From: Eubacterium sp.
GTDB taxonomy: Bacteria; Bacillota; Clostridia; Lachnospirales; Lachnospiraceae
DNA: 62,280 nucleotides
Assembly: GCA_024692605.1 (NCBI GenBank)
Contig: JAILMQ010000154.1
Span: forward strand, 1-62,280
Direction: 5' to 3'
Positions 1 to 62,280 of this stretch are shown piece by piece (the stretch's first letter is position 1; every line of letters begins with the position of its first letter). The position numbers were made by a program, and so were the translations under genes. Below the pieces are notes generated by a model, which worked only from the letters and a program-made list of their open reading frames with translations, had not been told where the DNA came from and searched no databases.

Positions 1-1
1 T

Positions 2-2026
2 GAACGTAATATACTTTTGACATCCCTGGGCAATTCATGGGATAGAAAATCACATAGGTATTTTTATATCAAAGATGGAGAAACTACCAGATACTGTGAT
101 GGACTCTGTATCGGTGAGGCAGGAGCAAAATACATTCTTTCCTGCGTTCCCATTGATGAAATAATAGTTTTAGGAAATGGAACTATTTATGAGGATGGCG
201 AGGAGTATAAATCTCTGGTGCTTAAGGACTGGTCGGATTTTCAGTCTGAAAGTACAGATTCACTTTCCGAATACAGTTTCTTCCAGTACAGATTATCACA
301 GTTCCTTGATGGACTTGATATGGAAGCGGTAGATGTTATGGAGGATATTGATCCTGAAAGAAGAGAAGTGATAGTGGATGCATTCCAGAAATTCTGTCAG
401 GATTCAAACAGTGCAAATAATGTTTTAAGGTTAGATAAGGTTTTCCATAACCTTTCACAGGATTTTTCACTGTATGACAAAATGAAAACTTACCTTCCGG
501 CTATGTCAGATAAAGAAATGCTGTGGCTGGAGAGATACATTTACTCACAGCTTGCAGAAAGCAATAAGCTGTCAGCTCTTGATCAGAATCATGACATAAG
601 GATGTGCTTTGTTCCTACATCCTCAAAACATAGGGGCTATGTACCTATGAAGGATGTTAATCAGATTGTAGATACCATAGAAGCCTTTGAGGGAGATATT
701 ATAAATCTTTATATAGATATGCAGGGACTTGATACCGGAGATGGTTATACTGTACTTGCTGTACTTTCTATGCTGGGTAATGACCAGAACAGTCCTATCT
801 GTATAAAGGAAATTATATCCAGCCACTATGAGCCGGGACTTTTTGCCAATATGATCGATAATGACGAAATGAGTCGTTATGATATAAATCAGCTTGTATC
901 CGGAATGAGTGCATTTATCCAATATGGAAAGGTGGATCAGGTTCGTGCTTACTGGCAGGAAAGTGGTTTACATAATGATCATATTGAAAAACTCCTCTAT
1001 GCCATGAGGCTGGTTGATGAGGGAGTATCCCTTTGTAACATATCCGATCTGGAACGAGGCGTAAATCTGCTGAGAGAGGTATTTGCTACAACTCCGGAAG
1101 AGGGACTGAATGAGCTTGAAACCAATGTTATCGGAGTGATTCAGGAGGGTATCCGAAAGGATTACGGAGCTCTTCTGGAAGGCGATAAGCTTGATGAGCT
1201 GGAACTTGTAAAGTGGGCACTTAGGAAGAAATTCTATCAGCAGTCCCTTACAATTGTAGAGTCCAGAATGCCTGAGCAGTTTGTAAAGAATGGAATGTTT
1301 TATTACGCAGTTGATGCAGAGACAAAGCAGAATCTCCTTGAAGTTATGGGAAGAAAATATTGGGAAACAGCTCCAAAGGACAGATGGGGATTCAAACATT
1401 TTAATCATTATTTTGTTAAGTTCTACGGAAGAAGTGAACAACCACGTGGAAGGGGAATAACTGATCCTCAAAAATCATTTACTGATTTTCGAATTAATTC
1501 CTTGACTGATGATTCAAAAATCTCCAAGGCCTATTCCAGGTTAAGTGATAATCCTGAGATTCTTTCAGATCTTATGTATTCCTATTACAAACTTGGAGAT
1601 GTTCGAAATCGCGTAAATCATGCAGATGACAGCGAAGTAATAATGGGCGAAATTGATTATGATGCTGAAAATGAGAATATCAAGCTTTTAACAGAAGGCA
1701 TCAACCGATTTGTTTATTGCTATGAGAAAGCTCTTAAATATATTGAAGAGCATAAGGATGAAGAATATAGTATAGAATTTTTGGATTATGATGAATTGAT
1801 TGCATATGCTAATTCTCATAGAAATGAATTGCAGAAAAAAGAGTCTTCTCCTAAGGGACCTAATCCTCAGAATTACAACAAAAATTTCAATAAAAATAAC
1901 AATAAGAACGGTAAATATAATAAAAATTATTGCAATAATAATAAAAATAATTATAATAATAATCATGTTACAGTTCAAAATGGAAATGGTAAAAAAGTTC
2001 ATATTACCATTGAATTTGAAGACTAA
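2..2026 (+). CDS. CARF/TM1812(Csx1-like)-family protein, 5'-truncated by window edge, Asn-rich C-terminal tail
   Basis: Frame is open to the window edge (upstream codons give ERNILLTSLGNSWDRKSHRYFYI), resembling the N-terminal beta-strand/LGxG of TM1812-type CARF proteins; internal NLYIDMQGLDTGDGYTVLAVLSML at the position of the 'iDITHG' motif; RYDINQLVSGMSAFIQYGK. Confidence 0.5.
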   Translation, partial: ERNILLTSLGNSWDRKSHRYFYIKDGETTRYCDGLCIGEAGAKYILSCVPIDEIIVLGNGTIYEDGEEYKSLVLKDWSDFQSESTDSLSEYSFFQYRLSQFLDGLDMEAVDVMEDIDPERREVIVDAFQKFCQDSNSANNVLRLDKVFHNLSQDFSLYDKMKTYLPAMSDKEMLWLERYIYSQLAESNKLSALDQNHDIRMCFVPTSSKHRGYVPMKDVNQIVDTIEAFEGDIINLYIDMQGLDTGDGYTVLAVLSMLGNDQNSPICIKEIISSHYEPGLFANMIDNDEMSRYDINQLVSGMSAFIQYGKVDQVRAYWQESGLHNDHIEKLLYAMRLVDEGVSLCNISDLERGVNLLREVFATTPEEGLNELETNVIGVIQEGIRKDYGALLEGDKLDELELVKWALRKKFYQQSLTIVESRMPEQFVKNGMFYYAVDAETKQNLLEVMGRKYWETAPKDRWGFKHFNHYFVKFYGRSEQPRGRGITDPQKSFTDFRINSLTDDSKISKAYSRLSDNPEILSDLMYSYYKLGDVRNRVNHADDSEVIMGEIDYDAENENIKLLTEGINRFVYCYEKALKYIEEHKDEEYSIEFLDYDELIAYANSHRNELQKKESSPKGPNPQNYNKNFNKNNNKNGKYNKNYCNNNKNNYNNNHVTVQNGNGKKVHITIEFED

Positions 2027-2055
2027 GATACTTAAATAAAGATAAGGAGAAGAAT

Positions 2056-2355
2056 ATGTATCCAAATAAAAGAGAAGATGGTGTGTTGACAATTGAACTT
2101 CCTGACAGAATTGATTCTGTTACGGCAGCAGATGTTGAAGTTAATATCATGGGTATTGTAGATGGCGGTGAGCAGGATAGTCTTATACTTGATGCTGTAA
2201 ATCTTGTATATATTTCCAGTGCCGGACTTAGAATTGTCCTTAAGCTTTTAAAGAAGATCAAGAACGTTTCCGTTGTTAATGTTGATGGAGATATTTACGA
2301 TATTTTCAGTCTTGCTGGATTTACCAATATGATGGTAGTAGAAAAGAAGAATTAG
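2056..2355 (+). CDS. STAS-domain anti-sigma factor antagonist-like protein
   Basis: 99 aa with STAS-like core 'LILDAVNLVYISSAGLRIVLKLLK'. Confidence 0.85.
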   Translation: MYPNKREDGVLTIELPDRIDSVTAADVEVNIMGIVDGGEQDSLILDAVNLVYISSAGLRIVLKLLKKIKNVSVVNVDGDIYDIFSLAGFTNMMVVEKKN

Positions 2356-2378
2356 TTAAAAAGTTTTATAATGATTTT

Positions 2379-2408
2379 AAATCGAGTAGGGTATTCCCTA
2401 CTCGATTT
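2379..2408 (+). terminator. Intrinsic terminator-like hairpin
   Basis: Inverted repeat aaatcgagtaggg/ccctactcgattt after the STAS gene. Confidence 0.75.
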
Positions 2409-2432
2409 GCATATTAATATAAGGAGCAGTTT

Positions 2433-3596
2433 ATGAATAATTTTTTCAAGGATGAAAAGATCAGGAAAAATATTTTTACAGGAACTGTACTTATTATTGT
2501 CCTTTTTTTAGCTTTAAATATTAAGATTGTTGCCGATAAGATAGGAGATGTAATCTCTATTCTATCACCCTTTATATTGGGGGCGGCTATAGCATTTATA
2601 TTAAATGTTCCAATGACTGCATTGGAAAGAGTTATGTCCAGAAGAAAACTTTTTGCAGATGGTAAAAGAAAAGGATTTAAGAGAGTTCTTGCTATAATAA
2701 TTACATTATTCCTTGCAATTCTGATCATAGCAATATTGCTGAATATGATAATACCTCAGCTGGTAGATACCATATCACAGCTGATAAAACAGATTCCCAA
2801 GGGATACAGGAATGCGACCAAATGGTTCGATGATACCTTTGAAAGATTTCCAATTATTCTTGATATTGTAGATACTGTAGCAGTTCACTGGAAGGGTATT
2901 CTTGAATCAGCAGCATCCTTCTTAAAGTCATACATTAACGGTCTTCTTGAAGGTGGAGTTGATGCTGTTACAGGAATTGTATCCGGTCTTCTTAATTTTG
3001 TAATCGGATTTATTTTCTCAATATATATTCTTGCTCAAAAAGAGAAACTTGGTCTGCAGGGCAGAAAGATTGTATATGCGCTGCTTAAGAAAAACAAGGC
3101 AGATCAGGTCATGAGATTATTAGGAATTACAAAGAAAACATTTACCAATTTCATATCCGGACAGTGTGTTGAAGCAATAATTCTCGGATCCATGTTCCTG
3201 GTAACTATGTTACTTCTCAGAATTCCTTATGCTCCACTGGTAAGTATGCTTATAGCGGCAACTTCACTTATACCTATTGTGGGAGCCTTCATAGGATGTG
3301 GAATAGGAGCGCTTCTGATATTGATCCAGAGTCCTGTAAAGGCACTCATTTTCCTTGTGCTGTTTATTGTTTTACAGCAGATTGAAGGAAATGTAATCTA
3401 TCCGAAGGTGGTTGGTAGTTCAGTCGGACTTCCCGGAATGTGGGTTCTGGTTTCGGTTACCGTAGGTGGAAGCTTTTTCGGAGTTGTGGGAATGATAGTT
3501 TTCATTCCGCTGATTTCAGTATGTTATGCACTTTTCAGAGAGTATATCTATAAAAAGCTTGATGATAAGGGAATAAGAAAAGACTTTATCGAATAA
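2433..3596 (+). CDS. AI-2E family transporter (membrane permease)
   Basis: 387 aa, multiple TM segments, C-terminal 'LQQIEGNVIYPKVVGSSVGLPGMWVLVSVTVGG' typical of the UPF0118/AI-2E exporter family. Confidence 0.85.
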   Translation: MNNFFKDEKIRKNIFTGTVLIIVLFLALNIKIVADKIGDVISILSPFILGAAIAFILNVPMTALERVMSRRKLFADGKRKGFKRVLAIIITLFLAILIIAILLNMIIPQLVDTISQLIKQIPKGYRNATKWFDDTFERFPIILDIVDTVAVHWKGILESAASFLKSYINGLLEGGVDAVTGIVSGLLNFVIGFIFSIYILAQKEKLGLQGRKIVYALLKKNKADQVMRLLGITKKTFTNFISGQCVEAIILGSMFLVTMLLLRIPYAPLVSMLIAATSLIPIVGAFIGCGIGALLILIQSPVKALIFLVLFIVLQQIEGNVIYPKVVGSSVGLPGMWVLVSVTVGGSFFGVVGMIVFIPLISVCYALFREYIYKKLDDKGIRKDFIE

Positions 3597-3653
3597 AATT
3601 GTTATTAAGAATGTTATTAAGATTGGTACAAGGATAGGAAAAAGGATAGGAAT

Positions 3654-6323
3654 ATGAAATATTACTTAGAAGATTATGAGGCGGTGCTGACTGAAAAAAA
3701 ATCAAAACCCAATGGTATTTCAGAAAGCGATGCTAAGGCCAGAATAGATGAGTTTGGTCAGAATAAACTGGTTGAGAAGGAAAAGGAAAGCGTTTTTAAA
3801 AAGTTTTTAAGAGAAATATGTGAGCCTATGACCATAGTTCTGATAATAGCTGCTATTATATCTGCAATTACAGCTGTGTTTTCAGGTGAAGGCTTCGCTG
3901 ATGTATTTATTATTCTAACAGTAGTAATTGTAAATGCTGTACTTGGAGTATATCAGGAATCAAAGGCAGAGTCTGCCATTGCGGCTCTTCAGGAAATAGC
4001 AGCAGCTACGTCTAAGGTTATCAGAGATGGGGAAGTAAAGGTTATTCCTTCTGCTGAACTTGTTCCCGGAGATATTATCTCCCTTGAAGCAGGTGACAGT
4101 GTTCCGGCAGATGCCAGAATTATTGAAGCTGCATCCCTTAAGGTTGAGGAGGCAGCTCTTACAGGAGAATCTGTTCCATCTGAAAAAACTGCTGATAAAC
4201 TGTCAACGGAGGGAGCTACAGATGTTCCTCTTGGAGACAGGGCAAATATGATATACATGGGTTCTTCAGTTCAGTATGGACGTTGTAAGGCGGTTGTTAC
4301 TGATACCGGAATGTCCACTGAGATGGGTAAGATAGCTGATCAGTTATCACAGGCCGGTGATGAAGAAACACCTCTTCAGATTAAACTTAATGAACTTTCA
4401 AAGATTCTTTCCATAATGGTACTTGTTATCTGTGCTGTAATCTTTGGAATCAATATAATCCGTAATCTTGTAACAGGAGAGGGACTGAACGGCAAATTCT
4501 TCCTGGATACATTTATGATTGCAATATCCCTTGCAGTTGCAGCAATCCCTGAGGGACTTGCAGCAGTAGTAACCGTTCTTCTTTCTATCGGTGTTACACA
4601 TATGTCTAAGAACCATGCCATCATCAGACGTCTTACGGCAGTTGAAACTTTGGGATGTACTCAGATCATATGTTCAGATAAAACAGGAACACTTACACAG
4701 AACAAGATGACAGTTGTTGAGCATGTTACTCTTACTGATGAGGAAATGCTTATAAAGGGAATGGCTCTCTGCTCAGATGCTGAATGGGAAACTGATAAAG
4801 CAGTGGGAGAGGCTACCGAATGTGCTCTTGTAACAGATGCTGCGAATAATGGTCTTCCTAAGGGTGAGCTTAAGGAAAAGTACGAACGTGTTGGCGAAGC
4901 TCCTTTTGATTCTCTTAGAAAAATGATGACAACCATTCATAAGAATCCGGAGGGTGGATATATACAGTTTACTAAGGGTGCTCCTGACTGTGTACTGGAT
5001 GCCTGCAGCTTCTATATGTATGGAACAGATATAAAAGATCTTGATGCTGAGGTATTAGGGGATATTAAGGAAGCTAACAAGGGTATGGCGGATAAAGCAC
5101 TTCGTGTTCTGGCCCTTGGCTATAAGAAACTTTCAGAGATTCCTTCGGATCTTTCCCCGGAGGCACTTGAAAAGGATCTTGTATATATCGGTCTTTGCGG
5201 AATGATCGATCCAATAAGACCTGAGGTTAAGGTTGCTATAGAGCATTGCCGCCAGGCAGGTATTCGTCCTGTGATGATCACAGGTGACCATAGAGATACA
5301 GCTGTTGCCATAGCAAAGGAATTGGGAATTCTTGAAGGTAAGGCTGAGGATGGAAGCAGCGTTACTTATGAAGCTATCACAGGTGCTGAGCTTGAAGAAC
5401 TTTCCGATGAATATTTTGCTGAACATGTTGGTGATTATTCTGTTTATGCAAGAGTTCAGCCTGAACATAAGGTTAGAATTGTAAATGCATGGAAGGCTAA
5501 AGACAAGGTTACTGCCATGACAGGTGACGGAGTTAATGATGCTCCTTCTATCAAGTCAGCTGACATCGGTGTAGGAATGGGTATTACAGGAACTGACGTA
5601 ACAAAGAATGTTGCAGATATGATCCTGACAGATGATAACTTTGCAACCATTGTTGCGGCGGTAGCAGAGGGAAGAAGAATCTATGACAATATTCGTAAGT
5701 CCATACAGTTCCTGCTTTCTTCGAATCTTGCAGAGGTAATTGCTATATTTATTGCTACAATACTTAATTTCGTAATTCTTAAACCGGCACACCTTCTGTG
5801 GATCAATCTTATTACAGACTGTTTCCCGGCGATAGGCCTTGGTATGGAAGAAGCAGAAGCAAATACAATGACGCAGGAACCTAGAAATAAAACAGATGGA
5901 ATATTCTCCGGTGGACTTGGCTTCGACGTTGTGTTCCAGGGACTTATTATAGCAATACTTACAGTATTATCTTACCTGATAGGACATTATCTGGAATCAG
6001 GTACCTGGACATTTACAACCTCAAATGATGGAATGACAATGGCTTTCCTGACACTTTCTCTTACAGAGGTATTCCACAGCTTCAATATGAGATCCAGAAG
6101 AGCATCACTTTTCAGTCTCAAGAAGCAGAATAAGGTACTTTGGGGAACACTTATTCTTTCACTTGTGCTTACAGTATTGATTCTGTACGTACCGGTGCTG
6201 AGAAATCTATTCTCCTTCACATTTATAGATCTTAAAGAGTTTTCTATTGCCCTTGGAATAGCAGTTTCAATAATTCCTATTGTCGAGATTATAAAACTGA
6301 TCCAGAGAAAGATGGAGAAATAA
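3654..6323 (+). CDS. Calcium-translocating P-type ATPase
   Basis: 889 aa; DKTGTLTQNKM phosphorylation motif, 'MTGDGVNDAPSIKSADIGVGMG', 'PEGL' TM4 motif. Confidence 0.92.
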   Translation: MKYYLEDYEAVLTEKKSKPNGISESDAKARIDEFGQNKLVEKEKESVFKKFLREICEPMTIVLIIAAIISAITAVFSGEGFADVFIILTVVIVNAVLGVYQESKAESAIAALQEIAAATSKVIRDGEVKVIPSAELVPGDIISLEAGDSVPADARIIEAASLKVEEAALTGESVPSEKTADKLSTEGATDVPLGDRANMIYMGSSVQYGRCKAVVTDTGMSTEMGKIADQLSQAGDEETPLQIKLNELSKILSIMVLVICAVIFGINIIRNLVTGEGLNGKFFLDTFMIAISLAVAAIPEGLAAVVTVLLSIGVTHMSKNHAIIRRLTAVETLGCTQIICSDKTGTLTQNKMTVVEHVTLTDEEMLIKGMALCSDAEWETDKAVGEATECALVTDAANNGLPKGELKEKYERVGEAPFDSLRKMMTTIHKNPEGGYIQFTKGAPDCVLDACSFYMYGTDIKDLDAEVLGDIKEANKGMADKALRVLALGYKKLSEIPSDLSPEALEKDLVYIGLCGMIDPIRPEVKVAIEHCRQAGIRPVMITGDHRDTAVAIAKELGILEGKAEDGSSVTYEAITGAELEELSDEYFAEHVGDYSVYARVQPEHKVRIVNAWKAKDKVTAMTGDGVNDAPSIKSADIGVGMGITGTDVTKNVADMILTDDNFATIVAAVAEGRRIYDNIRKSIQFLLSSNLAEVIAIFIATILNFVILKPAHLLWINLITDCFPAIGLGMEEAEANTMTQEPRNKTDGIFSGGLGFDVVFQGLIIAILTVLSYLIGHYLESGTWTFTTSNDGMTMAFLTLSLTEVFHSFNMRSRRASLFSLKKQNKVLWGTLILSLVLTVLILYVPVLRNLFSFTFIDLKEFSIALGIAVSIIPIVEIIKLIQRKMEK

Positions 6324-6348
6324 GGATAAGGAAATAATAGCAGAATTA

Positions 6349-6390
6349 GAAAAGGTTGACACCATATGTGATATGGAGTCAACCTTTTTT
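6349..6390. terminator. Bidirectional terminator between convergent genes
   Basis: aaaaggttgac ... gtcaacctttttt inverted repeat. Confidence 0.75.
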
Positions 6391-6426
6391 TGAATTTGTA
6401 TTAATTTAAAGTTGTCTTTGAATGGT

Positions 6427-7683
6427 TTATATTAATTCCGCAAGGTCAGGGAAGATTTCCAGACTTCGTTTCAATATGCCATTCATATATGCAATGGCTG
6501 TTCCGTAATTCGTTATTGGTACATTTTGCACACCGGCTCTTTCATATCTGGACTTAGCTTCTGTAGGAGTAAGCATACATGCGCCGCAGTGTATTATCAG
6601 CTTGTAATCAGAAAGATCTTCCGGGAATTCGGTTCCGGAACTAAGGTGTATTTCAGGCTCGCATCCTGTAAAATCCTTGATCCATTTCGGTAGCTTCACA
6701 GAACCTATATCGCCGCATTGACGGTGATGTGTACAGCCCTCACTTATAAGTATCTTGTCACCATTCTGAATAGACTTAATCTTTGAAGCACCAATAACGG
6801 AAGGGTAGAGGTTACCCTTATACCTGGCCATAAGTATTGAAAATGAAGTAAGAGGTATTCGCTTAGGTACGAGCTTACTTACCTTACCAAATGCCTGGGA
6901 ATCTGTTATTACCATTCTTGGATCTTCCTTAAGTGAGAAAAGGGTTTCTTCCAGTTCACTATCCCTGCACATAATAGGTATAGCTCCGTGATCCAGAGCA
7001 TCCCGGATAACCTGCTGCTGGGGGAGTATCAGACGTCCCTTTGGAGCTGCCTTGTCAATGGGTATAACCAGAACTATCTTATCCCCCGGCTGAATAAGGT
7101 CGCCAATCAGTTCATTTTCCTGAGGGCTTTCCTTTATCAGCCTAGCGGCAGTTTCCTTAAGTGTGTCAATATTTGTTCCCGAGGTGGCACTGACATAGAT
7201 TATATTTTCGGTGTCACTGGTTTGCGTTATGTTAACTGACTCTTTATTCGTGTCTGTATTTTTAGCTGATAATGAATCCTTGCCTTGGATTATGTCAACT
7301 TTATTATAAGCGATTATATAAGGTATTTTTTTCTCCTTATATATGTCTATAAGCTCTTTGTCTACAGATGAGATGCCGATGGAAGAGTCTACAACAAGTA
7401 TGGCTATGTCAGTTTTATTCAGCACCTGCTTTGTTTTTTCAACTCTAAGTTCACCCAGGGTTCCCACATCATCGATTCCCGGTGTATCTATTATCACTAC
7501 AGGCCCCAGCGGAAGTAACTCCATGCTTTTGCTCACGGGATCGGTAGTAGTACCTTTTGTATCTGAGACTATTGAAAGCTTTTGACCGGTAAATGCATTT
7601 ACCAGACTTGATTTACCTGCATTCCTGCATCCGAAAAAAGCAATATGTTTTCGTTCGCCGGATGGGATATCATTTAAACTCAT
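6427..7683 (-). CDS. hydF: [FeFe]-hydrogenase H-cluster maturation GTPase HydF
   Basis: 418 aa; GxxxxGKSS P-loop (FFGCRNAGKSSLVNAF), C-terminal Cys cluster region 'CTHHRQCGDIG ... IHCGACML'. Confidence 0.93.
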   Translation of the reverse strand: MSLNDIPSGERKHIAFFGCRNAGKSSLVNAFTGQKLSIVSDTKGTTTDPVSKSMELLPLGPVVIIDTPGIDDVGTLGELRVEKTKQVLNKTDIAILVVDSSIGISSVDKELIDIYKEKKIPYIIAYNKVDIIQGKDSLSAKNTDTNKESVNITQTSDTENIIYVSATSGTNIDTLKETAARLIKESPQENELIGDLIQPGDKIVLVIPIDKAAPKGRLILPQQQVIRDALDHGAIPIMCRDSELEETLFSLKEDPRMVITDSQAFGKVSKLVPKRIPLTSFSILMARYKGNLYPSVIGASKIKSIQNGDKILISEGCTHHRQCGDIGSVKLPKWIKDFTGCEPEIHLSSGTEFPEDLSDYKLIIHCGACMLTPTEAKSRYERAGVQNVPITNYGTAIAYMNGILKRSLEIFPDLAELI

Positions 7684-7754
7684 GTTGCCTCCTGGAGTTT
7701 TAAATATAACTATAAATAATAAAACTAAAAATAATAAAACTAAAATCTGATTTA

Positions 7755-9173
7755 TTAGAATCTGAAATCTCTTTCGCCGCCTTCTTTGATCTTAACAAGT
7801 CTGTCCTTAAGGATTTCCATAACCTTTGGATTAGTTATGTCAACCATATTGTCCTGAATAAGCTTTTCACCAAGCTCTCTTGTTGCAGGTGCAGCATAGT
7901 CAACCAGGTATTCCTCAAGGGTCATAAGTGCATTTGGAAGACAGCAGTTCTGAATCTGCTTTGCCTTACAAAGTGACATGAATCTGTCACCGGTTCTTCC
8001 TTCTCTATAACATGCTGTACAGAAGGATGGAACATAGTCCATCTCCATAAGCCATTTAATTACTTCATCAAGAGATCTTCTGTCGGATACATCGAACTGA
8101 ACTGTATCCTCAGGTCTTTCTTCTTCTGTGTAACCACCAACTGAAGTACGGGAACCTCCGGAAATCTGTGAGATACCCAGATGGAGTACACGTTCTCTTG
8201 TTTTCTGAGACTCACGAGTTGATACGATCATTCCTGTATAAGGAACTGCAATTCTTATACATGCTACCAGCTTGGCAAATGTATCGTCATCGATTGCATT
8301 TGAGAAATCATTTACATCGATATCATCTGCAGGACAGATTCTTGGAACTGAGATTGTGTGAGGTCCTACGCCGTGAACTGCTTCAAGATGTTCTGCATGC
8401 ATAAGAAGTCCTGCAAACTCATAACGGTATTTGTCGAGACCGAAGAGTACTCCAAGTCCTACATCGTCGATTCCACCCTGCATAGCTCTGTCCATAGCCT
8501 CAGTATGATATGCATAATCACTCTTAGGTCCTGCCGGATGAAGCTGCTGGTAGGATTCTTTATGATATGTTTCCTGGAAGAGGATATAAGTTCCGATTCC
8601 GGCATCATGAAGCTTCTTGTAGTTTTCAACTGTTGTAGCGGCGATGTTTACATTTACCCTTCTTATGGCACCGTTTTTATGCTTGATAGAGTAGATGGTA
8701 TCGATACTTTCAAGAATATATTCAATAGGGTTATTGATTGGATCTTCACCGGCCTCCAGAGCGAGACGCTTATGTCCCATATCCTGAAGAGCTATAACCT
8801 CATTACGAATCTGCTCCTGAGTCAGCTTAACTCGTGCGATTGATCTGTTCTTTACATGATAAGGACAGTAGGTGCATGAGTTGATGCAGTAATTTGAAAG
8901 ATAAAGAGGAGCGAAGAGTACGATTCTGTTACCGTAGAATTCCTTCTTGATTTCCTCTGCAAGCTTGTAGATTTCTTCGTTCTTTTCAGGAATCTCACAA
9001 GCAAGAAGTACAGATGCTTCTCTGTGGTCAAGTCCTTTGGTTTCTCTTGCCTTCTTAAGGATTGCATCAATTACTTCTGGGTTGTTTTTGTTTTCATCGG
9101 CATATTTTAAGGATTCCAGTATCTCCTCGTTGTCGATAAATTCTTCTGCTTTTAATGATTTTGGGTTGTACAT
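7755..9173 (-). CDS. hydG: [FeFe]-hydrogenase maturation radical SAM protein HydG (start set at MYNPKSL; ORF track start 9212)
   Basis: Radical SAM CxxxCxxC 'YCINSCTYCPYHV'; C-terminal 'CTACYREGRTGDRFM' cluster characteristic of HydG. Confidence 0.93.
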   Translation of the reverse strand: MYNPKSLKAEEFIDNEEILESLKYADENKNNPEVIDAILKKARETKGLDHREASVLLACEIPEKNEEIYKLAEEIKKEFYGNRIVLFAPLYLSNYCINSCTYCPYHVKNRSIARVKLTQEQIRNEVIALQDMGHKRLALEAGEDPINNPIEYILESIDTIYSIKHKNGAIRRVNVNIAATTVENYKKLHDAGIGTYILFQETYHKESYQQLHPAGPKSDYAYHTEAMDRAMQGGIDDVGLGVLFGLDKYRYEFAGLLMHAEHLEAVHGVGPHTISVPRICPADDIDVNDFSNAIDDDTFAKLVACIRIAVPYTGMIVSTRESQKTRERVLHLGISQISGGSRTSVGGYTEEERPEDTVQFDVSDRRSLDEVIKWLMEMDYVPSFCTACYREGRTGDRFMSLCKAKQIQNCCLPNALMTLEEYLVDYAAPATRELGEKLIQDNMVDITNPKVMEILKDRLVKIKEGGERDFRF

Positions 9174-9177
9174 TTTA

Positions 9178-10242
9178 TTACCTCCAATTGTAATAATTAT
9201 AATGGTCGCCACGTGAGGTGACGATTTTGTATCCTATTGATTCTATTCTTTTTTCAAGACATACCTTGCACTGGGCGGATTCCTCACCTGTACATATTTT
9301 GTCATCATAAAGTAAATACTTGCCGCGGACCTTTACCGGAGAAAGATTCGGCATGATTACATTTGCCCCTGCCTTAATTCCAAGTTCTCTGCCCTGTGGA
9401 TCAATGGTGCCAAGAGCAGTAGTGGATGGAAGCAGAACCTGAGGAAGACTGAGTCTTATGCCCCCCAGCAGGAAGAGAGTTTCCTCCAATGTGCCATTTG
9501 GTTCATCCTTAAAGGGTGTATCGTGGTGGCTGATAAATGGCCCGATTCCAACCATATGAGGTTCAAGCTCCTTTAAGAAAATCAGGTCCTCTGCAAGATT
9601 CTCCTTTGTCTGAAAAGGAGAGCCTACCATGAAGCCGGCCCCCACCTGGTAACCGATTTCCTTCAGCATATAAAGACATTCCTGCCTTTTCTTTCCGGAA
9701 AGATTAGAGGGATGTAATCTGCTGTAATGATCAAGGTTTGCTGTTTCGTGTCTCAGCAGATATCTGTCAGCCCCGGCATCGAAATACCTTTTATAGCTTT
9801 CATAGCTTTTCTCGCCGATGGAGAGGGTTACGGCACAATCCGGATGATTTTTCTTGATGGACTCCACCAGATGACAGATGTGGTCATCGGTAAAGTAAGG
9901 ATCTTCACCACCCTGAAGAACAAAGGTTCTGAAACCAAGCTTATGACCTTCATCGGTGCAGAAGAGAATTTCCTCATCACTCAGTCTGTATCGCTCGGCA
10001 TTTTTGTTGCCACAGCGGATACCGCAGTAGTAGCAGTCGTTCTTGCAGTAATTTGTAAATTCTATAAGCCCTCTGACATAGACATCTGTTCCATAGTACT
10101 TACGCCTGACTGCATCAGACTTCTGAAAGAGATACTTAGACAATTCATCAGTCCTATGCTCCAGAAGATAGATCCATTCTTCCTTATTAAGTTGGTTTTC
10201 TGTTTCCAGCTTGTCAATAAGCTGCTTTGCTTCAGATTGCAT
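9178..10242 (-). CDS. hydE: [FeFe]-hydrogenase maturation radical SAM protein HydE
   Basis: CxxxCxxC 'FTNYCKNDCYYCGIR', 'YLLRHETANLDHYSRLHPS'; adjacent to hydG/hydF. Confidence 0.92.
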   Translation of the reverse strand: MQSEAKQLIDKLETENQLNKEEWIYLLEHRTDELSKYLFQKSDAVRRKYYGTDVYVRGLIEFTNYCKNDCYYCGIRCGNKNAERYRLSDEEILFCTDEGHKLGFRTFVLQGGEDPYFTDDHICHLVESIKKNHPDCAVTLSIGEKSYESYKRYFDAGADRYLLRHETANLDHYSRLHPSNLSGKKRQECLYMLKEIGYQVGAGFMVGSPFQTKENLAEDLIFLKELEPHMVGIGPFISHHDTPFKDEPNGTLEETLFLLGGIRLSLPQVLLPSTTALGTIDPQGRELGIKAGANVIMPNLSPVKVRGKYLLYDDKICTGEESAQCKVCLEKRIESIGYKIVTSRGDHYNYYNWR

Positions 10243-10310
10243 GATTAAAAATCCTTGAATTATGTAAACTACTATACTTCTTTTGGGATGGTTTTATGTA
10301 AACCATATTA

Positions 10311-10556
10311 CTATTTCTTGGTGTATATAGTTTTGGAAGTGACACCATCCAGCATCCCTATTTTACCTGAAACCGAGCTTATTACATTTTCAGGAGCATC
10401 AAGACTTACACTGATGATAGAGATGTTCTTTTCTTTATATGGAATTCCCATGCGCCCGATAATATAGCTTCGATATTCATGTAGAATCTGGTTCAGCTTT
10501 TCAACGCTATCTTCATTTTCAACAATAATTCCGATTAGAACGATTCTGTTTTCCAT
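10311..10556 (-). CDS. TM1266-type iron-only hydrogenase system regulator
   Basis: 81 aa ACT-like small protein 'RIVLIGIIVENEDSVEKLNQILHEYRSYIIGRMGIPYKEKNISIISVSLDAP', first gene of the hydEGF operon. Confidence 0.85.
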   Translation of the reverse strand: MENRIVLIGIIVENEDSVEKLNQILHEYRSYIIGRMGIPYKEKNISIISVSLDAPENVISSVSGKIGMLDGVTSKTIYTKK

Positions 10557-10720
10557 GCCTGCCTCCTATAATAAAAGGGAAAGTAACGGCGTACTTTCCC
10601 TGTGAATTCCGGTTTTGATACGCCTTTCCAGTCGGGACGAACCCTCCTGAGTCAGTACGAGATTATATTATATTGCTATCTCAAATTCTTTTGTTGAATC
10701 AGTTTCTCTGATTTGAGACT
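10557..10720 (-). promoter_or_regulatory. Structured 5' leader of the hyd maturation operon (candidate cis-regulatory RNA/attenuator)
   Basis: On the minus strand: stem TCTCAAAT/ATTTGAGA, hairpin CAG-GA-GGG-TTCGT-CCC-GA-CTG, then hairpin GGGAAAGTA-CGCCGT-TACTTTCCC followed by TTTTATTAT and the SD AGGAGG; loop TACGCC is complementary to upstream GGCGTA. Confidence 0.55.
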
Positions 10721-10726
10721 TTACAC

Positions 10727-10755
10727 ATTCTAACACATATCAAAAGAATAATAAA
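10727..10755 (-). promoter_or_regulatory. Putative sigmaA-type promoter of the hyd operon
   Basis: Minus strand TTTATT-17nt-TAGAAT immediately upstream of the structured leader. Confidence 0.4.
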
Positions 10756-10897
10756 CAATATTTATGTCTTTTGTGTAAATATGTAAGATATTGAAAAATA
10801 TGAAATTGGCTAATATTTTGGGTAAAATGTGTGAAATTATAGCTTTTCGACTCCCAAACAGCCAGTCATCGACTCCCTCCCGAAGTAGATTTAATTC

Positions 10898-10926
10898 TTG
10901 TATAAATCTATTAAATTGGTTATTAT
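10898..10926 (+). promoter_or_regulatory. Putative sigmaA-type promoter for the DHH gene
   Basis: TTGTAT-17nt-TATTAT. Confidence 0.5.
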
Positions 10927-10989
10927 ATAAGAGTATATGACTACAAACAAAACTATATAAAATTATTTAGTTATTTATGGAGGTTACAA

Positions 10990-11919
10990 ATGAAGAGAAG
11001 ACTTGTTACGAGAAGTGATTTTGATGGCCTTGTATGTGCAATGCTGCTTAGAGAGCTTGATATAATTGGGGATATTAAGTTCGTTCATCCTAAGGATGTG
11101 CAGGATGGCAAGGTTGATATTACTGAAAATGATATTACTACAAACCTTCCTTTTGATAAGAGGGTTGGTCTTGCTTTTGATCATCATGAGAGTGAGCTTA
11201 TCAGAAATAAGAAGGAAGATTATGAAGGTAAGTACATAATAGATGGCAACGCTAAGTCAGCTGCAAGAGTGGTTTATGACTATTATGGTGGTGCAGAGAA
11301 ATTCACAAGAGTTTCTGAAGAAATCATGACGGCTGTTGATAAGGGTGACAGTGCTGATTTCATTAAGGATGAAATACTTAATCCTACAGGCTGGGTTCTT
11401 ATGAACTTCCTTATGGATGCTCGTACAGGACTTGGAAGATTCCACGAGTTTAGAATCTCAAATTATGATCTTATGATGGAGTTGATCGATTACTGTGTTG
11501 ATCACACCATTGATCAAGTTCTTGAACTTCCGGATGTTAAGGAGAGAGTGGATCTTTATTTCCGCCAGCAGGAGCTTTTCGTAGAACAACTTAAGAGGAT
11601 TACAAGGATTGAGGATAAGGTTGCAGTTATAGATCTCAGAAATGAAGAGACTATTTATACCGGTAATAGATTTATGGTTTATGCTTTATGGCCTGAAGTT
11701 GAGATTTCAGTTCATGTAGCTTGGGGATTCCGTAAGCAGAATACTGCAGTAATGATTGGTAAATCAATCATAAATAAGAATTCTGATTTTAATATCGGAG
11801 AGCTCTGTCTTTCTTATGGTGGCGGCGGTCATGCAAATGCAGGAACCTGCCAGCTTGATAACGATAAGATAGATGGTGAACTTCCGACTATTATAAATAA
11901 GCTTAATGGTAAAAACTAG
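10990..11919 (+). CDS. DHH-family phosphoesterase / exopolyphosphatase-like protein
   Basis: 'RSDFDGLVCAMLL' and 'AFDHHESE' (DHH) plus C-terminal GGGGHANAGT DHHA1 motif. Confidence 0.88.
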   Translation: MKRRLVTRSDFDGLVCAMLLRELDIIGDIKFVHPKDVQDGKVDITENDITTNLPFDKRVGLAFDHHESELIRNKKEDYEGKYIIDGNAKSAARVVYDYYGGAEKFTRVSEEIMTAVDKGDSADFIKDEILNPTGWVLMNFLMDARTGLGRFHEFRISNYDLMMELIDYCVDHTIDQVLELPDVKERVDLYFRQQELFVEQLKRITRIEDKVAVIDLRNEETIYTGNRFMVYALWPEVEISVHVAWGFRKQNTAVMIGKSIINKNSDFNIGELCLSYGGGGHANAGTCQLDNDKIDGELPTIINKLNGKN

Positions 11920-11934
11920 GAGGAAAAATTAACA

Positions 11935-12762
11935 ATGTTTAAAAAGCTTATAGCCCTGCTGATGACTTCTGCATTAGCATTTTCAATGGTTGCATGTGGT
12001 TCGGGAAAAGATACTGCGTCTACACAGACAGAGGAAACTGTAGAAGCAGGTTCAGAGCCTGATATCGCAAAGGTAAAGGACTCTGGAAGACTCTATGTAG
12101 GAATCACAGATTTTGAGCCTATGGATTATAAGGACGAGAATGGTGACTGGATCGGCTTTGATGCAGATATGGCAAAGGAATTTGCCAAGACCCTTGGTGT
12201 TGAAGTTGAATTCGTAGAGATTGAGTGGGATAACAAAGCACTTGAGCTTAGTTCAAAGAATATTGACTGTGTATGGAATGGTATGACACTTACAGATGAA
12301 GTTAAGAATTCTATGGATTGCTCAAATCCTTATTGCAACAATGCTCAGATCGTAATCGTACCTAGTGACAAGGCTGATCAGTATCAGACTGTTGAAAGCT
12401 TGAAGGATCTTAACTTTGCGGTGGAAGTTGGTAGTGCCGGTGAAGAGCAGGCAAAGGCAAACGGCCTAAACTACACTTCAGTAAATAACCAGGCGGCAGC
12501 ACTTATGGAGGTTGCAGCAAATACCTCGGATGCAGCTATAATAGATTCACTTATGGCAGCTGCAATGGTTGGAGAGGGAACAAGCTATGATAAGCTTACA
12601 TATACAATAGGACTCAATAGTGAGGAATACGGAGTTGGATTCCGTAAAGGTTCTGATCTTGTGGAAGAGTTTAATAAATTCTTAAAGGATCAGTATACAT
12701 CAGGTAATATGCAGAAAACAGCAGAGAAGTATGGCGTTCAGGCAGCCCTGATAGAACAATAA
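11935..12762 (+). CDS. Polar amino acid ABC transporter, substrate-binding lipoprotein
   Basis: Signal peptide with lipobox 'FSMVACGSG', SBP family 3 core 'LYVGITDFEPMDYKDENGDWIGFDADMAKEFAKTLG'. Confidence 0.92.
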   Translation: MFKKLIALLMTSALAFSMVACGSGKDTASTQTEETVEAGSEPDIAKVKDSGRLYVGITDFEPMDYKDENGDWIGFDADMAKEFAKTLGVEVEFVEIEWDNKALELSSKNIDCVWNGMTLTDEVKNSMDCSNPYCNNAQIVIVPSDKADQYQTVESLKDLNFAVEVGSAGEEQAKANGLNYTSVNNQAAALMEVAANTSDAAIIDSLMAAAMVGEGTSYDKLTYTIGLNSEEYGVGFRKGSDLVEEFNKFLKDQYTSGNMQKTAEKYGVQAALIEQ

Positions 12763-12786
12763 TAAATTAGATAGAGGGATATCTTA

Positions 12787-13473
12787 ATGGACTTATTTTT
12801 AAAACAGCTGCCAATAGTTATTCATTCACTGAATATTGGTTTTTTGCAAACATTAAAATTATTTTTTGTAACACTTTTGGGAGCACTTCCCCTGGGACTT
12901 CTGATATGCTTCGGAAGCCAGTCGAAGATTACTCCGATAAAGCTTTTCTTTAAGCTTCTAATATGGGTTATCCGTGGAACTCCGCTGATGATACAGCTTC
13001 TCATTATTTATTATTTCCCGGGCCTTGTGCTGAAAAATGCAATCTGGGGCGGGGCTGAGACAGGAAGATTTGTAGCGTCATCAGTTGCATTTATTATCAA
13101 CTATGCATGCTATTTTTCTGAGATATTCAGAGGCGGAATAATCAGTATTCCAATGGGACAGGATGAAGCCGGCTATGTTCTGGGCATGACTAAGACACAG
13201 GTTTTCTTCAGAGTAAAGCTGCTTCAGATGATTAAGAGAATACTTCCACCGATGTCTAACGAAATTCTTACTCTGGTCAAGGATACTTCCTTGGCCAGAA
13301 TTATTGCGCTTCAGGAAGTTATATGGGCCGGCCAGGCATTTATGAAGGGGTCACAGGGTATTTCAGGTGCGATATGGCCTCTGTTTTTCACTGCCATTTA
13401 TTATCTGATATGTAACGGACTGTTAACGCTTTTACTGGGCGGATGTGAAAAGAAACTGGATTATTTCAGGTGA
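12787..13473 (+). CDS. Polar amino acid ABC transporter permease
   Basis: 228 aa HisM/GlnP-like, '[10 protein letters not shown] ... [23 protein letters not shown]'. Confidence 0.9.
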
Positions 13474-13484
13474 TGGAGGATTAT

Positions 13485-14258
13485 ATGAGCATATTAGAAG
13501 TAGAACATATAGGTAAGTCCTTCGATAAGATTGAGGTATTAAAGGATATATGTTTCACACTTGAAAAGAGTGAGGTTCTTTCCATAATCGGTTCTTCGGG
13601 AAGTGGAAAGACAACCCTTCTCAGATGTCTTAACTATCTTGAACATGCTGATAAAGGTGTGATAAAGGTTGATGGAAATATAGTCTTTGATGCTGAAGAT
13701 CCTAAGTATCTGAAGGAAAATGCAAAGAAAACTGACAGACATTTTGGCATGGTATTCCAGTCCTTTAATCTTTTTCCACAGTATACTGCCTTGGAAAATG
13801 TAATGCTGGCTCGCCAGTTACAGGCGAAGAAATTGCCAAACTATAAATCAGATAAAAAAGCTATTTTGGAAGAAATAAAATCCGAAGCAGTTGACCTTTT
13901 AAAACAGATGGGACTGGAGCTTAGAATGGATAATTATCCTCACCAGCTTTCGGGTGGTCAGCAGCAGAGAGTGGCAATAGCAAGGGCTCTTGCATTGAAG
14001 CCGGACATCCTGTGCTTTGATGAACCGACCTCTGCCTTGGATCCTGAACTTACAGGTGAGGTTCTTAAAGTAATCAAAGGTCTTGCTGAAAAGAAGATGA
14101 CTATGATAATAGTTACACATGAGATGTCATTTGCAAAGGACGTTTCTGATAAAGTTATATTTATGGATAATGGTTTTGTTCTCGAACAGGGTACTTCAGA
14201 GCAGATCTTTGAAAACCCACAGGAAGAAAGAACAAAACAATTTATAGGAAAGTATTAG
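13485..14258 (+). CDS. Polar amino acid ABC transporter ATP-binding protein (start set at ATG 13485)
   Basis: Walker [10 protein letters not shown], signature [15 protein letters not shown], Walker [15 protein letters not shown]. Confidence 0.93.
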
Positions 14259-14289
14259 CAGCATCAATAGATTACAGGAATAATAATAT

Positions 14290-15414
14290 ATGGTTTCAAG
14301 AGAGATACAGATTAGAGAAAAAAAGATAGTCAGAACAAGTATTATTGGCGTTATTGCCAATATATTTCTTGCGGCCTTTAAGGCATTTATTGGAGTGCTT
14401 ACACATTCAGTAGCCATTACTATGGATGCTATAAACAATGCCACAGATGCCTGTTCTTCGCTGATAACTATTATCGGTACTAAGCTTGCTGCGAGAGAAC
14501 CTGACAAAAAACATCCTTTAGGTCAGGGAAGGCTGGAGTATCTAAGTACTCTGGCTATTTCAGCGCTTATTTTATATGCAGGAATTACAGCTCTTTATGA
14601 GTCTGTTAAGAAGATATTAAAGCCTGCGGTTCCTGAATATGATAAAATATCGCTGCTTATTATCGTTGTTGCTGTTATTGTGAAAATTGTTTTGGGCATT
14701 TATGTAACAAGAGTCGGCAAAAAAGTTGATTCGGATTCCCTGATTGCTTCAGGTAAGGATGCACTTTTTGATTCCGTTATATCAGCGGCAACCCTTGTGG
14801 CAGCGTTAATATTTATGTTTTTGGGACTTAGTTTGGAAAGCTATCTGGGTGCCATAATTTCCATAATAATCATTAAATCCGGTATCGAGATTTTCAGAGA
14901 AACTGTAAATGAATTGATTGGTGCCAGAATCGATCCTGAACTTGCCAAAGAAGTAAAGCAGATTATACTTTCCTTCCCGGAAGTCAAAGGTGCATATGAC
15001 CTGTTCCTTCATAATTATGGACCAAACAGACTTATAGGTTCAGTGCATATTGAAGTTCCGGAAACCATGACCGCCAGAGAACTGGATAAACTGGAAAGAG
15101 AAATCAGCTATGCTGTTGCAAAAAAGACCGGTGTTATCATGGCCGGCGTATCAGTTTATTCTTATAACACCAGCGATTCCAGAGCAGCTGAGATAGAAAA
15201 TGTAGTAAAAGAAGTAGCATATCGACATCAGGAAGTTCTGGAGGTTCACGGCTTCTACTATGAAGAAGAAAAGAAACTTTTCAGATTTGATATCATCATA
15301 GACTATGATTACAAAAACAGAGATGAGATGTTCAAATCCGTAGTAAACGAATTAAAAGCCATGTTCCCGGACTACAAGATAGTCCCTACACTGGACGTAG
15401 ACATGAGCGACTAG
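14290..15414 (+). CDS. Cation diffusion facilitator family transporter
   Basis: 374 aa; 'HSVAITMDAINNATDACSSLITIIGTKLAAREPDKKHPLGQGRLEYLS'. Confidence 0.92.
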   Translation: MVSREIQIREKKIVRTSIIGVIANIFLAAFKAFIGVLTHSVAITMDAINNATDACSSLITIIGTKLAAREPDKKHPLGQGRLEYLSTLAISALILYAGITALYESVKKILKPAVPEYDKISLLIIVVAVIVKIVLGIYVTRVGKKVDSDSLIASGKDALFDSVISAATLVAALIFMFLGLSLESYLGAIISIIIIKSGIEIFRETVNELIGARIDPELAKEVKQIILSFPEVKGAYDLFLHNYGPNRLIGSVHIEVPETMTARELDKLEREISYAVAKKTGVIMAGVSVYSYNTSDSRAAEIENVVKEVAYRHQEVLEVHGFYYEEEKKLFRFDIIIDYDYKNRDEMFKSVVNELKAMFPDYKIVPTLDVDMSD

Positions 15415-15420
15415 GCAACG

Positions 15421-15505
15421 CAGGATGGTTCATGTTCATGAGGATTGTGTCTGCGTAGCAGACGGTAGAGCACCGCGGACAATCCGAATGAGGGCGAACC
15501 ATAGC
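15421..15505. repeat. Cloverleaf-like imperfect palindromic intergenic element (candidate structured RNA or dispersed repeat)
   Basis: Nested complementary arms: ATGGTTC(15425-31)/GAACCAT(15496-502); CAT-GA-GGATTGT(15437-48)/ACAATCC-GA-ATG(15479-90); hairpins GTCTGC-gta-GCAGAC and CGGT-agagc-ACCG. Confidence 0.55.
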
Positions 15506-15566
15506 GAATAGTTAGTAGATAATAAAAACATTCATTATTTAATTTCCACGGAGGTCTTCCCAATTT

Positions 15567-16802
15567 ATGATTGGTGACAAGATAAAAAAAATACTCCTGA
15601 TCTTTATGGGAGTAGTTGTAATCTTTGCAGGTATTCTTATTCTTGTCAGCACGATTTCTTCGAAAAAGAAAAGTGATGACAGTGAGGTGCTTGTAGATAA
15701 GATAGAAGTTGAAGATTTTGTAAAGGCATCTGAGAATGATGCAAAAAAGAAAACCGAAGCCACAACGGAAATGACCACAGAGACGACTACAGAGGCGGCA
15801 GTTGCAACCCGGTTGGATGCAACTAAAACCGAGAGAGCTTCCAGTGGTGATTTTGTACCAAAGGAGGTAACTCTGGAGGATGACAAGGAGGCTCCGGTTT
15901 TTCTGATATCTGCTTCAAATATAAATGTGGTCAGAGGAACGAATTTCAATATTCATGATCATATAGGCTATGGGGATGATGTGGATAGAGAAGTTGAGCT
16001 GGTGATGGATGGCAACGTGGATACATCCACAAATGGTGACTATCCAATAACCCTAACCCTTAAGGATGACGCCGGACATACAAAGACTGCTTCTGTTAAG
16101 GTCTCTGTGATCGATTCCGCACCATCTGACTCCGGAGGCTCATCCAGACATGATACGGAGAGCTTCAGCGAGTTCAAGGAGAAATATGGTAATGGAAATG
16201 TAAGCTTCGGCCTTGATGTATCCAGATGGCAGAAGGACATAGATTTTAATAAAGTTAAAGCTGCCGGCTGTGACTTTGTTATCATGAGAATCGGTGGATA
16301 TGATGACGGAGAGAATTATACCGATGCGAAGTATGATTACAATATCCGTGCGGCAAAGGAAGCAGGATTAAAAGTTGGAATATACTGGCATGCTGAGGAA
16401 AGCTCCCCGGAAGAGGTTAAGGGGAATATTGATTATCTTCTGAATGTTCTGGATGGCGAAAAGCTGGATTTCCCTATTGCTTATGACTGGGAGGATTTCC
16501 TTAAGTTTGAAGAACATGGAATGAATATCAATGATCTGAATAACTGCTATGAAACCTTTGCCAGTGAGTTGGAAGCTAAGGGTTATGAGACCTGTATATA
16601 CAGCAGCAAGAACTTCCTGCAGACAGTGTGGAAGAATGAATATGATCACAAGATCTGGCTGGCACATTATACAAGTCAGACTGACTATACCGGTGATTAT
16701 TATATGTGGCAGCATACCAGCGTCGGCAGAATTGATGGCATTTCGACGGACGTTGATTTTAATATTCTGTATCTCGATAGATTTAACGGGGCAGAAGAAT
16801 AA
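15567..16802 (+). CDS. Membrane-anchored GH25 (lysozyme-type) muramidase with Thr-rich linker and Ig-like domain
   Basis: N-terminal TM; 'FGLDVSRWQKDIDFNKVKAAGCDFVIMRIG', 'GIYWHAEE', 'YDWEDF', 'IWLAHYTSQTDYTGDYYMWQ'. Confidence 0.9.
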   Translation: MIGDKIKKILLIFMGVVVIFAGILILVSTISSKKKSDDSEVLVDKIEVEDFVKASENDAKKKTEATTEMTTETTTEAAVATRLDATKTERASSGDFVPKEVTLEDDKEAPVFLISASNINVVRGTNFNIHDHIGYGDDVDREVELVMDGNVDTSTNGDYPITLTLKDDAGHTKTASVKVSVIDSAPSDSGGSSRHDTESFSEFKEKYGNGNVSFGLDVSRWQKDIDFNKVKAAGCDFVIMRIGGYDDGENYTDAKYDYNIRAAKEAGLKVGIYWHAEESSPEEVKGNIDYLLNVLDGEKLDFPIAYDWEDFLKFEEHGMNINDLNNCYETFASELEAKGYETCIYSSKNFLQTVWKNEYDHKIWLAHYTSQTDYTGDYYMWQHTSVGRIDGISTDVDFNILYLDRFNGAEE

Positions 16803-16824
16803 ATCCAATAAAGCAGGTGAATAG

Positions 16825-17310
16825 ATGAAGTTTATAATTCAAAGAGTAGAAAAAGCAAGCGTTGAGGTTGAAGGAGAGGTTATAGGTAAGGTAGATAAAG
16901 GCTTCTTCGTCCTTATCGGTGTATGTAATGAAGATACCAAGGAAACGGCAGATAAGCTGATAAAGAAAATGTTAGGACTCAGGATATTTGCAGATGCTGA
17001 GGGTAAGACCAATCTTAGCCTGGCAGATGTAAGAGGTTCCCTGCTTCTGGTATCACAGTTTACCCTTTATGCAGATTGCAAAAAGGGCAACCGTCCATCC
17101 TTTGTTAAGGCAGGCTCTCCTGAACATGCAGAAGAAATCTACGATTATATAGTAGATAGATGTAATAATTGGGCTGATGAACAGAACAAAGATATTGACA
17201 ATGAGGTTGACATAATTTATATTGGTACAGGTAGTTTTGGTGCGGATATGAGATGTAGCATCATCAATGACGGTCCGTTTACAATAGAACTAAACAGTGA
17301 AGAATTGTAA
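16825..17310 (+). CDS. dtd: D-aminoacyl-tRNA deacylase
   Basis: '[33 protein letters not shown] ... [22 protein letters not shown]'. Confidence 0.95.
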
Positions 17311-17323
17311 AATAGGAGGAACT

Positions 17324-18625
17324 ATGGGATACAACGAAGAAGATGAAGAGTTAGACCGAATCAGAAGGGCATCTGCCAGAAGAAAAAGGGAACTTGAAGA
17401 GCTTCAGAGAGAAGAACTGAGACGTATCAGGGAGCTGGAACAGCGCAAGCAGGAAAAGAAGATGCGCGAACAGCGTAGAGAGGAACGTCCACGTACCCGT
17501 ACATTTGACCCTGATCAGGCAGTCAGTGACGAAGACTATAACAATTCCTATGAAGAAAGACGTCGCAGACCAAGGAATCCTCAGCCTCGTTATGAAGAGG
17601 ATGAATATGATGAGGATTTTGAAGAAGCTGATGATAGAGAAACAAGAAGAGAAAGACAGCAGAAGCAGGCAAAAAGAAATGCCAGAAGACGTAAAAGAAA
17701 GAAAAGTCCTGCAGCAAGATTTTTCAAGACATTTTTTATTGTTTTACTTGTTCTGTTTTTGATCTTTTTCTTTGCAGTATGGAATATCACAAGAAGATTC
17801 AACCATGTTGAATCTGAGGTCAGCAAGAGACCGGCTGCAGGAAAGCATCAGGTTGTAAATATACTTCTTATTGGACAGGATGCAAGAGAAGGAGAGGAAG
17901 GACAGCGTTCAGACAGTATTATCCTTCTTTCTGTTAATGCCAAGAAGAACAAGGTTGCAATGACTTCTATCATGAGAGATACCTATGTTCAGATTCCCGG
18001 ACATGGCGGAAACAGAATCAATGCAGCTTATGCATACGGCGGAATTGATCTTCTTGATCAGACCATAGAAGAGAATTTCGGAATAACCATTGACGGAAAT
18101 GCAATGGTTGACTTCGATGGTTTCCTTGAGGCTATGACAGCCGTTGGAAATATGGATATGGAACTTACAGCTGAAGAGGCTCAGTATATGAATGAGAATC
18201 CTGGATTCGGTTCAAATAATGATGCGTCTGATGAAGTATGGAATCTCCAGCCTGGTGTTAATAACCTTACACCAAGTCAGCTGCTGGCATACTCCAGAAT
18301 CAGATATGTGGGCAATTCCGACTGGGATAGAACCGAGCGACAGAGAAAGGTTATCTCCGGTGCTGTCAGCAAGGTTAAGCATGGTCACTTTATCAGTGGT
18401 TACAACATGGCGACAGAAGCTGCTCCTAGTATAACAACCGATATGAAAACATTTGGCATGCTGAGAGTTGCATCAGGAATAATGACCGGTGGCGAGATGA
18501 AGAGTCATCTGATTCCGGTTGAAGGAACCTATTACGGCGACTATATCGATGGAATGGCAGTTCTTGTTCCTGATATCGAGGCTAATAAGAATTATCTCCA
18601 GGGATATATCAACGGAGAAGACTGA
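17324..18625 (+). CDS. LytR-CpsA-Psr (LCP) family cell-wall glycopolymer transferase with long charged cytoplasmic N-terminus (start set at 17324)
   Basis: Highly charged N-terminal region, one TM helix, then 'VNILLIGQDAREGEEGQRSDSIILLSVNAKKNKVAMTSIMRDTYVQIPGHGGNRINAAYAYGG'. Confidence 0.92.
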   Translation: MGYNEEDEELDRIRRASARRKRELEELQREELRRIRELEQRKQEKKMREQRREERPRTRTFDPDQAVSDEDYNNSYEERRRRPRNPQPRYEEDEYDEDFEEADDRETRRERQQKQAKRNARRRKRKKSPAARFFKTFFIVLLVLFLIFFFAVWNITRRFNHVESEVSKRPAAGKHQVVNILLIGQDAREGEEGQRSDSIILLSVNAKKNKVAMTSIMRDTYVQIPGHGGNRINAAYAYGGIDLLDQTIEENFGITIDGNAMVDFDGFLEAMTAVGNMDMELTAEEAQYMNENPGFGSNNDASDEVWNLQPGVNNLTPSQLLAYSRIRYVGNSDWDRTERQRKVISGAVSKVKHGHFISGYNMATEAAPSITTDMKTFGMLRVASGIMTGGEMKSHLIPVEGTYYGDYIDGMAVLVPDIEANKNYLQGYINGED

Positions 18626-18738
18626 TAAAGGCTTCATGGAAATATAATTAAAAAAAATAAAATAATTTCAATACAATATATTGACTTTTTGAAATTAAGT
18701 TATATACTATATGTTGAATTAAATATAGCTTAAGAAAC

Positions 18739-18771
18739 AAGGGGGTTTTGGGTTTACGCTCAAGGCCCCTT
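18739..18771 (+). promoter_or_regulatory. Stem-loop in carA leader
   Basis: AAGGGG ... CCCCTT inverted repeat between the LCP gene and carA; no strong T-tract. Confidence 0.4.
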
Positions 18772-18800
18772 ATTCTCTTGAACAGGGTGGAGAAATAGGT

Positions 18801-19922
18801 ATGAATGAGAATTATAACAAAAAAATAATCCTTGAGGATGGCAGTGAATATCTTGGTTACGGCTTTGGAGCAGACATCGAAAGTGTCACTGAGATAGTAT
18901 TTAATACATCAATGGTTGGTTATCAGGAAATTCTATCGGATCCGTCGTACACATATCAGACAGTTGTGATGACTTATCCGCTGATAGGAAACTACGGAAT
19001 TAATGATGACGATTATGAAACCAGAGAGCCATCCATAGGTGGACTTATAGTACGGGAGTATAACGACGAACCATCAAACTTCAGAAGCAGTAAAACACTT
19101 TCAGAGCTTATGAAGGAATATAATATTCCCGGTATCTACGGGGTTGATACTAGAGAGATAACAAGAAGTATCAGAGATCTGGGAAGCAGAAGGATGCTTA
19201 TTACAGGGATTGATACTACACTTGAAGAAGGCTTGAAGAAGATAAAGGAAACTCCTGTTTTACATGATGCAGTTGCCCAGGTCAGCTGTAAGGAAAAATG
19301 GACCAGCTATGCATCCAGATTCATGGCTGGTAAATCCCTTCATGTTGTGGCTATCGATTGCGGTATTAAAAGAAATATCATACGATCTCTCAATAATAAA
19401 TTCTGTGAAGTAACAGTAGTTCCTTACAACACTTCAGTTGAGGAGATTGAAGCATTAAATCCGGACGGAATCTTCCTTTCAAACGGTCCCGGAGACCCAA
19501 CGGATGTTCCGGTTGTTTATGAAAATGTAAGAAAGCTCATCGGACATTATCCAATATTCGGAATATGTCTCGGTCATCAGATGATCTCACTGGCTTATGG
19601 AGCAAAGACCTATAAGCTTAAGTTTGGACACAGAGGTGGAAACCATCCTGTAAAGAATCTGAAAAATGATAAGATCGAGATCACATCTCAGAATCATTCC
19701 TATGCAGTAGATGAAGACAGTTTACATAATACAAAACTTGAGGTTACCCATGTTAATATCCTTGACAACACCGTTGAAGGTGTTCAGTGCAGGGAGGATA
19801 TGGTTTTTAGTGTGCAATACCACCCGGAAAGCGCACCCGGACCACAGGACAGCAGTTATTTGTTTGATGAATTCATTGATATGATGACAGAGAACAAAGG
19901 TTTACATAAAGTTAGTGAGTAA
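18801..19922 (+). CDS. carA: Carbamoyl-phosphate synthase small subunit
   Basis: Class I amidotransferase triad context 'PIFGICLGHQMISLAYG'; 'YQEILSDPSYTYQ'. Confidence 0.96.
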   Translation: MNENYNKKIILEDGSEYLGYGFGADIESVTEIVFNTSMVGYQEILSDPSYTYQTVVMTYPLIGNYGINDDDYETREPSIGGLIVREYNDEPSNFRSSKTLSELMKEYNIPGIYGVDTREITRSIRDLGSRRMLITGIDTTLEEGLKKIKETPVLHDAVAQVSCKEKWTSYASRFMAGKSLHVVAIDCGIKRNIIRSLNNKFCEVTVVPYNTSVEEIEALNPDGIFLSNGPGDPTDVPVVYENVRKLIGHYPIFGICLGHQMISLAYGAKTYKLKFGHRGGNHPVKNLKNDKIEITSQNHSYAVDEDSLHNTKLEVTHVNILDNTVEGVQCREDMVFSVQYHPESAPGPQDSSYLFDEFIDMMTENKGLHKVSE

Positions 19923-19934
19923 AGGAGAGAAGAC

Positions 19935-22900
19935 ATGCCAAAGAGAACAGATTTACACAAGATAATGGTAATTGGTTCAGGACCAATAGTTATAGGTCAG
20001 GCGGCAGAGTTCGACTATGCAGGAACTCAGGCGTGCCTTGCTCTTAAGGAAGAGGGGTATAAGGTTATTCTTTGTAACTCTAATCCCGCTACAATAATGA
20101 CTGATCCCAGTATTGCAGATAAGGTATATATGGAACCCCTTACACTGGAGTATATAGCCAAGATTGTAAGATATGAAAGACCGGATGCAATAGTTCCATC
20201 TCTTGGAGGTCAGACCGGACTTAACCTGGCAATCCAGCTTCAGAAAAAGGGAATCTTGGATGAATGCCAGTGTGAACTTCTTGGTACCAGCAGCAGAAGT
20301 ATTGAACGAGCCGAAGACAGAGAGCTTTTCAAAGAGCTTTGTGAGGAGCTGGGAGAGCCTGTGCTTCCATCAGAAATAGCCAACAATATGGAAGAAGGAC
20401 TGAAGGCGGCAGAGGATATAGGTTATCCGGTTATTCTGCGTCCTGCATATACCCTTGGCGGAACCGGTGGTGGTTTCGCATCAGACGAAGAAGAGTTCAG
20501 AGAGATAATGAAGAATGCTCTTGTACTTTCACCTGTTCATCAGGTTCTTATTGAGAAAAGTATAAAGGGTTATAAGGAGATAGAGTACGAAGTAATGCGC
20601 GATGCAAATGACACAGCCATTACTATCTGTAACATGGAAAATGTAGATCCTGTTGGAATTCATACAGGAGATTCAATAGTTGTCTGCCCATCACAGACGT
20701 TGACAAACAAAGAGTATCACATGCTCCGTGACAGTGCCCTTAAGATAATACGTGCCCTTGAAATAAGAGGTGGATGTAATGTTCAGTTTGCCCTGGATCC
20801 TAAATCCTTCCAGTATTATCTGATCGAGGTTAATCCGAGAGTATCCAGATCCTCAGCCCTTGCATCTAAAGCCAGTGGTTATCCTATCGCAAGAGTATCT
20901 GCAAAGATAAGTATCGGCATGAGACTGGATGAGATAATGCTTGCCAACACACCTGCTTCTTTCGAACCTGCACTGGATTATGTGGTAACAAAGATGTCCA
21001 GATTCCCATTTGATAAGTTCGCCGATGCCAATAACACCCTGGGTACACAGATGAAGGCTACCGGTGAGGTCATGAGTATCGGACGTACACTTGAAGAAAG
21101 TCTGCTTAAGGCTATCAGATCTCTTGAAATCGGAGTATTCCATCTTCATAATGAGAAGTTCGATAAGGATAGTGAGTCAAAAGAATTTGCCGATGACGAA
21201 AAGCTTCTTGATTATATTTCCCTTGGAACGGATGACAGAATCTATGCCATAGCAGAGCTTATGAAAAGAGGCGTTTCTATAGAGCAGATCGCAGATAAGA
21301 CCGCCATAGATATGATATTCCTGAGGAAGTTCAGAAATATCGTTAACGAAGAAAAAGCATTACAGGAAAATGTAAATAACATAGATGAACTTAAAGCAGC
21401 AAAGAAGTTAGGCTTCTCTGATAAGGAGATAGCAGTTCTCTGGAATACTGATGAAGAGAGCATATGGAAGATAAGAAGAGAAAACAAAATCTATCCGGTT
21501 TATAAGATGATAGACAGCTGTGCTTCAGAGTTTGACAGCTACATACCTTACTTTTATTCCACCTATGAGCATCAGAATGAGTCCATAGTTTCAGAGAAAA
21601 AGAAGGTTATCGTTCTGGGTGCAGGTCCTATCAGAATCGGACAGGGTGTGGAGTTTGATTATTCAACCGTTCATGCGGTTCAGACCATTAAATCCTTTGG
21701 GTATGACGCTATCATAATCAATAACAATCCTGAAACAGTTTCGACTGATTATACAACAGCAGATAAGCTGTATTTTGAGCCTCTCACACCAGAGGATGTG
21801 ATGAATATCATAGATCTTGAAAATCCAATCGGAGTAATTGCTTCTCTTGGTGGACAGACAGCCATAAATCTTGCAGAGCCTCTGCATAAGAGAGGAGTAA
21901 AGATAATCGGTACGGATTGTGATGCCATCGATAAGGCAGAAGACCGTAATCTTTTCGAACACCTTCTGGAAGAACTTGAGATTCCACAGCCTAAGGGACA
22001 GGCAGTAACATCCATAGAAGCGGGAATCAAAGCTGCTTCTGAAATAGGATATCCGGTGCTTGTTCGTCCAAGCTTCGTTCTTGGTGGACGTGCTATGCAG
22101 ATCGTAGCAAAAGAAGAGGATTTGAAGACCTATCTTAAGACTGCGGTTGAAATTGACGAGGATAAACCGGTATTGGTTGATAAATACATCAGAGGTAAAG
22201 AACTGGAAGTAGATGCCATCTGTGATGGGGAAAATGTATTCGTTCCGGGAATTATGGAACTGGTTGAAAGAACCGGTGTACATTCCGGCGATTCCATCAG
22301 CGTATATCCACCATTCAGCGTTTCCCAGAAGGTTAAGGACACAATCCTTGATTACACAGTAAAGCTGGGTCTCGGAATCGGTATTATCGGACTTTTCAAT
22401 ATACAGTTTATTGTAGACAAGGATGAAAATGTTTATATCATCGAGGTTAATCCAAGATCCTCAAGAACAGTTCCATTTCTTTCAAAGGCAACAGGCTACA
22501 GTCTGCCGGATATAGCAACGCTGGTAATTCTTGGAAAGAGTCTTAAGGAACAGGGTTATGGCGACGTAGTTTATCCGGAGGAGAAGAAGCGCTGGTATGT
22601 AAAGGCACCTGCCTTCTCATTCTCAAAACTGAAGGGTATGGATGCATATCTTTCACCGGAGATGAAATCCACAGGTGAAGCCATCGGATATGACGCAAAG
22701 CTTCACAGAGCTATGTTTAAAGCGCTTGTTGCATCCGGACTCAAGCTTCAGAATTACGGAACAGTGCTTGTTACTCTTGCTGATGAAGATAAAGAAGAGG
22801 CACTTCCGCTTATAAAGAGGTTCTATGATATGGGCTTCAATATCGAAGCTTCAATAGGAACTGCTGACTTCCTGAAGGAACATGGTATAAAGACCAGAGT

Positions 22901-23141
22901 AAGGGGCAAGATGAGTGAGGGAAGTGAAGAGATACTTAAGTCACTTCGTTCAGGATATGTAAGTTATCTTATCAATACCAGAGCCATAATGTCCGGTGTT
23001 CATTACGGAGACGGAGTGGAGATAAGAAGATGTGCCAGCGAAAACAATGTAACAATGTTTACATCCATTGATACAGTAAAGGTTCTTCTGGATGTGCTTG
23101 AAGAGCTTACTATTTCAGTATCAACCATCGACGCTGAATAG
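19935..23141 (+). CDS. carB: Carbamoyl-phosphate synthase large subunit
   Basis: 1068 aa, '[24 protein letters not shown]', duplicated ATP-grasp halves, MGS C-terminal domain. Confidence 0.97.
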
Positions 23142-23167
23142 GATTTCTATAAACATACAAAAAAATC

Positions 23168-23212
23168 AGACCATGGTATTCATCTTTGAATGAAAATACC
23201 ATGGTCTTTTTG
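23168..23212. terminator. Bidirectional terminator
   Basis: agaccatggtatt...aataccatggtct inverted repeat between convergent carB and the NSS transporter gene. Confidence 0.75.
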
Positions 23213-23254
23213 TTTATTTATTTCTTTACATTTTCTTTTGTTTTACATTTTTCT

Positions 23255-24652
23255 TTACTTAATGAACTTCTTGAATACTCCCAATGATATGAGCAGAAGT
23301 AATATCAGAAGCACTGGAGCAATAAATCTTACCATTATGCCATATAGAATTTTACGGTTGAACTTTTCTCCGTTTTTGGTTACCTCGTCAGTAACAATCT
23401 TAGGAGAGATGATCCAGCCTACAAGGATACAGGTTGCTATGGCAACCACCGGCATGAATACATTGTTACTGATGTAATCCATGATATCCAGAATCTGTGC
23501 ATCATTTCCGTTTGGAAGCTTTATGTTAAAGAATAACTTGTTATAACCAAGACATACTATGACTGCGATTACAAGGGCAACTAAGCTTTCGCCGATAGTT
23601 GATTTATGTCTGGATAACTTAAACTTGTCCATCATTCCCGATACGATAGCCTCAAGGATTGATATGGCACTTGTTATAGCAGCAAACAGAACCATGGCGA
23701 AGAACAGTGAACCGATTATATTGCCTATAGGTCCCATTGCCATGAAAATCTTAGGCAATGATACGAACATAAGTGAAGGTCCTGTGGACATTCCGTCAGG
23801 TCCCATAAATACATAAACTGCAGGGATTATCATTACGCCGGCAAGAAATGCAACAGCAGTATCGAAAATCTCTATCTGGTTTATGGATCTTGCAAGATTA
23901 TCCTCATCCTTAACATATGATCCGTAGGTGATCATAATACCCATTGAAACAGACAGACTGTAGAAGAGCTGTCCGATGGCATCCATAATGGTCATACAAA
24001 ACTTGGTAAATGTAAGACCCTTTACACTTGGTATAAACAGTATTTTTAATCCTTTCAGTCCGGTAGCTCCGGTGTCCGCATTCTTAAGAGTTAATGAATA
24101 AATAGCAATTCCGATTACAAGAATAAAAAGGATTGGCATTACTATTTTTGAAAATCTTTCTATACCGCCTTCAACTCCCACATAAATGATCAGTGCACAT
24201 ATTGCAAGAAATACAAATGTAGTTATGATAGGTTCATACTGACTTGTGATGAAGCCTGTGAAATAATCATCCTGTGCAGCCTCTGCGCCGTGATTGGTCA
24301 TAAATGCAATAAAGTATTTAAGAACCCAACCTCCGATTACGCAGTAGTAAGGCATTATCATGAAGGGAACGATACTTGCAAGCCATCCGAGCCAGCCCCA
24401 TCCCTTTTTCAGGGTTGTATATGCAGTTAACGGACTTTGTTTTGTTTTTCTTCCGATGGAAATCTCAGTAGTGAGCATTGCAAAACCAAATGTAAGTGCA
24501 AGCATCAGATATATGGCAAGGAAGAGTCCACCTCCGTTTCTTGCAGCAAGATATGGGAATCTCCATATATTTCCAAGTCCTACAGCGCTTCCTGCTGCAG
24601 CAAGTACAAATCCGATTGATCCCTTAAAGGAACTTCTAGGTTTCTCGTTCAT
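23255..24652 (-). CDS. Sodium-dependent transporter, NSS/SNF family
   Basis: 'GFVLAAAGSAVGLGNIWRFPYLAARNGGG' signature. Confidence 0.93.
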   Translation of the reverse strand: MNEKPRSSFKGSIGFVLAAAGSAVGLGNIWRFPYLAARNGGGLFLAIYLMLALTFGFAMLTTEISIGRKTKQSPLTAYTTLKKGWGWLGWLASIVPFMIMPYYCVIGGWVLKYFIAFMTNHGAEAAQDDYFTGFITSQYEPIITTFVFLAICALIIYVGVEGGIERFSKIVMPILFILVIGIAIYSLTLKNADTGATGLKGLKILFIPSVKGLTFTKFCMTIMDAIGQLFYSLSVSMGIMITYGSYVKDEDNLARSINQIEIFDTAVAFLAGVMIIPAVYVFMGPDGMSTGPSLMFVSLPKIFMAMGPIGNIIGSLFFAMVLFAAITSAISILEAIVSGMMDKFKLSRHKSTIGESLVALVIAVIVCLGYNKLFFNIKLPNGNDAQILDIMDYISNNVFMPVVAIATCILVGWIISPKIVTDEVTKNGEKFNRKILYGIMVRFIAPVLLILLLLISLGVFKKFIK

Positions 24653-24909
24653 TTTATGACCTCTTTCAATTTAGTTTTTAGTAGATATTAATGATAATAT
24701 CCAAGGTAGAACATGCGTTATTCAGCATTGTAAGTATAATTCTAATGTTTGTCAATTTAAGAAGTTACAATACACTAAAAAAAGCTATTTATATAAAAAA
24801 GAAAATGATTTTGAGTGCAATAAAAATATAGTAAATACAAATAAAATATGATAAAATAATTACGTGTGTTTTTCGTATAAATAATTCATTTCTAATATGG
24901 GTTTGAAAT

Positions 24910-26616
24910 ATGATAAGAATAAACGGAAAAAAGAAGCTATTATATACAATAATTCTTATTCTGTTGGGTGTTTTTATAAACAGATTAGGTGCAAATATCG
25001 TATCTGTTACCGGATGTCCTCTCTATCTTGATTCCATAGGAACTATGATAGTGGCAGTGGTTGGAGGACTTGCTCCCGGTTCAACAGTGGGATTTATAAC
25101 AAACATGATAGGTGGGTTTAGCGATACATCTACCTTCTATTATGGTCTGTTTAATGTTGTTATTGCAGTTATAGCCGGAAAGGCTGCAGATAAAGGATTT
25201 TTTGATAAACTCTATAAGGTTTTCTATCTGATTCCTATTTTCCTGCTTTTGAGTATTCCGTGCTCATTATTAACTTATATATTGTACGGATTTAAAATAG
25301 CAGATAATGCGTCAATGCCGATAGCCAACATCCTTCATTCCCGTGGAATGTCGGTTCTAATGTCACAGACGATTGCTGATTTTTGTATAGAACTTCCGGA
25401 TAAGCTTATATCCATACTGGTTGCTTATCTGGTATGCATGCTTATACCAAAGAAAGTAAAAGATGAGTTTATCGTGGTTGCAGGCAGGGATGTTTCGGAT
25501 GCCGGTCCGGAGAATATGAAAATCTGGCATCCTCTGAGATCTCAGGTGGCCAAGGTGCTTACACTTTCCGGTCTTGCCATCACTATTGTGGCTTTTGCCA
25601 TATCCTATAAAACCTATATGGAATCGAAAATAGCCGGTTTCACAACAGGTAACTATAATATGCATGAGATTCGTACGGAAACACTTCTTTATTGTGGAAA
25701 AATGTTTTCTGCAGTTTTAGGACTGTTGATATGTATAGTTTCCTGGTCTATGGTACTTGCCAATCGGAGGGTGGTAAGCCCGCTGAACAAGATGGCAAAG
25801 GAGATGGGACGGTTTGCATATGATACAGAAAAGGGAAGAGACAAATCCATAGAGAAGATCGAATCCCTTGATATCCACACAGAGAATGAAATCGAAGAAC
25901 TATATCTGGCGATGATGAAAACCGTTAAGGATATAGATGAATATATAGATAAAACTACTGAACAGGCGGAAATTATTTCAGACCTGAATATTAATATCAT
26001 TACTGCACTTGCGGATATAGTGGAAAGCAGGGATGAAACAACAGGAAACCACGTTAAGAGAACGGCAGCGTATTGTGCACTCATAGCGGGAGGACTTCTT
26101 GAAAAAGGTAAGTATAAGGATCTGGTGACGGAAGAGTATATAAATACTCTGACAATTGCAGCACCTCTTCATGATATCGGTAAGATCAAGATACCTGACG
26201 CAATACTGAATAAACCGGGACGGCTGACAGATGAAGAATTCGAGATCATAAAGACGCACACCGTACTGGGATTTGAGATGCTGGAGAGTATCAGTGAAAC
26301 AATGGGTACTACCGAGTACCTCCAGATGGCAAAGAATATTGCACTTCATCACCATGAATGGTGGGATGGAAGCAGCAAAGGATATCCAAGAGGACTTAAA
26401 GGAGAACAGATTCCTTTATCTGCAAGGATAATGGCGGTAGCAGATGTTTTCGATGCACTTGTATCCAAACGACCTTATAAGGATGGATTTTCAGTAGAGA
26501 AAGCATTTGAAATAATGAAGGAAGAAAGTGGAACACATTTTGATCCTGAACTTGTGGAAATATTAATTGAAAACAAAGAGAACCTATTAATGATCAAAGA
26601 AAGGTATGATGAGTAG
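24910..26616 (+). CDS. Membrane HD-GYP domain protein with ECF S-component-like N-terminal domain
   Basis: N-terminal multi-TM region 'GANIVSVTGCPLYLDSIGTMIVAVVGGLAPGSTVGFITNMI'; HD 'PLHDIGKIKIPDAILNKPGRL', 'KGYPRGL' GYP, 'ARIMAVADVFDAL'. Confidence 0.88.
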   Translation: MIRINGKKKLLYTIILILLGVFINRLGANIVSVTGCPLYLDSIGTMIVAVVGGLAPGSTVGFITNMIGGFSDTSTFYYGLFNVVIAVIAGKAADKGFFDKLYKVFYLIPIFLLLSIPCSLLTYILYGFKIADNASMPIANILHSRGMSVLMSQTIADFCIELPDKLISILVAYLVCMLIPKKVKDEFIVVAGRDVSDAGPENMKIWHPLRSQVAKVLTLSGLAITIVAFAISYKTYMESKIAGFTTGNYNMHEIRTETLLYCGKMFSAVLGLLICIVSWSMVLANRRVVSPLNKMAKEMGRFAYDTEKGRDKSIEKIESLDIHTENEIEELYLAMMKTVKDIDEYIDKTTEQAEIISDLNINIITALADIVESRDETTGNHVKRTAAYCALIAGGLLEKGKYKDLVTEEYINTLTIAAPLHDIGKIKIPDAILNKPGRLTDEEFEIIKTHTVLGFEMLESISETMGTTEYLQMAKNIALHHHEWWDGSSKGYPRGLKGEQIPLSARIMAVADVFDALVSKRPYKDGFSVEKAFEIMKEESGTHFDPELVEILIENKENLLMIKERYDE

Positions 26617-26640
26617 AACTCAGGAGAAAGGGGAAAACAA

Positions 26641-27603
26641 ATGGACGATTTAATGTATTTTATGGATGAAGATGCAGTTGATAAGCTTACCGGAATGTCA
26701 CCTGACATGGGTATCATTGAAAAACTGGCTCAGGCATGCGAGACTGAACAGGGAGCTCTCATGATCATCAATCTTGATAATTCAGAGATCTTCAATGATG
26801 TTTATGGCTATGATGTAGGAGAGGTGCTTATTGAAAAGGTAGAAGAAGCCATAATAGCCAACACAGCAGATGATTCTATTCACGGCAGAATCGGAGGGGA
26901 TGAGTTTGTTGTATTCTGCAGAACAATAAACGATAAAGTTGCAGCATCCAGAATATATGGAAACATTAATAACCAGATTTCTGAGGTTGTTAAAAAGCTT
27001 GTAGGTGAGGAAATGAGAATCTCACTTGGAGCATCCTTTGGTGTTGTTTTCGTTCCTGAGCAGGGTACCAATTATGATACTCTTTTCAACAAGGCATACA
27101 GAGCACTTGATCATGTTAAGCAGACCGGTAATACAGGCTGTGCATTCTATGAGAAGAGAATCACTAACGATGATACCATCGTTATGGATGATTTTGATTA
27201 TCTCAGCAAGGGCCTTGACGGTGGCGACAAGGATAAGGGTGCACTTTGGCTTGAGTATGACTACTTCAGTATCGTATACCGTTTCATGAGAAGATACATT
27301 CATACATACAAGGGTTCAGCTGTTAAGATGCTTATTTCAATCACACCGACTGTAGATGATATTACAATTGATGAATTCAACGTAATGACAAGAGCTTTCG
27401 GAAAGATTGTTAACAGCTCCCTCAGAAAGAGTGATCTTATGATGCAGAGTCGTAAGAATCAGTTCTTCCTTCTGCTTCCTGAAATTCCTCAGGACTACGT
27501 TACAAAGGTATTCAACAGAATAAGAAATACCTGGGCTAAGACAGAGTATTACGATATTACAGAAATCAGCTATGAAGCTGACAGACTTACAGCAGAAGAG
27601 TAG
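26641..27603 (+). CDS. GGDEF domain protein (putative diguanylate cyclase) with second degenerate GGDEF-like half
   Basis: 'IHGRIGGDEFVVFCR' intact GGDEF; C-terminal half 'FGKIVNSSLRKSDLMMQSRKNQFFLLLPE' aligns by eye to a degenerate copy. Confidence 0.85.
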   Translation: MDDLMYFMDEDAVDKLTGMSPDMGIIEKLAQACETEQGALMIINLDNSEIFNDVYGYDVGEVLIEKVEEAIIANTADDSIHGRIGGDEFVVFCRTINDKVAASRIYGNINNQISEVVKKLVGEEMRISLGASFGVVFVPEQGTNYDTLFNKAYRALDHVKQTGNTGCAFYEKRITNDDTIVMDDFDYLSKGLDGGDKDKGALWLEYDYFSIVYRFMRRYIHTYKGSAVKMLISITPTVDDITIDEFNVMTRAFGKIVNSSLRKSDLMMQSRKNQFFLLLPEIPQDYVTKVFNRIRNTWAKTEYYDITEISYEADRLTAEE

Positions 27604-27608
27604 AGCAT

Positions 27609-27800
27609 ATGAAAAAGATAAAAAGAAATATGGCCAAATGCAGGAAATGCGGAGATGTTATAGAATCAAAATCCAGATGTAATCTGGTGAGATGTTCCTG
27701 CGGTGCCATCTATATAGACGGTGGTAAGCATTATCTCAAGAGAGGTTATAAGGAAGATCCGGAAGACCTTATTGAGATGAGTGAGTACGAAGAGGTTTGA
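27609..27800 (+). CDS. Small zinc-ribbon-like protein of unknown function
   Basis: 63 aa with CxxC...CxC 'CRKCGDVIESKSRCNLVRCSCGAIYIDGG'; tight overlap with operon neighbours. Confidence 0.65.
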   Translation: MKKIKRNMAKCRKCGDVIESKSRCNLVRCSCGAIYIDGGKHYLKRGYKEDPEDLIEMSEYEEV

Positions 27801-27801
27801 T

Positions 27802-28659
27802 ATGTCACTTGGATTTGTTCTTGAAGGCGGCGGAATGCGAGGTATTTATACATCCGGCGTTCTTGATGAGTTTATGTTAAATGGAATAAAGGTTGATGGA
27901 CTTGCAGGTGTTTCTGCAGGAATCATACATGGTTTATCCTATGTATCTGAGCAGTATGCCAGAAACATCAGATACTTTGTTAAATACAGATCAGATAAAA
28001 GGTTCATGAGCTTTAAGTCCATGTTCAACACAGGAGATCTTTGTGAAACTGAGTTCTGTTATCACGAAATACCGGAGAGTCTGGCACCTCTTGATTTTGA
28101 AAAGTTTAAGGAGAATACAGCAAAGGGGTTCAAGGTTTATTCAGTTGCAACTAATCTTGAAACCGGTAAAGCTGAGTATCTGGAGATAAAGGATGTCTTT
28201 AGTCAGATGGATGCGGTTCGTGCTTCGGCATCCCTTCCTCTGGTTTCACAGATAGTTGAGTATAATGGGATGAAGCTTTTGGATGGGGGTTCATCAGACA
28301 GCATCCCACTTAAGGCTATGCAGAATCTTGGTTTTGAGAAGAATATAGTTATTCTCACAAGACCGGCAGGCTATATTAAAAAGCCGGACAAAAGCATGCC
28401 TTTGATGAGAAGAATGTATAAGGATTATCCTGAATATCTCAAATGTTGTGAGGGAAGGTATAAGGAATACAACAAAGAGCTTTTATATGTAGATAAAGCT
28501 GAGATGGATGGTAAAGCTTTTGTTATTCGACCAAGCAGATATATCAAGATTTCCAGATCTGAGAAGGATATTGAAAAGATCAAGAGGATGTACAAGCTTG
28601 GAAGGTTTGATGCTCAGAGAGCATTGGCCGGAGTAAAGGAATTTATTAATGGGGATTAG
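27802..28659 (+). CDS. Patatin-like phospholipase (start set at 27802)
   Basis: 'GFVLEGGGMRGIYTSGVLDEF', GxSxG 'GVSAG', 'LLDGGSSDSIPL' Asp-Gly motif. Confidence 0.9.
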   Translation: MSLGFVLEGGGMRGIYTSGVLDEFMLNGIKVDGLAGVSAGIIHGLSYVSEQYARNIRYFVKYRSDKRFMSFKSMFNTGDLCETEFCYHEIPESLAPLDFEKFKENTAKGFKVYSVATNLETGKAEYLEIKDVFSQMDAVRASASLPLVSQIVEYNGMKLLDGGSSDSIPLKAMQNLGFEKNIVILTRPAGYIKKPDKSMPLMRRMYKDYPEYLKCCEGRYKEYNKELLYVDKAEMDGKAFVIRPSRYIKISRSEKDIEKIKRMYKLGRFDAQRALAGVKEFINGD

Positions 28660-28662
28660 ATA

Positions 28663-31600
28663 ATGGTTACAGGCAGGATTGCGGTACTACTGGGGCAGGC
28701 CGACGAGGGTTATCAGAGAGATTTTGTAAGTGGAATAATGCAGCAGGCGTTTGAGATAAATTATGATGTCTGTGTTTTTTCCATGTATATAAAGTACCAG
28801 AATAGCAAAGAACGCGAAGTCGGCGAGTCTAATATCTATAACCTTATTAATTATGACATGTTTGATGGTGTCATCATTCTTTCCGATACAATTCAGACAC
28901 CCGGAATAAATGAAAAAATAGAGGAACATATTCATGAAGTATTTGATGGTCCTGTTGTTTGTGTGGACACGGATAGCAAATACTTCTATTCTTTTTGGAC
29001 TGACGGATATGATGTTATCTATAAGATCGTATCCCATATGATAGAAGAGCATGGCCTTAAGGATATGGCATTTCTTACAGGAAGAAAAATGCATATTCAT
29101 TCTATAAGAAGACTTGAGGCATACAAAAAAGCTATGGAAGATCATGGCTTTGAAGTCAGAGATGACAGGGTCTTCTATGGAGATTTCTGGTATACAAGTG
29201 GTACCGGCTGTGCAGAGAGACTGCTGAGAGACAGAGATAATCTCCCGGAGGCTGTCATATGCGCTAATGACTGTATGGCCATTGGTTTAGCCGATGAATT
29301 AACACATAACGGAATCAGGATTCCTGAAGATATTGCAGTTGCAGGTTATGGTGCAACTGAGGAGGGAAAAACTTGTCCAAAGTCCCTTACATCAGGAATA
29401 ATACCTGCAAAGGAATATGGAGCATATTCTGTGACCTGCCTTATGGACATCATGGAAGGGAAAGAGGTTAGTGAGTTTTCCTTTGAAGCAGACTTCTATC
29501 GGGGTGAAAGCTGTGGATGCGTTGATCAGTCTGTTATGGGAAATAGAATTGCAAGAGAAGAGTGGTCAAACATTGATAATGAAGAAGGCTATTTTTCTAT
29601 GCATAATTATCTTCATGATGATATTTTCCTAGGAAATAGTCTTGAGGAATATATCAATATCGTATATGAAAATATCTTCCAGCTGGAGGATGTGGACAGA
29701 CTGAGTATTGCCCTTAATCAGGTTTGGTTGGAAGAGGATAAGCTTTTTGCTCTGGATAACTCTGAGGATGGATATTCTGATAAGATGCTGGATGCTCTTT
29801 CATATTATAAACATAATTCCGGAAAGGGAAGGGTAGGCGGATTCGAACTGTTTGATTCAAAACAGATGTTACCGGATCTGGATTATATGGCTTCACCCAG
29901 AGGTTACGTGTTTACGCCACTTTATATGGAGAATATAACCTTTGGATATGCAATGGTAAGCTACGGCGAAAACCCCAGAGCCTATGATGAAACCTTCAGA
30001 TTATGGATAAGAACTGTATCCCGTGGACTGGAAGTCCTAAGAAGAAACATGGTAATAGATTATTATAAAAATCATTACTTTGGACTTAAGGATATGGTGG
30101 ACAAACAGTCCAATGACAAGAAGGTCTTTGGAAGAATTAAAGATAAGGAATTATCAAGAGATGAGATAAGAGAATTAGAAGAGGTGGAGCGGATTCTGAA
30201 CCATAATCTTCTTACATATCATTTCCAGCCTATTGTAAATGCGGTGGATGGAGAGATCTACTCATATGAGGCATTAATGAGATCGGATTCTGAATGGAAG
30301 ATTCCTCCACTTCAGATTATAAAACAGGCAGATAAATTAAACAGACTGGCGGATGTAGAAAAAGCTACATTTATAAATGTTTTAGATATAGTAGATAAGA
30401 ATAAAAAACTTTTTGATGGTAAAAAGGTTTTTATTAACAGTATACCCGGCAGCGGGCTTGAGAAGGATGATTATTATAAACTGAAAAATCTTCTTGGAAA
30501 GCATTCTGATTATGCTGTTGTGGAGATTACAGAGCAGGCAGAGCTTCACGATGCGGAACTTTCAGATATAAAGAATAATTTTAATGAGATGGGTATTGAA
30601 CTGGCAGTTGATGATTATGGAACCGGTTACTCCAACATAAGTAATCTTCTCAGATACATGCCGGATTACGTGAAGATTGACCGTTCACTTCTTACGGATA
30701 TAAATGACAGTTCCCAGAAGCAGCATTTTGTTCGAGAGACAGTAGAGTTTTGTCATGCTAACAATATCAGGGCGCTTGCAGAGGGAGTTGAAACTTCAGA
30801 AGAACTTGCTACTGTAATCAGACTTGGAGTAGATTTTATCCAGGGATATTACGTATCGAGACCACTTCCGGAAATAGTTTCTTCTGTTGATAGTAATGTA
30901 AAAATGGAAATCAACAGATATCATCGGGAGATGGAGGACGGAAGTGTTGATAAAGCTTATATAGCCGGGCAGTTTAACAGGATCAATCTCAGCAGTATCA
31001 TAAAGGATAAATTTAAGTCCATAGTGATCGGAGATGCAAGTTCCACATTTAGAGATATAACTATAGTTGGAGCTCCCGGGGTTTCCAATGAAATAACTCT
31101 TGAAGTTCTGGAAGGCTACGATGGCAGAGTTATTATAGAAAATGTCAATATTACAAGTATTAAGAATCGTCCTTGCATAAAGCTGGCAGAAAACAGCAGT
31201 CTGACTCTTCGACTTAATGGAACCAATTCTCTGAATGGAGGAGGAATCATGGTACCTGAATCCTCCAGGATTACATTTGAAGGAGATGGTGATCTTAATA
31301 TAAAGGTGGCTGCATCGGAGAATTATGGAATAGGAAATGAGTTTGATAAAAGACATGGCCTTATTGAGTTCTATCAGGATGGAGAAATATTTATAGAATC
31401 CAAGGGAAAGACCTGTGTCGGAATCGGATCCGGTGAAGGCGGAGATATAAGAATTAATAAAGGTAAATACACCATTAACGTCAATGGAGATGATGGAGTT
31501 GGTGTCGGTTCCTTCCGAGGCAGTGATAATCTCATAATTCACGATTGTGATCTTCAAATCAATACCGTGGTTCGAAATGGCGTATGTCTGGGAACCTATG

Positions 31601-32013
31601 AAAAAAACATAAGTATAGACGCCTGGAGATCTTTGATCCAGTGTACTGCAGCCGGAAAAAACATTACAGCAGTAGGTACATTTAATGGGGAGTATGCAGA
31701 TATATTCTTACATGATATGAGTATGACTACCAGTGTGAGAGCGGATTATTCCACAGGTCTGGGAAGCTATAATGGTACATCTAAACTTGTAGTGGAAACA
31801 GCTGCATATGTATATCAGGGTATGGGAAAATATGCTCTTGCCTATGGCGGCAAATCTGAAAACTCCGGTGCAAAGTTCAACAATGCCGACATAATAATAG
31901 ACCTGAAATCTGATGGCGGAGTTGCGTCAATGATTAAAAAGGAAAACTCAGAAATAAAGTATAGCCGATGCAAGATGATAATTAATGGAGAAGAACAGTC
32001 GGTTGACTTTTAA
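28663..32013 (+). CDS. Multidomain protein: LacI/PBP-type sensor + central region + EAL phosphodiesterase + C-terminal beta-helix-like repeat domain
   Basis: N-terminal LacI-sensor-like '[34 protein letters not shown]'; EAL '[24 protein letters not shown]', '[11 protein letters not shown]', 'DYVKIDRSL', 'AEGVET'; C-terminal ~340 aa of short Gly/Asn-rich beta repeats. Confidence 0.85.
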   Translation: [1116 protein letters not shown]

Positions 32014-32081
32014 TATATCAATCGTATAATTATATTAATACTTTTGAATATATATGAAACTGAATTTGGGGAGGTTAATAT

Positions 32082-33350
32082 ATGGACAAAAAGATAAGTA
32101 CAATGAGAGGGATTGTAAAGGGATTTGCCAATGCAATGAATCTTTTACAGCCGGAAATACATAGTCATCATCAGCAGGTTGCGTATCTGTCCTATAATAT
32201 TGCGGATAAGATGGGATATGATGAAAGCGACAGATTAATGATAATCTATGCTTCACTTTTCCACGATGCAGGACTTTCTATACTGCCGGAGACTGATGAA
32301 GAGGGTAAGAAGATTACTTATAAATTCAGTGAAATAACTGAAGCGGGCGCCAGCATAATCGGTGAGTCCCCGAAATTCAATTTTATCAGAAAGGTAATGC
32401 TTGCCGGTAGATTCAGTGATAAGATGGATGATCTGTCCTTTGCAATGGCAGATGATATGAAGAAAGCATTTATCTTTAGTCAGATAATCTGTCTTGCAAA
32501 TGCTGTTTCCGAAATGATAGATTATAAAAGATCTGCATTAAATCAGATTCCGGATATATGTGAGGAAATATCTGAGATGGCAGGAAATGAGATATCAGCA
32601 GAGGTTATAGAAGCATTCCTGACACTTCAGGATGTGGAATATATGTGGATGAATCTTCTTCATATGCCGGATGCTTATCTGGAATATATTCCTGCAAACA
32701 GAGATGTTTCTCTGGATGAGACTATTGAGTATTCAAGAATCATGTCCAGAATAATTGACTATAGAAGTTCATATACTGCTATGCACTCCTCAGGTGTGGT
32801 AGTTCCTGCAGTCAGACTTGCAGAGCTTATCGGAATGTCAGAGGAAGAGTGTAAGAAGATAATGATCGCAGGATATCTTCATGATATCGGAAAGCTTACT
32901 ATTCCAAAGAGTATTCTGAATAAGAATGATAAGCTTACGGATGAAGAGTTCAATGTAGTTAAGGAACATGCTTATTATACATATATTCTGTTGAAGGATA
33001 TCCCCGGATTTGAGCAGATCAGAGACTGGGCAGGTCTTCATCATGAGAAACTGGATGGAGCAGGATATCCCTTCGGACTTAAAGCAGATGATATTCCTAT
33101 GGGGGCACGAATCATGGCTGTTGCAGATATATTCTCTGCCGTTGCCGAGATCAGACCTTACAGAGCGGGAATGTCAAAGGAAGAGGTTATAAAGGTGCTT
33201 CATGACGGAGCCCTTGATGGAGCTCTTTCCAGATATATAGTAGAACTCATGATAACTAACTATGATGATATCTATGAGAAGAGAGATATCGAGGTTAGAA
33301 ATGAGGGCGCAAGGTATTATGCCGCAGTTGTAAACTCGGATGAGGAATAA
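32082..33350 (+). CDS. HD-GYP domain protein with additional N-terminal HD domain
   Basis: 'HDIGKLTIPKSILNKNDKL ... HHEKLDGAGYPFGL ... ARIMAVADIFSAV'; N-terminal 'IIYASLFHDAGLSILPE'. Confidence 0.88.
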   Translation: MDKKISTMRGIVKGFANAMNLLQPEIHSHHQQVAYLSYNIADKMGYDESDRLMIIYASLFHDAGLSILPETDEEGKKITYKFSEITEAGASIIGESPKFNFIRKVMLAGRFSDKMDDLSFAMADDMKKAFIFSQIICLANAVSEMIDYKRSALNQIPDICEEISEMAGNEISAEVIEAFLTLQDVEYMWMNLLHMPDAYLEYIPANRDVSLDETIEYSRIMSRIIDYRSSYTAMHSSGVVVPAVRLAELIGMSEEECKKIMIAGYLHDIGKLTIPKSILNKNDKLTDEEFNVVKEHAYYTYILLKDIPGFEQIRDWAGLHHEKLDGAGYPFGLKADDIPMGARIMAVADIFSAVAEIRPYRAGMSKEEVIKVLHDGALDGALSRYIVELMITNYDDIYEKRDIEVRNEGARYYAAVVNSDEE

Positions 33351-33359
33351 TAATTTATA

Positions 33360-33950
33360 ATGGAATTATTTGCTTTTATATTTACAAGCTTAATGTTAGG
33401 AATTGGATTGGCTATGGATGCTTTTTCGGTATCCATGGCCAATGGTTTGAATGAACCTAAAATGAGCAGTAAAAAGTTTTTTGGAATAGCTTTTACATTT
33501 GCAGCATTTCAGTTCATCATGCCGGTTATAGGATGGATACTGGTTCATACCATTATAAGTATCTTTGATGTGCTCGAGGTGTTTATTCCATGGATAGCTC
33601 TTATACTTCTTGCCTTCATAGGTGGAAAGATGATTATAGAAGGGATTCGTGGCGGCGGTGAAGATGAGGAAATCGTCAGACTCGGAAAGGGAACTTTGAT
33701 AGTGCAAGGTATTGCTACATCAATAGATGCACTTTCTGTTGGATTCACAATAGCTGATTATAGCCCGGTTAAAGCATTTCTCTGTTCAATGATCATTTTT
33801 TTAGTTACATTTATCATATGTGTTGCCGGAATAAAAATTGGCAAAGCTATTGGAATGAAATATGCAGGAAAGGCGTCGATATTTGGTGGGATTATACTCC
33901 TTATCATTGGTATAGAAATATTCGTTAAGGGCGTTATCTTGACAAGTTAA
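33360..33950 (+). CDS. mntP: Manganese efflux pump MntP
   Basis: 196 aa, 'GIGLAMDAFSVSMANGL' and 'QGIATSIDALSVGFTIA' duplicated motifs. Confidence 0.93.
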   Translation: MELFAFIFTSLMLGIGLAMDAFSVSMANGLNEPKMSSKKFFGIAFTFAAFQFIMPVIGWILVHTIISIFDVLEVFIPWIALILLAFIGGKMIIEGIRGGGEDEEIVRLGKGTLIVQGIATSIDALSVGFTIADYSPVKAFLCSMIIFLVTFIICVAGIKIGKAIGMKYAGKASIFGGIILLIIGIEIFVKGVILTS

Positions 33951-33958
33951 ATCAATTA

Positions 33959-33993
33959 AACTATGATATTTTCTGTTGTAAAATATCATAGTT
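33959..33993 (+). terminator. Perfect 14-bp AT-rich hairpin between mntP and trpS
   Basis: AACTATGATATTTT-ctgttgt-AAAATATCATAGTT. Confidence 0.55.
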
Positions 33994-34021
33994 ATATTTA
34001 TGTAAAAAGGTGATTATAAAA

Positions 34022-35026
34022 ATGGAAACAAATGAAAAAAAGAAAGTGCTTCTAAGCGGTATTCAGCCTACAGGAGTTTTTACACTTGGTAACTACATAG
34101 GAGCAGTAAGAAACTGGAAAGAATTACAGGAAGAGTATGAGTGTGCATATTTTGTTGCGGACCTTCATTCTCTTACAGTCCGTCAGGATCCTGCAGAACT
34201 GAGAAAGCATAGTAAAGAGGCGTTTGCACTTCTTCTTGCATGTGGTCTTGACCCTGAGCAGAGTCTTCTGTTCATACAGAGTCATGTTCCTACACATGCT
34301 GAGCTTGGTTGGATTCTTTCCTGCTATACACAGTTTGGTGAGCTCTCAAGAATGACACAGTTTAAGGATAAGTCATCTCAGCATCCTGAGAATATCAATG
34401 CAGGTCTTTTTGATTATCCTGCACTTATGGCTGCTGATATACTTCTTTATCAGCCTGATTTTGTTCCTGTTGGAGCGGATCAGAAGCAGCATATTGAGCT
34501 TACAAGAACTATTGTAAACAGATTCAATGGTATCTACGGAGATGTGTTCCGTATGCCTGAACCATATATCCCTAAGAATGGTGCTAAGATAATGTCTCTT
34601 CAGAACCCTACTAAGAAGATGTCTAAGTCTGATGAGAATCCAAATGCATGTATCTCAATACTGGATGAGCCTGATGTTATTATGGCTAAGTTCAGAAGAG
34701 CGGTTACTGACAGTGATACAGAGGTAAGATTTGCTGAGGGTAAGGATGGAATAAATAACCTTATGACTATTTATTCTGCATTTACCGGACTCAGTATGGA
34801 GGATATTGAGAAAGAGTTTGCCGGAAAGGGATACGGCGACTTTAAGAAGGCTGTAGGAGCTGTTGTTGCTGACGGACTTACACCTATAAGAGAAGAGTTC
34901 AAGCGTGTTTCAAATGATAAGGCATATCTTGAACAGTGCTATAAAAAAGGTGCAGAAACAGCTACTTATGTTTCAAGAAAAACTTTAAATAAGGTTAAAA
35001 AGAAGGTGGGACTTCTCCCACTTTAA
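34022..35026 (+). CDS. trpS: Tryptophan--tRNA ligase (start set at 34022)
   Basis: 'LLSGIQPTGVFTLGNYIGAVRNW', 'KKMSKSDENPNACI' (KMSKS). Confidence 0.96.
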   Translation: METNEKKKVLLSGIQPTGVFTLGNYIGAVRNWKELQEEYECAYFVADLHSLTVRQDPAELRKHSKEAFALLLACGLDPEQSLLFIQSHVPTHAELGWILSCYTQFGELSRMTQFKDKSSQHPENINAGLFDYPALMAADILLYQPDFVPVGADQKQHIELTRTIVNRFNGIYGDVFRMPEPYIPKNGAKIMSLQNPTKKMSKSDENPNACISILDEPDVIMAKFRRAVTDSDTEVRFAEGKDGINNLMTIYSAFTGLSMEDIEKEFAGKGYGDFKKAVGAVVADGLTPIREEFKRVSNDKAYLEQCYKKGAETATYVSRKTLNKVKKKVGLLPL

Positions 35027-35043
35027 AAAGCGGAAGATTATAA

Positions 35044-36639
35044 ATGAAGGTAAAAAATTACAGTACTGAAGATAATCAAATAAGGCTTACAAGATATAGA
35101 AAGAAGGGTCTTCTTCGTGTGTTGTTCAGCAGAATGATGCTGATCGGAATTCTTGTGGTGCTTCAGGCTTTAATTTTGGCATTTATTTTAGTTATATTTA
35201 CCGAGTTTGCAACTGAATATACGGTCATGATGAGAATCTTTGTATTTTTCATGGTCATATATCTCTTTAACAGTGATATGGATTCTTCGGCTAAACTCAC
35301 CTGGCTGATGCTCATAAGTATATTTCCGATTCCGGGTAGTACATTCTTCTTCTTTACTCAGACTGAAGTGGGACATCGTAATCTTAAGAAGCGAATGATA
35401 GGTATTATGAAGAATACCAAGAATGCCATTAAGATGGATGAGAATGTATATAATGAACTTGAGCAGGAAAGTCTTGGTGTAAGTGAACTCTGTAATTACG
35501 TGAATAAAACCGGATGCTTTCCTATCTTCAAAAATTCTTCTGTAGATTACTATCCGTCCGGAGAAGAATTTTTCGTGGCTTTGGAAGAGGAACTGAAAAA
35601 GGCAGAAAAGTTTATATTTATTGAATATTTTATAATAGCAGAAGGATATATGTGGGGCAGGGTGCTTAAAACCCTGGTGGATAAAGCTAAAGAGGGTGTT
35701 GAAGTCCGTGTTATGTATGATGGAATGTGCGAGATGAAACTTCTTCCGCATGATTATACAGACAGATTAAGACAGCTTGGCATTCAGGCAAAGAAGTTCG
35801 CACCTATTCGTCCTTTTATTTCTACCTATTACAACTACAGAGATCACAGAAAAGTATTTGTTATTGATGGAAAGGTTGCCTTTGGTGGCGGAGTAAATCT
35901 TGCTGATGAATATATAAATAAGATAGAGAGATTCGGTTACTGGAAGGATACAGCTGTAATGGTGAAGGGAGAGGCAGTCAAAGCCTACACCCTTATGTTC
36001 CTTCAGATGTGGGCATCAGATGGTTCGGAATTAGAACTTAAAAATTATCTTGATGATCCGGAAGTAGTTGACATAACTCCGGATAATAACCTTGGATTTG
36101 TTATGCCTTATAGTGACATTCCACTTGATGATGAGAAGGTGGGAGAGAATGTTTATATGGATGTCCTTAATCGTGCCACAGATTATGTCCATATAATGAC
36201 ACCTTATCTGGTGCTTGATGATGAGACTCTCAATGTTATTAAATATACAGCAAACAGAGGTGTGGACGTTAAGATAATTCTTCCGGGAATCCCGGACAAG
36301 AAGGTTGCATATTCTCTTGCTAAAACACATTATAAATCACTTTTGAAATCCGGAGTGAAGCTATATGAATATACTCCAGGTTTTGTTCATGCAAAAAACT
36401 TTGTCTGTGATGATAAGAAGGCTATTGTAGGCTCCATAAATCTTGATTACAGAAGCCTTTATCATCATTTTGAATGTGCCACTTATATGTATAAATCTCC
36501 TGCAGTAATGGATGTTGAAAAAGATTTCCAGGAAACACTTTCAAAGTGTAAGCAGGTTACTTTTGAGTCGGTGGAAAAGGATAAGCTATATTATAAAATA
36601 GTGGGAGGACTTGTAAAAACAATTGCTCCACTTATGTAA
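35044..36639 (+). CDS. Cardiolipin synthase-like phospholipase D family protein
   Basis: Two HKD-type motifs 'DHRKVFVIDGKVAFGGGVNLADEY' and 'HAKNFVCDDKKAIVGSINLDYRS'. Confidence 0.92.
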   Translation: MKVKNYSTEDNQIRLTRYRKKGLLRVLFSRMMLIGILVVLQALILAFILVIFTEFATEYTVMMRIFVFFMVIYLFNSDMDSSAKLTWLMLISIFPIPGSTFFFFTQTEVGHRNLKKRMIGIMKNTKNAIKMDENVYNELEQESLGVSELCNYVNKTGCFPIFKNSSVDYYPSGEEFFVALEEELKKAEKFIFIEYFIIAEGYMWGRVLKTLVDKAKEGVEVRVMYDGMCEMKLLPHDYTDRLRQLGIQAKKFAPIRPFISTYYNYRDHRKVFVIDGKVAFGGGVNLADEYINKIERFGYWKDTAVMVKGEAVKAYTLMFLQMWASDGSELELKNYLDDPEVVDITPDNNLGFVMPYSDIPLDDEKVGENVYMDVLNRATDYVHIMTPYLVLDDETLNVIKYTANRGVDVKIILPGIPDKKVAYSLAKTHYKSLLKSGVKLYEYTPGFVHAKNFVCDDKKAIVGSINLDYRSLYHHFECATYMYKSPAVMDVEKDFQETLSKCKQVTFESVEKDKLYYKIVGGLVKTIAPLM

Positions 36640-36642
36640 GGT

Positions 36643-38073
36643 GTGTCTATGGTATTTTCAAGCATTGAATTTTTATTTAGATTTCTACCTATATTTATAA
36701 TAATATATTGTATTACCAAAGAAGAGTACAGACTATATGTAATACTTCTGGGGAGCTTGTTTTTCTATGCTTATGGCGAACCACTATATATTCTTTTGAT
36801 GCTTGCATCGATCTTTGTAAATCATTTCATAGCAAAAAAAATATATCTATACAGGTATTCGGAAAAACGTACCGGAATTGATAAAACATCTACTTGTAAG
36901 CTTTATCTGCTTATGGCATGTTTATTTAATTTTGGTATGCTTTTTATTTTTAAATACCTTGGTTTCTTTTGTTCTATAGTTAATCAGATCGCCGGTAAGG
37001 AAGTGCTTAAGGTAGTGCAGCTCACCCTTCCTTTAGGAATCAGCTTCTATACATTTCAGATCATGTCCTATGTGATCGATGTATACAGAAGAAAATATGC
37101 TGTTAAAAATAATCTGATAAACTTTGCGACTTATGTAAGTATGTTTCCTCAGTTAATAGCAGGTCCTATTGTTAATTACGATGAAGTCAGAAAGAGTATG
37201 AAGGATAGACGCCTGAAGCCTAAGATGGTAGAAAATGGTGTAACGCTTTTTATCATCGGACTTCTTTATAAGGTTCTTCTGGCGAATAAGATTTCCTCTC
37301 TTTGGAATGACATATCAACAATAGGTGTCTATGGTATCAATACTCCCACAGCCTGGCTGGGGTCTTGGGCTTTCTCCTTCCAGATATATTTTGATTTCTG
37401 GGGTTATTCTCTTATGGCCATTGGACTGGGTAAGATTCTTGGATTTAATTTCCCTCAGAATTTTAAGGAACCATATTCCGCCAAGTCTGCCACAGAGTTT
37501 TGGAGAAGGTGGCATATTACCCTTGGAAGATGGTTCAGAGAGTACGTATATATTCCGTTAGGAGGAAACAGAAAAGGTCCGATAATGCTGGTGATAAATA
37601 CATTTGTCGTATGGTTTTTGACGGGACTATGGCACGGCGCCAGCTGGAACTTTATAATCTGGGGACTGATGTTCTTTGTGCTTCTCATGCTGGAGAAGTT
37701 TATCTACATAGATAAACTGGAGAATAGCAGATATGTTGGAAGAATCTACATGCTTTTCCTGATTCCTTTCAGCTGGACTATATTTAATATTACTGATTTG
37801 AAAACACTTGGACTTTATATAAGGAAAATGTTTTTCATACCGCTGCCGAATGCACCGAAGCTGAATACATTTTCCAAGATGCTGGATCTTCTGGGAAAAT
37901 ACTGGTGGCTGCTTCTTATATGTGCATTTTTCTCCACCCCGATTCCTATGAATCTGATTAAGAAGTATAGAGATACTCTGATGTTTAAGATTCTTTTGCT
38001 TTTGGGCTTCTGGTACGCTGTTTATCAGATGGCGATGGGAGCAGATAATCCATTCCTTTATTTTAGATTCTGA
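36643..38073 (+). CDS. MBOAT family O-acyltransferase
   Basis: 'MVFSSIEFLFRFLPIF', 'FWRRWHITLGRWFREYVYIPLGGN', 'VWFLTGLWHGASWNFIIWG'. Confidence 0.93.
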   Translation: MSMVFSSIEFLFRFLPIFIIIYCITKEEYRLYVILLGSLFFYAYGEPLYILLMLASIFVNHFIAKKIYLYRYSEKRTGIDKTSTCKLYLLMACLFNFGMLFIFKYLGFFCSIVNQIAGKEVLKVVQLTLPLGISFYTFQIMSYVIDVYRRKYAVKNNLINFATYVSMFPQLIAGPIVNYDEVRKSMKDRRLKPKMVENGVTLFIIGLLYKVLLANKISSLWNDISTIGVYGINTPTAWLGSWAFSFQIYFDFWGYSLMAIGLGKILGFNFPQNFKEPYSAKSATEFWRRWHITLGRWFREYVYIPLGGNRKGPIMLVINTFVVWFLTGLWHGASWNFIIWGLMFFVLLMLEKFIYIDKLENSRYVGRIYMLFLIPFSWTIFNITDLKTLGLYIRKMFFIPLPNAPKLNTFSKMLDLLGKYWWLLLICAFFSTPIPMNLIKKYRDTLMFKILLLLGFWYAVYQMAMGADNPFLYFRF

Positions 38074-38115
38074 TTAGATATTAGTTTACATAATATATAT
38101 GATTGGAAGTTGATT

Positions 38116-39150
38116 ATGAAAAAATTCATAAAAACCATATCCAACTTAAAATTGACTATTCTTCTGATTATAACAGTTCTGGCACTGACAATAATCGGAA
38201 TTGTTTATAGTGTTTCCGGGAAAGCAGTAAGAGGATGGGGATGGAAGCATCCATTCCTTGTATCTGCCATACTTGGAGATAAGGATGCGCCTAAGACACC
38301 TAAGAAACCCGTAGCTCCTAAGGCAGAAGAAGGTGCAACACCCGGTAATGCATTGAAGGCTGATACTGCATCATCAGATGACGCAAGTAAGTCTGACGCT
38401 ATGGAACAGGCCCCCGTACAAGTGGATAACTATGCTGAGTATCCGGGAAAAAGCCTTAGGCCTATGCAGTATGAGAAGATTGAAAAGTTTGAGCCACGCT
38501 CACCTTATTACGACAGTGTGGCTGAAATTCCTATGACTACGGAATATCCTTATGTGGATGCGCCGGAAGACTATTTCAAGGATGCACTGTTTATCGGAGA
38601 TTCGCGAATCGAAGGACTTCACGATTACGGTAACATTAATGAAGCTGACTTTTGTTATAAGGAAGGTGTCAGCGTCTTCAACATAAGGAAAGAAAAACTT
38701 GTCTGGGGTACGGAAGGTGAAGGCAAGCTTAGTAAACTATTAAAAAAGAACACTTACAAAAAGATTTATATCATGATCGGCGTAAACGAGCTGGGCAAGG
38801 GTTTTGCTTCAGAGTTTAGTGATGAATATGAAAAGCTTATAAAGCTTGTTCGTAAGAACGAACCTGATGCAGTAATAATCGTAATGGGAATCATGTATGT
38901 GACAAAAGACTATTCCGATGCCAGTGATGTTTTCAATAACGACAACATTAATTGCAGGAATAATTATATATCTCAGTATATTGACGGATATAATACATTT
39001 TACTTAGATATAAATCCTGCACTTGTGGATGATACCGGGGCACTTAATGCAGAATTTACGAATGACGGAATTCACCTGACAGCAGAGTACTACAGCCTAT
39101 GGGTAGATTATCTAAAAAAACACGCTTTGCAAGAAGATATGTGGAAATAA
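38116..39150 (+). CDS. Membrane-anchored SGNH/GDSL-like hydrolase
   Basis: N-terminal TM, Pro/Ala/Lys-rich linker, 'DALFIGDSRIEGL', 'IMIGVNELGKG', 'NDGIHLTAEYYSLW'. Confidence 0.85.
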   Translation: MKKFIKTISNLKLTILLIITVLALTIIGIVYSVSGKAVRGWGWKHPFLVSAILGDKDAPKTPKKPVAPKAEEGATPGNALKADTASSDDASKSDAMEQAPVQVDNYAEYPGKSLRPMQYEKIEKFEPRSPYYDSVAEIPMTTEYPYVDAPEDYFKDALFIGDSRIEGLHDYGNINEADFCYKEGVSVFNIRKEKLVWGTEGEGKLSKLLKKNTYKKIYIMIGVNELGKGFASEFSDEYEKLIKLVRKNEPDAVIIVMGIMYVTKDYSDASDVFNNDNINCRNNYISQYIDGYNTFYLDINPALVDDTGALNAEFTNDGIHLTAEYYSLWVDYLKKHALQEDMWK

Positions 39151-39313
39151 CAGGGTAAAAAATGTTATAATATAGTTGCACTGACAGAGAGACGGGAAAG
39201 GTCAGGAAGAGGGTGAAAATATGGCTGAGAAATGGATTGATGAAATTGAGGAACTACAATAGAAAAAGTTAAGCAAGTTTTAGGGATGACACCTGAATTG
39301 CAATAAAAGAAGT

Positions 39314-39358
39314 ATCATGGCATCAGTCATCTTAATGTGATTGATGCCATGATTTTTT
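39314..39358 (+). terminator. Intrinsic terminator upstream of the secreted-protein gene
   Basis: ATCATGGCATCA...TGATGCCATGAT followed by TTTTT. Confidence 0.7.
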
Positions 39359-39373
39359 GAGAGGGGTTTAGTT

Positions 39374-41734
39374 ATGGGAAAAAAGAGGATTTGTGTTTTA
39401 ACTTTAATAATATGCTTTTTCATGATTTTTTCGTCTGATTTTAATTCATATGCGAAGAGTGCTAGAAATACTAGGGAAAATGCTCAGCGGGTTGGGGATT
39501 ACACCTACGAGGTGATTCCGCTTCTGAGTCCATTCAACAGTTATTTCTACATCAAAACTGATAATCCGGATCCGGATTCTTTCAGGTTGATTGACAGGGA
39601 GACCAGGTATAGTGATACTAACGGAAGCATCACACCTGATCAGACCAAGTACTATGACGTGATTTATGAGGATGAAAAGACCTTCAGAGTTAAGGGCGGA
39701 TATATAGCAAGGGGTTCATCCACCGATGGAGGTGAGATTGGTTTTCAGCTTGGTGAAGTTACAGGAACCACAAATGTATATAACATCACAACCGGAGAAA
39801 CAACTGTAAGAAAGAATTATAAGTATACAGATACGGACGCTAAGTTTATGCTTCCGGAGCTTTATGATGTACCGGACTATCTCATTGCCACATATGGGGA
39901 TGATGAGAAATCTTATTTTGATAATCTTACTGCGATTCAGAGTGGGTTCAGCAGTATATGCCTTTATAGTGGTGTTTATGTTCTGGGTGATCTGAAGAAG
40001 AGTGAGAAGGTTCCATATTATGGTCTTTCAACATCTCCTCACGTGGATCAGACATTTTATATCCAGGGACCTTATTCCAGAACCTCCAGCAAGTCCATGC
40101 TGATCTCAGGACTTTATCCGTGCCGATATGATTCTATCGGATTTCCATCCATTATGAGTACCATAGCAAAAAGACTTAACAGCACGGCTGCAGTAGAATG
40201 GTCCCAGTCAGCGCATTATCTGATAAATGTAACCTATGACGGAGAGACAAAGAGTTACGGTGGCCAGGGCTACGGCGGTGGTCAGGGTATATATGAAAAT
40301 CAGATAATGTACCGCTATAAGTTTGACGGAAGTAATGGGGATCTTTATACAGATATTAATCTAGATAGTCTGAAAGCAAAGATAAAAGAATATGGTGCAC
40401 TTACTGTTCCTGAAGAACCAACTGACGAGCCGAAGCTTACATTTGCTGAGGTAAGAAAGACTGTTGGTGAGGACGGTGCATATGTGAAGCTTGTCCTTAT
40501 CACAAGTATCTTTGGAGGAACAACAGATGGATTCACCTATCTTTATGATGATGGAAGTACATCTGAAGGTTCAAGTGGTTTCGGAAGAATCGGTCATTTC
40601 TATAATGCGTGGTACGATGGAAGATACTTCAATAAGTGGGAATACTTTTATCCCGGAGCGGAGTTTAAGGATACTGTTGAAAAGGAAAAGGCATCCATAA
40701 TCATCAAGGATCCTGTGATTAAATTCCCTTCAGACGGAAGGGAATATTATTATAATTATAAAAAAATAGAAGAAGTAGAAAACTATGATATGGCAACAGG
40801 CGTATGGAAGGGCTTTATCAAGTTCAGCTATAATGATGAGACAAAAACCTGGGTTGCAACCAGTATCCTTAATTCCTCCAAATACAGGGATTCAGGTAGA
40901 TATAACGCTATGGATGATCAGGCCTTCATAGATGCGTGCACCATAACCTGGGATGAAGCCATGGCCATGAATATAGATTGTAACACCAATAAAGATCCTG
41001 AAGAATACTACATCTATGACAGAGTAACGAAGCCCGGTACATGGCATGCTGCACCTAAAGATACTGATGACAAAACTGACCCGTCAAAGGATAAGCCGGG
41101 TGTGATCTCAAAGGGCACCAGTCTTGAAAATGCAGAAAAAACCATACTTGCCATTAAGGATGAAAAAGATCCTGCTGGAAGTGAATATGGTAAGCTGAAG
41201 CTGAAGATTGCCAAGACAAGCAAGAACTCCATCAAGATCAAATGGAACAAGGTTGCGGGAGCAAAGGGCTATGTTATTTTCGGAAGTAAATGTGGAAAGA
41301 AGAATCAGTTTAAAAAGATAACGACTTCCGGAGGCAATACATTTGTCCAGAAAAAGCTTAAGAAGGGAACCTATTACAAATATATCGTTGTGGCCTTTGA
41401 TATAAATGATAAGGTGGTTTCAACTTCTAAGGTGGTTCATATCGCAACCAAAGGCGGCAAGGTCGGAAATGCAGGAAAGATTTCTACAAGAGCCAAGAAG
41501 AACAAGGTGACACTTAAAGCCAAGAAGTCCTTTAAACTGAAAGCAAAGGAAATACCTGCAAATAAAAAGCAGAAGATAAAGCATCACCGTAAGGTGCAGT
41601 ATGAGAGTAGTAATACGAAGATTGCGGTTGTAAATAAGAAGGGAGTTATTAAGGCGAAGAGTAAGGGCAGCTGTTTTATCTATGTATATGCCCAGGACGG
41701 TATAGCAAAGAAGATTAAAGTCAAAGTTAAATAA
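39374..41734 (+). CDS. Large secreted protein with C-terminal Fn3-like and Ig-like (BIG2-type) domains
   Basis: Signal peptide 'ICVLTLIICFFMIFSSDFNSYAKS'; 'SIKIKWNKVAGAKGYVIFGSKCGKKNQFKKI' and 'VQYESSNTKIAVVNKKGVIKAKSKGSCFIYVYAQDG'. Confidence 0.75.
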   Translation: MGKKRICVLTLIICFFMIFSSDFNSYAKSARNTRENAQRVGDYTYEVIPLLSPFNSYFYIKTDNPDPDSFRLIDRETRYSDTNGSITPDQTKYYDVIYEDEKTFRVKGGYIARGSSTDGGEIGFQLGEVTGTTNVYNITTGETTVRKNYKYTDTDAKFMLPELYDVPDYLIATYGDDEKSYFDNLTAIQSGFSSICLYSGVYVLGDLKKSEKVPYYGLSTSPHVDQTFYIQGPYSRTSSKSMLISGLYPCRYDSIGFPSIMSTIAKRLNSTAAVEWSQSAHYLINVTYDGETKSYGGQGYGGGQGIYENQIMYRYKFDGSNGDLYTDINLDSLKAKIKEYGALTVPEEPTDEPKLTFAEVRKTVGEDGAYVKLVLITSIFGGTTDGFTYLYDDGSTSEGSSGFGRIGHFYNAWYDGRYFNKWEYFYPGAEFKDTVEKEKASIIIKDPVIKFPSDGREYYYNYKKIEEVENYDMATGVWKGFIKFSYNDETKTWVATSILNSSKYRDSGRYNAMDDQAFIDACTITWDEAMAMNIDCNTNKDPEEYYIYDRVTKPGTWHAAPKDTDDKTDPSKDKPGVISKGTSLENAEKTILAIKDEKDPAGSEYGKLKLKIAKTSKNSIKIKWNKVAGAKGYVIFGSKCGKKNQFKKITTSGGNTFVQKKLKKGTYYKYIVVAFDINDKVVSTSKVVHIATKGGKVGNAGKISTRAKKNKVTLKAKKSFKLKAKEIPANKKQKIKHHRKVQYESSNTKIAVVNKKGVIKAKSKGSCFIYVYAQDGIAKKIKVKVK

Positions 41735-41746
41735 TGATTCCTTCTT

Positions 41747-42583
41747 TTAATCATGCATCTTTCGGAACTCCCGGGGAGTACATCCTGTGTGCTCCCGGAA
41801 GAGTTTGTTAAATGTAGTTGTGGACTGAAAGCCTGCCAGATATGCACATTCAGTAATAGTGTGCTCCTTGTCTGCCAGAAGATTGATGGCACTTTGGACT
41901 CTGATGCCGGCCAGGTATGCCGGAAATGTCATATGAGTATATTCTTTGAATATCTTTGAAAAGTAAAATGGACTGAGCCCCGTTACGGCTGCTACGTCCG
42001 ACTGGGATATGTCCTCCGCAGAATGTTCCGATATAAAACTGCATGCGGTACGGATATATTCCCAGGTAATGTCGGAATAATGTTCGACACCAATGAGGTC
42101 CTTGTTTTCCTGCATTACATATTCACCGATCTGCAGCAGAATATTGTAGATGATCACCTTGCATCTGGTTTCGATAAATTGCTGACTGCCGGTATAGGTT
42201 TCTATCAGCTCATTGATTTGACCGGTTATTGTTTTACATAGCTCAGGTTCCTTCTTCATAGAAAGATGATGGAACTTTGTGAAAAAACGGAGTGCAGTTA
42301 ATATATCCGTGCAGCTTTCCAGTATAGCCGATGAGAACTGGAGCAGAATATAGCCCTCCTCAGGGGCTTTTTTTATTTCATGGAGCTCGCTGGGCCACAC
42401 TAAAAGAATGTCCCCCGGTTCCGGTTTAAAGGTCTCTTCACCGATTCTGAACACACAGCCTTTTTTCAGTATGATTGAAAATTCTGCTGAGTTATGCCAG
42501 TGAGAGGGAAATACAGTAGGAACATTTTGGTTGGAGAAGGAAACTCCGTGTATATTTGAATATTTTATAATTTCTTTCTTCAT
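41747..42583 (-). CDS. AraC family transcriptional regulator with cupin-like N-terminal domain (start set at MKKEII)
   Basis: 'VAAVTGLSPFYFSKIFKEYTHMTFPAYLAGIRVQSAINLL ... AYLAGFQSTTTFNKLFREHTGCTPREFRK'. Confidence 0.93.
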   Translation of the reverse strand: MKKEIIKYSNIHGVSFSNQNVPTVFPSHWHNSAEFSIILKKGCVFRIGEETFKPEPGDILLVWPSELHEIKKAPEEGYILLQFSSAILESCTDILTALRFFTKFHHLSMKKEPELCKTITGQINELIETYTGSQQFIETRCKVIIYNILLQIGEYVMQENKDLIGVEHYSDITWEYIRTACSFISEHSAEDISQSDVAAVTGLSPFYFSKIFKEYTHMTFPAYLAGIRVQSAINLLADKEHTITECAYLAGFQSTTTFNKLFREHTGCTPREFRKMHD

Positions 42584-42723
42584 ATAATAATCATAGCAAA
42601 AAATGGTCAAAACTCAATAATTATATTCTATTTTTTTATTTTTAAACCTCATACAATGATAATAGCGTGTTAATGAAAGTATATTTTTAATTACAAATAA
42701 TAAATATCTGAAAGGGGATTCAT

Positions 42724-43899
42724 ATGGAGAATTTTACATTTTATTCACCAACATTTTTCGTGTTCGGTAAGGATACTGAACTTCAGGCCGGAGAGTATAT
42801 CAAGAAGTTTGGCGGAAGTAAGGTACTTATTCATTATGGCGGTAACAGTGCAAAGAAATCAGGCCTCCTGGACAGGGTTGAAGAGTCGTTAAAAAAAGAA
42901 GGTATACCATATGTTATGCTGGGTGGCGTTAAGCCTAACCCAAGAAGTGGTCTTGTATATGAAGGAATTGAGCTTTGTAAGAAGGAAGGAGTTGACTTCA
43001 TCCTTGCTGTAGGTGGAGGAAGTACCATCGATTCTTCCAAGGCAATAGCCGCCGGTGTTGTATATGACGGAGATTTTTGGGATTTCTATTCAGGAAAGCC
43101 GGTTGAGGAGGCACTTCCAATAGGAACTATCCTCACTATTGCAGCTGCGGGAAGTGAAGGAAGTCCTGATTCCGTTATCACAAAAGAAGAGGGAATGTTC
43201 AAGCGTGGAGCAAGCGGAAATGCTCTTAGAGCAAAGTTCAGTATTCTGAATCCTGCTCTTACCCAGACACTTCCGGCTTATCAGACTGCCTGCGGAATTA
43301 CGGATATTATGGCACATCTCTACGAGAGATATCTTACTAACTCAAAAGAGGTTGAAGTTACAGACAGGCTTATCGAAGCTTTGCTTCTTACGATGAAACA
43401 TGAGGGACCAAGGGTTATAGCTGATCCCAACAACTATGATGCAAGAGCAAATATTATGTGGGCAGGAATGGTGGCACATAACCATACCTGCGGTGTAGGC
43501 CGCAGTCAGGACTGGAACAGTCACAATATCGAGCATGAGCTTTCGGCACTTTATGACTGCGCTCACGGAGCAGGACTTGCTGTAACAATGCCTGCAGTTT
43601 TCAAATACGTAATGAACCATGATGTTATGAGATTTGCCAAGGTTGCTGTCAGAGTATGGGGATGTCAGATGGATTTCGATCATCCTGAAGTGACAGCTCT
43701 TGAAGGAATTGAAGCTTTTCAGAATTTCCTTAAATCTATCGGAATGCCTAAGAACTTTGAAGAACTCGGTGCTAAGGAAGAGGATATACCAAAGCTGGTT
43801 GAGGTTCTTTGCAGAGGTGATGGACGAGATGGAACCATCACAGGTTTCGTAACACTTAACGAAGAGGATTGCACCAACATTTACAAGATGATGATATAA
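42724..43899 (+). CDS. Iron-containing alcohol dehydrogenase (BDH-like)
   Basis: 'FILAVGGGSTIDSSKAIAAG', 'NIEHELSALYDCAHGAGLAVTMPAV'. Confidence 0.93.
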   Translation: MENFTFYSPTFFVFGKDTELQAGEYIKKFGGSKVLIHYGGNSAKKSGLLDRVEESLKKEGIPYVMLGGVKPNPRSGLVYEGIELCKKEGVDFILAVGGGSTIDSSKAIAAGVVYDGDFWDFYSGKPVEEALPIGTILTIAAAGSEGSPDSVITKEEGMFKRGASGNALRAKFSILNPALTQTLPAYQTACGITDIMAHLYERYLTNSKEVEVTDRLIEALLLTMKHEGPRVIADPNNYDARANIMWAGMVAHNHTCGVGRSQDWNSHNIEHELSALYDCAHGAGLAVTMPAVFKYVMNHDVMRFAKVAVRVWGCQMDFDHPEVTALEGIEAFQNFLKSIGMPKNFEELGAKEEDIPKLVEVLCRGDGRDGTITGFVTLNEEDCTNIYKMMI

Positions 43900-43909
43900 G
43901 GAGGGGTAT

Positions 43910-44932
43910 ATGAAAGCATTATTTATTGGCGGAACAGGAACTATAAGTATGGCCATAGTAAAGAAGCTGGCGGCAGATCCTGCATGGGAGGTATGGCTTC
44001 TTAATAGAGGGAATAGGAAGGGTGAAGTGCCTGAAGGAGTAAAGCAGATAATATGTGATATATCAGATGAAGCTGCAGCAGCAAAAGCTCTTGAGGGTAT
44101 GGAGTTTGATGTTGTCGGGGAATTTATAGGATTTACTGTTGATCAGGTTGAGAGGGATTATCGTCTTTTTAAAGGAAAAACTAAACAATACATTTACATC
44201 AGCTCTGCTTCCGCATATAACAAGCCTGCCGCAAGTTATGTGATCACGGAAGGCACAACCCTTGCTAATCCTCATTGGGAGTATTCCCGTAACAAGATTG
44301 AGTGTGAAGAATTCCTTATGAAAAAATATAGAGAAGAAGGATTCCCGGTTACCATAGTAAGACCGAGCCATACCTATGATGAGAGAAATGTACCTCTTGG
44401 CGTACATGGTAAAAAGGGCTTCTATCAGGTCATCAAGAGAATGCAGGAAGGAAAGCCGGTTATAATTCAGGGGGATGGAACATCTTTATGGACAGTTACA
44501 TTTAACAAAGATTTTGCTGTGGGATATACAGGGCTCATGGGCAACCGCCATGCAATAGGCGAGGCATTCCAGATAACAGGAGACGAGACCCTTACCTGGA
44601 ATCAGATATACCAGACCATCGCTGATGCCTTGGGAGTAGAACTGAAGGCATATCACGTTTCATCAGATTACCTGAGTGCTGTAGGTGACAAATACGGCTT
44701 TGACTTCGAAGGCAGTCTCACAGGGGACAAATCAGTATCAGTAGTTTTTGACAACAGAAAGCTGAAGAGAGCTGTACCTGAGATGAAGACCACTGTGCCT
44801 TTCCACCTTGGAGTGAGAATCGCGCTTGACTACGTATTGTCACACCCGGAGTGCCAGGTAGAAGATCCGGAATTCGACCAGTGGTGCGACAAAGTAATCG
44901 CTGCAATAGAAGAATCCAAAAAATCAATATAA
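43910..44932 (+). CDS. NAD-dependent epimerase/dehydratase family protein
   Basis: 'ALFIGGTGTISMAIVKKLA' Rossmann motif, 'YISSASAYNKP'. Confidence 0.88.
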   Translation: MKALFIGGTGTISMAIVKKLAADPAWEVWLLNRGNRKGEVPEGVKQIICDISDEAAAAKALEGMEFDVVGEFIGFTVDQVERDYRLFKGKTKQYIYISSASAYNKPAASYVITEGTTLANPHWEYSRNKIECEEFLMKKYREEGFPVTIVRPSHTYDERNVPLGVHGKKGFYQVIKRMQEGKPVIIQGDGTSLWTVTFNKDFAVGYTGLMGNRHAIGEAFQITGDETLTWNQIYQTIADALGVELKAYHVSSDYLSAVGDKYGFDFEGSLTGDKSVSVVFDNRKLKRAVPEMKTTVPFHLGVRIALDYVLSHPECQVEDPEFDQWCDKVIAAIEESKKSI

Positions 44933-44962
44933 CCCAAAGGGGTCAGACCCCTTGGGTTATTA
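44931..44962 (+). terminator. Intrinsic terminator-like hairpin
   Basis: AACCCAAaGGGGTC-a-GACCCCTTGGGTT followed by ATTATTT. Confidence 0.7.
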
Positions 44963-44982
44963 TTTAGAGAAAGGAATAGATT

Positions 44983-45741
44983 ATGGTTGATGTTAAGAAT
45001 CGCTGGGCTTTTATTACAGGGGCCAGCAGAGGAATAGGATATGGGGCTGCAGTTTTTATGGCAAAGCAGGGCTGCAACCTGGTGCTTCACGGAAGGAAGA
45101 AGGAGCATCTGGAGAAGGTGCTTAATGAAGTGAAGGGCTACGGAGTTGAGGCATGTGCTGTTGAGGCGGAGCTTTCTGACCTGGAGGCAGTGGAAGGAAT
45201 GCTGAAGGAAATCGATTCCATGGGAAATGTAATCGATATAGTTCTCAACAATGCCGGAATACAGATTGCATATCGGGATGACTTCATTAATACACCGATT
45301 TCGGACTATACAGAAAGCTTCAAAATCAATACCATCGCACCGATGCTTATTGTTTATCATTTTCTTCCGAAGATGGTGGAGAGGGGCTTTGGCCGTATCG
45401 TAAATACCACCAGTGGCATCAGAAGGGAGCCCCAGCAGGCAGGTTATTCAGCAAGTAAGTCCGCTCTGGATAAGGTAACTATGGACCTTGCCTCTGTTTA
45501 TGATGGAACTGATGTAATAATAAGTCTTACTGATCCGGGCTGGTGCAGAACCGACCTCGGCGGACCATCGGCACCTAATTCACCTGAAAGCTCACTGCCG
45601 GGAGTGGTAGTTGGTGCATTTGTAGATGATAAGAAATCAGGAAGATGCTTTGGAGCATCAAACTTCTACGGAATGAATCTGGAAGAAGCAGTAGAACATG
45701 CGGAAAAGAATATTCCGATATATCTTGGTTCCTTTGAGTAA
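44983..45741 (+). CDS. Short-chain dehydrogenase/reductase
   Basis: 'AFITGASRGIGYGAAVFMAKQG', 'LNNAGIQ', 'GYSASKSALDK'. Confidence 0.93.
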   Translation: MVDVKNRWAFITGASRGIGYGAAVFMAKQGCNLVLHGRKKEHLEKVLNEVKGYGVEACAVEAELSDLEAVEGMLKEIDSMGNVIDIVLNNAGIQIAYRDDFINTPISDYTESFKINTIAPMLIVYHFLPKMVERGFGRIVNTTSGIRREPQQAGYSASKSALDKVTMDLASVYDGTDVIISLTDPGWCRTDLGGPSAPNSPESSLPGVVVGAFVDDKKSGRCFGASNFYGMNLEEAVEHAEKNIPIYLGSFE

Positions 45742-45800
45742 AAACTTATTTCCTTAAGTAAAAAAAGCGCTTGATTTATATAAAAGCTTGTGATAATATA

Positions 45801-45856
45801 GCAACGTTGCTGGTGTGTGATCGAGGCGTTTAACACGTAGTGTCACACATACGTTA
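45801..45856 (+). promoter_or_regulatory. Ribosomal protein L31 leader candidate
   Basis: Nested complementarity AACGT/ACGTT and TGTGTGA/TCACACA directly upstream of rpmE. Confidence 0.5.
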
Positions 45857-45878
45857 CGATAGAAAGGAAGAAGAGAAC

Positions 45879-46088
45879 ATGAGAGAAGGAATACATCCTG
45901 ATTATTATCAGGCAAAGGTTGTATGTAACTGCGGAAATGAGTTTGTTACAGGATCAACTAAGGAAGATATTCACGTAGAAATTTGTTCTAAATGCCATTC
46001 ATACTATACAGGTCAGCAGAAGTCTATCCAGGCTCGTGGTCGTATAGATAAGTTCAACAAGAAGTATGGCGTTAAGGCAGATAACTAG
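45879..46088 (+). CDS. rpmE: 50S ribosomal protein L31 (start set at 45879)
   Basis: '[64 protein letters not shown]'. Confidence 0.95.
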
Positions 46089-46226
46089 ATAATTAAACAA
46101 TTTAGAAGTAGAGCGGCAGTTAAGGTGCTTTTGTTAAAGTATCTTGTCTGCCGTTTTAATGTATGTATCGAATATGCCTTTGAAAATGCTTAGGAAAATG
46201 TAATCAAAGGCAGTGAGGTTAATAAA

Positions 46227-47186
46227 ATGAAACGAGTTAATATTGGCGGCCAGGCTGTTCTTGAAGGCGTAATGATGAAGGGACCTAAGTCCTATGCACT
46301 TGCAGTGAGAAAGCCGGATAAGGAAATAGAAGTCAAGGTAACTGAATATAAATCTCTGGGGGAAAGGCATAAGGGCCTGAACATTCCTATAGTAAGGGGA
46401 GTGGTGAACTTCATCGAGTCCCTTTACATCGGAATGAAAACTCTTATGGATTCGTCTGAATATTTCGAGGACGAAGAAACCCCTGATAAAGAAGATTCCA
46501 AGAAGAAAAAATCATCCGATGCAAAAGGTAAAGAAGACAAGAAGGAAAGCAATACCGGTTATCTCATAGGCACACTTCTGGTTTCTCTTGTTATAGCCAT
46601 CGGAGTATTCATGCTGCTGCCCGCATTTCTGGCGAACTTCCTTTATAAGCTTACCAGCAGCAACTTCCTTGTGAATCTTGCAGAAGGCGTTCTGAGGCTT
46701 CTGATCTTCCTGGGATATGTTGCGCTGATTGCTCAGATGGAAGATATAAAAAGAACCTTTATGTACCATGGGGCAGAGCATAAGACAATCAACTGCCTGG
46801 AGGCCGGAAAAGACCTTACAGTGGAAAATGTAAGAAAACACACCAGGTTTCACAAGAGATGCGGAACCAGCTTTGTGTTTATCGTAATGATTATAAGTAT
46901 TATTGTATTTATGTTTGTTGTGACGGATACTATGTGGATAAGACTTCTTTCCAGAATTCTTCTCATTCCGGTTATTGCCGGACTATCTTATGAGTTTATA
47001 AGATATGCAGGACGTCATAACAATGTTTGTTCCAACATTCTCAGTGCACCGGGACTTTTCGTTCAGAGACTGACAACAAAGGAACCCGATGATGACATGA
47101 TCGAGGTTGCCATCAAATCAGTTGAAGGTGTTATCGACTGGCACGAATATGTAGAATGTGTTCGAAACGACAGCTTTGAAAAGTGA
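46227..47186 (+). CDS. DUF1385 domain-containing membrane protein
   Basis: 'NIGGQAVLEGVMMKGPKSYALAVR', 'MYHGAEHKTINCLEAG', conserved position upstream of prmC. Confidence 0.88.
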   Translation: MKRVNIGGQAVLEGVMMKGPKSYALAVRKPDKEIEVKVTEYKSLGERHKGLNIPIVRGVVNFIESLYIGMKTLMDSSEYFEDEETPDKEDSKKKKSSDAKGKEDKKESNTGYLIGTLLVSLVIAIGVFMLLPAFLANFLYKLTSSNFLVNLAEGVLRLLIFLGYVALIAQMEDIKRTFMYHGAEHKTINCLEAGKDLTVENVRKHTRFHKRCGTSFVFIVMIISIIVFMFVVTDTMWIRLLSRILLIPVIAGLSYEFIRYAGRHNNVCSNILSAPGLFVQRLTTKEPDDDMIEVAIKSVEGVIDWHEYVECVRNDSFEK

Positions 47187-48084
47187 TGGTGATTTTTTGG
47201 AGAATAATAATTTCAGTGAAAAATCAATAGGCAAGATAATAAACAGGGCATCTAACATGCTGAGGGATGCAGGTATAATCAATCACCAGGCAGAGGCAAG
47301 ACATCTCATGATGGAATTCCTGAATGAAGATCTGGCAAGCATATATTCCCGGCTGGCAGACGAGCTGGATGATGTAACAGCCATGAGATATATGAAGGCT
47401 GTGAAGAAGAGAACAACACATTATCCCTTTCAGTACATCATCGGCTATACCTACTTTATGGAATACAAGTTCAACTGTAAGGAAAAGGTGCTGATTCCCA
47501 GGTACGACACAGAGAATCTTGTGATGCATTCCCTGGACCTTTCCAAGGATCGTGACATGAAGGTCATGGATCTTTGCTGCGGCACCGGCTGCATCGGAAT
47601 ATCCTACTATCTCTGGAGAAAAAGAGATGGATATAAGGATGATGTGACTCTGGTGGATATCTCAGATGATGCCATAGCCCTTTCTAAGGAAAATGCAGAG
47701 AAGCTGGATGCAGATGTTCAGGTGGTTCAGAGTGACCTCTTTTCCGCCTTCAGAGATGAGGATGGAAATCCGACCTGTAAGTTCGATATGATACTCAGCA
47801 ATCCACCGTACATAAAGACAGGGGATATTAATTTCCTGATGAAGGATGTCAGGGAGTTCGAGCCCAGACTTGCTCTGGATGGCTCCCGGGACGGACTATA
47901 TTTTTACAGAAAGATCATCAGCGAACTAAGGGATTTCCTGGTGGAGGACGGCAAGATAGTTTTTGAAATAGGTGATGAACAGTACATGGATGTATCGGAG
48001 CTGCTCCGCGACGAGGGCTTTAAGGATATAGTGAAACTGAGAGATATGAGCGGATACGACAGAGTCGTGTCTGCCGGATTATAA
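47158..48084 (+). CDS. prmC: Peptide chain release factor N5-glutamine methyltransferase
   Basis: '[30 protein letters not shown]', 'SNPPYI' catalytic motif; upstream of prfA. Start codon uncertain (GTG 47158 overlaps DUF1385 gene). Confidence 0.92.
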
Positions 48085-48101
48085 AAACGGAGGATAGTAT
48101 T

Positions 48102-49178
48102 ATGTTTGACAAGCTTGAAGAATTAGTTGAAAAGCTGGAACAGATCATGAAGGACCTTTCAGATCCTGATGTGGTAAATGATCAGGAAAGATTTAAGCGA
48201 CTGATGAAGGAGCAGAGTGATCTGACCCCAATCGTTGAAAAATACAAAGAATACAAGGATGCAAAGCAGGCAGAAGAGGACAGCCTTATGATCCTGGATG
48301 AAGAATCCGATGAAGAGATGAAGGAGCTTGCAAAGGAAGAGCTTGCCGAATCAAAGAAGGCCATCGAAAGATGCGAGCAGGAGCTTAAGATTCTCCTTCT
48401 TCCTAAGGATGCAAATGATGACAAGAACGTTGTTGTAGAAATAAGAGCCGGAGTTGGTGGAGATGAGGCAGCACTTTTTGCCGGAGAGCTTTACCGTATG
48501 TATCAGCATTTTGCTGAAAAGAAGAGATGGAAAACCGAGCTTATTTCCATAGATGATACAGGTATCGGCGGAATAAAGGACGTAAACTTCCTCATCAAAG
48601 GTAAGGGTGCATACTCAAAGCTTAAGTATGAGAGTGGTGTCCACAGAGTTCAGCGTGTTCCTGAGACAGAGTCCGGCGGACGTATCCACACATCAGCTGC
48701 ATCCGTTGCCATTATGCCGGAGGCAGAAGAGGTGGACGTTGAGATCAACGAGAAGGATATCCGTATCGACGTTATGCGTGCTTCAGGAAATGGTGGTCAG
48801 TGCGTAAATACAACTGACTCGGCAGTACGTCTTACACACTATCCAACAGGAATCGTAATTTACAGCCAGACAGAGAAGTCACAGATCCAGAATAAGGCAA
48901 AGGCATTTGCCCTTCTGAGAACAAAGCTCTATGACCTGGAGCAGCAGAAGGCTCATGATGCTGAATCAGAAGCCCGTCGTAGCCAGATCGGTTCCGGAGA
49001 TCGTTCTGAGAAGGTTAGAACCTACAACTTCCCTCAGAGCCGTGTAACAGATCACAGAATCAAGCTTACTTCCTACAGACTTAACGAAGTTCTGAACGGA
49101 GATCTGGATGAATTCATCGATGCACTTACAGCCGCAGATCAGGCTGCTAAGCTTGCAAAACTAGAGGATGAGGAGTAA
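48102..49178 (+). CDS. prfA: Peptide chain release factor 1
   Basis: GGQ motif in '[25 protein letters not shown]'; RF1-type N-terminus. Confidence 0.95.
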
Positions 49179-49241
49179 AATAATTTTATCTGTTTTCATA
49201 AACGGATATGTAATGTATAAAAGCTATTGGGAGGATTTAAA

Positions 49242-49994
49242 ATGATTTGTAAAGTATGTGGAAGTGAAGTTCCTGATGGGTCAGCTTATTGTCCTAACTG
49301 TGGTTCTGAAATGGTTGCAGAAGAACCATTTGCACCTGCAGAAGCAGTAGATAATAATGATCCGGAGTTAAATGTAAATGATACAGCTCCAAGTAGTGCT
49401 GAACCAGTGGAGGAGTTTGATCCGGAAGGTGGCACAACTGTTCTTTCAGATGAGTTTTTAGTAGCAGCTGAAGCAACGCCTGCACCTGCAACTACACCTG
49501 CACCTGAAGAAGAGCCCAAGCCTCAGAAGGTGGTAACACCAGCACCTGTAACCGGTTCAAGAATACTTTCAAATGACAGTAACAATTTCCAGCAGGGTGG
49601 TTTCCAGGGAAATGGATTCCAGGGCGACCAGTTCCAGGGAAATGGATATCAGGGTGGAGCAGCACCTCAGAATAATTATAACAACATGCCAAATAATGGT
49701 GGCGGATATCAGCCAACACCTGCACCAAGTGCACCGGTATTCAATATGAATATACCAAGTGAATATAAGCCTATCTCAGCATGGGGATATATTGGATATT
49801 CACTTCTGTATAGTATTCCGATTGTTGGACTTATAATGATGTTCGTTAATGGATTTGGTTCTCAGAATATAAATGTAAAGAATCATGCAAGATCATATCT
49901 GATCCTGATGCTTATTTCGATTGTGCTTTATATTATATTAGTTGTGCTTATGCTTGTATTTGGATTCTCCCTGGCAGAGGCCTTCGGACATTAA
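49242..49994 (+). CDS. Zinc-ribbon membrane protein with FQGN-type low-complexity repeats
   Basis: 'MICKVCGSEVPDGSAYCPNCGSEM', repeats FQGNGFQGDQFQGNGYQGG, C-terminal TM segments. Confidence 0.8.
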   Translation: MICKVCGSEVPDGSAYCPNCGSEMVAEEPFAPAEAVDNNDPELNVNDTAPSSAEPVEEFDPEGGTTVLSDEFLVAAEATPAPATTPAPEEEPKPQKVVTPAPVTGSRILSNDSNNFQQGGFQGNGFQGDQFQGNGYQGGAAPQNNYNNMPNNGGGYQPTPAPSAPVFNMNIPSEYKPISAWGYIGYSLLYSIPIVGLIMMFVNGFGSQNINVKNHARSYLILMLISIVLYIILVVLMLVFGFSLAEAFGH

Positions 49995-50030
49995 TAGTTT
50001 ATATAATTTAAAACATAATAGTTAACATAA

Positions 50031-50062
50031 AAATAGTCGCCTCCCATGAGACGACTATTTTT
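50031..50062. terminator. Bidirectional terminator
   Basis: AATAGTCGcCTC...GAGaCGACTATTTTT between convergent genes. Confidence 0.75.
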
Positions 50063-50089
50063 GTACATTTAAGAAATGAATTATGTTAA

Positions 50090-51673
50090 CTATAGTTCAC
50101 TGATAAACCTCATAAATGAAGCTCTGCCTTCTTTTGTGCATTTGTATACTCCGGCATCTTCCAGAACTCCCAGGAATACGAATCCTATTTCTTTTTGCAA
50201 AATATTATGTAAACTAATGCCTGCATTCTCAGGAGTTCCTGTTACAACAGCTCTGGTAACTCCATCCCCGGCTACGGTGTAGCCATACTTCGGAAGAATA
50301 TCGAGTATCCACTTTGCATGGGATTTGGTCATCTCGTTCTTACAGAGGTCAGTACCGTTTTGTATTACATTTACCAGCTCCGAAATCTCAGCCTTAAGTC
50401 GGGAGGGCAGAACGGCCAGCCCCATAACCTCGATAAGTCCGATATTTTCCTTCTTGATATGATGATACTCTGCGTGAGGGTGGAAGACACCCAGAGGATG
50501 TTCCTCAGTGGTTATGTTATTTCTCAGAACCAGATCCAGCTCGAAAACGGTCTCGCCGGAAGACTGAGTCCTCAGTCTTGCGATAGGAGTGATGGTATTA
50601 TGCGGAGTGCCCTTGGTATCGGCAAAGATAAATGCATCCTTATCACTGTAGCTGCGCCATTTGCTGAGAATGTGGTCAGCCAGATCAGAAGTCCTATCCA
50701 TATCCCTACCCTGAAGCCGGATGGTGGAAAGGGGCCATTTGATTATTCCGGCATGAACATCTTCAAAACCCTTTATACTAAATTCTTCCTCGTAAGGGGC
50801 ATTCACCATAGGGAATACATATCCGCCCCCCTGGAAATGATCATGGGACAGGATGGAACCACCTACAATAGGAAGGTCGGCATTGGAACCAACGGTGTAG
50901 TGGGGGAACTGCTGAACAAAGGAGAGCAGCTTCCTCATGGTGGATTTGTCGATCTTCATAGGAATATGCTTTTCGTTAAATACTATACAGTGCTCGTTAT
51001 AATAAACATAGGGACTGTATTGCAGGAAATAGTTTTCATCATCTAAAACAATAGGTATTATCCTGTGGTTCTGTCTTGCAGGATGGATGAAGCTGCCGTT
51101 AAAGCCTTCATTTTCCATGCATAAAAGGCAGGCAGGATAACCGGATTTCTTAGCCTTTCCCGCAGCAGCAATGTCTCGCGGATCCTTCTCAGGCTTGGAA
51201 AGATTAATGGTGATATCCAGATTGCCATACTCAGTAGGTGTGACCCACTTTTCGTCCTTTGCGATTCTGTCTGTTCTTATATAGTTAGTTGCTTTGCTGA
51301 AACTGTAATAAAAGTCAGTTGCAGCCTTCGGAGAATTATCGTACCTTTCACGGAATTCCTTCCTGATAGCAGAAGGTGGTGGAGTGATGAGCCCCATTAT
51401 GGCCGTGTCGAAAAGATCCTTATAGGTTATGGTGTCTGACTCCATAAGATGTTCCTGAGCGGCATACTCCAGCATATCCGTCAGAATCAGGTGCAGCTCC
51501 CTTGGGGAACTATTGATGGCTTCCATATCAGCCGGAGCAGGAGCTTCGAAACTATCAATTCTAAAAAACTCAATCAGTTTATTTCTTGAATATATTTCAT
51601 CGTCTTTACTTATCAGATTATTTGATAGACCGTAAATAATCAGTTCATTAATCAGATAGTTAATGTCCTTCAT
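50090..51673 (-). CDS. galT: UDP-glucose--hexose-1-phosphate uridylyltransferase (Firmicute-type GalT)
   Basis: 527 aa; 'LPIVGGSILSHDHFQGG', 'GVFHPHAEYHHIKKENIGLIEVMGLAVLPSRL'. Confidence 0.94.
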   Translation of the reverse strand: MKDINYLINELIIYGLSNNLISKDDEIYSRNKLIEFFRIDSFEAPAPADMEAINSSPRELHLILTDMLEYAAQEHLMESDTITYKDLFDTAIMGLITPPPSAIRKEFRERYDNSPKAATDFYYSFSKATNYIRTDRIAKDEKWVTPTEYGNLDITINLSKPEKDPRDIAAAGKAKKSGYPACLLCMENEGFNGSFIHPARQNHRIIPIVLDDENYFLQYSPYVYYNEHCIVFNEKHIPMKIDKSTMRKLLSFVQQFPHYTVGSNADLPIVGGSILSHDHFQGGGYVFPMVNAPYEEEFSIKGFEDVHAGIIKWPLSTIRLQGRDMDRTSDLADHILSKWRSYSDKDAFIFADTKGTPHNTITPIARLRTQSSGETVFELDLVLRNNITTEEHPLGVFHPHAEYHHIKKENIGLIEVMGLAVLPSRLKAEISELVNVIQNGTDLCKNEMTKSHAKWILDILPKYGYTVAGDGVTRAVVTGTPENAGISLHNILQKEIGFVFLGVLEDAGVYKCTKEGRASFMRFISEL

Positions 51674-51687
51674 ATCGTTCTCCTTTT

Positions 51688-52980
51688 CTATATAACTTTA
51701 ATTCCGCCGTATTTCCTTATCTTCAGAACATCACATGCACCTGAACCGAATACCTTATCAAGGGCAGTCTTGTATTCCTCGACTTTTTCATTTTTTACAA
51801 AGGCCTGTATAGTTCCGGCAAAGCCGCCGCCGTGAACCCGGCAGACGCCACCGTCTTCGCCAAGAATCAGTTCGCTGATACAAAGTGCAACGGAGACATT
51901 CTGGTGCCGGATATCCTTCGTGGTGAATACATTTTGCAAAAACTTGTAGGAGGAATTGCCGGAGGCTTTTACATTCTCGAGAAATGTGTCTACATCCCCA
52001 CGCTGAAGAGCAACGCATTCTCTTTCAACCCGCTTATTATCCTCATAAAAATGTATTGCACGAAGAACAGCTCTGTCGCCGCACTCCTTGCGAAGGACAG
52101 CGATGTTATCCATAACATCAGCCTCGGGAACATCATTTAAAACTTGCCTTTCAAAGTAAGCTGCAATCTGTTTCATCTCAGCCGGAACAGCAGCGTAGTC
52201 CGGAGTAAGGTCAGCGTGACTGCCCTTGGTATCCGTGATGCACAGGCTGTAACCTGCGGCATCCATATCAAAATCAATCCGCTGAATCTTCGGGTTAGAG
52301 GGGTCTGCAAAATTAATATGACAGAGAGCTCCGACAGAACAAGCCATCTGATCCATGAGACCACAGGGCTTTCCGAAATAAATATTCTCAGCATACTGAC
52401 CAATTATGGCAATGGTCACAGGGTCTATCTTCATACTATTATAGAGGCCGGATAGGATGTTGCCGATAAGGGTCTCAAATGCAGCTGAAGAGGAAAGACC
52501 TGAGCCACCAAGAACATCGCTTGTAATATAAGCATCAAAGGCTCCGACCTTGTAACCCATTTCTCTGGTTTTAAATATTATACCTTTAACAAGAGCGAGG
52601 GTGGTGCCTTCTTCGGAAGACTTTTTATCTATATCATTAAGGCTGATGGTGAGCATATCATAGCCCTCGGACTTAATCCTTATGGTGTCGGAATCAGTGG
52701 GACGTACAACGGCTATGGCATCATCATTTATAGAAGCTGCAAGAACCTGTCCGTGCTGGTGATCTGTATGATTACCCCCAACCTCAGTCCTTCCGGGAGC
52801 ACTGTATATCTCTATCCCGTTTTCATCGGCGGGTACATCAAATAAATCCTTAAAAGTATTTATGGCCGTTATATAACGCTCCTTCTGGTACTCAATATTA
52901 TTTTTATCCAGATATATATCAAGAAGAGTACTATTCATCTCGTCAGTATTTATATAATCTATAAGCTCGCTGTAGTTCAT
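51688..52980 (-). CDS. galK: Galactokinase
   Basis: 'SAPGRTEVGGNHTDHQHGQVLAASI', 'GGSGLSSSAAFETLIG', 'RVHGGGFAGTIQAF'. Confidence 0.95.
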   Translation of the reverse strand: MNYSELIDYINTDEMNSTLLDIYLDKNNIEYQKERYITAINTFKDLFDVPADENGIEIYSAPGRTEVGGNHTDHQHGQVLAASINDDAIAVVRPTDSDTIRIKSEGYDMLTISLNDIDKKSSEEGTTLALVKGIIFKTREMGYKVGAFDAYITSDVLGGSGLSSSAAFETLIGNILSGLYNSMKIDPVTIAIIGQYAENIYFGKPCGLMDQMACSVGALCHINFADPSNPKIQRIDFDMDAAGYSLCITDTKGSHADLTPDYAAVPAEMKQIAAYFERQVLNDVPEADVMDNIAVLRKECGDRAVLRAIHFYEDNKRVERECVALQRGDVDTFLENVKASGNSSYKFLQNVFTTKDIRHQNVSVALCISELILGEDGGVCRVHGGGFAGTIQAFVKNEKVEEYKTALDKVFGSGACDVLKIRKYGGIKVI

Positions 52981-53166
52981 AGGCTGCTCCTTTCATAGTT
53001 TTTTGTCTTACAACCATTATAAATGAAAATTCTTATCAGGTGAATTTATTATTGGAAAAAAATATATAAAAATACAAAAGAAAATGCCGGAAATCGTTTC
53101 GTTTATGTATAAAATATGTTACTATTTAACTATCGTTTATTTTTCGAAAATGATGTGAGGAGATAT

Positions 53167-54897
53167 ATGAGTATTTATAAATCAGAAAAAAGCAGAAATG
53201 TTTCCAATACCGTAATGAATAAAGTGTTCAACAAAGTTGTGGTGGAAAGAGGGAAGAAGGCGGTACATTCACTGGATGTTGCAAGTAAAAATGCTGTAAA
53301 GCTTCAACAGGAATGTCTGATGAAATTAATTGAAGATAATAAGGATACTGAATACGGCAAGATGTATGATTTTGCGAATATTCACAGTATTGAGGATTAT
53401 CAGAAGAAAGTTCCTCTGACTGACTATGACGATTATGCTCCATATATCAAAAAAATGGTGGAAGACGGAGAGAATAATCTGATAACAGCATCAGAACCAA
53501 AGCATTATGCCATTAGTTCCGGAAGTATTGGAGTACCGAAGCATATTCCCGTTACCCAGGCTGAGATAGATAAGTATTCTAAATACGGACCGGGGATGGC
53601 TTTTGGTGTTATGGATGAATATTATCGTAATACCACAGGTCACAGCTTTAAGTATGGACTTGGAGCCAATATGGTAGAGCTTAAATCCCAGGTTACACCA
53701 TCGGGAGTATCCATGGGTTCTATATCGGGAAATGTATTAAATAGTTTGAAAAGCTTCATAAAGTTTTTCTTCCAGCCGCCATGGGAAGTAATCTGTCCCG
53801 ATGATGATATTGATGTCAAGTACCTTAGAGCCAGATTCATACTTCAGACCAGAAATATAACCTACATCGACGGAGCTTTTATGACCGCACTTGTTGATTT
53901 TATGGATTATATCAAGGACAACTGGGAAATGCTCTGCAAGGATATATATCATGGCAGAATTAACAGCAAGATTGCTATTCCTGAAAAAAGCAGAGAACTC
54001 TTCGAACTTATGATTGAGCCGAATCAGGGCAGAGCAAGAGAACTGGTCAGAGAGTTTAGAAAGGGTATGGAGGGAATAGTACCGCGTATCTGGCCTAATA
54101 TACAGTTCGTTGCAAGTATCGGTACCGGCGGATTTTTCACATATTCAACAAAAATGAAATACTATACGGGAAGAAATGTCCCATTTTATAATATGTTGTA
54201 CGGAGCTTCGGAGGGACTTGTTGCAGTTGCAAGACATGCCGAGGATAAATCTTATGTATTGATACCTGATGGAGGTTTCTATGAGTTCATTCCTGTAAAG
54301 GACGACGAAGAAGATAAGATACTTACTATTGACAAGCTGGAAGAGGGTGAATCCTATGAAATCATATTTACTAATCTTTCAGGACTGTATCGATATAGAA
54401 TTAAAGATGTCGTTCGTGTAACAGGATTTTATAATGAATCTCCTAAGATACAGTTTGTCTATCGTAAGAGCCAGATGATCTCGATAGCAGGTGAGAAGAC
54501 AAATGATGAGGCTTTAAGATGGGTTATCAAACAGTTTATCAAGGATACAGGCGTAGAAGTGAGTGATTACAGTATTTATGCAGATACTGATTCTGAACCG
54601 GGACGTTATGTATTCCTTATCGAACCTAATGAAGTGGTTCCGCAGGAAAGGATACCTGAATTAAGGGATACTATTGAGGCCAGAATGATGCAGGCAAATC
54701 CATCTTATGGAGATAAGATCCGAAACGGAGTTTTATCTCCGGCAAGACTGGTGATCCTTCAGCAGCAGACATATATGCTTTACAGAGATTTAATGATAAT
54801 GAAGGGTACATCTGCTAACCAGCTGAAACCGGTCAGAGTTATAGATACACCGATGAAGGAGGCGTTCTTCTTCAGCTTAGAGGAAAAATATAATTAA
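53167..54897 (+). CDS. GH3 (auxin-responsive promoter) family adenylating/acyl-amido-synthetase-like protein (start set at 53167; ORF track start 53116)
   Basis: P-loop-like 'AISSGSIGVPKHIPVT', 'YGASEGLVAV', 'GLYRYRIKDVVRVTGF' correspond to the three adenylation motifs of plant GH3 (SSGTSxGxxK, Y(A/G)SSE, YRxGD). Confidence 0.85.
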   Translation: MSIYKSEKSRNVSNTVMNKVFNKVVVERGKKAVHSLDVASKNAVKLQQECLMKLIEDNKDTEYGKMYDFANIHSIEDYQKKVPLTDYDDYAPYIKKMVEDGENNLITASEPKHYAISSGSIGVPKHIPVTQAEIDKYSKYGPGMAFGVMDEYYRNTTGHSFKYGLGANMVELKSQVTPSGVSMGSISGNVLNSLKSFIKFFFQPPWEVICPDDDIDVKYLRARFILQTRNITYIDGAFMTALVDFMDYIKDNWEMLCKDIYHGRINSKIAIPEKSRELFELMIEPNQGRARELVREFRKGMEGIVPRIWPNIQFVASIGTGGFFTYSTKMKYYTGRNVPFYNMLYGASEGLVAVARHAEDKSYVLIPDGGFYEFIPVKDDEEDKILTIDKLEEGESYEIIFTNLSGLYRYRIKDVVRVTGFYNESPKIQFVYRKSQMISIAGEKTNDEALRWVIKQFIKDTGVEVSDYSIYADTDSEPGRYVFLIEPNEVVPQERIPELRDTIEARMMQANPSYGDKIRNGVLSPARLVILQQQTYMLYRDLMIMKGTSANQLKPVRVIDTPMKEAFFFSLEEKYN

Positions 54898-54948
54898 AAA
54901 ATATAGGAAATAAATATAATTAAAAAACACGAAAGGCAGGGGTGTGGT

Positions 54949-55830
54949 ATGAAAATATGGATTATAAGCGGAGCAATTGTAAAAGCAGATTCATGGAAAA
55001 AAATGGTAGCAGATGAAGATGGGCTCCTGCAGAAATATGGTATTGAATTTGAGGTGTATAGAAGGACTGAAATCGTCTATATCATGGGCGGAGACGGGAA
55101 AATAACCTTTTATGCTGATGGTAAAGAGGTTGCTGCCCCGGATGCATTTTTATTATATGGAAACATAGACGGCGCTATGGAAGGTATTGACAGTGCGCTT
55201 ACAGCTTCAGGGGCAAAGTCCATAAATCCTGCAGCATCGAAGAGAATTGCTGAAAGCAAGCTTAAGACTGCTATACTTTTTGATAAGGCAGGTCTTCCTC
55301 AGGCAAAAACAATGCCTATCTTCAAAAATACACCTATTGAGATCATTAAACAGGAAATAGGGATTCCGTTAATAGTAAAGCCTGATGGTGGCTTTGGAGG
55401 AAAAGGAGTTGAACTCATCAAAACAGAAGAGGAGTTACAGAAACTCCTTGACGATATGCCGGAAGTTGTAGATGATGTTATGCTCGCCCAGAAGTATATT
55501 AATACTTCAAAGGGAAAGGATCTTAGAGTGATTTTAGCAAACGGAAAGTATTTTACATCAAGTGTAAGACAATCGGGCAATCCTGATGAATTCCGTTCAA
55601 ATTGTCATCAGGGTGGGCATTATGAAGACTATGATATTGACAAAGAGACAGTAGAACTTTGTGAAAATGCAGCAAAAGTTGCAGGGCTTGGACTATGTGC
55701 GATTGATCTTTTGTTTGCGGAAAAGGGTTTTGTGATCGGTGAGGTAAATGATTCACCGGGAATGGCGCTGCTCATCAGAAAAGCAGGTATCGGAACCTTT
55801 ATAAAAGCACTTATGGGAACAGTACGTTAA
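54949..55830 (+). CDS. RimK-like ATP-grasp ligase
   Basis: 'IGIPLIVKPDGGFGGKGVELI', 'GKDLRVILANGKYF', 'NPDEFRSNCHQGG', 'GFVIGEVNDSPGM' ATP-grasp signatures. Confidence 0.9.
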   Translation: MKIWIISGAIVKADSWKKMVADEDGLLQKYGIEFEVYRRTEIVYIMGGDGKITFYADGKEVAAPDAFLLYGNIDGAMEGIDSALTASGAKSINPAASKRIAESKLKTAILFDKAGLPQAKTMPIFKNTPIEIIKQEIGIPLIVKPDGGFGGKGVELIKTEEELQKLLDDMPEVVDDVMLAQKYINTSKGKDLRVILANGKYFTSSVRQSGNPDEFRSNCHQGGHYEDYDIDKETVELCENAAKVAGLGLCAIDLLFAEKGFVIGEVNDSPGMALLIRKAGIGTFIKALMGTVR

Positions 55831-55874
55831 TTTGCTGATAGATAAGCTTTTAGCATGAAAGAGTAGGTGATCAT

Positions 55875-57623
55875 TTGTTTGGATTACTAGGACGATATCT
55901 GAAGAGTTTCTGGAAGCAGATGTTACTGATATTTATCTTTACAGTTGCGCAGGCAATTGTACAGACCTCGCTTCCTAAATATTTTAATGAGATAATAAAA
56001 AAAGGCGTGTCAAAAGGTGACGTTAAGTACATCTGGCACGTTGGTATTATTATGCTTTCACTGACAGTCGTTCTTGGTATCTGCATGATGATTGCCGGTT
56101 ATTTTTCTGCATATGTGACAGCCAGCTTTACTACCAGTATCCGCTCTGATCTTTTCAGAAAAATACAGAAGTTTTCAGACCTTGATTATGTGAATTATTC
56201 AAAAGAAACACTTCTTACAAGAGCCAATTCAGATACTACCCAGATGCAGGTGGTAGTTATTAATATGCTTAGGAATGCCATGCTCGTTCCTTTTATTGCG
56301 GTATTTACATTTATCAGATGTATTATGCTTGATGCGCCACTGTCATTTGTACTTGTTTTGGCACTGGTGATAAGTACATTTATTGTAAGGCGGGGTAACA
56401 AAAGAAGTATGCCGCACTTCCGTATGCTTCAGGACAAGACTGACAGAGTAAGTACACTTATGAATGAGAAACTTACCGGTGCAAGATCTATAAGAGCTTT
56501 TAGCAGACAGGATTATGAGGTGGAGAAGCTTTCAAAGGCAAATGAGGATGTACGTGATACTGCCATTGAAGCAAATAATTATATAGTTCATCTGATGCCG
56601 ATTGTACAGGTTATAATGAATCTGGTTATCGTGCTGATACTGATTCTCGGACCTTTCCAGTTAAAGAGCAAATCAGTTGAACTGGCAGACCTTATGACAT
56701 TTATCCAGTACAGCAGTATGCTGGCTTCGGGCTTTGCGACTATTATGGCTATAGTTAATGCACTTCCGAAGTGCGAGGTTTCAGCTTCCCGTATAAAGGA
56801 AATCCTTGATTATGAAGTACAGGAAGAGATGCCGGACAGTGAAGCTATGAAGGTTTCAGATCCTAAGGGTGAGATAGTATTTAAGGATGTTAGTTTTGGC
56901 TACAGCGGAGCAGATGAAAATGTATTGCATGATATAAATCTTGTGATCCCTGCAGGGAAGACTACTGCAATCGTGGGTGCGACGGGAAGCGGAAAGTCAA
57001 CACTGCTTAAGCTTATTCCGATGTTTTTTGATAATCGTTTTGAGGGAAATATTTTTATAGACGGTGTTGATACAAAGAAGATGAAAACTCATGATATCAG
57101 GGATATCATCTCATATGCACCGCAGAAGGCAAATCTTTTCTCCGGTACTGTCGAAAGTAATCTGAAGGTGGCAAAACCGGATGCTGATTCGGAGGATATA
57201 AAAAAGGCCTGCGATATGGCCTGTGTTACAGAATTTCTTGAGGCAAAGGAAACGGATGCGAGTCTTGTTCTTACTCAGGGAGGCGGTAACCTTTCGGGAG
57301 GACAGAGACAGAGAGTATCTGTAGCGAGAGCCTTTATCAGAGATGCTTCCATCTATCTTCTGGATGATACGTTCTCTGCCCTTGACTTTAAAACTGATGC
57401 GGCGGTAAGAAAGGCTATGTACCGCGAACTGGCCGGAAAGACAATAGTAGTTGTTGCCCAGAGAGTTGCTACTATAATGAATGCTGACAAGATAGTAGTA
57501 ATGGATAAAGGAAGGATAGTTGCCGAGGGTACTCATAAGGAAATCCTGGATAGTTGTGAGATATATAAAGAAATATACGAGACACAGACGGGTCTTGAAG
57601 ATAAGGAGGGCAGAGCTTCATGA
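55875..57623 (+). CDS. ABC exporter half-transporter A (degenerate Walker B/H-loop, canonical signature)
   Basis: TTG start; Walker A GATGSGKST; signature LSGGQRQRV; Walker B 'IYLLDDTFSALD'; switch-loop 'VVAQRVATI' (Q replaces H). Confidence 0.93.
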   Translation: MFGLLGRYLKSFWKQMLLIFIFTVAQAIVQTSLPKYFNEIIKKGVSKGDVKYIWHVGIIMLSLTVVLGICMMIAGYFSAYVTASFTTSIRSDLFRKIQKFSDLDYVNYSKETLLTRANSDTTQMQVVVINMLRNAMLVPFIAVFTFIRCIMLDAPLSFVLVLALVISTFIVRRGNKRSMPHFRMLQDKTDRVSTLMNEKLTGARSIRAFSRQDYEVEKLSKANEDVRDTAIEANNYIVHLMPIVQVIMNLVIVLILILGPFQLKSKSVELADLMTFIQYSSMLASGFATIMAIVNALPKCEVSASRIKEILDYEVQEEMPDSEAMKVSDPKGEIVFKDVSFGYSGADENVLHDINLVIPAGKTTAIVGATGSGKSTLLKLIPMFFDNRFEGNIFIDGVDTKKMKTHDIRDIISYAPQKANLFSGTVESNLKVAKPDADSEDIKKACDMACVTEFLEAKETDASLVLTQGGGNLSGGQRQRVSVARAFIRDASIYLLDDTFSALDFKTDAAVRKAMYRELAGKTIVVVAQRVATIMNADKIVVMDKGRIVAEGTHKEILDSCEIYKEIYETQTGLEDKEGRAS

Positions 57624-59368
57624 AAAAGAAGAAAAAGCGCTCCTCATTTGTGAGACTTATGCGTTATATGGGTCGGGACCGCAAGATGGTAGCGATAATA
57701 ATTCTGCTACTTACACTCAGTACAATATTTGATATAGCGGCACCGAAGATTGTTGAAAAGATTACTGATTCCATTAAATTATCTGAAGGGATAGGCTTTG
57801 ACTGGGATTATCTGACAAAGCAGCTCATAATCCTGACACTCCTATATATACTATGCGGTGTATGTCTTAGCATATCAAGAAAAGCACTTGTTAAACTGGC
57901 AGAGAATACGGTTTTCTCATTAAGACAGCGTATGCAGAAGAAGCTTGAGGTACTGTCCCTGGATTATCTCGATACACATAAAAGAGGAGATATCCTGGCC
58001 AGATCAACTTCAGATATGGTAATGATAACAAACATGCTCGAAACAAATCTGTCTTCCATGTTTGTTAAGCTGCTTACGATAGCCGGAATCCTGGTCATGA
58101 TGTTTGTGACCAATATTAAGCTGTCGATTATCTTTGTAATAATGCTTCCTTTAAGTGTTGTGGTTATGAAGTTTGTCACCAAGGCCACAAGAAAACTCTT
58201 CAAAGGTCAGCAGCAGGCTCTTGGAGACCTTAATTCACATATTGAGGAAATGGTAACCGGAAATGATGTTATGAGAGCCTTTAATTTCGAGGAAGAATCC
58301 GGTGAACAGCTTGATAAGATTAATATGCGGTTTTTCAAAACCTATCTGTCATCGCGTACCCTTTCCGGCGTGATACATCCTATCATGTCACTTTTGAATA
58401 ATTCAGTATATATTGCAGTATGTGTATTTGGTGGTATGGCGATAATTAATAATTCACTTACTTTGGGAGGACTTACAGCATTTCTGCTTTACGCAAATAA
58501 TATATCCGGTCCTGTAAATCAGTTTTCTATGATGATCAATCAGGTTCAGGCCGGACTTGCTGCGGCTGACAGGGTCTTTGATATGCTTGATGAAGAGCCT
58601 GAGAAACCGGATCCGGAAAATGCAGTGCAGATAGAGGATTCGGATGGAGTAGTTGAATTTTCACATGTTAAGTTCGGATATTCATCAGATCAGATTCTTA
58701 TGAAAGATGTAAATTTCAAGGCTGATGCAGGACAGGTATTTGCTATAGTCGGACCATCCGGTGCCGGAAAGACCACACTTGTGAATCTTCTTATGAGATT
58801 CTATGAGATAAACGATGGTGCAATCAGGCTTGACGGTATGCCGACTTCTGAGATGACAAGACAGAGCCTCAGAAAAAATATGGGTATGGTTCTTCAGGAT
58901 ACATGGATATTCTCAGGTACCGTATTTGAGAATATAGCCTACGGAAAACCTGATGCAACCATGGAAGAAGTTGTTGAAGCGGCGAAGAAGGCGCAGTGTG
59001 ATGACTTTATCAGAAAACTTCCGGATGGATATGACACAGTGATAGATGCTGAAACATCAGCTCTCAGTACGGGAGAGAAACAGCTTCTTGCAATAGCGAG
59101 AGTTGTTATTGCAAATCCACAGATACTGATTCTTGATGAGGCAACAAGTAACATAGATACACGAACGGAAGTTCTTATAACAAATGCTATGAACGAAATG
59201 ATGAAGGGACATACATCATTCATAATAGCTCACAGACTGTTTACGATAAGAAATGCAGACAGCATTATATTTATGAAGGATGGAGATATCCTTGAGGTAG
59301 GAAAACATAACGAGCTTATGGAACGTGGTGGTTATTATGCGGAAATGTACCGCAGTTCATACAGCTGA
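57620..59368 (+). CDS. ABC exporter half-transporter B (canonical Walker B/H-loop, degenerate signature)
   Basis: Walker A GPSGAGKTT; degenerate signature 'ALSTGEKQLLAIARV'; Walker B 'ILILDEATSNID'; 'FIIAHRLFTI'. Overlaps preceding gene by 4 nt. Confidence 0.93.
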   Translation: MKKKKKRSSFVRLMRYMGRDRKMVAIIILLLTLSTIFDIAAPKIVEKITDSIKLSEGIGFDWDYLTKQLIILTLLYILCGVCLSISRKALVKLAENTVFSLRQRMQKKLEVLSLDYLDTHKRGDILARSTSDMVMITNMLETNLSSMFVKLLTIAGILVMMFVTNIKLSIIFVIMLPLSVVVMKFVTKATRKLFKGQQQALGDLNSHIEEMVTGNDVMRAFNFEEESGEQLDKINMRFFKTYLSSRTLSGVIHPIMSLLNNSVYIAVCVFGGMAIINNSLTLGGLTAFLLYANNISGPVNQFSMMINQVQAGLAAADRVFDMLDEEPEKPDPENAVQIEDSDGVVEFSHVKFGYSSDQILMKDVNFKADAGQVFAIVGPSGAGKTTLVNLLMRFYEINDGAIRLDGMPTSEMTRQSLRKNMGMVLQDTWIFSGTVFENIAYGKPDATMEEVVEAAKKAQCDDFIRKLPDGYDTVIDAETSALSTGEKQLLAIARVVIANPQILILDEATSNIDTRTEVLITNAMNEMMKGHTSFIIAHRLFTIRNADSIIFMKDGDILEVGKHNELMERGGYYAEMYRSSYS

Positions 59369-59415
59369 TTATTATAAAAAGTCATAGATATTGATATATG
59401 CAGAAAGGGGAGACT

Positions 59416-61950
59416 ATGAAGGGTTGGTTCTTAACGAGTGGAAAATTTCAGAAAGCAGTAGGACGACTTCTTGATAATGTTGATTTAAAGGGAGTTACAC
59501 TTGAAATAATTAATTGTGAGGAGATTTCTTATGGTATTGATAATAATCTTCCTGCACTTTTATGGAAAAACGGCGAGGCTATTACACCTCCGGATTTCTT
59601 CTATATAGCCGACAGTGACGGCGAAAACGGAGTAGTTTTCCCTCTGGCCCGTCAGCTTGAAGCTATGGGATCATTAAATTACAATCCTATAGAAGCAAAG
59701 CAGATAGCTATGAGTAAGATTGCTACATATCAAGTTCTTGCAAAAGAAGGGCTTCCGATAGTAAAAACTATTGTTTTCAGAAAGAACATGGATGAAGAGC
59801 TTCTTAAAAAGCAGATTGGTCTTCCTATGATCATTAAGCCGGATGACGGATTCGGTGGTGAAGGCGTCGAGCTGATTCAGACAGAGGAGGAGCTTAGGGA
59901 GGCATTAAGCAGAATTAAAGAATCTGATGCAAGGTTCTTGGTTCAAAAATATGTGGCATCCTCAAAGGGACGTGATGTCAGAGTTCTTACAATAGGTTTT
60001 GAAGCAGTATTTGCTGCTCAGCGTAAAGCTTCAGATCCCAATGAGTTCAGATCCAATCTTCACATGGGCGGTACCTCCGAGGAATATCCACTTACTGACG
60101 AAATGAAGGATATCTGCGGAAGAGCATCAAAAGCTATAGGACTTAGAATGGCCGGTATCGATCTGTTATTCGGGGAAAATGGTTTTGTTATTGGTGAAGT
60201 TAATTCAAGTGCGGGATTTGATTCATGGATGGGAAAGAAGGATCTTGTTTCTGTCTTTATGAAGGATCTTCAAAAACAGCTTATGAAAAGACCTCTGGCA
60301 CATTGGAGAGCTTTGGAACTGAAGGCTGCCGCACGTAAGATGCAGCTATCTAAAATATTACTGGGTCTTGATGACTATGGATTTATAAAAGCAGAACAGA
60401 TGCTTCTGTCAGATTGTAAGTCGACTCAGGAAGCTGTCCTTATGGAGATGGTTTCTGCAAATAAGGATACTGAGTTCGGAAAAGCTCATAATTTTGCGGA
60501 TATAAAATCAGTTGAAGATTATAGAAAGAATGTTCCGCTTTCAGACTGGGATGATTATGCAGATTATGCGGAAAGAATGCAGAATGGAGAAGCAGATATT
60601 ACTTTCCCGGGAAAAGCAACATTTTTCTATCGGACCTCCGGTACGACTGCCGCATATAAGTTTATTCCTGAGAGCGAGAGAGAGGCTATTTCCAGAAAGG
60701 CAATATCACGTGCCAGAAATACTGAGATATTCCTTATGACCTCTCAGAAGGCTGCAAATCGTATCTTCGCATTTTTCAACAAGTCTTCTCTGGATAAAAC
60801 ACCTGCAGGAATTCCATGCGGTACAGCGTCGGGAAGATCCTCTGAACTTGCAAATCAGGAACTGATAAAGCGTCTTACCTATGTTCCTCAGGTTGTAAAT
60901 GAATTTGAGGGTGAGGAGCTTCTCTATGTAATGCTCAGATGTTCTATCTGCTACAGTGACGTTACGGCTCTTCTCGGAAATAACGCTCTTATGATGAAGA
61001 ACCTTGTTGAATTTGCAAAAAACAATGCCCTCGATCTGATAGAAGATATAAGAAACGGAAGCTGCAAATATGAGATGTCTGATTCTCTGAAGGAAATGTT
61101 AAAAGAATCTCTTACACCGAATCCTGCAAGAGCAGATGAACTTCTTACATTATATAATGAAGGACATTTCACACCTAGATATTATTGGAAGTATCTTATG
61201 GCAGCAGGATTCTGGCTTGGCGGAAGTGTTGGTGTATATGTAAATGAGGTTCGTCCTCTGCTTCCTGAAACAACAAAGTATATAGATGTAGGATACGGTT
61301 CAAGCGAGACAAAGATAAATATTCCTACAAAGCCTGAGACACCAGCCGGTGCCCTTGCTACATTCTGCAGTTTTTATGAATTTATTCCTGAAGAGGGTGG
61401 AGAGCCGCTTATGGCACATGAGCTTGAAGAGGGAAAGAATTATGAGCTGGTTCTTACTACAAATGCAGGATTATACAGATATAAGCTGAAGGATCTGATC
61501 CATGTCGATAGCTTTACGGGAAATACACCTAATATATATTTTGTTACAAAGATTTCTGATGTTGCAAATCTTGCACAGGAGAAGATTCCGGGTTCGATGC
61601 TCAGCGGGGCTGTACGTGATACAGTAAACGAAATGGGACTCGAACATGTTATGACTCAGGTTTATCCTGATGCTGATTCCAAGAACTATGTAATATGTAC
61701 CGAGATTAAATCCATTCCGGATGATATGGCAGCTTTCGAAGAAAAACTGGATGAAGGCCTTAGAAATAAACTAGAGCAGTATGATATCTACCGCGGTAAG
61801 CTCCTTAATCCACTGAAGGTTAAACTGATGAAGAAGGGCTGGTCCGAAAGCCTGATGAAGAAGTTTGCAAGAGGTAATGCAACTGTGGCTCAGGTAAAGG
61901 TTCCCGTTATTATAAAAGAGATGCCGGATGATGAATGGATTGCAGAATAA
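59416..61950 (+). CDS. ATP-grasp ligase / GH3-family adenylating enzyme fusion protein (start set at 59416)
   Basis: N-terminal ~300 aa ATP-grasp 'IGLPMIIKPDDGFGGEGVELI ... GRDVRVLTIG ... NEFRSNLHMGG ... GFVIGEVNSSAGF'; C-terminal ~550 aa GH3 'FYRTSGTTAAYKFIPES', 'YGSSETKINI', 'GLYRYKLKDLIHVDSF'. Confidence 0.87.
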   Translation: MKGWFLTSGKFQKAVGRLLDNVDLKGVTLEIINCEEISYGIDNNLPALLWKNGEAITPPDFFYIADSDGENGVVFPLARQLEAMGSLNYNPIEAKQIAMSKIATYQVLAKEGLPIVKTIVFRKNMDEELLKKQIGLPMIIKPDDGFGGEGVELIQTEEELREALSRIKESDARFLVQKYVASSKGRDVRVLTIGFEAVFAAQRKASDPNEFRSNLHMGGTSEEYPLTDEMKDICGRASKAIGLRMAGIDLLFGENGFVIGEVNSSAGFDSWMGKKDLVSVFMKDLQKQLMKRPLAHWRALELKAAARKMQLSKILLGLDDYGFIKAEQMLLSDCKSTQEAVLMEMVSANKDTEFGKAHNFADIKSVEDYRKNVPLSDWDDYADYAERMQNGEADITFPGKATFFYRTSGTTAAYKFIPESEREAISRKAISRARNTEIFLMTSQKAANRIFAFFNKSSLDKTPAGIPCGTASGRSSELANQELIKRLTYVPQVVNEFEGEELLYVMLRCSICYSDVTALLGNNALMMKNLVEFAKNNALDLIEDIRNGSCKYEMSDSLKEMLKESLTPNPARADELLTLYNEGHFTPRYYWKYLMAAGFWLGGSVGVYVNEVRPLLPETTKYIDVGYGSSETKINIPTKPETPAGALATFCSFYEFIPEEGGEPLMAHELEEGKNYELVLTTNAGLYRYKLKDLIHVDSFTGNTPNIYFVTKISDVANLAQEKIPGSMLSGAVRDTVNEMGLEHVMTQVYPDADSKNYVICTEIKSIPDDMAAFEEKLDEGLRNKLEQYDIYRGKLLNPLKVKLMKKGWSESLMKKFARGNATVAQVKVPVIIKEMPDDEWIAE

Positions 61951-62004
61951 ATTCTTCTTGTAAAAATGTACAAAAAAATCGAAAAAAAATTAATTTTTTT
62001 GTTA

Positions 62005-62033
62005 TTGACTTATATTGATTATAGTAGTATTAT
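62005..62033 (+). promoter_or_regulatory. Putative rRNA operon promoter
   Basis: TTGACT-17nt-TATTAT upstream of 16S. Confidence 0.65.
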
Positions 62034-62103
62034 ATACAAGCTGTCGCTGAGAGATATGTCTCCGACAGATGTACTTTAACAACAGAATAATGATGACAAC
62101 CCC

Positions 62104-62125
62104 GAACATTCTTTGAAAAATGTTC
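62104..62125 (+). promoter_or_regulatory. rRNA leader boxA-like motif within a hairpin
   Basis: GAACATT-CTTTGAAA-AATGTTC; 'TTCTTTGAAAA' resembles rRNA antitermination boxA. Confidence 0.5.
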
Positions 62126-62230
62126 AACAAGGTTGGACGAAAAGAATATTCGGAACTGAACGAATCAAAACCTAACAGTAAATGTTGGAATGGTAAAAAC
62201 GTTAACGTTTAACTATTGCAAGGAAAAAAC

Positions 62231-62280
62231 TTTATTTGAGAGTTTGATCCTGGCTCAGGATAAACGCTGGCGGCGTGCTT
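62231..62280 (+). rRNA. 16S ribosomal RNA, 5' end (truncated by window edge)
   Basis: 'gagagtttgatcctggctcaggataaacgctggcggcgtgctt' conserved 16S 5' sequence (27F primer site). Confidence 0.97.

Follow-up and report, generated by a model that had tools for sequence, protein, structure and literature searches.

How could a bacterium use two GH3-family proteins that are encoded beside ATP-grasp ligases and a pair of ABC half-exporters? We addressed this question for a contig of a Eubacterium species (JAILMQ010000154.1, assembly GCA_024692605.1), whose 62,280 nucleotides are referred to here as the window. Our analysis identified a gene set that recurs in some Clostridia, gut species included, and is apparently undescribed. 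Judging from the chemistry of related enzymes, its bearers probably assemble a small molecule of the acylated amino-acid or peptide type and release it from the cell.

Layout of the locus

Gene coordinates and Pfam matches confirmed the block recognised in the initial annotation: positions 53167-61950 contain five intact, tightly packed genes on the + strand, which encode a GH3-family protein, an ATP-grasp protein, two ABC half-exporters and an ATP-grasp–GH3 fusion whose GH3 part is called GH3b here (Table 1). For the fusion, the mechanically called ORF start at 59398 lacks a clear ribosome-binding site. The ATG at 59416 is the likelier start, because it is preceded by GGGGAG and both close homologues begin at the same position, and this choice gives a likely protein length of 844 aa.

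Table 1. Genes of the GH3/ATP-grasp/ABC locus in the window
Gene	Predicted product	Position	Strand	Basis
GH3a	GH3-family acyl-acid amido synthetase (putative), 576 aa	53167..54897	+	Pfam, plant GH3 alignment, motifs, ribosome-binding site (GAGGAG) ahead of the 53167 ATG
AG	Stand-alone RimK-like ATP-grasp ligase, 293 aa	54949..55830	+	Pfam RimK, retained ligase motifs
ABC1	TM287-like half-exporter, TTG start, 582 aa	55875..57623	+	Pfam, motifs, solved-structure match
ABC2	TM288-like partner half-exporter, 582 aa	57620..59368	+	Pfam, motifs, solved-structure match
AG-GH3b	ATP-grasp–GH3 fusion, 844 aa from likely start	59416..61950	+	Pfam, TIGR00768, ribosome-binding site, homologue starts

With this start, the fusion follows ABC2 after 47 nt; the gaps are 51 nt between GH3a and AG and 44 nt between AG and ABC1, and ABC1 and ABC2 overlap by 4 nt. 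Such short gaps could hardly accommodate a precursor peptide of the usual kind, as had been proposed, and up to the contig end no RiPP precursor gene was found beside the enzymes. The absence of NRPS and PKS machinery stated in the initial annotation also held for the five locus proteins, in which Pfam detected no condensation, carrier or ketosynthase domain. Promoter-like matches were not clearly above those in shuffled sequences (35 vs 27.5, sd 5.7).

Galactose-metabolism genes (galK-like and galT-like) lie upstream in divergent orientation. About 285 nt 3' of the fusion, AGAGTTTGATCCTGGCTCAG represents the 5' end of a 16S rRNA gene; the contig terminates inside this gene, where the view of the downstream neighbours stops. 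A role in anti-phage defence was considered and set aside: no PADLOC model matched GH3a, AG or the fusion, and the ABC genes matched by their ATPase domain only.

Enzyme and transporter families

By their domains and motifs, both GH3 proteins are members of the GH3 acyl-acid amido synthetase family, with the corresponding putative activity. In GH3a, the Pfam domains GH3, GH3_M and GH3_C (E = 1.5e-72, 3.8e-27 and 4.9e-20) all passed their curated cut-offs, and the protein could be aligned with plant GH3.12, JAR1 and auxin GH3s across ~520 residues. The fusion combines RimK (7.9e-32) with GH3 (6e-54), GH3_M and GH3_C, the three GH3 domains again passing their curated cut-offs, and its GH3 part aligned to the plant enzymes more weakly than GH3a. 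Alignments with plant GH3s and homologues recovered nucleotide-binding motifs I, II and III of the family; GH3a keeps SSGS-G-PK, YGASE, YRYRIKD and the GEKTN lysine, and GH3b keeps TSGTT...K, GYGSSE and YRYKLKD. The genome holds only these two GH3 matches. The equivalog model for the bacterial GH3-like enzyme OlsH (NF052613) still recognised both proteins (E = 3.6e-30 for GH3a and 7.1e-25 for the fusion), at scores of 105 and 87.5 bits, below its cut-off of 620 bits. A predicted structure of the fusion, based on a two-sequence alignment, had a mean pLDDT of 34.

AG passed the Pfam RimK cut-off (1.5e-27), and alignment with RimK-type glutamate ligases showed that both ATP-grasp domains, AG and that of the fusion, retain the FRSNxHxGG and EVN residues of these enzymes, the latter within EVNDSPG in AG. 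On TIGR00768 (cut-off 143.4 bits), the fusion passed with 151.8 bits and AG fell just under with 132.2 bits. Both ATP-grasp units scored below every cut-off of the specific RimK-type equivalog models.

ABC1 has a Walker B motif (DDTFSALD) and an H-loop (AQR) of degenerate type, and ABC2 has DEATSNID, AHR and a non-standard signature, LSTGEKQLL. Their best solved-structure matches were TM287 and TM288, respectively, which are divided in the same way into a degenerate and a catalytic partner. The pair thus has the composition of a heterodimeric exporter, namely two half-transporters with one degenerate and one catalytic site.

Recurrence and common inheritance of the core

Within the genus, 16 of 61 genomes contained a GH3 match, a patchy distribution; the family sample gave 49 of 397 and the class sample 26 of 392. 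The weakest of these matches (E about 1e-4 to 1e-8) are possibly not genuine GH3s. When the genes around the strong matches were mapped, a core of GH3a, GH3b, ABC1 and ABC2 emerged at nine loci (the window, L047, L049, L061, L069, L075, L077, L085 and L086), distributed over three coded families (f1, f20 and f56) and a rabbit-gut Clostridia MAG (L047). The five-gene order is identical in L061, which comes from a different genus and shares 55-73% identity per gene. Since the arrangement recurs in other genomes, it is not due to chance, and the neighbourhood proved to be conserved in what had been set beforehand as the first of the refuting tests. A contig scan of the genomes returned one relative only, L047, in which the solo ATP-grasp gene and the beginning of ABC1 are missing and the GH3a frame is broken; it is a decayed or misassembled copy and was counted for the core alone. 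L076, L081, L083 and the damaged L084 carry GH3a-type genes and an ABC pair without GH3b, and in the intact three, ATP-grasp genes sit in between. Plasmid records contained distant GH3s only (21-28% identity).

A phylogeny of 75 GH3 domains placed the GH3b sequences of the nine core loci in one clade with nothing else inside (SH-aLRT 99, quick method), and GH3a belonged to a wider clade that includes some solo genes. A second tree, to which 14 ABC paralogues of these or related genomes were added, likewise united the ABC1 proteins of the nine loci in one clade (bootstrap 100, SH-aLRT 99), identical in membership to the GH3b clade. The core of the nine loci has a shared ancestry. ABC1 of L076, L081, L083 and L084 formed a distinct clade; forcing all 13 ABC1 proteins of GH3 clusters into a single clade gave a p-AU of 0.38, which neither shows nor rejects such a clade, and we therefore claim common ancestry for the nine only. 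Whole-genome searches with ABC1 returned, ahead of other ABC exporters, the copy adjoining GH3 in five genomes (G160, G300, G366, G471 and G543). The conserved neighbourhoods, the matching clades in several families and these best matches support the earlier proposal that GH3, ATP-grasp and the two ABC proteins work as a single system.

GH3 proteins of ~850 aa in L026, L040, L062-L064 and L066-L068 were candidates for further ATP-grasp–GH3 fusions and were excluded, as Pfam identified them as GT2–GH3. They form a separate GH3 clade (SH-aLRT 98) and occur with an ABC pair in glycan-like clusters that carry different ABC1 proteins.

The third slot beside the core is exchangeable. It holds a stand-alone plus a fused RimK-like ATP-grasp in the window and L061, and tandem RimK-like ATP-grasps in L077, L085 and L086. 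In L075, the place of the ATP-grasp is taken by an A-T-C module of NRPS type (adenylation, carrier, condensation), an arrangement that fits an amide or peptide product. The slot is occupied by a PGA_cap protein in L049 and L069, two of the nine core clusters, and as no ATP-grasp gene lies beside the core there, ATP-grasp is not obligatory.

The 70 GH3 loci contained 32 same-strand runs in which an exporter is encoded, be it an ABC pair, MATE or MFS; in 16 runs, a second ligase accompanies the exporter. Relative to the rest of the same loci, the three genes on either side of GH3 were enriched in ABC half-exporters, MATE, RimK, SpoIIE and STAS, with p-values (1.4e-7 to 0.0013) that are indicative only, because relatedness was ignored, some loci had been chosen for two or long GH3 genes, and the reference proteins as well as the background gene density came from these GH3 loci themselves. 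NRPS and GT2 genes were not enriched within this distance. Some solo GH3 genes adjoin genes of amide-hydrolase type, AAT/CBAH in L019 and Amidohydro_3 in L021.

Proposed pathway and competing explanations

The closest demonstrated bacterial chemistry to this locus is that of OlsH from Singulisphaera acidiphila, a GH3-like lyso-ornithine lipid synthetase that converts fatty acid, ornithine and ATP to N-acyl-ornithine (PMC12493201). It was the only bacterial GH3 with a demonstrated reaction (2025) that we found in the open literature. OlsH likewise uses ATP to join an acid and an amino acid, and its model recognises GH3a and the fusion; however, both are far under its equivalog cut-off, and the partner of OlsH is a hydrolase-fold acyltransferase, OlsI, where this locus has ATP-grasp ligases and ABC half-exporters. 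Plant GH3s (JAR1/GH3.11, PBS3/GH3.12 and auxin GH3s) share the domain set, the nucleotide-binding motifs and the alignable length, but they act alone on hormones or benzoates, whereas this locus has two GH3s and an exporter, with one GH3 fused to an ATP-grasp domain. Similarly, RimK-type glutamate ligases (RimK, LysX, MptN and CofF) have the same kind of ATP-grasp domain and motifs, yet here the domain is found in a GH3/ABC operon and fused to GH3, and specific equivalog cut-offs are not reached. The ABC pair resembles TM287/TM288-type exporters in its two halves, but its ABC1 falls into a clade that is associated with GH3 clusters. Free-standing ATP-grasp ligases, as in dapdiamide assembly, make peptides independently of NRPSs and form amide bonds without carrier proteins; unlike that route, the locus combines ATP-grasp enzymes with adenylating GH3 ligases, including by fusion. 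These are known enzyme families in a conserved combination for which we found no description in the open-access literature on GH3 in connection with ATP-grasp or with biosynthetic clusters. As the search covered open-access papers only, the priority of the combination is not proven.

With the chemistry inferred from plant GH3s, OlsH and RimK, we estimate a probability of roughly 0.6 that the locus is a compact, NRPS-independent cluster whose enzymes make a small amide for export, with an N-acyl amino acid or an N-acylated short peptide as the most likely product. GH3a would adenylate a carboxylic acid and then move the acyl group onto an amino acid, at its amine. One of the RimK-like ATP-grasp units would turn a free carboxylate into an acyl-phosphate and attach a further amino acid to it; the analogy with RimK suggests glutamate as a possibility. 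GH3b would make a further amide, its fusion with an ATP-grasp domain coupling two successive steps, and the ABC1/ABC2 heterodimer would export the product. This reading is favoured by the recurrence of the core at nine loci with shared GH3b and ABC1 clade members, by the GH3-adjoining best matches of ABC1 in five genomes, and by a third slot that holds only modules fitting amides or peptides (RimK-like ATP-grasp, NRPS A-T-C and PGA_cap). The enrichment of exporter and RimK genes beside GH3 genes, the ATP-dependent synthesis of N-acyl-ornithine by OlsH (PMC12493201) and the amide-hydrolase-type neighbours of some solo GH3 genes also argue for it. It is weakened by the patchy presence in the genus (16/61 genomes), the PGA_cap clusters without ATP-grasp beside the core, the absence from the locus of a dedicated gene for making an unusual acid or amino acid, and the fact that some pumps of the TM287/TM288 kind export drugs in general. 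The amide pathway suggested in the initial annotation is supported in part, and the part that stands is the joint system of ligases and ABC pair.

A rather unlikely alternative is an aminolipid, in which the GH3s would join a long-chain fatty acid to the nitrogen of an amino acid, the ATP-grasp would extend the headgroup and the ABC pair would flip the lipid across the membrane instead of secreting a product. The lipid made by OlsH and the N-acyl amino acids noted in gut Clostridia (PMC12493201) are consistent with this, as is the MsbA lipid-exporter model, the best NCBIfam match of both ABC proteins at scores below its cut-off. However, neither GH3 approaches the OlsH cut-off, the operon has no O-acyltransferase gene, and the NRPS module of L075 suits a peptide better than a membrane lipid. 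Detoxification, with the ligases conjugating a harmful carboxylic acid to amino acids and a multidrug-type ABC pair expelling the conjugate, appears quite improbable. Plant GH3s conjugate hormones and thereby inactivate them, and TM287/TM288-like transporters resemble multidrug exporters, but two GH3 and two ATP-grasp units exceed the need of a single conjugation, and sister clusters replace ATP-grasp by NRPS and PGA_cap modules. Modification of the envelope or capsule, in which the ligases would decorate a surface polymer, or a precursor of it, with acyl groups or amino acids before export by the ABC pair, would recall the PGA_cap proteins of sister clusters and the glycan-like GT2–GH3 clusters, but it is very improbable given that PGA_cap occurs in only two of nine core clusters, that the GT2–GH3 proteins form their own clade and accompany different ABC1 proteins, and that the window's locus has no glycosyltransferase or polymerase gene.

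Extending the preferred reading of a secreted small amide beyond this locus, we would give slightly less than an even chance to a Clostridia cluster class in which an inherited core of two GH3s and a dedicated heterodimeric exporter is joined to a swappable module (ATP-grasp, NRPS or PGA_cap), yielding a new family of secreted acyl-peptides without a classical assembly line. If true, the conserved core would allow the prediction of amide or peptide metabolites, including those of gut bacteria, that finders keyed to NRPS and PKS genes may miss; the basis of such prediction would be two GH3 ligases travelling with a dedicated exporter while ATP-grasp and NRPS units are interchangeable. One five-gene construct makes the role of bacterial GH3s testable.

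Two minor observations concern the exchangeable modules. The PGA_cap protein of L049 weakly matched the model for the peptide epimerase MslH (34.8 of 700 bits), a metal-dependent enzyme that epimerises a lasso-peptide C-alpha (PMC10406935); epimerisation by the PGA_cap protein is only a lead. In L075, one alignment placed Ile at the position of the amino-group-binding aspartate of the adenylation domain, a hint that the substrate may lack an alpha-amino group.

Genomic position of the cluster

Since the contig ends about 45 nt inside a 16S rRNA gene, the window's GH3/ABC cluster is directly upstream of an rRNA operon. This gene and the features from GH3-bearing loci of other genomes (L-numbers, with within-locus coordinates) are listed in the table.

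Features at the contig end and in other GH3-bearing loci
Feature	Locus	Coordinates	Remark
16S rRNA gene, 5' ~45 nt	window	62236-62280	up to contig end
A-T-C NRPS protein near GH3	L051	119-3142	
A-T-C NRPS protein near GH3	L064	3848-6931	opposite strand
A-T-C NRPS protein near GH3	L075	4379-7342	
Tandem GH3b-like genes after three ~700-aa proteins	L102	1158-7637	another family of the phylum
GT2–GH3 fusion proteins	L026, L040, L062, L063, L064, L066, L067, L068		
GH3/MATE/partner-switch loci	L020, L023, L027, L051, L055-L058, L071, L095		

Partner-switch genes near GH3

Some GH3/ABC clusters (L061, L069, L077, and L085) were also flanked by STAS and/or SpoIIE genes, and partner-switch regulation may therefore apply to them. 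No STAS or SpoIIE genes were visible at the window's locus. In further Clostridial loci, MATE transporter genes adjoined GH3 together with a SpoIIE phosphatase and STAS, forming a recurring GH3/partner-switch layout, and some of these loci also contained ATPgrasp_ST genes. The MATE protein of L020 carried a HATPase_c_2 domain at its own C-terminal end, which suggests that this transporter is under direct control.

GT2 fusions, NRPS proteins, and tandem GH3b-like genes

The GT2–GH3 fusions formed a separate GH3 clade, and several of them (L026, L066, and L067) lay in gene clusters with glycosyltransferases, esterases, and an ABC pair. At the amino-binding Asp position, the A-T-C NRPS proteins had Ile (L075), Val (L051), or Asp (L064). 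The first of the three ~700-aa proteins in L102 was a type I phosphodiesterase/nucleotide pyrophosphatase.
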